This document shows positions 1 to 34,260 of a DNA stretch of 34,260 nucleotides, piece after piece (positions within the stretch are counted from its first letter, which is position 1; the number at the start of each line of letters is the position of its first letter). A program made the translations under genes and the position numbers. Origin of the DNA: Syntrophobacteraceae bacterium (GTDB lineage Bacteria; Desulfobacterota; Syntrophobacteria; Syntrophobacterales; Syntrophobacteraceae). The notes beneath the pieces were generated by a model, which ran no database searches, had not been told where the DNA came from, and worked only from the letters and a program-made list of their open reading frames with translations. The stretch covers positions 1 to 34,260 of the forward strand of contig JABUEY010000033.1 of assembly GCA_013314815.1 (NCBI GenBank), in the 5' to 3' direction.

Positions 1-1309
1 GCACGTCTTTCTTGCCAAAGATCGTCCCCGCCACGAGATTGTGATCTTCGGATGTCTTGACGTGTATGCTGATGAGGTTCGTGAAGTCCTCGGCCTCGCT
101 CCTGAAAGACTCCGTGACCTTGATATTGCGTTCACGTACGTGGACAGGTACGTTCACGAAGTTGACCATGTCCCCGAGAATGGGCGCCAGCATTCCTTTG
201 AGGATGGAATAGGTAAGGGGTTGAGTCACCAGCGAGGATGCTTCTCCTATGTACTCGATGGAAACCTTTTCAATGGCTCCCCGGGTAATCTGGGTCAACA
301 CGCTGCCAAGCTTTTCGGAAAGAGTAAGATAAGGCCTCAGCCTCGCCAGCACCGCACCGTCTATGTTCGGAGCGTTCACTGCATTGCGGATGGTGCCGCG
401 AAGCATATAATCGATGACTTGATCAGCCACGGCGATGGCCACGTTCTCCTGCGCCTCATCCGTGGAGGCTCCCAGGTGAGGCGTCGCAATGACCTGGTCC
501 AGCGCAAGAAGTTCGTTGCCAATGGGAGGTTCTTTCGCAAACACGTCGAGGGCCGCTCCACTCACGATGCCCGACCGGATGGCGTCGTAGAGATCCTGTT
601 CGTTCACTATGCCGCCTCGTGCGCAATTGATGATATACACACCCTGCTTCATCTTCCTGAACGCGTCCGCATTGAGGATGTTGCGGGTTTCCTGGGTCAT
701 GGGAGTATGAATAGTGATGTAGTCGGCCCTGGCCAGCAGCTCTTCGAAGCTGACACCCTCGATGCCCAGCGAATGGATGGCTTCCGTGCTGATGTAAGGG
801 TCGTAGGCAATCACGTGCATTTTAAAGCCCATGGCGCGTTCCGCTACCACGCGGCCGATCCGCCCGATCCCGATGACACCGAGCACCTTGTTGAACAGCT
901 CCCTGCCCCTGAAACGCTTCTTTTCCCATTTCCCCGACTTGAGGGAGTTGACGGCCTGAGGGATGCTCCTGGTCAGGGAGAGCATCATGGCCAGTGTGTG
1001 CTCGGCCGTCGTGATGACATTGCCCTCGGGCGTGTTCATGACCACGATACCGCGCTTGCTCGCGGCTTCTATATCCACATTGTCCAAGCCTATTCCGGCC
1101 CGGGCTATAACCTTGAGGTTGTCGGCCGCCTCGATGACTTCACGAGTCACCTTGGTCCCGCTTCGTATGACCAGGGCGTCGTATTCCTTGATGATCTGCC
1201 GGAACTCCTCCGGCGTCAGGCTCGTGTTCACTTCCACATCAAACGACGGCACCGCCATAAGCCTTTCAATGCCGGACTCCGCCAGATTATCGCTGACCAG
1301 AATCTTCAT
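1..1309 (-). CDS. serA: D-3-phosphoglycerate dehydrogenase (3' end outside window)
   Basis: Catalyses NAD-dependent oxidation of 3-phosphoglycerate, the first step of serine synthesis, in the cytoplasm. The frame opens with [17 protein letters not shown] and stays open to the left edge (about 436 codons), so the C-terminus is missing. The Rossmann motif [16 protein letters not shown], the [10 protein letters not shown] segment and the catalytic-His motif [13 protein letters not shown] are all readable. They are followed by the allosteric substrate-binding (ASB) domain ([19 protein letters not shown]), which marks the long type-1 SerA, usually about 525 aa with a terminal ACT domain. The ATG at 1309 has a GGAGG box six bases upstream. 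A 400-bp spacer separates it from the next minus-strand gene, so it probably has its own promoter. Identity is firm; the ACT domain is inferred only. Confidence 0.96.
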
Positions 1310-1708
1310 CTAAACCCTCCGGGAGCGTAAAGGGGTTGATTCCATCCGCTCGTCAATTCTCGTTTGTCTATGAATGTTGGTATCTTATCGCAATGAAAAA
1401 CGACGGTCGATAAAGCTAGCACCACTTGGACGACATCGTCAAGCAAGAAACAGGGTTCATCCGGCAAACAAGTACCTCCGGTGCTTTTCACGCAAAAGAC
1501 CAATGGAATCACATCGTCATTCCCGCCTTTTTGCGGGATTGACGTTCTTGCGGGATTGACGTTCTTGCGGGTGTATTCCAGCTTTGTGCGGCAAGTATCC
1601 GGGTACGCTTCTGCCGGAAGAACCGGAAACAGGAGCATACGGAATCACCTCTGAATGAGCTCTCATGGGGCGGAGACAGTACTCGACGGCCGGATGACCA
1701 GGTCCGGC
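1310..1708. other. Intergenic spacer with short tandem repeat and dispersed repeat copy
   Basis: No convincing gene is seen. ORFs in this stretch lack family signatures and good ribosome sites. It contains a 17-bp direct repeat (1533-1571) and a segment around 1466-1530 that resembles one at 15258-15325. Bases 1326-1356 hold a weak promoter-like pair for serA on the minus strand (TTGACG, 19-base spacer, TTTACG). Confidence 0.6.
1533..1571. repeat. 17-bp tandem direct repeat, 2.3 copies
   Basis: The unit GCGGGATTGACGTTCTT occurs at 1533-1549 and again at 1550-1566, followed by GCGGG of a third copy. It follows a TCATTCCCGC word that can pair with the GCGGGA of the unit, so the array resembles a decayed or expanded small palindromic intergenic element. 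Confidence 0.8.
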
Positions 1709-3166
1709 TTACCGGGATTTGTCCTTCGCCTTGCCCAGCTCCTCGTTGATCACCTCCTCGAACTGCTCAAAACTGAGCCCACCTGTCATCAGCCTGCCGT
1801 TGACGATGAAAGAGGGTGTTCTGTCGAGGCCCAGTCGTTCGGCCTCCTGAAGGTCCTTTTGGACCGCTTCCCCGAATTTCCCGCTCGAGAGGCATTCCTG
1901 AAAAAGCTCACCGGACAGCCCCAGGTCCACCGCGAATCTCTCCAGGCTCTCCGGGTTGAATTCCTCCCGGGAGGAAAACAGGATATCCTGGTACTCCCAG
2001 AACTTACCCTGTTCACCGGCACAGCGGGCCGCTTCAGCCGTCATTCTCGAGTTCCTGTGCTTCCTGAGAGGATAGTCCTTGAACACCCACCTCACCTGCT
2101 CGCGGTAGTGATCCTTCAACCTGCGCGCCACAGTATGGACACTCCGGCACACGGGGCACTGATAGTCGGAAAACTCCACCACTGTCACAGGCGCATTGGA
2201 ACGCCCGGTGGAATAATTCCCGTCGATGCGGACATCCATGAGAGGGATACGGGGCTCTTCGAGATACACGACCACACCGTACTTGGGTTCCAGCGTTCGG
2301 GCATATTTCACCAACCCGTTGAGTCTCCTTTCCTGTTCGAGGAAGCCTCTTATGCGGACCTTCAGGTCCTCCATCGATCCCTTCCAGTCCTTCAGTTTTG
2401 CCCGGTTTGCCAGGTAGTAGTCGTCGACCTCCTCGTCCGTAACAGGAGTGACATTGGGCAGTACTTCTTCATTGAGCAGCTGTTCGAGGGGTATTCCCCG
2501 GGCATTGGCTTCCTCCTGGAGCACCCTGTCCACGATCATCTGCTCCAGGCGATCGCGCTTGAGCCGGTAGATTTCCTTTTCCAGTTCAAACAGGCGGTGC
2601 CCGATCATCTGAGCGAGCCTCTCCTCGGTCACGATCTGTGATCCGAGCCTTGCAGCGATATCATGCCGGCCGCCGGGAGCCCCGAAAGACAGGCCCTTGT
2701 TTTGCTGGGGAAGCAGGAATACGGCGAGGATAAAGAAGAGGAGAGACACCGAAAGCATCTGCCAGAGGAAGCTCTTTCGGAAAGAGAAGATCACGAGGAG
2801 CAGTACAACGAAAAAATTGGCGACGCAGAAAACACACAGGGCCTGCATGGCGATCATTATCCACGCCAGGGCCGCTTCGATCCCGAACGCACCGGCTGCC
2901 GGAAAAACCATCCACTCGGGGAATCGCCAGAGGATCAGCAGTGCAAGAACGTAGAACAGAGCTCCCCACAGCCACAGGGGGACGCCGAAAAGCCCCACTC
3001 CCGCCGTGTCGCTGCACCCGTCCGATACACTTCCGCACAAAGCCTGCAGAACCGGCAGTTTATCGTACAGACCGGAAAGAATCGAAATGAGAAGACCTGT
3101 GGAACAAAGAGCCAACAGAACCCGGAATCTCGCCTTGTCACTCACCATTCCCGAAACACCCTTCAT
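1709..3166 (-). CDS. VKOR-DsbA fusion: membrane disulfide-forming oxidoreductase
   Basis: A 485-aa membrane protein predicted to make disulfide bonds in periplasmic proteins and to reoxidise itself with quinone. The N-terminal third is a VKOR-type four- to five-helix domain, with loop cysteines C44 and C51 and the CVFC active site at 111-114. Residues 175-295 are a charged helical segment that reads like the helical linker/PPIase-like N-region seen in some foldases; this assignment is uncertain. The C-terminal DsbA-type thioredoxin domain carries CPVC at 337-340 and the cis-proline loop RTPSF at 449-453. Oxidant generator and thiol oxidase are thus one polypeptide replacing separate DsbB and DsbA. 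It lies 42 bp downstream of the M48 protease gene on the same strand. An alternative start is Met7. Confidence 0.88.
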   Translation of the reverse strand: MKGVSGMVSDKARFRVLLALCSTGLLISILSGLYDKLPVLQALCGSVSDGCSDTAGVGLFGVPLWLWGALFYVLALLILWRFPEWMVFPAAGAFGIEAALAWIMIAMQALCVFCVANFFVVLLLVIFSFRKSFLWQMLSVSLLFFILAVFLLPQQNKGLSFGAPGGRHDIAARLGSQIVTEERLAQMIGHRLFELEKEIYRLKRDRLEQMIVDRVLQEEANARGIPLEQLLNEEVLPNVTPVTDEEVDDYYLANRAKLKDWKGSMEDLKVRIRGFLEQERRLNGLVKYARTLEPKYGVVVYLEEPRIPLMDVRIDGNYSTGRSNAPVTVVEFSDYQCPVCRSVHTVARRLKDHYREQVRWVFKDYPLRKHRNSRMTAEAARCAGEQGKFWEYQDILFSSREEFNPESLERFAVDLGLSGELFQECLSSGKFGEAVQKDLQEAERLGLDRTPSFIVNGRLMTGGLSFEQFEEVINEELGKAKDKSR

Positions 3167-3208
3167 GAACTTCCAACATGAGTATGCTCTGCCACCGCCG
3201 TTTCGCCT

Positions 3209-4654
3209 CTACCTGCGAGCCTGCTGATGAGCTTCCTTCTGCCTCTTTTCCGCTTCTTTCAGGGAGCGATCGAGTTCCGCCGTCTTTTGAGGAGAATCCC
3301 TGAGAACAGCCCTGGCCTTCTTATAATGCACAACGGCAAGTCTCCAGTCCTGCTTGTATTCGTAGTAGCGTCCGAGGTAGTAGTGCGCTTCGCCGATCCT
3401 GCTTACCTGGCCCAGGATAATCCCCATTTCGTAGTCGATGTCCGGGAACATGGGAGAGAGCTGTTCGATGCGTTGAAGATGCTTGAGAGCCTCCTCGGTT
3501 TGTCCGAGGTCTCGAAGCACGAGGGCGAGCCTGAAATGGACGATGGATGCGGCCGGATCCATGAGCAGCGCCGTATCGAGAACCCTCTTCGCATCGGACA
3601 GCTTGCCCTTTCTGTGATAAACGGCACCCAGGCTGCTCAGCACAAAAGCACTCGTGGGCTTGCGTCGAGCCGCTTCCTGCAGGTTGGTGAGCGCTCCGTC
3701 GAGATTCCCCTGCCTGAGATAGAGTCTGCCCAGGCCGAAAACAGCCTCCGGCTCATTCTTGCGCACTCCGGCGCTGAACCGGTCCATAGCCCTTCGCGGG
3801 TCCGAATAGTCCGCCACAAGAGCCGCCTGCATGATCGAAAAATCACCCAGGGATTCGACCCTCGCTGTCTTGCCTCCCTCTCGTTTTTCCTTTTTCACCA
3901 TGTCCTCGAGATGCTGTATCCTCTCGGACAGCGCGGGATGAGTCGACAGGTAACTGGGCAGCCTCGAGTTGGTGAGCCACTGGGCCTGGGAAATCCGTCG
4001 CATGATATTGACCATGTCCTGGGGAGGATAGCCGGCATCGACGAGAAACCGAAATCCCATCTGGTCCGCTTCCGATTCGTTGTCCCGGCTGTACTTCAAG
4101 GCAAAACTTTGAGCGCCCGCAAGGCTTCCCATGGCAAGCGCCGATCCCGCCCCGCTTCCTCCACCGAGGAAAATGCCCGCAAGCATTCCCGCCAGGGCAG
4201 CCACACTGAGTATCCTTCCCTCCTCGGAACGGCGCTGAATATGACGTGCGTGGATGTGAGCAAGCTCGTGGGCAAGAATGCTCGCAAGCTCCCCCTCCGT
4301 CTCCATCATCTCGATCAGGCCCCGGTAGATGAAGATGTAGCCCCCCGGAATGGCAAAAGCGTTGGGCACCGACTGGTTCATGACGAAGAACTGGAATTCG
4401 TAGGGAGTCACTCCCAGCTGCCTGGCAACGCGGTTCCCCACGGACTGTACATAGGTCAGGACTTCACCGTCCTCGACAAGGGGCATCTGCTCCTTGATTT
4501 TTTCGAGGATCTTCCGCCCCAGTTCCTTCTCCTCGCTCAGGCTGAAAGCCCACGAGTCGGCGGGAGGCACAACGGTCGCGGTGATGAAGGCGGATAGGAC
4601 GACCAGAACACACCACGCCTTCGTGCGCCGTGCAAAGAGGTGGACGAGTGTCAT
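3209..4654 (-). CDS. M48 family metalloprotease with C-terminal TPRs (BepA/YfgC-like)
   Basis: A 481-aa periplasmic zinc protease. The signal peptide covers about residues 1-36. The HExxH zinc site is HELAH at 129-133, and the third ligand lies in ESEAD at 193-197. A hydrophobic Gly/Ala segment at 148-182 sits between them. Residues from about 280 to the end form repeated TPR helices (for example AVFGLGRLYLRQGNLDGALT). Family members such as BepA degrade misfolded outer-membrane proteins and assist LptD and BAM assembly. The neighbouring VKOR-DsbA gene fits a shared envelope quality-control role. It starts 29 bp after rsfS, so it may belong to the same transcript. The class is firm; orthology to BepA is inferred. 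Confidence 0.92.
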   Translation of the reverse strand: MTLVHLFARRTKAWCVLVVLSAFITATVVPPADSWAFSLSEEKELGRKILEKIKEQMPLVEDGEVLTYVQSVGNRVARQLGVTPYEFQFFVMNQSVPNAFAIPGGYIFIYRGLIEMMETEGELASILAHELAHIHARHIQRRSEEGRILSVAALAGMLAGIFLGGGSGAGSALAMGSLAGAQSFALKYSRDNESEADQMGFRFLVDAGYPPQDMVNIMRRISQAQWLTNSRLPSYLSTHPALSERIQHLEDMVKKEKREGGKTARVESLGDFSIMQAALVADYSDPRRAMDRFSAGVRKNEPEAVFGLGRLYLRQGNLDGALTNLQEAARRKPTSAFVLSSLGAVYHRKGKLSDAKRVLDTALLMDPAASIVHFRLALVLRDLGQTEEALKHLQRIEQLSPMFPDIDYEMGIILGQVSRIGEAHYYLGRYYEYKQDWRLAVVHYKKARAVLRDSPQKTAELDRSLKEAEKRQKEAHQQARR

Positions 4655-4683
4655 ACAGGTCCCCTAACTGCCTCGCGGTCGAA

Positions 4684-5103
4684 TCAGGCGGGACTCTCTT
4701 CCCACTGCACCTTCCTCGCATCCGACCACAGGCTTTCAAGGTCATACAGGTAACGCACGGGTTCGTAGAAAATGTGGATGATTACATCTCCATAATCCAT
4801 CAGGATCCACTGTCCGTCCCGGCGTCCTTCTATTCCCAGCGGTTTGAGCCCCTGTTCTTTCATCTCCTTTTCGAGATTATCGGCGATGCCCTGGACCTGC
4901 CTGCTGGATTTCCCACTGCAGATGATGAAGTAGTCGGCAAAAGACGAAAGCCCTGTCACATCCAGAAGCACGACATCCAGGCCTTTGTATTCCGCCGCAT
5001 GGTGAGCCATGAGGACGGCCTTGCCCGTGGAGCTTATCGATCCCTTTGGATCGCTTGTATCGTTTTCCCCGCCGTGTTTTCCCCTCTTTTTCGTTTCAGG
5101 CAT
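4684..5103 (-). CDS. rsfS: Ribosomal silencing factor RsfS
   Basis: A 139-aa RsfS/Iojap protein. Members bind ribosomal protein L14 on the 50S subunit and block subunit joining when nutrients are low. Characteristic stretches are GLSSFADYFIICSG (residues 51-64) and HIFYEPVRYLYDLESLW near the C-terminus. The first ~25 residues are a charged extension (MPETKKRGKHGGEND) not seen in short family members, so the exact start is less sure. It lies 21 bp after nadD, the arrangement seen in many bacteria. Confidence 0.95.
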   Translation of the reverse strand: MPETKKRGKHGGENDTSDPKGSISSTGKAVLMAHHAAEYKGLDVVLLDVTGLSSFADYFIICSGKSSRQVQGIADNLEKEMKEQGLKPLGIEGRRDGQWILMDYGDVIIHIFYEPVRYLYDLESLWSDARKVQWEESPA

Positions 5104-5124
5104 GGAATCCCCTACCCCTCGATC

Positions 5125-5802
5125 TCATTGAACCGGATTGCTCAGACCCCGATAAAGTTTGTTCTTTTCAATATAACGCAGGACCTCGGGCAGGACCAGA
5201 TACCGAATCGACCGCCCCTGGGAGGAAAGCCGGCGAATGAGTGTGGACGATATCTCGAGATGCGTGTTCTTCATGCAATGGACGGGGAGCAGAGTGGGAT
5301 GTGTGAAGGAGGTGCAATTGCGATCCATTTCATAGAAAGGGGAAACCTTTCGAGCCAGGAACAACCCGACATCCTCCTCTTCGTAGCCCGGCCGGCTGAG
5401 GACCACCATTCTTGCCCGTTCGAACAGTTCCCTGTAGTTCCACCAGGTGTCCAGTTCGACAAAGGCATCGAGTCCCACCAGGAAATAGAGCTCTGCTTCA
5501 GGGCCGTATTCCTCCTGCAGCCTCCCCAGTGTAATCACCGTATAGGACTTCCCCGGCAGCCGCCCCTCGAGATCCGAAACCCTGAATTTCGGATGCGCGT
5601 CTACGGCAAGTTCTAGCATGCGCAGGCGGTGTTCGAACGCCCGGAGACTCTTCTCCGTCTTGTGTGGGGGGTCCGCCGCAGGAATGAAGAGAAGCTCGTC
5701 GAACCCGAAGGCCTCCAGGGCTTCCTCCGCCATTCTCAGGTGACCGATGTGCACGGGATCGAATGTTCCCCCCATCACTCCGATTCGCTTGAGCATGTCC
5801 AA
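5125..5802 (-). CDS. nadD: Nicotinate-nucleotide adenylyltransferase
   Basis: Adenylylates nicotinate mononucleotide to deamido-NAD, the penultimate step of NAD synthesis. The nucleotidyltransferase motif GGTFDPVHIGH is at residues 11-21, and the second signature ISSTLIRR is near residue 184. The 225-aa length is typical. The longest frame starts at TTG 5802, which has GGAG five bases upstream. The ATG at 5796 is the alternative, but its spacing to GGAG is 11 bases. It lies about 28 bp after proA and 21 bp before rsfS on the same strand. Confidence 0.95.
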   Translation of the reverse strand: MDMLKRIGVMGGTFDPVHIGHLRMAEEALEAFGFDELLFIPAADPPHKTEKSLRAFEHRLRMLELAVDAHPKFRVSDLEGRLPGKSYTVITLGRLQEEYGPEAELYFLVGLDAFVELDTWWNYRELFERARMVVLSRPGYEEEDVGLFLARKVSPFYEMDRNCTSFTHPTLLPVHCMKNTHLEISSTLIRRLSSQGRSIRYLVLPEVLRYIEKNKLYRGLSNPVQ

Positions 5803-5829
5803 CCGGGCTCCATGTGCAAGTTCGCACTG

Positions 5830-7080
5830 TCAGGTGCGAATCTGTCCGTTGCCCAGAGCAATGAACTTCGTGGTCGTGAGCTCCTCGACTCCCATCGGGC
5901 CGAACGCGTGAATGCGCGACGTCGATATTCCGATTTCAGCTCCCAGGCCGAGCTGAAACCCGTCATTGAAACGGGTGGAAGCATTGACGAGAACCAGCGA
6001 CGACTGAACTTCCTGGAGGAACCGGTGAGCCTTCTCGAAATTCATCGTAACGATAGCTTCCGTGTGCTGTGATCCATAGGCGGCAATGTGCCGGATGGCC
6101 TCCTCCATGCTGTCCACTACCCGGACAGCCAGGACCAGGTCGAGATATTCCGCATACCAGTCCTCTTCACCGGCGGGCTGACAGTCGGGCACGAGGAGCC
6201 GCGTCCTTTCGCATCCGCGCAGTTGGACTCCTGCCTCTCTAAAGGCGGCAGCCATTCGGGGCAGGAACCTGTCGGCGATGGCTGCATGCACCAGCAGGGT
6301 TTCCATGGCATTGCAGACGCCCGGACGCTGCACTTTTGCATTCAGGCATATTTTTTCGGCCATGTCGAAGTCGCCTTCGTCATCCACGTATACATGGCAT
6401 ACGCCCTTGTAGTGCTTGAGGACGGGCATTCGGGCGTTTTCCGCAACGAAGCGGATGAGTTCCTCGCCTCCGCGAGGGATCATCACGTCGATGTAATCCT
6501 CGAGTTTCAGAAGATCGAGAACCGCCGCACGGTCTGTGGTTCCGACAATCTGGACCGCGTCTGCAGGGAGGTCTGCCTGCTGAAGCGCCTGCCGCAGAAT
6601 GCGCGCAAGGCACGTATTGGAATGGAATGCCTCCGATCCGCCCCGCAGCACGACCGCGTTCCCGGCCTTGATGCAAAGAGCCGCCGCATCCACCGTAACG
6701 TTCGGCCTCGACTCGTACACGATGCCCACGACTCCGAGTGGAATGCGCATCCTGCCGACACGAAGGCCGTTGGGCCTGGTCCACATGCGGGTGATCTCGC
6801 CCACAGGATCGGGCAGGGCAGCCACTTCCCTCAACCCTCCCATCATCTCCCGCACAACCTTCTCACTCAACCGCAACCGGTCGACCTTTGCGCCGGAAAG
6901 CCCCTTGCCTTCCGCCTCGTGAACATCCAGATCGTTGGCCTCCCCGATGGCTCTCCGCTCCCCTTCCAGCGCTCGAGCCATGAACTCCAGCGCCTCGCGC
7001 TTCTGATCGCTGCCGGCCCTGGCCATGGCCTGAGCGGCCTCTCGAGCCTTCCTGCCCAGGGTCAGAATCTCCTCACGCAT
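5830..7080 (-). CDS. proA: Gamma-glutamyl phosphate reductase
   Basis: Reduces gamma-glutamyl phosphate with NADPH to glutamate-5-semialdehyde, the second step of proline synthesis. The 416-aa length is normal for the family. The catalytic cysteine is C256 in [14 protein letters not shown]. Other visible family segments are [18 protein letters not shown] and the C-terminal [21 protein letters not shown]. Its ATG lies inside the end of proB (8-bp overlap), pointing to translational coupling of the two proline enzymes. Confidence 0.97.
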
Positions 7081-8254
7081 CCGATCCTCCCTCCATCCCT
7101 TCCATCATCTCATCGACCAGCACGAAGTTGTTCCGGTGAATGACTTCGTCCGAATGCTTATACCCGATCAACCTTTCGATCTCTTCCGTGTGATGGCCCT
7201 TGATTTCCTGGATCTCGACCGATCTGTAATTGGTCAGCCCGATTCCGATTTCGTTTCCCGCTTCGTCGACGCATCGCACCGGCGATCCCACTCCGAAATT
7301 CCCGCGCACTTCGCGCACCCCGATGGGGAGAAGAGACTTGCCGCGCCGTTGAAGCGCCGCAACGGCTCCCTGGTCCAGAACGAGCTCCCCCACGGGCTTG
7401 GGAAGATTGGCCAGCCACAGTTTCTTCCCCTGATAGATCCGCTTCCTGGGAAGGAACAGGGTGCCCATCGATTCGCCGTCGAAAAGTCTCAGCAGTATAT
7501 CACGTTCCTTCCCCGGGGCAATCACCATGGGAATGCCCGAGGCCAGGCATTTTCGCGCAGCCTTGATCTTGCTAAGCATGCCTCCCGTACCCATCGAACC
7601 GGGCAGAGGCGTCGCGCACGCGAGAGTTTTCGAATCCACTCCGTGCACAACGGGGATGAGGCGCGCTGTTTCATGGACCCTCGGGTCGCAGTCGTAAAGG
7701 CCTTGAGTGTCCGTCAGGTTGATGACAAGGTCGGCGCCGATCAGTCCGGCTATCATGGCCGAGAGGTGATCGTTGTCTCCAAACTTGATCTCGTCCACCA
7801 CCACCGTATCGTTCTCGTTGATGATGGGCAGTATCCCCCAGGAGAGGAGTGTCTCGAGGGTGTTGCGGGCATTGAGGTAGCGGTGCCGGTGGGCCAGGTC
7901 TTCGGTGGTCAGAAGCACCTGGGCCACGAGCAGATCGTACTTGTCGAAAGCGACCTCCCAGGCCTCCATCAACACCCCCTGCCCCACTGCCGCCGTGGCC
8001 TGCTTCTGCGGTATCGTACGGGGGCGCTCGTTCAGCCCCACCTTTCGAATTCCCGATGCCACAGCTCCCGAAGACACCACTACGATCTCGCGAATCCGCC
8101 CTCTCTCGCGAAGTTCCGCCATCTGATCGCTCAGGCGGTGAATCATCACCCGGTTGAGTCCCCGCTCCCCGGTCAGGACGGCACTGCCAACCTTCACCAC
8201 CAGCCGGCGGCAGCGGTCAAACAACGTCTTGCGATCCGGAAGCTCCTGCGTCAC
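7073..8254 (-). CDS. proB: Glutamate 5-kinase with PUA domain
   Basis: Phosphorylates glutamate to gamma-glutamyl phosphate, the committed step of proline synthesis. The amino-acid kinase domain shows [38 protein letters not shown] and [14 protein letters not shown]-terminal PUA domain (about the last 100 residues) matches the long bacterial form. I place the start at GTG 8254 because AAAGGAG lies seven bases upstream. That gives 393 aa, close to other members. In-frame ATGs at 8284 and 8311 would add 10 or 19 residues but have poorly spaced ribosome sites. It overlaps proA by 8 bp. Confidence 0.95.
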
Positions 8255-8431
8255 CTCCACGCTCCTTTGTTCCCCTTCCACCATCGACTCCGAAAAAGCC
8301 TTTCCTCCCATCCCTCAGCCCGACATTACAACGCGGCCGAACCCGCTTCGTGCGTTACTCCCATCACACTTCATCCGCAAGAGGCCTTAAACCCTATCCA
8401 CCCTTCACACATCCCACAGCCGGCACTCGAT

Positions 8432-9439
8432 TCATTCCTCGACAGCATGGAGCAGGCGCACCAGGGTCGCCAGCAGGTCTTCAAGACCTTCCCTGCGAAG
8501 AGCCGAAACCAGCAAAACCGGGTGCCCCAGCTGCCGGTAGGCATCTGCCACCTCCGAAAGCCTTTGGGGTTCCGGCACAAGATCCGTCTTGTTCAGAGCC
8601 ACCACTCTCGGCTTGCGATCCATTTGCGCCGAGTACAACTGCAGCTCCTTCTCGATCTGTCGGTACGGATGAAGGACGTCCTGGTCCGGCAGTTGCGACA
8701 CATCGATAAGATGCACGAGAACGCGGGTGCGTTCGATGTGCCGCAGGAACCGGATCCCGAGACCCGCTCCCTGATGGGCACCTTCAATGAGTCCGGGAAT
8801 GTCCGCCATGACGAACGGTTCCGCATCATTATACCGCACGACCCCCAGGTTGGGCACAAGAGTTGTGAACGGATAGTCCGCAATCTTGGGGCGGGCTGCC
8901 GACACGACGGAAATCAGGGTGGATTTGCCCGCATTGGGAAGCCCGACCAGTCCGACGTCGGCGATGAGTCGCAGTTCCAGTACGTATTCGCGCTCCTCAC
9001 CCTCTTCGCCGTCTTCCGCCATGCGGGGCACCTGCCGGGTGGACGAAACGAACCGCGCATTCCCCCTGCCGCCCCTGCCGCCCCTGGCCGCCACCCATCT
9101 TTGTCCGGCCTCCGTCAGGTCCGCCAGCATCTCTCCGGTCTCCACATCCCGGACGATCGTCCCCGCGGGCACTTCCAGAACAAGGTCCTCCCCTCCGCGA
9201 CCATGCCGGTTCTGCCCCTGACCATGGGTCCCTCCGCGAGCCTTGAACAGATGACGATAGCGGAAATCGAGCAGAGTATGCTTACGACCGGAAGCCTCGA
9301 TGACCACATCCCCGCCCTTCCCTCCGTCTCCCCCGTCCGGTCCGCCTTTGGGAACGTACTTTTCCCTGCGGAAGCTCACACATCCGTGCCCACCCCTGCC
9401 GGCCATTACTCGAATTCTGACTTCATCGACGAATTTCAT
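8432..9439 (-). CDS. obgE: GTPase ObgE/CgtA
   Basis: An essential GTPase of late 50S ribosome assembly and stress control. The Gly-rich Obg fold fills residues 1-158 ([29 protein letters not shown]). The G domain follows, with P-loop GLPNAGKST at 166-174, switch [11 protein letters not shown], and NKTD. Its 335 aa and lack of a long acidic tail fit the short bacterial form. The frame is open upstream to 9535, but the Obg fold always begins MKFVDEV, so the ATG at 9439 is chosen. It follows rpmA at an unusual distance of 453 bp and precedes proB by 177 bp. Confidence 0.96.
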
Positions 9440-9892
9440 CCACGAACACCATTGAACCCGTTGTTGATATAAGGAAAAGCGCAGCCCGTTCATGGCGTGG
9501 CATAAGCAGGAAGGGGCCGGGAAGGAATCTGGCAAGAATGAGATAAGGACCGGGCGAAAAACCTGTTCGCCGCAGAGAGGGATCGATGATCACCCAGGGA
9601 CGTCCGGATGTCCATCCGAAATCTTTGTGCAGGATATCGCGGTCGCGGGTGATCCCCCACGAAAGCCGACGGGGCGGCCTTTCCACTCGTGGGAATCCGC
9701 CCGCGATTCTTGGGGCTGAGGGATTTGCCCTTTCGCCTGCTCGATTCGAGGGAATATCCGACCCATGAACGCAAAGCCCGATCCCCGCTCCCACTCACCG
9801 AGTGGAAAAGAGGATCGGGACCAAGGCGACGCATCGCTTGTTCATGCACGATACACCGGACGATTCCCAATGCCCGGGGACAGGGAGAACGG
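9440..9892. other. Gene-free gap between rpmA and obgE
   Basis: In most bacteria rpmA and obgE are nearly adjacent; here 453 bp separate them. ORFs on both strands overlap one another and show no family signature. The one clear structure is a two-tier hairpin at 9777-9819. Confidence 0.6.
9777..9819 (-). promoter_or_regulatory. Two-tier hairpin in the rpmA-obgE gap
   Basis: CCCGATCC (9777-9784) pairs perfectly with GGATCGGG (9812-9819). Inside it, CCACTC (9791-9796) pairs with GAGTGG (9800-9805) around a three-base loop. No T-run follows on either strand, so this is a possible attenuator, processing site or mRNA stabiliser, not a classical terminator. Confidence 0.45.
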
Positions 9893-10159
9893 CTACTCCT
9901 GTACCGGAATCGGATAGACGCTGATCTTCTGCCGGACCTTGTCCATGCGTTCGAACGACACGACTCCGTCAATCATGGCAAACAGGGTATAGTCCCTGCC
10001 CATTCCGACGTTCTTTCCAGGATGAAACTTGGTGCCCAGCTGCCGGACCAGGATATTCCCCGCCCGGACGGACTCCCCGCCGAAGCGCTTGACTCCCCGC
10101 CTCTGGCCTGCGCTGTCACGGCCATTACGCGAACTGCCTCCAGCCTTCTTGTGTGCCAT
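9893..10159 (-). CDS. rpmA: 50S ribosomal protein L27
   Basis: An 88-aa L27, whose N-terminal tail reaches the peptidyl transferase centre. It starts [28 protein letters not shown], the standard L27 N-terminus without the cleavable extension found in Firmicutes. [20 protein letters not shown] is also diagnostic. It lies 33 bp after rplU and is certainly co-transcribed with it. Confidence 0.98.
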
Positions 10160-10192
10160 GGATTATAACCTCCCGCTCCCGCCCGAGAACCC

Positions 10193-10546
10193 TCAGCCTT
10201 CCGTCTGCGGTGCAACCGCCGCGGGTTCCTGAACCTGGTTGCCTATTCCTTCAACACGCACCGCCGTGAAATACTGTCGATGCCCCTGAGTCTTACGGTA
10301 ATCCTTGCGTCGCTTGTGCTTGAAAACAATAATCTTGCGACGACGCCCCTGCTCAACAATCCGCCCCTGGACGGCAACCCCCTGCAACAAAGGCTGTCCG
10401 ACCTGCACCTGGTCTCCGTCGGAGAACAGAAGGACTTCGTCAAGAGTCACAGCGTCTCCCACTTCTCCCGGGAGCTTCTCGAGTCTGACCACCGTTCCGG
10501 GCCTGGCTTCGTACTGTTTGCCACCCGACTTAAATATCGCATACAT
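10193..10546 (-). CDS. rplU: 50S ribosomal protein L21
   Basis: A 117-aa L21, beginning MYAIFKSGGKQYEA and containing the basic KIIVFKHKRRKDYRKTQGHRQ segment. The ATG at 10546 has GGAGG eight bases upstream. The frame continues 24 codons further upstream, but that extension matches no L21. An AT-rich TATATATAAA stretch about 25 bases before the ATG and a terminator just beyond it suggest the ribosomal operon starts here. Confidence 0.98.
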   Translation of the reverse strand: MYAIFKSGGKQYEARPGTVVRLEKLPGEVGDAVTLDEVLLFSDGDQVQVGQPLLQGVAVQGRIVEQGRRRKIIVFKHKRRKDYRKTQGHRQYFTAVRVEGIGNQVQEPAAVAPQTEG

Positions 10547-10616
10547 AGAAAAGTCCTCCAACCCTTGTTCTTTATATATATTTCGGCTCGATGCCTTAAC
10601 CCGTGCGCTCCCGGAC

Positions 10617-10641
10617 AAAAAAGGCGGCCCTCACAGCCGCC
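10617..10641 (-). terminator. Rho-independent terminator after the 42-aa Cys protein gene
   Basis: Read on the minus strand, GGCGGC (10641-10636) pairs with GCCGCC (10628-10623) around a seven-base loop and is followed by six T (10622-10617). It lies 26 bp past the stop of the 42-aa gene and 71 bp before rplU, so the small gene is a monocistronic unit. Confidence 0.9.
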
Positions 10642-10667
10642 CATGAGCAAGACGGAACCGCAGGCTC

Positions 10668-10796
10668 TCACATCGTTGCATAAATGCCTTGCTTCAGGAT
10701 GGATTCCTGGTATTCTCGAAGCTTCTCACAGTCTTCGAGACACTTGTTCTTGTCCTCGTTGGCTCGATCACAATTTAAGCACGGGCTTTTTAACAT
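10668..10796 (-). CDS. 42-aa four-cysteine microprotein, function unknown
   Basis: The reading frame gives a 42-aa acidic/basic helical protein, starting MLKSPCLNCDRANEDKNKC. It has a CxxC at 6-9 and a CxxxC at 19-23, a spacing that could bind one zinc ion or an Fe-S centre. The ATG at 10796 has GGAGG six bases upstream. A TTGACA/TATATA promoter lies just beyond that and a rho-independent terminator follows the stop. Such complete signals around so short a frame make it a real gene. I do not recognise the family. It sits upstream of rplU-rpmA on the same strand but is transcriptionally separate. Translation support is strong; any role is unknown. Confidence 0.8.
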   Translation of the reverse strand: MLKSPCLNCDRANEDKNKCLEDCEKLREYQESILKQGIYATM

Positions 10797-10833
10797 TGCG
10801 ATGCCTCCTCTGGTAGTAATATTCAAACGTCTT

Positions 10834-10863
10834 TATATAGTTGACGCAGGCACGGCCTGTCAA
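10834..10863 (-). promoter_or_regulatory. Sigma-70-type promoter of the 42-aa gene
   Basis: On the minus strand a perfect TTGACA (10863-10858) is followed after 18 bases by TATATA (10839-10834), 37 bases before the ATG at 10796. The EamA gene diverges on the other side. Confidence 0.75.
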
Positions 10864-10898
10864 GGCCTTTTTGAGAAGCCCTGTCAGGGTTGAGCTCC

Positions 10899-11825
10899 AT
10901 GCCGAAGCGTGAAGTCGGACATCCTGCTTTCCCTAACCCGTTGCTTCTCGCCGTCGCCGTCATCGCCGCCGTTTCGTCCATTTCCTTCGCATCCATTTTT
11001 GTCCGGCTCGCCGATGCACCTCCCGCAGCCGTTGCGGCGTACCGGGTCAGCATCGCCATGGCGGCCATCGCCCCTTACCTGGCCTGGAAAGGCATGGGGG
11101 AAAAAACCAGCTGGACCTTGCGCGCGTTCCTTCTCAGTGCATTGTCCGGAGTTTTCCTCGCTTTTCATTTCCTTTTCTGGATACGCTCCCTTTACATGAC
11201 CTCCGTAGCCTGTTCCGCCGCCCTGGTTGGCACCATTCCTCTTTTCACCGCCTTATTTTCCAGGTATTTCCGCCATGAACCTCTAAACCGTTCGATGAAT
11301 CCGGGGCTTTTCCTCGCCGTGTCGGGCAGCGCACTCGTGGCCGGAATGGATTTCACGCTGTCCACCACTGCTCTTTTGGGCGACATCCTGGCCATTCTTG
11401 GAGCCGTCATGGCTGCCGCATACCTCGAATGCGGCCGTGTGGCCAGGCGGTCTCTCGGAGCCGCACCCTACGCCTTTGCGGTTTACGGATCCGCGGCCCT
11501 CGTCCTTTTGGCCTCTTGTGCCGCCTCCAACACGCCGCTCACCGGGTTCACTCCGCAAACCTATCTTTTTCTCGTCCTGCTCGCCCTCATCCCTCAACTC
11601 ATCGGTCACACCACGTTCAACTGGACTCTCCGATTCCTTCCTCCGACCCTGGTCGCGGTGCTTATCCTCGGCGAACCTGTTGGAGCGACCATCCTTGCCT
11701 GGGTGCTGCTGGGAGAAACGGTGTCTCTTCCAAAGGCCGCCGGCCTGTTGGTGCTCGGCACGGGCATCCTTATTGCTTCCATGAGTCTTCGTGTGCAGGA
11801 CCAGGACGATATGCGGTCTTCGTGA
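10899..11825 (+). CDS. EamA/DMT-family transporter
   Basis: A 308-aa inner-membrane protein with ten predicted helices arranged as two EamA repeats. The first starts LLLAVAVIAAVSSISFASIF and the second around LLGDILAILGAVMAAAYL. The loop FASIFVRLADAPPAAVAAYR and the final-repeat segment LGEPVGATILAWVLLGE are typical of drug/metabolite exporters. Substrates in this superfamily cannot be read from sequence. Start choice is between TTG 10890 and ATG 10899; I prefer the ATG, which has GAG four bases upstream. It diverges from the 42-aa gene and stands alone on the plus strand. Confidence 0.92.
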   Translation: MPKREVGHPAFPNPLLLAVAVIAAVSSISFASIFVRLADAPPAAVAAYRVSIAMAAIAPYLAWKGMGEKTSWTLRAFLLSALSGVFLAFHFLFWIRSLYMTSVACSAALVGTIPLFTALFSRYFRHEPLNRSMNPGLFLAVSGSALVAGMDFTLSTTALLGDILAILGAVMAAAYLECGRVARRSLGAAPYAFAVYGSAALVLLASCAASNTPLTGFTPQTYLFLVLLALIPQLIGHTTFNWTLRFLPPTLVAVLILGEPVGATILAWVLLGETVSLPKAAGLLVLGTGILIASMSLRVQDQDDMRSS

Positions 11826-11859
11826 CCGGCGGCAAAGAGTCGGGAACCGCCGCACTGTC

Positions 11860-12003
11860 TCACCCGGGCGGTTCGATACACTCGTTCTCCTTCTGCACTT
11901 CCCGCCTGATCCTCTCACGGCACGATTCGCACCGCGACGTCTTCCTGCAGGCATATTTCACATAAGTCTTTCCGCATTCTCTGCACCGGGCTTCGATCTT
12001 CAT
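11860..12003 (-). CDS. Small Cys-rich zinc-ribbon-like protein (hypothetical)
   Basis: A 47-aa frame from ATG 12003. It has paired CxxC motifs at C7/C10 and C25/C28, a further cysteine at 19, and a basic stretch (RERIRREVQKE). The pattern CRECGKTY...CESC resembles treble-clef or zinc-ribbon mini-proteins. The frame extends upstream to an ATG at 12159 (99 aa), but that part has no recognisable features, and the ribosome site of the short form (GAAG) is weak. It lies between the EamA gene (convergent) and the TonB receptor (same strand, upstream). No family is assigned; existence is moderately supported by the cysteine spacing alone. Confidence 0.45.
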   Translation of the reverse strand: MKIEARCRECGKTYVKYACRKTSRCESCRERIRREVQKENECIEPPG

Positions 12004-12241
12004 TGACTTCAAATCGGATTCGAAGCGGGGGTCTTTCTCGTGGAAGGACCAGCGCAAGAAACAGGAGAGCCGGGAAACACCGCTTCCGAAAGCATGGGAC
12101 TGCTGGTTCCGCCTGCTCATAAGCGGCCCCGGACGGGTGTAAGTTTCTCTTGTCTGCATCTGGAAACCGAATTCAGGGGACTTGGCAATTCGGGCGTCAT
12201 TTCCTATCTTTTTCCTTTTTCATGGACGTTACCGGGAATGT

Positions 12242-14356
12242 CTAGTAGCGGCCTTCGAGTCCTATCCGGAATGTCCTGCCCGGCATGGGATATCCGTCCA
12301 CGTAGGAGTAGGACCTGTCCGCCAGGTTATCCACCGCAAAGAAAACGTTCAGACGACGGTACGGACGATAGTTCAGGCGAGCGAAATACAGGCCGAACCC
12401 GCCTTTGCCGACGGCCTTCCCGTAATCCGGCGACATCCAGTCCCAGTCCTGGACCTCCTGGCGACCATGATACACAGCGGTGAACTGCAGATCCGCCTTT
12501 CGGTCGAAGTCGATCTGCAACCCTCCCGTCACGTTTGTCCTGGAAACGTAGGGCAGAATGTCGGTTCCCAGAGACTGGACGTACTTCCTGTCCTGGATCT
12601 CCCGCTGTGTGTAATACAGGAGTTCGGCAAAAGGAATGAACCGGATGACTCTGTCGCAGATGGTGACGGGAACCGGGTGCCTGAGATACACCTCGATTCC
12701 GGACAGGACGGCTCCCTGCAGGTTTTTGTAGGTCGTCCAGGAGCAGTCTCCATCGATACACGTGGGGAAACCGCCTGAAATGCGGTCGGTGTAATCGGTA
12801 TAAAAGAAACCCAATCCGGCGTTGAGCCGCCCGAACTCACCGTCGATGCCGGTTTCGTACGTTGTTGCGGTTTCCGGCTTGAGATTCGGGTTTCCGACGG
12901 TTTTTGCCCACGACTGTTCGTAGCGCCCTGCAAGTTCATCGGCGGCAGGGGCGCGAAAACCCGTACCCACGGCGGCTCGGGCATGCAACCGATCGAGTAT
13001 GGAGTACTTCACCCCCGCGCGCCAGCTCAGATGATCGAAGGTTTCCTCCTTCGAATGGACCGTCAATCCCTCGGTGGGTTCCAATGATTCCCGAAAATAG
13101 TCGTACCGGACTCCCAGCAGGAAAGAGAAACGGTTCCAGTCGATTTTTTCCTCGCCGAACACGGCATAGTTGTCGTAGCTGCTATTGGGATTGCCTGCCT
13201 GTCCAGGAGGTTTGGTGAAGTTGGAAACGCCTATGTTGTCGTAGTCAAATCCGAGCAGGAGTCTTCCGAGGTTCCAGGCAGGGAGACTGATCTGGCTTCG
13301 CACTCCTCGTGTTTGCGTTTCGGTGGTGCTGTTCAGATAACCCCACACCTTCCCGGGATCATTCCACGCACTCCTGTCGAATACGTCGTAGAAGCTGACG
13401 TGCCAGGAAACATCGGCATCCGGCAGTCCGCCGTCATAGGCAAACGATCCGTAGCGGCGAAGAACGTCCTTGTAGTCGTCAAAATCGGGCGCGTACGTGG
13501 GTCCCGGGTTTCCGACGTCCCATGCCCTGTAATAATGGCCTGTCGCAAAGAACTGGTGATTCGAAAAGGGAGCGGCATGAAAGCTGAGGGAATAGGCTTC
13601 GTCCTGGTACCCGGTGTTCTGAACCTTTGCACCTTCTCCCGAATCGTAATCGCCGCTGCGGGCATGTCTTGCCGTCATGGATATTCCGGCTCTGTCGTTC
13701 CAGAAACCCGAGGACAGCTTCGCCGTCGCCTTCAGTTGATCCCAGCTGCCGTATTCGACGCCGCCCCCGGCGGATGGATTTCCCCTGCCCTTGCGGGTAA
13801 TGATATTGACGACACCCCCCATGGCGGCGGATCCGTAGACAACGGAGCCGGGGCCTCGAACAATCTCGACCCGTTCTACGTTCTCGAGAGGAATAACGGC
13901 GATATTCCCGGTGCCGGCCCGGTGACCGTCGATAAGAACCGCCACGCGGCCCTTGATGTCGGTGCCGTGCGTATCGCTCGAGAATCCTCGGATCTGAACG
14001 GAAGTCAGTCCTCCGGGGTAGCTCTGGAAATGGCCGGGAAGTTCCTGGAGGAGCAGATCCGCAAGATCCTTCGCGTGGGATTTCTCGATCTCCTTCCTCG
14101 ATATCACTTCGGTGCGAACGGGAAGCTCCCTGGCCGACAAGGGATCACGGGTGGCCGTAACGACAATCTCGTCCATCCTGGCCTGTTCCGAGTGCTCTTC
14201 GGACCGTTCCTTCACCTGACGGTCGATGCCGGCCGGTTCTGTGACAACGGTCGTTTCCAACGCGGGATATGCCTCGGAATCCCTGTTTTCCACAGCTTCA
14301 AGCCACCCGGTGCCAGCAAAGAGAAACACAAGCAAAAGAAAGAAAACACGTTTCAA
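12242..14356 (-). CDS. TonB-dependent outer-membrane receptor, probably cobalamin/corrinoid (BtuB-like)
   Basis: A 704-aa outer-membrane gated beta-barrel that imports a ligand using TonB energy. A signal peptide (KRVFFLLLVFLFAGTGWLEA) is followed by the TonB-box-like DEIVVTATR at about 62-70. The plug domain (RVEIVRGPGSVVYGSAAMGGVVNIITRKG) leads into a long barrel ending in an aromatic residue (GLEGRY). The start is TTG 14356, seven bases after GGAGG; the frame upstream runs into the riboswitch leader. Cobalamin riboswitch signatures lie immediately upstream, so expression should fall when B12 is abundant, and the ligand is most likely a corrinoid. No BtuCDF transporter genes are visible in the window. 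Confidence 0.93.
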   Translation of the reverse strand: MKRVFFLLLVFLFAGTGWLEAVENRDSEAYPALETTVVTEPAGIDRQVKERSEEHSEQARMDEIVVTATRDPLSARELPVRTEVISRKEIEKSHAKDLADLLLQELPGHFQSYPGGLTSVQIRGFSSDTHGTDIKGRVAVLIDGHRAGTGNIAVIPLENVERVEIVRGPGSVVYGSAAMGGVVNIITRKGRGNPSAGGGVEYGSWDQLKATAKLSSGFWNDRAGISMTARHARSGDYDSGEGAKVQNTGYQDEAYSLSFHAAPFSNHQFFATGHYYRAWDVGNPGPTYAPDFDDYKDVLRRYGSFAYDGGLPDADVSWHVSFYDVFDRSAWNDPGKVWGYLNSTTETQTRGVRSQISLPAWNLGRLLLGFDYDNIGVSNFTKPPGQAGNPNSSYDNYAVFGEEKIDWNRFSFLLGVRYDYFRESLEPTEGLTVHSKEETFDHLSWRAGVKYSILDRLHARAAVGTGFRAPAADELAGRYEQSWAKTVGNPNLKPETATTYETGIDGEFGRLNAGLGFFYTDYTDRISGGFPTCIDGDCSWTTYKNLQGAVLSGIEVYLRHPVPVTICDRVIRFIPFAELLYYTQREIQDRKYVQSLGTDILPYVSRTNVTGGLQIDFDRKADLQFTAVYHGRQEVQDWDWMSPDYGKAVGKGGFGLYFARLNYRPYRRLNVFFAVDNLADRSYSYVDGYPMPGRTFRIGLEGRY

Positions 14357-14399
14357 CGTACATCCTCCTCTCCCCCCTCGGGGAACGTTGCAGGGTGTG

Positions 14400-14548
14400 C
14401 GCATCGCTCAGGTCTCCTGGCTCACGTTCGCTCTACTCACCGCGCCTTCCCGTCACGCATCGAGTGTGACAGTGGCATTCCTGCGGATTTCGTCCCGTTT
14501 ACAGTCGCGGGGCGGCGGAAGCCTTACACTTCCTTCCCTCGAAACGAT
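14400..14548 (-). ncRNA. Cobalamin riboswitch (proximal to TonB receptor)
   Basis: Read on the minus strand, the B12 box AGCCAGGAGACCTGAGC lies at 14422-14406. It is preceded by the conserved ACGGGACGAAATCCGC and GCCACTGT segments and, further upstream, by GAGGGAAG and CCGCGACTGTAA. The order and spacing match the AdoCbl riboswitch. Its 5' AGGGAA element is less canonical than in the distal copy. It ends about 45 bp before the TTG start of the receptor, close enough to mask the ribosome site. Confidence 0.9.
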
Positions 14549-14810
14549 GCGGAGTGTCTTTCTGTCATGCTGTTCCGTTGCCTGCCGTCATTTTATTCAC
14601 CCGTTGGCCATCCTCCTTTGCATGTTTTGTGTGAGCTTCCGTTCCCGCCATCTCCCCTGCAGGAACCCCCAAGAGAACGCTTAAAACACGGCGCAGACGC
14701 GAAATTCCCTGCGGAACAGGACAATGTGCGGGGTTTGAAACCGCCCGACGCCAGCAAACGGGCTGCCTAGAACGGTCGAGACGAATGCGCCTGGAGTCCA
14801 GCAAAAACGC

Positions 14811-14846
14811 AAAAAAAAATCCCTGGAGTCGAAAACTCCAAGGATT
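14811..14846 (-). terminator. Intrinsic terminator between the two riboswitches
   Basis: On the minus strand AATCCTTGGAGT (14846-14835) pairs with ACTCCAGGGATT (14829-14818) through one G-U pair around a five-base loop. Nine T follow (14819-14811). It begins about 70 bases after the B12 box of the distal riboswitch, where a riboswitch-controlled terminator would sit. Confidence 0.88.
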
Positions 14847-14909
14847 GCACCCTGATTTACTTGGTCCTTTAGGGGGTCACCGAGTATTTCCTCGTACCGA
14901 CAACCCATC

Positions 14910-15060
14910 AGCCGTCAGGCAGGTCTTCTGACTCACGGATCACCCTACTCTCCGGACCTTCCCGTCTCGCTTGCGCAAAACAGTGGCCTTCTCGGATTTC
15001 GTCCCCGTTAACAGCGGCGGGACCGTTCCCGAATTTCGCGGGATTCCCTTTTAAACCCGG
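14910..15060 (-). ncRNA. Cobalamin riboswitch (distal, followed by a terminator)
   Basis: On the minus strand the canonical elements appear in order: GTTTAAAAGGGAA (15056-15044), CCGCCGCTGTTAACGG, GGACGAAATCC, GGCCACTGT, then the B12 box AGTCAGAAGACCTGCC (14933-14918). It is more canonical than the proximal copy. No gene lies between its terminator and the second riboswitch. It could be an upstream gate of the same leader, an orphan that makes a short RNA, or the remnant of a lost gene's control region. Confidence 0.92.
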
Positions 15061-15257
15061 AGGTACCTGAAGCTTATGTCCACTGATCGTTTCTTTGTTT
15101 ACATCTACACCGCCCATGGCTGTTTTTCAATACAAATATGATCCACCGCGTTCTGTCGCCCCGCGTATGTCCTCCTGCCTGCTCTCCTCCACCCGGATCG
15201 GCACTCGACATCCGTTGATGCGGCCCATGACGAACCAAACGCAAAACAGATTCACGC

Positions 15258-15325
15258 GGCAAAACGAGTACCTCCGGTCTTTTCCATGCATAAGATCGAT
15301 GGCATCACAACATCATTGCCGCGAA
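15258..15325. repeat. Dispersed intergenic repeat, copy A2
   Basis: Shares GAGTACCTCCGGT, CTTTT and the following ATGGxATCAC...TCATT order with 1466-1530 (copy A1). The two align with few gaps over about 65 bases. Confidence 0.7.
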
Positions 15326-15402
15326 GATCACACCGTCATTCTTCATGCATGCGCCTGATAGGGGCGAAAGATTTTTCGCCGCTACATCGGCGGCAACATC
15401 CG

Positions 15403-15462
15403 CCGCAGCGGCTTGCAGGCGTACCGAAGACAATGGGTTCCCTTGTGCGTGGCTTATGAAGA
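15403..15462. repeat. Dispersed intergenic repeat, copy B1
   Basis: Shares TGCAGGC, CGAAGACAAT, CTTGTGCGTGG and the trailing TATGA with 24494-24546 (copy B2). Both lie next to the GGGGCGAAA hairpin word, so they are parts of one composite element. Confidence 0.75.
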
Positions 15463-15651
15463 GTTTGCCTGCGGCCTGCGGGGACTGGGAAGTCTTTGGC
15501 TATTTCGAGCCGGGGTTCGGACAGTCCGCAAGACCGGATCCGGGGCTTACTTAAAGTTGACAGTGCGCTTCAAAAACAGTAGTTTCAGCCGAGGCGAATC
15601 ATAAGGTATTTTTTTCAGTACATTATCCTCAAACGTAAGAATGGGTGCGCC

Positions 15652-15960
15652 ATGTTTATTATTGCGAATCTGCTGCTTGCACTGGCCAAAATCCTGCACA
15701 TCGTGCTGAACCTCTACATGTGGATCATCATCGCCAGGGCCGTCATTTCGTGGGTGAATGCCGACCCGTACAATCCGATTGTCCGGTTCCTGTACAACGT
15801 GACCGAACCGGTCCTGTACGCGGTGCGAAGACACATCCCGCTCAATTTCGGCGGGCTTGACTTCACTCCCATGATCGTGCTGATCGGCATCGTTTTCCTG
15901 GACAACTTCCTTGTACCTTCCCTGGCAGGGCTTGCCGTGCGCATGGGCACAGGCATGTAG
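15652..15960 (+). CDS. yggT: YggT family membrane protein
   Basis: A 102-aa integral membrane protein with two hydrophobic segments at about 1-33 and 70-95. They are separated by the family loop AVISWVNADPYNPIVRFLYNVTEPVLYAVRR. YggT proteins are linked to cell division or osmotic responses, and in plastids to cytochrome assembly; the bacterial role is not settled. It starts a plus-strand run of housekeeping genes but stands 242 bp before Trm112. Confidence 0.93.
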   Translation: MFIIANLLLALAKILHIVLNLYMWIIIARAVISWVNADPYNPIVRFLYNVTEPVLYAVRRHIPLNFGGLDFTPMIVLIGIVFLDNFLVPSLAGLAVRMGTGM

Positions 15961-16202
15961 ATCGCAGAAGGAAGAGAGGGCATGGAATGGACTCCCGGTG
16001 ACATGTCAGGGAAGACACCGCCGTCGGGGACAATGAAGGGGTGAACCGTCAGGTGCTGGCCGGCTCATGTGAGAGTGATCGACGGCCGGTTTTCGTTGTA
16101 TGGGCCGGGGCGGGAGTACAGGCCATCTCACTTCCGCCGGATCGAGGAACCCGTTCAGGAGGGGATTCAGCAACTGCCGATCCTGCAATATCGAGGCAAA
16201 AG

Positions 16203-16376
16203 ATGACTGTAAGCAAAGAACTGCTCGAAATTCTGGCATGTCCGAAATGCAAGGGAGCCGTCATTCTCAATGAATCCGAAGACGGCCTTATCTGCAGATC
16301 ATGTAAACTCATTTACGAGATCAGGGACGGCATTCCGATCATGCTGATCGATGAAGCACTCCATCTCGAGGATTAG
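16203..16376 (+). CDS. Trm112 family protein (YcaR-like)
   Basis: A 57-aa zinc-ribbon-like protein starting MTVSKELLEILACPKCKGAV, with a CxxC pair at 13-16 and a second at about 33-36 (CRSCK). The signature IYEIRDGIPIMLIDEA follows. In eukaryotes Trm112 activates methyltransferases. In Proteobacteria the short homologue is usually found beside LPS or lipid A genes, as here beside a heptose kinase. The ATG at 16203 has CGAGG six bases upstream; the in-frame extension to 16041 has no homology signature. Confidence 0.93.
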   Translation: MTVSKELLEILACPKCKGAVILNESEDGLICRSCKLIYEIRDGIPIMLIDEALHLED

Positions 16377-16389
16377 GGTCGATCACTCC

Positions 16390-17400
16390 ATGCACTGCAA
16401 GCCTCCTTTCACACCTGCCGAAAGAGAACGACTCAGCGCGGCTGTGGCTTCTTTTCCGCGTTTCTGCATTTTGGTCGCGGGCGACCTCATGCTCGACAAT
16501 TTCATCTGGGGCGAAGTCAGCCGCATTTCACCGGAGGCTCCCGTTCCCGTCGTGGAAGTAACCGAAGAGGTGCCCATGCTCGGCGGCGCCGCCAATGTGG
16601 TCAACAACATCGTGCACCTGGGAGGGAGGGTAGCCGTAACGGGATCGATCGGCAGCGACCCGGCAGGCGTCGAACTCCGGAGACTGCTCGAACAGAGGTT
16701 TATCCAGACGGACGGCCTCGTTACCGAGGACGGTCGACCCACAACGGTCAAAACCCGTGTCATCGCTCACAGCCAGCAGGTGGTCCGCTTCGACCGCGAA
16801 CTGTCCGTTCCTCTCTCGGGCGCCGCTTCTGAACAGATGCTTCGCTATGTGCGGGAGCGGCTTCCGCACAGCCATGCCGTCATCGTTTCCGATTATGCCA
16901 AAGGGGTGGTGACCCGCGTATTCATGGACGCACTTCGTTCACTGGTTGCAGGCCGTGGCATTCCCGTCATTGTCGATCCGAAGGTTCAGCACCGCGAAAT
17001 CTATCGCGGGGTGACCATGATTACGCCCAACCATCATGAAGCATCGCGCATGACGGGAATCCCGATCCACAGGGACAACGGCTCCCTCGATGAAGCAGGC
17101 AGGCGTCTGCTCGACGACCTTCAGTGTGAAACGGTCCTCATCACACGGGGTAAGCACGGAATGAGCCTGTTCTCCCGGGGAAAGCCAAGAACCGATATAC
17201 CCACGGTGGCTCGCCGCGTTTTCGATGTGACCGGAGCGGGAGATACGGTCATCGCCACTCTCAGCCTGGGAATCGCCTCGGGGTTATCTGCATTCGAAGC
17301 GGCTCGACTGGCCAACATCGCGGCAGGAATCGTCGTGGGTGAAGTGGGCACCGCCGCAGTGTCTTCCGAGCAGCTGCTGGCGGCCCTTGCCGACTGCTGA
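16390..17400 (+). CDS. rfaE1: D-glycero-beta-D-manno-heptose-7-phosphate kinase
   Basis: Phosphorylates heptose-7-phosphate in the ADP-heptose pathway for the LPS inner core. It is a PfkB-type kinase with GDLMLDNFIWGEVSRISPEAP near the N-terminus, the GGAANVVNN substrate motif, and the ATP/catalytic motif DVTGAGDT toward the end. Only domain I of HldE is present (336 aa). The cytidylyl/adenylyltransferase domain must be encoded elsewhere. The start could be ATG 16351 (overlapping Trm112 by 26 bp) or ATG 16390; the latter is preferred because it leaves Trm112 intact and gives a typical length. Confidence 0.93.
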   Translation: MHCKPPFTPAERERLSAAVASFPRFCILVAGDLMLDNFIWGEVSRISPEAPVPVVEVTEEVPMLGGAANVVNNIVHLGGRVAVTGSIGSDPAGVELRRLLEQRFIQTDGLVTEDGRPTTVKTRVIAHSQQVVRFDRELSVPLSGAASEQMLRYVRERLPHSHAVIVSDYAKGVVTRVFMDALRSLVAGRGIPVIVDPKVQHREIYRGVTMITPNHHEASRMTGIPIHRDNGSLDEAGRRLLDDLQCETVLITRGKHGMSLFSRGKPRTDIPTVARRVFDVTGAGDTVIATLSLGIASGLSAFEAARLANIAAGIVVGEVGTAAVSSEQLLAALADC

Positions 17401-17442
17401 CTTCCATACGTGCTCGGGACAGCCTGACCTCGGGACAATGCC

Positions 17443-17979
17443 ATGAGTCAACCCAGGGAACCGCAGCCGGCAAAACTCGTAGTCGGATTTCTATTCCGGG
17501 ATTACGCCGTTCAACAGCGCGTGCTCTCCGAACTGTGCAGCCGCTTCGGCTCCATGGACTTTCTTACCGCTCCACGTTTGTTCACCTATACGAAATATTA
17601 CGAACGTGAAATGGGATCCGGGCTGCTGCGGCAGACCGGCAGTTACCTCGATCTCGTGCGGCCCGAGAATCTTGCCGACATCAAGATCTTCACGAATTCC
17701 GTCGAACGGGAGTTTTCCGTCAACGAGCAGCGCGTGGTGAATATCGATCCCGGCATACTCAGCGAGGAAAGGTTCGTTCTCGCCACGGGCAAGAACTTCA
17801 CTCATCGGATCTATCTTCGAGACGGCATTTACGCCGATCTCACCCTTATCTATCAGAAGGGTTCCTACCGGATGCTTCCCTGGACCTATCCGGATCACCG
17901 GGACCCGCTGCTGATCCATTTTCTGACCGCCCTGCGGCGCAAACTCGCATTTCAGCGCAGCGGCAGGCTGCCCAGGTAA
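17443..17979 (+). CDS. DUF4416 family protein
   Basis: A 178-aa soluble protein. Conserved-looking stretches are DFLTAPRLFTYTKYYEREMG, DIKIFTNSVE, VNIDPGILSEERFVLAT, IYLRDGIYADLTLIY and WTYPDHRDP. They match my recollection of the DUF4416 family, found mainly in Desulfobacterota and some deep lineages next to yicC and gmk. There is no known function. It sits 42 bp after rfaE1 and 21 bp before yicC, inside a tight operon. Confidence 0.82.
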   Translation: MSQPREPQPAKLVVGFLFRDYAVQQRVLSELCSRFGSMDFLTAPRLFTYTKYYEREMGSGLLRQTGSYLDLVRPENLADIKIFTNSVEREFSVNEQRVVNIDPGILSEERFVLATGKNFTHRIYLRDGIYADLTLIYQKGSYRMLPWTYPDHRDPLLIHFLTALRRKLAFQRSGRLPR

Positions 17980-18000
17980 TCAGCGGGAAAGGAGTATGCC

Positions 18001-18882
18001 TTGATTTTCAGCATGACGGCTTTTGGGAGGGCACACAGAGAGGAGGCCGGATACTCGGTGACTGTCGAGATGAAGACGCTCAATCACCGCTATCTCGATA
18101 TCGTCCTGCGCCTTCCGAAGAACCTCTCCGAATTCGAGGAACCATGCCGCAAACTCATTTTGAGCAGGATGAGGCGGGGGCGTGTCGAGGTGTATGTCCA
18201 GATCGAATCCGTCCTCCCCGAACACAAAACTCCGCAGATCGATACGATGCTTGCCCGCCACTACTGGCAGCAACTGCAGACTCTGCACCGCCTGCTTCCC
18301 GGCTGCAATGCGCCCGGGCTCGAACACCTGCTCAGAATCCCCTATCTTTTCGAAACCCGGGAAACGGTGGACGACCGGGATGTGCTGAGAGGCCAGGTGA
18401 TGGGCGGTATCGAGGAGGCCCTGGAGCAGGTCAACCGGATGCGCGCCACCGAAGGGGAATCCATGCTCAAAGACTGCCTGGAAAGGATTTCTTTTCTGCG
18501 CCGCGAACTTTCTCTTATTGAAAGCCGCAAGGAGCTTGTCGTCCAGGAGTACCGAAAACGGCTCCAGGATCGCATGCAGGAACTGCTGGGAGACATCGGA
18601 GTGGACGAAGGCCGGCTCCTCCAGGAAGTCGCCTGCATGGCGGAACGATCGGATATCAACGAGGAGATCGTTCGCCTCGCCAGTCACATGGACCAGATGC
18701 AGAGCCTTCTTTCCGGGCGGGACCCGGCCGACGGACGGAGGCTTGATTTTCTCACCCAGGAACTGCATCGTGAAGCCAACACCATCGGCAGCAAGACGAC
18801 CGACATGGAAATCCTTCAGGCCGTTGTGCAGATGAAAACAGAGATCGGCAAATTGAAGGAGCAGGTTCAGAATATCGAATAG
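18001..18882 (+). CDS. yicC: YicC family endoribonuclease
   Basis: A 293-aa YicC protein. The N-terminal domain begins IFSMTAFGRAHREEAGYSVTVEMKTLNHRYLD, and the C-terminal DUF1732 domain includes GRRLDFLTQELHREANTIGSK. Family members are Mn-dependent endoribonucleases that act on small RNAs. The start is TTG 18001 with AAAGGAG six bases upstream; the later in-frame ATG at 18013 would remove conserved residues. Confidence 0.95.
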   Translation: MIFSMTAFGRAHREEAGYSVTVEMKTLNHRYLDIVLRLPKNLSEFEEPCRKLILSRMRRGRVEVYVQIESVLPEHKTPQIDTMLARHYWQQLQTLHRLLPGCNAPGLEHLLRIPYLFETRETVDDRDVLRGQVMGGIEEALEQVNRMRATEGESMLKDCLERISFLRRELSLIESRKELVVQEYRKRLQDRMQELLGDIGVDEGRLLQEVACMAERSDINEEIVRLASHMDQMQSLLSGRDPADGRRLDFLTQELHREANTIGSKTTDMEILQAVVQMKTEIGKLKEQVQNIE

Positions 18883-18918
18883 CCAGGGTGTGCAAGCCTG
18901 GACACAGGAATAATGTTC

Positions 18919-18948
18919 TTGCTTTTGACTCGGCCTTCAATAGATAAT
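18919..18948 (+). promoter_or_regulatory. Possible promoter upstream of the DUF370-gmk pair
   Basis: TTGCTT (18919-18924) and GATAAT (18943-18948) are separated by 18 bases in the 158-bp gap after yicC, about 90 bp before the DUF370 ATG. The -35 match is partial. Confidence 0.4.
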
Positions 18949-19040
18949 CACGAGGTTTTTACTCGAAAGATCTTATTCGAGACAAAGACGGCTCCGGCAA
19001 TGGAATCGATTCTGGAACCGATGCCACAGAGAGGTTATGC

Positions 19041-19325
19041 ATGGAAGTGAAATTACTGAACATAGGTTTTGGAAATACGGTGATAGCCAATCGAGTGGTG
19101 GCGATTGTATCTCCTGCATCGGCCCCGATGAAACGTTTGAAGGAAGACGCCCGGCAGGCCAACAAGCTGATTGACGCGACGATGGGGCGCCGCACCCGGT
19201 CCATCATCATCACCGACAGCGATCACGTGATTCTGTCGGGTGTTCAGGCTGAAACCATCGCTCAACGGCTGGTAGCCGACAGCACTCTAAAAGACATCAA
19301 TCTGCCGAAGCAGACAAAAGAATAG
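19041..19325 (+). CDS. DUF370/RemA-family regulator
   Basis: A 94-aa protein starting [25 protein letters not shown]. It shares the family patterns [13 protein letters not shown] and [16 protein letters not shown]. In Bacillus, RemA is a DNA-binding activator of biofilm genes. The homologue in this phylum is usually placed, as here, between yicC and gmk, and its role there is unproven. The ATG has AGAGG six bases upstream. Confidence 0.92.
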
Positions 19326-19329
19326 ATAC

Positions 19330-19962
19330 ATGCCCGTGTTTCAGTCTCATGCCGGACAGATCTACATTGTCTCCGCCCCATCCGGCGTGGGGAAGACCTC
19401 GATCATTCGGGCTGCTCTTCCGGCGCTGCCCGACCTTCGATTTTCGGTTTCCTGCACGACGAGACATCCCCGCCCCGGTGAAACAGCGGCACGAGACTAT
19501 GAATTTCTGTCGAGGGAGGCTTTTCTGAAGGGAGTCGAATCCGGTCGGTTTCTGGAATGGGCTGAAGTCCATGGGGAGTACTACGGAACGGACGGGCGGC
19601 AGATCGAGGAATGGATCAGCGCGGGAGACGACGTTCTCCTGGATATCGATGTGCAGGGTGCACGGCAGGTGCGCTGCTCCTACCCCTGTGCTCAAACCAT
19701 ATTCATTATCCCCCCTTCCCTCGACGCCCTCGAAGAACGCCTCATGAGCCGGGGAACCGAATCCGTGGAGCAGATCGAGGTGCGCCTTCGAGCTGCAAGA
19801 ACGGAGATGCAGGATGCACCGTGGTATGATTACGTGATTGTCAACGCCATCCTCGAGGATGCCGTAGCCGACCTGTGCGCCATTGTACGTGCCGGGCGAT
19901 GCAGGCGGAGCGTCCAGGCGCGGCGACTCAAAGCGTTTCTCGTTCCCGGAGCTCCCGCCTGA
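19330..19962 (+). CDS. gmk: Guanylate kinase
   Basis: Converts GMP and ATP to GDP and ADP. The P-loop APSGVGKTS is at residues 16-24. The GMP-binding region SCTTRHPRPGETAARDYEF and the segment HGEYYGTD are intact. The 210-aa length is normal. It lies 4 bp after the DUF370 gene, a typical coupled pair. Confidence 0.97.
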   Translation: MPVFQSHAGQIYIVSAPSGVGKTSIIRAALPALPDLRFSVSCTTRHPRPGETAARDYEFLSREAFLKGVESGRFLEWAEVHGEYYGTDGRQIEEWISAGDDVLLDIDVQGARQVRCSYPCAQTIFIIPPSLDALEERLMSRGTESVEQIEVRLRAARTEMQDAPWYDYVIVNAILEDAVADLCAIVRAGRCRRSVQARRLKAFLVPGAPA

Positions 19963-19991
19963 ATCCGGCACACCTTATTCCGGTTTTCGCC

Positions 19992-20768
19992 ATGAAACAC
20001 AGACACCCGCCTGAAGACAAACAAGGGATGTGGATCTCGGGAATCCATCCCGCCCGGGAATCTTTGCTGGCGCGCAGCTCTTTCATCCGCGAAATGCGGG
20101 TTGCACGCGACGATCGAAGGGTGGCCGAACTCGTCGAAACAGCGATGAAGCTGGGTGTATCCATCCGCCATGAACGGCGGGATGCGCTGACCGCACTGCT
20201 CGGGCACGCTCACCACCAGGGGATTGCCCTGCACATGACCGAGTTTCCGTATGCCTCCCTCGAATCTCTGTTCGATCGGCCCTCGGGGGAACACGAACCC
20301 CTGGTCATCCTGGACTGCATCCAGGATCCACGGAACCTGGGTGCCGTTTTGCGCTGCGCCTGCTTCCTGGGAGCCGCGGGAGTCGTTATTCCCAGGGACC
20401 GTTCGGCTCGGATGACAGATGCGGTTATGAAGGCGGCGGCGGGAGCGGCATCGTATCTGCCCATCGTCCAGGTCACCAACCTGGTCCGGACCATCGAGGA
20501 CTTGAAAGGCAGGGGCTTCTGGACAGCAGGCCTGGAGGTCGAAGGTGGAAAGTCTATATACGATGCGGACCTGGATGCCCCGCTGGCCCTTGTGGTGGGC
20601 AACGAACAGAAGGGGCTTCGCCCCCTGGTGAGAAGGCAGTGTGATTTCCTGGTCCGGATCCCGGCTTCGGGCCCGGTCCAGTCCCTCAATGCCGCCGCCG
20701 CGTGCGCCATTGCCCTGTCCGAGGTTCAACGCCGAAGGATCGCGAAACGCGGGGCTCCCCTTTCATGA
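19992..20768 (+). CDS. rlmB: 23S rRNA (guanosine-2'-O-)-methyltransferase RlmB (TrmH/SpoU family)
   Basis: A 258-aa SPOUT methyltransferase. The N-terminal substrate-binding domain opens MWISGIHPARESLLARSS. The knot motifs follow: LDCIQDPRNLGAVLRCACFLG, ALVVGNEQKGLRPLVRR and IPASGPVQSLNAAAACAIALSE. These match the RlmB group that methylates G2251 of 23S rRNA, though a tRNA-specific relative cannot be excluded. The frame is open back into gmk; ATG 19992 is chosen because it lies just beyond the gmk stop. Its TGA overlaps the yggS stop. Confidence 0.9.
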   Translation: MKHRHPPEDKQGMWISGIHPARESLLARSSFIREMRVARDDRRVAELVETAMKLGVSIRHERRDALTALLGHAHHQGIALHMTEFPYASLESLFDRPSGEHEPLVILDCIQDPRNLGAVLRCACFLGAAGVVIPRDRSARMTDAVMKAAAGAASYLPIVQVTNLVRTIEDLKGRGFWTAGLEVEGGKSIYDADLDAPLALVVGNEQKGLRPLVRRQCDFLVRIPASGPVQSLNAAAACAIALSEVQRRRIAKRGAPLS

Positions 20769-21470
20769 AACGGGAGCAGGCCGGCTTCCGAAAAGGGCCG
20801 TACCGATGCGGATCAATGTCGCTCCCTCCTCGACGGCCTCTTCAAAATCGTGGCTCATCCCCATGGAAAGCTCCGTGAGATCTCCAGGAGACGCAGAACG
20901 GTCCCGAATCCGTTGCAGAAGACTCGCCAGCATTCGAAAATACGGCCTCACCCTTTCAGGATCTTCAAAGTAGGGAGGGAGCGCCATGAGCCCGCGAACA
21001 TGCAGGCCGTCCATGTGTGACAGTTCCCCGAAAAGATCGAAAAGCCCGTCCGGTCCGACACCGCTCTTGCTTTCCTCGTCACCCACGTTGACCTGGATCA
21101 GAACGGAAATCTTCTTCTCCAGCTTTTGAGCCTGGCGGTCGAGTGCCCGGGCCAGGCTGACACGGTCCACGGTATGTATCCAGTCGAAAAGTTCCACGGC
21201 AGGCTTTGCCTTGTTGGATTGAAGATGCCCGATGAGGTGCCAGGATATGTCCGTCTCGGCCAGGGTTCCGATCTTTGCACGGGCTTCCTGAACATAATTT
21301 TCACCGAGTATGCGGATCCCGGCCCGGACTCCCTCCCGGATGCGTTCCACCGGCACCGTCTTGGTCACTCCCACAAGACGTACGCCCGACGGTTCACGAC
21401 CCGCTCTCACACAGGCGGACCGGACACGGTCCCTGATGACCGCCAGGTTGTCGGAAACCGACATGTACAT
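20763..21470 (-). CDS. yggS: YggS family PLP-homeostasis protein
   Basis: A 235-aa single-domain alanine-racemase-like barrel that binds pyridoxal phosphate without known catalysis and keeps PLP and amino-acid pools balanced. The PLP lysine is K37 in LVGVTKTVP. GENYVQEA, WHLIGHLQSNKA and LSMGMSHDFEEAVEEGATLIRIGTALFG are family signatures. The ATG at 21470 lies about nine bases after GGAGG. It is the last gene of a minus-strand operon after tatD and maf. Confidence 0.96.
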   Translation of the reverse strand: MYMSVSDNLAVIRDRVRSACVRAGREPSGVRLVGVTKTVPVERIREGVRAGIRILGENYVQEARAKIGTLAETDISWHLIGHLQSNKAKPAVELFDWIHTVDRVSLARALDRQAQKLEKKISVLIQVNVGDEESKSGVGPDGLFDLFGELSHMDGLHVRGLMALPPYFEDPERVRPYFRMLASLLQRIRDRSASPGDLTELSMGMSHDFEEAVEEGATLIRIGTALFGSRPAPVS

Positions 21471-21519
21471 CCCGTTATCCCTCCTCTCGGAAGGTCAGAC
21501 CGAAATACCCGGCCTACCT

Positions 21520-22173
21520 TCACTGCCTTTCCAGGACATCCCCACGGGCTCCATGAGGTGCGATCACACAGCGTTTCGCGAGCAATTCGAGGGTATCGCA
21601 AAGGGGCAGCCCCACCACGTTCGTGTAAGATCCGTTGATACTGCGCACGAGAAAAGCACCGATTCCCTGAATTCCATAGGCTCCGGCCTTGTCCATCGGT
21701 TCCCCCGTCTGCACATAGGCATCGATCTCCTCCACCGTCAACTGCTTGAACCGCACTTCCGTGGAGACCGTCAGGGTTTCCTTCGATTTTTTTTCCCGGT
21801 GGACAAGGCAGACGGCGCTGATCACCATGTGAATCCCTCCGCTCAATTCACTCAGGATTCGAGCGGCTTCCTCGGGGCTTTCGGGCTTTCCGAAAATCCT
21901 GCCGTTCAGCACAACGATCGTATCGGCGGCAAGAACCCAAGAAGCAGGATAAATCGAGGACACCGCCTGCGCCTTTGCAACTGCACACCGCAGCACCTGC
22001 TCCCCGGGAGATTCATCCGGGCTGCCGGCTTCTTCGTCAACCCCGCTTCCGACAACGTCGAATTCTACTCCCACCGATTCCAGCAGCGCTTTGCGGCGCG
22101 GGGAGGATGAAGCGAGGATCAGCCGGTCCAGGTTCTGAAAAATGCCTCGACCCGGAGCCGCATCACGACTCAT
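21520..22173 (-). CDS. maf: Maf-family nucleotide pyrophosphatase
   Basis: A 217-aa house-cleaning enzyme that hydrolyses non-canonical or excess nucleoside triphosphates (dTTP/UTP type or m7GTP type; not distinguishable here). Motifs are LILASSSPRRKALLE, the catalytic VLAADTIVVLNGRIFGKP, and GEPMDKAGAYGIQGIGAFLV. ATG 22173 is chosen because AAGGAG lies five bases upstream; it overlaps tatD by 11 bp. A longer frame begins at 22200. Confidence 0.95.
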   Translation of the reverse strand: MSRDAAPGRGIFQNLDRLILASSSPRRKALLESVGVEFDVVGSGVDEEAGSPDESPGEQVLRCAVAKAQAVSSIYPASWVLAADTIVVLNGRIFGKPESPEEAARILSELSGGIHMVISAVCLVHREKKSKETLTVSTEVRFKQLTVEEIDAYVQTGEPMDKAGAYGIQGIGAFLVRSINGSYTNVVGLPLCDTLELLAKRCVIAPHGARGDVLERQ

Positions 22174-22963
22174 TATCGCTCCTTGGTGTCGACGAGTCAT
22201 TCAGATGAAAGACCGCGCAGGCGTTCGAGGTCGTCTGGCTGGCAACCTCGTCCAGCGTGCACCCTCGAATTTCGGCCACCTTCTTCGCGGTGTAATACAC
22301 GTACGAGGGTTCATTCACCTTGCCGCGAAAAGGGACAGGAGTCAGGTAAGGCGCATCGGTTTCCACAAGCAGGCGGTCGAAGGGGGCCTTCTTCACCACA
22401 TCCTGCTGCTTCGAAGCCTGGGGAAAGGTGACGGTACCGGGTATGGAAAGGTAAAAGCCGAGGTCGAGCGCCTTGACGGCGATATTCCAGTCCCCCGAGA
22501 AACAGTGCAGGACTCCCCCTCCAAGAGAATGTGCATACGGCCTAACGATATCGAAAAAATCATCGAAGGCCTCTCGGATGTGAAAAACCACCGGCAACTT
22601 CAGATCACAGGCCACTTCCAACTGCCGGTTGAGGCACTTGCGCTGGATCGCTCTCGGCTGGCGGTCCCGGTGATAATCCAGCCCCGTTTCGCCTATGGCC
22701 AGAACCCGGTCTTCACGGGCCAGGCTGCGAAATATCGAAAGCGCCTCCTCGTCCATAAGAAATGCATCGTGGGGATGAATCCCCACCGTGGCATACACCT
22801 GAGGATACCGATGGGCCAAGTCGATGACCTGCTGACTGGATGCAAGATTGATCCCGATGGTAATGATCCTCTGAACCCCCTTCTGCATGGCCCGGTTCAG
22901 AACGGACGGCAGATCGTTGGAAAATTCAGGAAAGTCAAGATGAGCGTGAGTGTCGATCAGCAT
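22163..22963 (-). CDS. tatD: TatD family metal-dependent deoxyribonuclease
   Basis: A 266-aa TIM-barrel metallohydrolase. The metal-binding HxH is in MLIDTHAHLDF (H6, H8). GETGLDYH supplies the acidic ligand, and VVFHIREAFDD and LVETDAPYLTP supply the remaining ligands. Family members are 3'-5' exonucleases acting on damaged DNA or RNA. ATG 22963 fits the family N-terminus and has AAGG eight bases upstream; the frame is open to 23020. It is first in a tatD-maf-yggS operon. Confidence 0.95.
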   Translation of the reverse strand: MLIDTHAHLDFPEFSNDLPSVLNRAMQKGVQRIITIGINLASSQQVIDLAHRYPQVYATVGIHPHDAFLMDEEALSIFRSLAREDRVLAIGETGLDYHRDRQPRAIQRKCLNRQLEVACDLKLPVVFHIREAFDDFFDIVRPYAHSLGGGVLHCFSGDWNIAVKALDLGFYLSIPGTVTFPQASKQQDVVKKAPFDRLLVETDAPYLTPVPFRGKVNEPSYVYYTAKKVAEIRGCTLDEVASQTTSNACAVFHLNDSSTPRSDNES

Positions 22964-23377
22964 GTTCTGCACCTTCTGGTTTCGAATCCGGATGATAACC
23001 GAACCCTGCGATTTCATCACTATTGTCCGGTTCCTTCAATCGCGCACAGGAAGGGGTTTCCGCCGGCGGCCTGTTCCGCCGCGGACCGGAAGGATCACTG
23101 AGCGGATCACGGCAGGCAGCGCCTGTTCGAACCGGTGGATTCACAGAATAACCCGCCTGTCCCGACACGGAAAGCCGCACGCAGCCGATGTTTCACCGGA
23201 AAAGCCGGCTTTTTGCCTTGCCCGCCTCTCGATGCGCCTCTATAATGCTGTCCGCAGGAGAGATGAGCCCGCCGGGCGGCAGGTGGATTCCGATTGAACT
23301 CCTGCCCCGCAGTGCGTCGACTTCTTTCAACATCTTTCAGGGGAGCTTCTCCCTGCCGGAAAACGAGGCCATATTCC
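22964..23377. other. Divergent intergenic region between tatD and the SH3-protein gene
   Basis: No gene is supported. It contains a 14-bp perfect palindrome AAAAGCCGGCTTTT (23200-23213) immediately before the plus-strand promoter at 23218-23246, a position where a repressor or a stable hairpin could act. Confidence 0.55.
23218..23246 (+). promoter_or_regulatory. Sigma-70-type promoter for the SH3-protein gene
   Basis: TTGCCC (23218-23223), a 17-base spacer, and a perfect TATAAT (23241-23246), about 130 bp before the ATG. Confidence 0.6.
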
Positions 23378-24040
23378 ATGAAAAGAATCCTGCCGTGTTT
23401 TATCGCCGTGTTGCTTCTTATCACGATTCTTCCTTTTCAGACAAGCCGCGCCGCGACCATGTACACCACCGACTCCCAGGATGTCAATCTCCGGTCCGGC
23501 CCCTCGGCCCAGAACCGCGCCATAGCCACACTTCCGCCGGGCACCCCCCTCGAACTGGTCAAGACAACCGACTGGGCTCAGGTGAAGTACACCGATCCTT
23601 CCGGAGAAGTCAAGCAGGGGTTTGTGCTCAGCCGACTGCTCGGGCCCAGTCCTCCTGAATCCACCCGGGTCAGGGAACTCGCCAGCGAGAACACATTCCT
23701 CAAGGAACAGCTGGCGGCCGCCGAAAAAGAGAAAGCCGCCCTGCTGAACAAGGAGAAGGATCTCTCGGACAAACTCGCAAAACTCGAAAAGGCTCACGAG
23801 GAACTCCGGAGCGGTTCCACCAACTATCTCAAGCTCAAGTCCGAATACGACGCCGCCAAGTCCGGCCTGGCCACCGCCCAGGAGAACATCCAGTCCCTCA
23901 TCCAGGAAAACGAAAACCTCAAGCTCTCCCAGCGGATTCAGTGGTTCGCCTCGGGAGCGGCCGTTTTGCTCGTGGGCTGGTTCCTCGGCTGGATGTCGGG
24001 ACGGATCAAGAAGAAACGGCGATCCTCCTATTTCTTCTGA
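23378..24040 (+). CDS. SH3-domain, coiled-coil membrane protein (TIGR04211/YgiM-like)
   Basis: A 220-aa envelope protein. The signal peptide (MKRILPCFIAVLLLITILPF) is followed by a bacterial SH3 domain with DVNLRSGPSAQNRAIATLPPG. A long coiled coil runs from about 98 to 185. A C-terminal membrane helix (WFASGAAVLLVGWFLGWMSG) is followed by a basic tail. This is the YgiM/TIGR04211 architecture, with the SH3 domain likely facing peptidoglycan. The function is unknown. The frame is open upstream to 23294; ATG 23378 gives the signal peptide at the N-terminus. Confidence 0.88.
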   Translation: MKRILPCFIAVLLLITILPFQTSRAATMYTTDSQDVNLRSGPSAQNRAIATLPPGTPLELVKTTDWAQVKYTDPSGEVKQGFVLSRLLGPSPPESTRVRELASENTFLKEQLAAAEKEKAALLNKEKDLSDKLAKLEKAHEELRSGSTNYLKLKSEYDAAKSGLATAQENIQSLIQENENLKLSQRIQWFASGAAVLLVGWFLGWMSGRIKKKRRSSYFF

Positions 24041-24169
24041 TCCTTGGAGGGAAATCCGCTCACCCGCGGATGCCGCTCCCCGCTCCTTCTCAGGCGAGCG
24101 TGCGCCGGCCGCGACGCGGGTTTCCCGCCCCTTCAGGAAGCAGCTTTGACCCTGAGAAGAGAAGGTGTA

Positions 24170-24198
24170 TTGACAGCCTTTCCAGGCTTATGATATGG
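24170..24198 (+). promoter_or_regulatory. Probable promoter of tRNA-Arg
   Basis: Perfect TTGACA (24170-24175) followed 16-18 bases later by an imperfect -10 (GATATGG region), about 20 bases before the tRNA. The exact -10 register is uncertain. Confidence 0.55.
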
Positions 24199-24218
24199 AC
24201 GGAATCAGGATTTTTCAT

Positions 24219-24292
24219 GCCCCCGTAGCTCAGGCGGATAGAGCACGAGATTCCTAATCTCGGTGCCACAGGTTCGAGTCCTGTCGGGGGTA
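24219..24292 (+). tRNA. tRNA-Arg (anticodon CCT)
   Basis: A full cloverleaf can be folded by hand. The acceptor is GCCCCCG/CGGGGGT and the D-arm is GCTC/GAGC. The anticodon stem CGAGA/TCTCG holds loop TTCCTAA with anticodon CCT, which reads AGG. The T-arm is ACAGG/CCTGT with loop TTCGAGT. The discriminator is A and CCA is not encoded. The first acceptor pair is a G-U wobble. It has its own promoter and terminator. Confidence 0.96.
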
Positions 24293-24305
24293 CTCAGGAA
24301 GACAG

Positions 24306-24336
24306 AAGGGTGAGGCAGTGAGTCTCACCCTTTTTT
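24306..24336 (+). terminator. Rho-independent terminator of tRNA-Arg
   Basis: AAGGGTGAG (24306-24314) pairs with CTCACCCTT (24324-24332) around a nine-base loop, with the T-run continuing to 24336, 14 bp past the tRNA. Confidence 0.88.
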
Positions 24337-24493
24337 GGTTCTTCTTCCGGCAAACTGCCAGCCGCCCTGCCCAAGCCAAAATGGACAGGCTCCGCCCCAC
24401 GCACCTGGAATCTTCACCGTGCGCCTGATTCTGAGAAAGCCGCAGGGGCGAAAGACTCCATCGCAACGTCCGGGGCAATAATGTCCGCGACAA

Positions 24494-24546
24494 CGCCCTG
24501 CAGGCACATCGAAGACAATCGGTTTTCTTGTGCGTGGTTCTATGAT
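24494..24546. repeat. Dispersed intergenic repeat, copy B2
   Basis: Matches 15403-15462 at TGCAGGC, CGAAGACAAT, CTTGTGCGTGG and TATGA, in the same order and spacing. Confidence 0.75.
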
Positions 24547-24599
24547 CGAGGTAACCAAATGGATGCGGGAGAATAAATCCAGCCGCGGAGGAATGACAT

Positions 24600-24633
24600 G
24601 CTGCAGGGGCGAAAAATCTTTCGCCCCTGCAGC
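24600..24633. repeat. Perfect 15-bp stem palindrome past the subtilisin gene
   Basis: GCTGCAGGGGCGAAA (24600-24614) and its exact reverse complement (24619-24633) flank a four-base loop. No T-run follows, so it is either a bidirectional mRNA 3' end stabiliser or a REP/MITE-type unit. A shorter relative is at 15363-15380. Confidence 0.85.
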
Positions 24634-24659
24634 CGCCGGCACTGAAGGGCAACTATCGT

Positions 24660-27239
24660 CTAATAGGAGGCGGTGCGAGTGGTCAGCACGTTGCGAGTCG
24701 AGTCGTAGTTAAGCGTACTGTGAGTAACGTTCGTAACGGTGATCGTGAACGGGCCGGTGCGTCTGCTGGTACCGGACGTGAAAGTGATGGTCCCGCTGGA
24801 GCTGGTGACACCCGAGTAGCTCCCGCTGACCACCCCGCTCCAGGAAATGTAAACCCTGGCGTTTCGGATCAAATTCCCGTTGGCATCCTTGATGGTGACG
24901 GTGCTCCTGCCATAATACTGCGACAATTGTCTCACGACACTCAAGGAGAGATTTCCCACAAAGATCGCATTGGTGGCGGGGGCGGTCACCGTGACGCTTT
25001 GAGAAACGGATCCCGTTGCACCCAGGTTGTCCGTGACGGTCAATGTTACCGTGTAGGTCCCGGCGGCGCCATAGGTGCACTGCGGGTTTCGAGTGGTGGA
25101 GGTCTGCCCGTTCCCGAAATTCCACGCCCAGGACACGATGCTTCCATCGTCCGTCGACTTGTCGGTGAACGTGACCACCAGGTTGGCCGCACTGTACGTG
25201 AAGGCGGCCACCGGGTTCTGGTTTACCGGGGCGGTCACCGTAACGTCTTGAGAAACGGATCCCGTTGCACCCAGGTTGTCCGTGACGGTCAATGTCACTG
25301 TGTAGGTCCCGGCGGCGCCATAGGTGCACTGCGGGTTTCGAGTGGTGGAGGTCTGCCCGTTCCCGAAATTCCACGCCCAGGACACGATGCTTCCATCGTC
25401 CGTCGATTTGTCGGTAAACGTGACCACCAGGTTGGTTGCACTGTAGGTGAAGGCGGCCACCGGGTTCTGGTTTACCGGAGCTGCAACGGTCACTTCCTGG
25501 CTCGCCGTGTTCGTTCCTCCGAGGTCGTCGGTGACGGTGAGACTCACCGTGAAGCTGGTTGAATTCCCCGCATACGTGTGCTGGGGATTCCGGGAAGTGG
25601 AGCTCTGGCCGTCTCCGAAATTCCACGACCACGAAACGATACTGCCGTCGTTGTCCGAGGAGCTGTCGGAAAACGTCACTGTACGATCGGCGGAATTTGC
25701 CGTAAAAGCCGCCTGGGGCAGCTGGTTGACCGTCACTTCTTTGGTCACGCTTCCGGATAGTCCGATGTCGTCGGTTACGGTCAGCGTAACGTTGTATTTT
25801 CCACTCGAGGCATACGTGTGAACAGGATTTGCACTGGTATCACTCTCTCCGTCCCCGAAGTCCCACAACCACGAGACAATGCTTCCATCATCGGTGGACT
25901 TGTCGGAAAAAGTGACGACAGGCCAGGCGAGTTCATGGGAGAAATCGGCATGGGGGTTTTGTTCTTTGGGTTCGAGGCTCTCGACATACTGCAGCGCATT
26001 CAGAGCGTTCACCATCCCGTAGCCGAAGGCGGTATCCTTGCCGGTATAGCCGATATCATCCGCCGTATTGAAAAGGATATCCCGTATTTCCACGTTCGTG
26101 AGCTCGGGCTTTTTGGACTTGATGAGAGCGGCCACTCCCGCCACGTGCGGGCAGGCCATGGACGTACCGGAGTACCAATAGTAGCCGGTGCTGGTGCCGC
26201 TGAACGTGTTCTGAAGGATCTTGTCCGGGTAGCCGTCCCTGTTGTAATCACCGGAGTCACCGCCGGGCGCGGCGATGTCGATGGTAGGGCCGTAGTTGGA
26301 ATAAGACGCCAGCGTGTCATTGCCCGCAGTGGCACTCACGGAAATGGTGTTGGCGTAGGCTGCTGGATAGTGAGGCTTGTTCGTGTTTGAATTCCCGGCT
26401 GCACAGACGAGCAGCACCCCCCTGTTCCAGGCGGAATTGACGGCATCCTCCAGCAGCACGGAAGACGTGGACCCGCCCAGGCTGAGGTTGATGATGCTGG
26501 CTCCATTGTCCACAGCCCAGTTGATACCGTCGATGATCTGGGCATAGGTTCCCGATCCGGACGAGTTGAGCACCTTCACCGGCATGATGGAAGCCTGGAA
26601 GGCCACTCCGCACACCCCTTTCGTGTTGTTGGTAGATTGTGCGATGGTACCGGCCACGTGGGATCCATGCCCGTTGTCGTCGGTGGGGTCATTGTCGTTG
26701 TTGATAAAATCCCACCCGGCGACAAACCTGGTTCTGTCGAAGTCCGTCAGGTTCTGCCGCACTCCCGTATCCACCACCGCCACCGTGACGCCGTCTCCAG
26801 TGGACAGGTCCCAGGCTCCTTCCATGTCGATGCGTTTCAGGTGCCACTGGTACCTGTAATATGTATCGTCGGGGACTCCGAACGCGTAGGCATAGGCATT
26901 CTGTTCGGCGAATTCAACGGAGCTGTCCTTCCTGAGCTTTGCGAGCACAGCCTTCGGACTGGAATGACGAAACAGTGTAAACTTCCCCGCCTTGCGGCTC
27001 TCGCGGACTTTTTTGAGCCCGAACGCTTTTCTGAAGTTTGTTTTCCTGGTCTCTGTAACACCTTTTTTAAACTTGACCAGGATCTCGTCCGGCACCAGGA
27101 CGGGTTTGTCATCAATAACATTTACCTCGACGTCATCGGGCGCGAAGATCTGGGCACCGGCAACGTTTGCCGGTCCTGAAAAGATCAGGACGCTCGCGCC
27201 GATCAATACCAGCCACACTCTTAAAAACCGTGATATCAT
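24660..27239 (-). CDS. Secreted subtilisin-like (S8) protease with four PKD domains
   Basis: An 859-aa exported serine protease. The signal peptide ends near AGAQ at about 30. An N-terminal propeptide-like inhibitor domain follows (PDEILVKFKKGVTETRKTNF to about 118). In the S8 domain Asp157 is in AVVDTG, His191 in NGHGSHVAGT, the oxyanion Asn283 in AAGNSN, and Ser360 in GTSMACPHVAG. From about 429 to 750 there are four PKD domains (WDFGDG or WNFGNG motifs), the last two nearly identical. The C-terminal ~100 residues are an Ig-like domain (STVTIKDANGNLIRNARVYISW). It probably degrades extracellular proteins, with PKD repeats as spacers or binding modules. ATG 27239 has GGAG eight bases upstream. 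Confidence 0.95.
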   Translation of the reverse strand: MISRFLRVWLVLIGASVLIFSGPANVAGAQIFAPDDVEVNVIDDKPVLVPDEILVKFKKGVTETRKTNFRKAFGLKKVRESRKAGKFTLFRHSSPKAVLAKLRKDSSVEFAEQNAYAYAFGVPDDTYYRYQWHLKRIDMEGAWDLSTGDGVTVAVVDTGVRQNLTDFDRTRFVAGWDFINNDNDPTDDNGHGSHVAGTIAQSTNNTKGVCGVAFQASIMPVKVLNSSGSGTYAQIIDGINWAVDNGASIINLSLGGSTSSVLLEDAVNSAWNRGVLLVCAAGNSNTNKPHYPAAYANTISVSATAGNDTLASYSNYGPTIDIAAPGGDSGDYNRDGYPDKILQNTFSGTSTGYYWYSGTSMACPHVAGVAALIKSKKPELTNVEIRDILFNTADDIGYTGKDTAFGYGMVNALNALQYVESLEPKEQNPHADFSHELAWPVVTFSDKSTDDGSIVSWLWDFGDGESDTSANPVHTYASSGKYNVTLTVTDDIGLSGSVTKEVTVNQLPQAAFTANSADRTVTFSDSSSDNDGSIVSWSWNFGDGQSSTSRNPQHTYAGNSTSFTVSLTVTDDLGGTNTASQEVTVAAPVNQNPVAAFTYSATNLVVTFTDKSTDDGSIVSWAWNFGNGQTSTTRNPQCTYGAAGTYTVTLTVTDNLGATGSVSQDVTVTAPVNQNPVAAFTYSAANLVVTFTDKSTDDGSIVSWAWNFGNGQTSTTRNPQCTYGAAGTYTVTLTVTDNLGATGSVSQSVTVTAPATNAIFVGNLSLSVVRQLSQYYGRSTVTIKDANGNLIRNARVYISWSGVVSGSYSGVTSSSGTITFTSGTSRRTGPFTITVTNVTHSTLNYDSTRNVLTTRTASY
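24981..25478. repeat. Two near-identical 249-bp tandem repeats encoding PKD domains 3 and 4
   Basis: GGCGGTCACCGT recurs at 24981 and 25230, and GAGAAACGGATCCC at 25001 and 25250. The period is 249 bp (83 codons). The copies differ at only a few positions, mostly silent, indicating recent duplication or gene conversion. Confidence 0.95.
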
Positions 27240-28027
27240 CCCGTCTGCTCCTTCCTCCTCGCCTTTCCATCCGCCTGGATACGGCCGCTCGATTGAGCCT
27301 GCGTATCGACGATTCCTGTCCTCGCTGCTCATTCTTCATTCGGTCGGTACACCACCACACCAGGCCGGCACCTTGTACCAGTCAAGCTTCCACAGGCATG
27401 CTTCAAGGCGAGCTCCGCCGCCGTGCGGTATGAAAGTATCCCAATAAAAGGAATTGCACGACACGGATGATTGATCCACTTACCAGTGTCTACCTCCAGT
27501 TTTATCGATGTTCGACTGCACTCGAGCCCCAACGCATCCAACCAAAAAGTCGCACCCACGATCGCCAACCGCATGTAACGACCTGTTGTAAGGTTCCATC
27601 GAAGCTTATCCGATTACAACTCGCAACAACTCGTCACGGCTCTGCGACAATGGCTGCTTCTTTGGGATTTCTCTCCCGGCAGATGATTCAAGGTAAATCA
27701 GCCGCAACCGCCGAAGCGGGGACTCGAATCCCGGCAGCAGCCCCCCCCGCAAGCCCCAGGACTCTGCGCGGCTTCCAGCCTCACCGCTCCGGCAGGAAAA
27801 GCATTGCGTTCACTTCGGGCCGGCCGCTTTCTCTTCCAGCACAAAGCACGGCCTTGTAAAAACCGTCACCGGAACAGAGGGCGCCGGAAAGATGTAAAGC
27901 ATCGCCACTACAACCCCGACCATTTCCCCCTGCGGGAATGCAGGCCACACATGCAAGCAGGCACTCCCGGGGGGGAAAGGTTCCTTGTATCTAGGTCGGC
28001 CTGATAAAACGGACCTGTCGGCTTATA
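27240..28027. other. 788-bp spacer between two secreted-protein genes
   Basis: No gene is assigned. An 81-codon minus-strand frame at 27329-27574 (MRLAIVGATFWLDALGLECS...) has no feature I recognise. Bases 27923-27937 and 27965-27978 form a hairpin, with TTTCCCCC/GGGGGAAA outside and CGGGA/TCCCG inside. The right 130 bp may hold the 3' end of the 28-kb gene. Confidence 0.5.
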
Positions 28028-28882
28028 TTAGTTCAACTTACCGCCCAGGTTTACAGGCAGGATCATCAGGCTGCCGACTCCAAGCTGAGCCGAAACCTTT
28101 GCAGGGTGCCCGTTGAAATCGGCTTCGAATTCCTCTTCATCGCTCACGAAGGGCATTCCATGATGATCTTTCGCCTTCAGCCTGGCAAACACGGCGACCG
28201 TATGGTATCCCATCTTCACCTTGGGCTGGACGAAATTGAAGCAACGGGCAGTCAGAGCCTGCTTCATGTCTCTGTGGAAAGCATTCAGCAGGTCGTCACT
28301 TTCATAGGTGAAGCTTGCGGCCGTTCCGCCTTCAACCTCATCGGTGGTGAAACCCGACACTGCAACGCCTTCCTCGTCTTCGACGAGTTGATCGGCTATG
28401 TCATTGCCCAACGCAAGGATTCCCAGGCCATCCTGCTTTTCGTAAGTCACCGCTCCGGGCAGGGCCGGCTTATATTTCCAGCCGTCGAGGACAACGTACT
28501 TCTTCCCGTAATGTCTCCAATACCTCGTCTTGGGATTAAGCACCACCATGACCTCTACGGTTGTATTGCCCAACTGGAAAAGGTCCGTTTCGGCGTCGGC
28601 TCCCAACTGCAGAGGCCCATTGAAGTTGAACAAGAACTGCGAAACCGCCACTTCCATGGCCACAGCGATGGCCAGGCTGGCATTGTAATAGGGGACCTTG
28701 ACCTTCTGGCTCATGATCTGGTACCAGTGATGGCCCGCGGGTACGTCCCTGAGACAGGTGGCCGCGGCAACCGGAACCGTCGGCGGCTTGTAATAGCTTT
28801 TGAGGCCCGCAGCGAAGGCGCTCGGTGCGCTCAGGACCAAAACCACAAGAAGTACCAACGCTATCCTGTATGCTCTCTTCAT
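28028..28882 (-). CDS. Secreted protein of unknown function
   Basis: A 284-aa protein with a clear signal peptide (MKRAYRIALVLLVVLVLSAP, cleavage near SAFAAG) and a mature region of mixed alpha/beta character. Visible features are VPAGHHWYQIMSQKVKVPYY, an aromatic and basic patch (TRYWRHYGKKYVVLDGWKYK) and only two mature-region cysteines. I recognise no family. ATG 28882 follows GGAG by nine bases; the frame is open further to 29068 without a signal peptide at that end. It lies alone between large spacers and is on the same strand as the protease and the sensor. Confidence 0.75.
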   Translation of the reverse strand: MKRAYRIALVLLVVLVLSAPSAFAAGLKSYYKPPTVPVAAATCLRDVPAGHHWYQIMSQKVKVPYYNASLAIAVAMEVAVSQFLFNFNGPLQLGADAETDLFQLGNTTVEVMVVLNPKTRYWRHYGKKYVVLDGWKYKPALPGAVTYEKQDGLGILALGNDIADQLVEDEEGVAVSGFTTDEVEGGTAASFTYESDDLLNAFHRDMKQALTARCFNFVQPKVKMGYHTVAVFARLKAKDHHGMPFVSDEEEFEADFNGHPAKVSAQLGVGSLMILPVNLGGKLN

Positions 28883-29550
28883 CAGCTCTTTCTCCTCTTT
28901 ACTCTTTCGTTTGTTTACTCGACATTCGGATTCGAACAAGTACCGGTCAGTGTGCCGAAACATCCCCCCTTTCCTGTTTGCCCGCAGCGGACCCCTCCAG
29001 TCGCTGCAGGCTGTAATGAGCGAAGAACAACCTGATCTATCGTTCCAGGATACCGTCCGTTCGATCATGATCTGCTCATATCAGACAATAATCAGGCGCA
29101 CATCGAGCACCGGCTGTTGACCAGCATCATGAGTGGTCAGCGGCCGAGTTCTTCCTTTGATCATCGAGAGCTGGAGCTTCAGACAGGCGAGAATATCCAT
29201 CGGGAGCGGTTCAGGATCCAGAATATGGTGTTGCCCTGATATTTTCAAGGAACGTCAAAATTTCAAGAACTAGGGCAAATATTGAATATACGAGAACGAG
29301 CGTATCATGGACGGGTTATCAGTTCGTTGGAAAAATCTTCCGGCCCCTGGTGTCATTTTCATGTTCCAATTTCACGCTTTTTTTCTGATGATTTTTATTT
29401 GGATCTTGCACTCAATGGATCCCGGATTGTTACCTGAACGGTATTCTCAGCGACGGATGGAACCATTCTGTAATGTCAACAAACAATCACAGCGTGTACG
29501 AGATGTCAACGTCAGTAATTTGCAGGGATATTACAGGGTGAATACCTGCA
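28883..29550. other. 668-bp spacer with inverted repeats
   Basis: No gene is supported. A 92-codon plus-strand frame at 29307 lacks a ribosome site. TTGCCCT (29231-29237) and AGGGCAA (29272-29278) form an inverted repeat around two TTTCAAG words. CTGTAATGTC (29468-29477) and GATATTACAG (29527-29536) form another, with one mismatch. Confidence 0.5.
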
Positions 29551-31329
29551 TTATCCAAGACTCCGAAGATAGGAAGCGAGGTTGACACGGGTATGCTGCA
29601 GATCGAGTTTTTTTCTTATGTTCTCCCGGTGGAACATGATCGTTCCCTCGGACAGGTTCAAAAGTGTGGCGATTTCTTTGCTTGTCCTGCCGTCCCTGAT
29701 CAGGTCAGCCACCTTGATTTCCGTGGGTGTGAGATCCGGGTTTGCCTTGGACAGGCGGCCGACGAACTGGGATGTAATGCCTTCGAGCCTCGATTCGAGG
29801 TGGAGCAGGCACTCGGCCTGGTCGGGGCTCAATCGTCCGCTCTTCAGCCTGTTTAAGTAAGGATATACCAACAGCTTCAGGTTATTCAGGATCCCTTCCT
29901 CGAACTCGGCCTTCTCTTCATCCCGCTGCCTCAACAGCACCTTCAGTGCGGTGACGGTCTCTTGCAGGAGTTCGCTGTTGTGCCTGAGAGCCTCCTGCGC
30001 CATCATGCGCGCGACGATGCTCCCCGTATAGGCGGCGATGGTTTCGAGCGCGCTTCGCGTGGCTGCCGGGATTCCCGGCCGGGTGTGGGAACCGACATTG
30101 AGCAGCGCGATGACATTCCCCTCGCATCGCACCGGGATCATGGCGACGGCGGTGAGCTTTTCCTCCTCGATCGCCGGGCCGCACGAATCGAGCACAGCAC
30201 TCTCGCTAGGCCAGTAGGATGGCTCCCCCCTCATTGCCAGCTGAGCTTCGGGTGTCGTCGAATCGTAGCGCGATGCACACTCCACGAACCTGGGAGAGAG
30301 TCCCTTGTGCGAAGCGAGTCGGAATTCGCCGGTCTTGCCGTCTACAAGGTAGATGCCGCCGCTGTCGATCCCCTCCATCTGCAGTGCGACATCGAGTACG
30401 CAGTTCAGGCCTTCGATCGTTTCAGTCGCCGAACCGACGGCAACAGCCAGGTCCCTTTGAAGCCGGAGCAGGGTTTCCGCGTTCTTCCTTTCCGTAATGT
30501 CGGCGGCAATACCGACGGTTCGATCCTCTTCGTCGCCTCCCGTCAAGAGCACGGAACGAGTGTGTATCCACCTTATCGAACCGTCAGTGCGAATGATTCT
30601 GAACTCGAGGTTCATCTCGGCTTCCTGGTTTTCGAACATAAACCTCTCCAGCACCCGCTCCCGGTCATCCGGGTGGACGGAACCCAGGAAAGAACTCGGA
30701 TCCTCATAAAGGCTTTCCCTGCTCCTCCCCCAGATCTCTTCATAGACCGGACCGACATACAGGATTTTTTCGCGACTGCGCACCCAGAAGACCTCGCGCA
30801 GATTGTCCGCCAGGGCCTGAAAAACTTCCTCCCGGCTGAAACACCCCTCGCAGGTTCTCTCCTCCGTGATATCTCGACCCACTGACTGGAACCCGACAAC
30901 GACGCCCTTCTCATCGAATACCGCCAGGTCCATCCACTGCTGCCGGGCAACCCTTCCTTCCGCATCGACCACACGGACTTCGCAAACGGGAGCAGCCGCA
31001 ACGTTCCGGTCGAGGCAGCGCAGGGACGCAATCCGGCGATCCGAAGAGTCCGGGGCATGATCGTGCATGATCCGAAAGAAGTCTTCCCCGACCAGTTCCT
31101 CGTTTGTCCTTTGAAAATGCCGGCAGAAGGCCTCGTTCACAAACAGGATGGTGCCGTCGAGGGCGTATCGGCAGACAAGGTCCGGCCGAAATTCTTCACC
31201 ACCCGCAGCCGCCGCCTCATCATGCGGGTCTTCCGCAGAGGGCCGAGTGTGCTTTGCTGTCTTCCGCCTGGATCGAATCGGATAAAGTTCCCTGGTTTCC
31301 GTCTTCCTTCTCTTTTTCACCGGGTCCAC
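29551..31329 (-). CDS. PAS-PAS-GAF-LuxR (orphan sensor-regulator)
   Basis: A 592-aa cytoplasmic one-component regulator. PAS domain 1 spans about 48-155 (LVCRYALDGTILFVNEAFCRHF), and PAS 2 about 165-285, ending in the PAC motif GIAADITERKNAE. A GAF-like domain spans about 295-440 (MEGIDSGGIYLVDGKTGEFRLAS). A helical linker leads to the LuxR-type HTH at 525-585 (LTPTEIKVADLIRDGRTSKE, then HRENIRKKLDL). No kinase or receiver is present, so ligand sensing and DNA binding share one chain. No transmembrane segment is visible. The start is GTG 31329 without a strong ribosome site; GTG 31320 is an alternative. Its targets are unknown. It may control the neighbouring secreted proteins (inference only). 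Confidence 0.88.
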   Translation of the reverse strand: MDPVKKRRKTETRELYPIRSRRKTAKHTRPSAEDPHDEAAAAGGEEFRPDLVCRYALDGTILFVNEAFCRHFQRTNEELVGEDFFRIMHDHAPDSSDRRIASLRCLDRNVAAAPVCEVRVVDAEGRVARQQWMDLAVFDEKGVVVGFQSVGRDITEERTCEGCFSREEVFQALADNLREVFWVRSREKILYVGPVYEEIWGRSRESLYEDPSSFLGSVHPDDRERVLERFMFENQEAEMNLEFRIIRTDGSIRWIHTRSVLLTGGDEEDRTVGIAADITERKNAETLLRLQRDLAVAVGSATETIEGLNCVLDVALQMEGIDSGGIYLVDGKTGEFRLASHKGLSPRFVECASRYDSTTPEAQLAMRGEPSYWPSESAVLDSCGPAIEEEKLTAVAMIPVRCEGNVIALLNVGSHTRPGIPAATRSALETIAAYTGSIVARMMAQEALRHNSELLQETVTALKVLLRQRDEEKAEFEEGILNNLKLLVYPYLNRLKSGRLSPDQAECLLHLESRLEGITSQFVGRLSKANPDLTPTEIKVADLIRDGRTSKEIATLLNLSEGTIMFHRENIRKKLDLQHTRVNLASYLRSLG

Positions 31330-31417
31330 TTTTCAATCGTACCCGTTCATCGGGTGAGAACCGTGTAACCTGGAAAGAACCCTGCTCATCGACATCAATA
31401 GAGGCCCTCGTGCCGTG

Positions 31418-31476
31418 CCACCTTTTTCCGGTTCTTCTCAGGAGAAGCGTACCCGGACGGTTTTCCAAAAAGGTGG
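31418..31476 (-). promoter_or_regulatory. Long stem-loop in the sensor-gene leader
   Basis: CCACCTTTTT (31418-31427) is the exact complement of AAAAAGGTGG (31467-31476). CTTCTC/GAGAAG lies between as an apical hairpin. It ends about 90 bp before the sensor start on the minus strand. It could be a structured leader or a small mobile-element relic. Confidence 0.5.
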
Positions 31477-31542
31477 AATGCACCCGCAGCATTGTCATTT
31501 CCGCAGGCATAACGCCTCATAATCAAGGGCTCGAAATCCTCC

Positions 31543-31630
31543 CACAGAAACGTCATTCACACACCACGGAGACATCAATGACGCACCACAGAAATGTCAT
31601 TCATGCACCCCAGAAACGTTGATCGAGCCC
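31543..31630. repeat. Four tandem 22-bp imperfect repeats
   Basis: Units start at 31543, 31565, 31587 and 31609 with no gaps. The shared core is CACAGAAACGTCATTCA followed by xGCAC. Units 1 and 3 are closest; units 2 and 4 are more diverged. The array lies 213 bp upstream of the sensor gene. Confidence 0.8.
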
Positions 31631-32028
31631 CGGGAAGGCTGCAGTTGAAGATGAGCCCCGTTGGTCGAAGGCACTGGCCCAGGATCCTTCTTTCTGGTGA
31701 AAAGGCACTGCTGATCAGCTCTATGCATTGCATAGTAATAATCATTGGTCATTGGCGCAATTCACGGCGAGGATGTTTTTCGTACCGATCTAGAAATTCA
31801 GTCTGCTGATATTTCGGACGTACAGAAGGTGTGTTCAAAACAGTGACCGCAGGACGCATCGAAAAGATGCGGACACACCATGCGCGGTCTCCTTCCCATG
31901 TGGATTAAAATCGCGTAATGGGAGCCGCAGACATCAGGAGGCCCCTCAACTATGCAAACAGGGCTGCGAAGATGAAAGAGAGCGTTGGCGGGCTGCCGCG
32001 GAAATCCTCGACAGGCAAAATTCGTCCT

Positions 32029-32088
32029 TCCCGCAAAGCCGGGAACCCGGACTGCACGAGGGTTCCCGGACCCCCGCTTTCGCGGGGG
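32029..32088. repeat. REP-like double hairpin
   Basis: CCGGGAACCC (32039-32048) pairs with GGGTTCCCGG (32060-32069). CCCCCGC (32071-32077) then pairs with GCGGGGG (32082-32088) around TTTC. An alternative TTCCCG/CGGGAA pairing uses the left flank. This is the look of the widespread small palindromic intergenic repeats of Proteobacteria. Confidence 0.75.
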
Positions 32089-32170
32089 CGACGTCTGCAA
32101 GGATTCCGCAACAACCTGCTGAAATGCAGAACGGATCGTTCCTCCAGCGGTCTTGGAGCCGGCTTCTTCC

Positions 32171-32200
32171 TTCGGTCCGGAGTGAACACTCCGGGCCGAA
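32171..32200 (-). terminator. Strong palindrome past the propeller-protein gene (terminator-like, no T-run)
   Basis: TTCGGTCCGGAGTG (32171-32184) pairs with CACTCCGGGCCGAA (32187-32200) with one wobble, about 54 bp past the stop of the gene at 32254. The lack of a T-run makes it a doubtful rho-independent terminator; it may protect the mRNA 3' end. Confidence 0.5.
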
Positions 32201-32253
32201 TTTGTCAGGGTTGCGCTGGTCCGAGACCGCCCTGATCGACCGGTCGAGCGGCT

Positions 32254-33942
32254 CTACCTTCTTCGATCGAAGTAAGAATTACCGCTTTGAGGGATCTTGC
32301 CCGCCAGCCAGACTTCACAGCCTCCGCCAGGCTTGCCGGTGAACGGATTGGCCGTGCCCACTGCAAGGACCTGGTCGTTGTAGGGGACCAGCCTTCTTAT
32401 CCCGTAATTGTTGGGATTGCCCAGGCCGTTCAAGGTGACGGGTATCCAGTGAATTCCATCGCGGGTCTTCCAGATGTCCCCGCCGCCGAAATTTCTGTTC
32501 ATCAGGCTCAGCACCGCCTGCGAGAACCTTCCTCTCAACAGTGAATTGATGATCGACGTCGGGAAGGTGAACCGCAGGTCGGTTGCCGAAAATCCGTCCG
32601 TAAACATCTCGAGAAGCGTGCCCAGAAGGCTGGGATCCTGCTGCACGGCCTGGACAATCACCGAAGTCATATCGAAGGTCCCGAGATACAGCCAGCCCTG
32701 GAAGACTTCCATGTGCCATGCGTAGACATTGAAAGGATTTCCGAAGCCCGCGGGCCAGCCGCTGAGAGGTCTCCGACGCGTCGGCCCTCCATCGATGGGA
32801 TCGTAAGCGAAGCGGCTGCCCACGATCAACTGCGCATTGTCGTCCTTGTCCACCCGGATGATCTCGATGGGCCTCGATCCCACGGGAGCCCCGTCTTTCT
32901 GGACGTACCCGGCACCGACCGCAGTTCCTATGTAAAGGTAATCCCCGAACGCCTGCATGGTCATGCCGAACTGATTCCAGGTGTCGCCGAACCCATGGTT
33001 GATTACGCGCGTCCACTTAAGCAAACCGGGGTTATCTAAATCCTCCTCGCCATTGGTCTTCCAAACCTCGAAACCCGTCACGAGATTGACCGTCGACGCG
33101 TACAGGTGGTTGTTGAAAACCGTGAGATAATAGATTTCCGCGTTGTTCTCGCCCAGACCGAAGGAAGGCAGGCTGACCTGCTCCCAGAAACCCGGGCCGA
33201 CTCCGGTAAAGCGATACACCACGGCCTGTCCGCCCACGCCCGGAAGAAGCCCGGGAAGAGAAGCGGCCGTGTACAACTTGCCGTTCCACTCCACCAGCCC
33301 TCTTACGTTGATCGTGCCCGCCAGTATCCCGGTCACGTCATCCCATGAGCCTGCATCCCCGGACGACGACCGGACGACACTGCTCTTGGGCATGGGCGGG
33401 ATCCACGTCCCGACTCCGCAGGCATAGAGATATCCGTCGAACTCACCCACGGTACGGTAACCGTACGCGATGGGATATGTTCCCGCGGGTATCGTGAAGA
33501 ACTGGACCGGATCGGTCCCCGGAATCGGAATCTGGATCTGAACGGGCAGGATAAAAGTCTCAGACTTGTGCACCATCTCCCAGGTATTGTCCCTGAAGCG
33601 CCAGATCTGGCCGGCCATTTCGTCGGCATACGCAGGGTCTCCCCAGGTGGTCACCGAAGGCGGATCCGCCAGGTCCACGCCCCCGATGGGAAACATTGTA
33701 CTCAAGCCGACTCCGAGACTCCACAGATGATGGCGGACCGTACCCACGTAAAGATCGTTATTGAACCATCCCACTCCCCATGAATAGCTGTTCGCCGAAT
33801 CCCCGCCCCATGCTTCAAACCCCGTTCTTGCGATCTGCCGGAAGTCGGACCTCGTCAGGCTCCTGGCGGAAACATCGGCGGCGGTCATGAAAAGGCACAC
33901 AGCCACGCACAACACACTGATCACCACGTATCTCTTCCTCAT
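32254..33942 (-). CDS. Secreted beta-propeller-like protein, function unknown
   Basis: A 562-aa exported protein with a signal peptide (KRYVVISVLCVAVCLFMTAA, cleavage near DVSARS). The mature part repeats a short beta motif: DLYVGTV, YLYACGVG, KLYTAAS, HLYASTV, YLYIGTAV, WLYLGTFDM and VLAVGTAN. These are often followed by a polar/GG-EVW or KTNG/KTRDG turn, as in secreted beta-propellers. It has no catalytic motif that I can name. ATG 33942 follows a GGAGGAGG stretch; the frame is open to 33969. It lies alone, between the repeat-rich spacer and an insertion-sequence end. Confidence 0.78.
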   Translation of the reverse strand: MRKRYVVISVLCVAVCLFMTAADVSARSLTRSDFRQIARTGFEAWGGDSANSYSWGVGWFNNDLYVGTVRHHLWSLGVGLSTMFPIGGVDLADPPSVTTWGDPAYADEMAGQIWRFRDNTWEMVHKSETFILPVQIQIPIPGTDPVQFFTIPAGTYPIAYGYRTVGEFDGYLYACGVGTWIPPMPKSSVVRSSSGDAGSWDDVTGILAGTINVRGLVEWNGKLYTAASLPGLLPGVGGQAVVYRFTGVGPGFWEQVSLPSFGLGENNAEIYYLTVFNNHLYASTVNLVTGFEVWKTNGEEDLDNPGLLKWTRVINHGFGDTWNQFGMTMQAFGDYLYIGTAVGAGYVQKDGAPVGSRPIEIIRVDKDDNAQLIVGSRFAYDPIDGGPTRRRPLSGWPAGFGNPFNVYAWHMEVFQGWLYLGTFDMTSVIVQAVQQDPSLLGTLLEMFTDGFSATDLRFTFPTSIINSLLRGRFSQAVLSLMNRNFGGGDIWKTRDGIHWIPVTLNGLGNPNNYGIRRLVPYNDQVLAVGTANPFTGKPGGGCEVWLAGKIPQSGNSYFDRRR

Positions 33943-34139
33943 TGCGCCCCTCCTCCCTGGATAACCCATGAACCTTGATCATGAACACTGTCTTCCTGAA
34001 CCTTTTCATTTTCCACCAAGCTGATTCACTTTCGCCCCGTGAACATGGCGGAAAACGAACGATTTGTTCCTGGAAAATCCCCATTAAGCCTGGGAAAATA
34101 TACGAGCACACTCTCGAGATGTTTCCGGTTCGGATATAA

Positions 34140-34260
34140 TGTGCCCCGAAAACTGGACAGCTCAATAAGGTGGCAACGCGATCCTGGCCCATGGTAGGAA
34201 TGGAGCCAAGGAGGATTGCAGATGAACGGTCCACGGAAGCGATTCAGCGGCGAGCTCAAA
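34140..34260 (+). mobile_element. Left end of an IS3-family-like insertion sequence (continues beyond window)
   Basis: TGTGCCCCGAAAACTGGACA at 34140-34159 has the look of IS3-group terminal repeats (5' TG, then CCxxAAxxTGGACA). An orfA-like start lies 82 bp inside. The other end, the inverted-repeat partner and the target duplication are outside the window. Confidence 0.6.
34222..34260 (+). CDS. IS3-type transposase OrfA, first 13 codons
   Basis: ATG 34222 has AAGGAGG seven bases upstream and encodes MNGPRKRFSGELK. This matches the usual RRFSGEFK-type start of IS3/IS2-group OrfA helix-turn-helix proteins. The remainder is outside the window, so intactness cannot be judged. Confidence 0.6.
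   Translation, partial: MNGPRKRFSGELK

Follow-up and report, generated by a model that had tools for sequence, protein, structure and literature searches.

Why two cobalamin riboswitches in series, with an intrinsic terminator and no gene between them, should precede a single TonB-dependent receptor gene is the question raised by this locus, which lies in a window of 34,260 nucleotides (the whole stretch of DNA that was analysed) from a member of the Syntrophobacteraceae. The earlier note had set three readings side by side: a two-stage gate, an orphan riboswitch yielding a small RNA, and the remains of a deleted gene. The first is the best supported, and with a probability of roughly 0.78 we take the arrangement to be a cis-acting two-stage ("bi-mechanism") OFF gate in which transcription attenuation would be followed by translation control before the receptor. 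This reading draws on the two aptamers, a terminator that covaries, a GAGG-loop hairpin platform at the Shine–Dalgarno sequence, the placement of promoter-like sites with no second promoter above chance, and a tandem layout that is conserved in relatives. The features are collected in Table 1.

Table 1. Elements of the receptor leader and gene, in order of transcription (positions in the window).
Feature	Position	Strand	Basis
Promoter-like TTGAAA-17-TAGATG, 16 nt upstream of distal aptamer	15102..15130	-	Score 7.3, p 0.10
Distal cobalamin riboswitch aptamer, with P2, transcription-type lineage	14901..15085	-	RF00174, 110.3 bits, E 4.9e-27; clusters with other distal aptamers
P13-like hairpin between aptamer and attenuator, loop CG(A/U)GGA conserved	14872..14906	-	Across leaders, read by eye
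Putative antiterminator AAGGA (14869-14865) / UCCUU (14844-14840), nearly invariant 20-nt apical loop	14840..14869	-	Leader comparison
Intrinsic terminator, 13-bp stem and T9	14811..14846	-	Sequence; covariation in 26 leaders
Untranslated spacer, no detectable gene or gene remnant	14563..14810	-	ORF, profile, protein and DNA searches
Shine–Dalgarno-like AAAGGAGG (14619-14612) and 11-codon mini-ORF, GTG 14600 to TGA 14565	14565..14619	-	Similar in relatives
Proximal cobalamin riboswitch aptamer, without P2, translation-type lineage	14390..14562	-	RF00174, 91.3 bits, E 1.3e-21; lineage tree
Possible start-codon-sequestering stem CAACGU (14390-14385) / ACGUUG (14359-14354)	14354..14390	-	Sequence
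GAGG-loop hairpin UUCCCC-GAGG-GGGGAG, abutting the Shine–Dalgarno sequence	14370..14385	-	Leader comparison
Shine–Dalgarno AGGAGG of the receptor gene	14364..14369	-	Sequence
TonB-dependent outer-membrane receptor, TTG start, 704 aa; likely cobamide receptor	12242..14356	-	Barrel 3.7e-42, plug 7.1e-24

That both elements are cobalamin riboswitches on the minus strand, as had been read from the letters alone, is borne out by the Rfam covariance model: each spans the full length of RF00174 (positions 1-189) and scores well above the gathering score of 31.5 bits. At that score the whole window gives just these two Cobalamin matches and one tRNA. The genome (4.06 Mb) contains eight cobalamin riboswitches in total, and by our estimate the chance that two of the eight would lie on the same strand within 340 nt is about 0.002; the recurrence of the pair in relatives dispels what doubt might be left about its reality. 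On a tree the distal and the proximal aptamers split into separate lineages, with mean identities of 74% among distal and 78% among proximal aptamers compared to 61% for the two aptamers within a leader. Two specialised types thus appear to have been combined, and a local duplication of one riboswitch was rejected on the same grounds. The proximal aptamer of the window is without the P2 hairpin that the Rfam Cobalamin model includes. The proximal aptamers form a lineage of their own, whose ligand preference may differ. Among the other riboswitches of this genome, L001, L002, L004, L007 and L008 have what look like terminator platforms, and the GAGG/RBS platform is found before two TonB receptors, the one in the window and one on contig C130.

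The first stage is defined by the attenuator that follows the distal aptamer. It had been described as a 12-bp stem with nine T about 70 bases further on; the T-run (14819-14811) was read correctly and so was the distance if counted from the B12 box (it is about 55 nt from the Rfam aptamer end), while the stem (14846-14818) has 13 pairs. In an alignment of 26 leaders, 98.3% of the cells are paired, double changes occur in 5 of 11 pairs and none of 500 shuffles reaches the score. Together with AAGGACCAAGnnAAnCnGGGTGCAATCCTT the terminator makes up an expression platform that leaders have in common. The AAGGACCAAGnnAAnCnGGGTGCAATCCTT core of this platform, allowing up to two mismatches, is present in 13 of 395 genomes of the phylum, and a cobalamin aptamer adjoins every matched locus that was scanned. 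Upstream of it, the P13-like hairpin is variable in its stem and constant in its loop when leaders are compared by eye. The pairing of the putative antiterminator helix AAGGA/UCCUU is consistent among leaders, yet its covariation is no better than that of shuffles. Its apical loop, CCAAGnnAAnCnGGGUGCAA (14845-14864 in the window and shared by 25 other leaders), is conserved far beyond what a simple loop would need, and could possibly be a tertiary contact or a protein site. When loops of the aptamer and of the platform were compared by eye for a mutual contact, no consistent complement emerged. We also considered a leader peptide right behind the distal aptamer, reading GTG ACC CCC TAA in the window and ATG AAC CGC TGA in Desulfoferrobacter suflitae; attractive at first sight, it was discarded as it is not kept in other leaders.

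The T-run is separated from the second aptamer by 248 nt, close to the 260 bp without a credible ORF that the earlier note had described. The mechanical ORFs of this spacer (54, 75 and 79 aa) have no credible Pfam relative, and DNA searches of 26 family genomes returned chance-level matches at most. Gene remnants above chance were found neither by tblastn with CbiK, CbiM and an 85-aa protein discussed below nor, for the latter family, by a profile HMM in all six frames. The analysis yielded neither of the results named beforehand as speaking against the proposal, namely a conserved ORF or its remnant at 14565-14810 in relatives, or only one riboswitch scoring as such. The mini-ORF beginning at GTG 14600, preceded by a strong Shine–Dalgarno sequence, may be a leader peptide or a relic. 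A Shine–Dalgarno sequence with a short ORF just upstream of the proximal aptamer is also seen in several other leaders (G010a, G010b, G022, G026, G017 and contig C130 of the same genome), and is present even where the 85-aa gene is kept.

This 85-aa gene is central to a rival reading, namely that a gene once controlled by the distal riboswitch, coding for the 85-aa protein and perhaps accompanied by cbiK, was deleted and the two riboswitches were left in series by accident. The protein family (MKKGMILYV...RLCG), without a Pfam or NCBIfam match, counts 28 copies, spread over 23 of 39 genomes from the order (L103:1025-1279, L126 at G000:C170:149-403, and L127-L152). Its gene comes immediately after terminator-type cobalamin riboswitches, and before cbiK in several genomes; of 20 loci scanned, 19 have a cobalamin riboswitch upstream, and at the remaining one the contig starts only just ahead of the ORF. 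A second tandem in the genome of the window has the 85-aa ORF between its two switches; this tandem extends across contigs C170 and C130, the ends of which share 148 bp at 99% identity. The relative G025 also has the ORF there, and in G033 the same place is occupied by the 85-aa gene plus a CbiK-type cobaltochelatase. No CbiK homologue was detected in the genome of the window, unlike in most relatives tested. A deletion is therefore conceivable as history, the 85-aa gene being kept at the paralogous locus and at two loci of one relative, but the gap contains no remnant of this gene, cbiK or cbiM, and the comparison with relatives points the other way.

The layout can be followed through orthologues of the receptor (54-58% identity), where all six family genomes that have one carry a terminator-type riboswitch upstream of the second riboswitch. 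Four of these six tandems are free of genes, the others being G025 and G033. In the receptor tree, which is small and has two forks open, the two gene-bearing loci are nested among gene-free ones, so that parsimony favours a gene-free ancestor. The nearest named receptor relative, that of D. suflitae (Syntrophobacteraceae, 58% identity), has both riboswitches and the same attenuator sequence, with about 26 nt from the first T-run to aptamer 2. The search for the same tandem in related genomes, which the earlier note had recommended, also brought up eight other same-strand gene-free pairs in six genomes of the order (one each in G009, G017, G022 and G026, two each in G010 and G005), and gene-free tandems precede unrelated receptors too. 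Among 32 other genomes sampled over the phylum, one contains a comparably close riboswitch pair. In one case (L093, G010:C1:2541078-2541709), the gene-free tandem is followed by short ORFs without a recognisable receptor and then by a gene that, judged by eye, resembles methylmalonyl-CoA mutase. The recurrence of the tandem makes a genuine double gate look likelier than debris, and the distal attenuator is intact in every gene-free case. We consider an accidental leftover rather unlikely; even if it were true, the receptor now lies behind both switches and the present function would be unchanged.

The second stage concerns the translation start of the receptor. As the earlier note had it, the second riboswitch leads into the TTG of the TonB receptor, at 14356 behind the AGGAGG; the ORF caller chose an ATG at 14404, upstream in the same frame. 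The protein matches the BtuB equivalog model NCBIfam TIGR01779 with 133.4 bits, below the cut-off of 599.7, and is filed in the broad TonB-dependent receptor family. It is the riboswitches that make it a probable receptor for vitamin B12 or another cobamide. A GAGG-loop hairpin with a stem of 5-7 bp stands against the Shine–Dalgarno sequence in all 12 leaders tested, no terminator-like site was found after the proximal aptamer in the window sequence, and pairing of the linker with the Shine–Dalgarno/start region is, for the leaders as a set, weakly above chance (Fisher p 0.035). In the window, the ACGUUG strand of the possible sequestering stem includes the start codon. Taken together, the hairpin, the linker pairing and the lack of a terminator make it probable that the proximal switch controls translation via the ribosome-binding site.

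In Gram-negative bacteria a block of translation in a leader can be coupled to Rho. It might hence be that the distal riboswitch with its attenuator is real while the proximal one also acts on transcription, for instance through Rho, or while the two do not act independently, and the fact that occlusion of the ribosome-binding site is deduced from a conserved hairpin and a weak pairing leaves some room for this. We nevertheless think it improbable in view of the missing terminator after the second aptamer and the position of the GAGG hairpin directly against the Shine–Dalgarno sequence in each of the 12 leaders tested.

A two-stage gate further implies that both riboswitches are part of one transcript. 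Counterparts of the promoter-like site, of the type TTGACA-17/18, occupy roughly the same position ahead of the distal aptamer in G009, G017, G026, G025a and G033 (p ≤ 0.01), compared to which the site of the window is weaker (p 0.10). Promoter scoring of the leaders of the window and its relatives detected no site of this kind above the chance level between the riboswitches. In D. suflitae the gap of about 26 nt is too short to hold another promoter, and the space in G005 is likewise scant or absent. This placement of promoter-like sites upstream of the distal aptamer only, and the tight spacing in D. suflitae, suggest a common transcript, although a non-consensus promoter may be present within the 248-nt gap of the genome of the window. 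The orphan riboswitch of the earlier note, a separate unit producing a B12-dependent small RNA that acts in trans like EutX/Rli55 while the receptor has its own promoter and riboswitch, could make use of such a promoter and of the terminated leader of about 285 nt that would arise anyway, but it appears very improbable given the gaps just described, the dependence of the receptor on read-through in the closely spaced D. suflitae leader, the location of the protein-binding hairpins of EutX beyond the riboswitch terminator (PMC5821096), where here the second riboswitch and the receptor are found, and, as a weak negative since control genomes gave no match either, the lack of a detectable ANTAR/EutV protein in the genome.

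According to the two-stage model, a single leader RNA would start just upstream of the distal aptamer and contain two cobalamin OFF switches, one behind the other, that work independently. With AdoCbl (or another cobamide) in ample supply, the distal aptamer would favour the intrinsic terminator and most transcripts would break off after about 285 nt, as short aborted leaders. Read-through transcripts would go on to form the second aptamer, which in its bound form would hide the ribosome-binding site or the start of the receptor gene behind the GAGG-loop hairpin platform. Receptor synthesis should in this way be shut off more steeply and for longer. It is the ligand, the OFF direction, the antiterminator pairing, the occlusion of the ribosome-binding site and the steeper, longer-lasting shut-off that we infer here from the sequence features. 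More speculatively, and in our opinion unlikely in this full form, Syntrophobacteria might join an attenuator-type and a P2-less RBS-type lineage of cobalamin riboswitches, possibly differing in ligand affinity or cobamide preference, with a translated mini-ORF as a graded control of cobamide uptake.

Cobalamin riboswitches have been predicted to act mostly on transcription in Gram-positive bacteria and on translation in Gram-negative ones, a view cited in PMC12121620. In the present locus a single leader seems to employ both mechanisms with two aptamer lineages, and the layout recurs before several uptake genes. Tandem riboswitches for the same ligand are established, and 26 AdoCbl doublets have been counted and classed as pseudo-cooperative in a survey that left out gaps of more than 300 nt (PMC9481103). 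Like the locus in the window, these doublets place two complete cobalamin riboswitches one after the other ahead of a single gene, with no ORF between. No bi-mechanism case is named among them in that review, which by its own account did not assess all tandems for mechanism, whereas in the window a terminator comes first and an RBS platform second, on distinct aptamer lineages. Our literature search, with limited coverage of subscription journals, found no bi-mechanism AdoCbl tandem, and within that coverage the combination of attenuator and RBS switch for B12 would be new, while same-ligand tandems and AdoCbl doublets are already known.

EutX/Rli55 resembles the distal element in being an AdoCbl riboswitch that has a terminator and is not directly followed by a coding gene (PMC5821096). 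EutX acts in trans by sequestering EutV, whereas the partner here, with no ANTAR protein detected (a weak negative), lies in cis as the second riboswitch and the receptor. The closest parallel in mechanism is the transcription-then-translation "bi-mechanism" tandem described for SAM-II/SAM-V (PMC9481103), where the first switch also precedes an intrinsic terminator, the second controls the ribosome-binding site, as the proximal one of the window probably does, and both recognize the same ligand; ligand and RNA class are different, and both aptamers of the window belong to the Cobalamin family. Serial riboswitches for one ligand are found in the same broad bacterial group with the tandem THI (TPP) elements upstream of thiSGHFE in Desulfovibrio, described in PMC545781, whose consulted passages report no tandem B12 elements; terminators follow both THI elements, unlike in the window. 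The same paper asked, for the tandem THI elements, what is gained from a second riboswitch that senses the same ligand, and this is a question that a simple reporter could address with the D. suflitae leader, which contains everything within about 0.6 kb.
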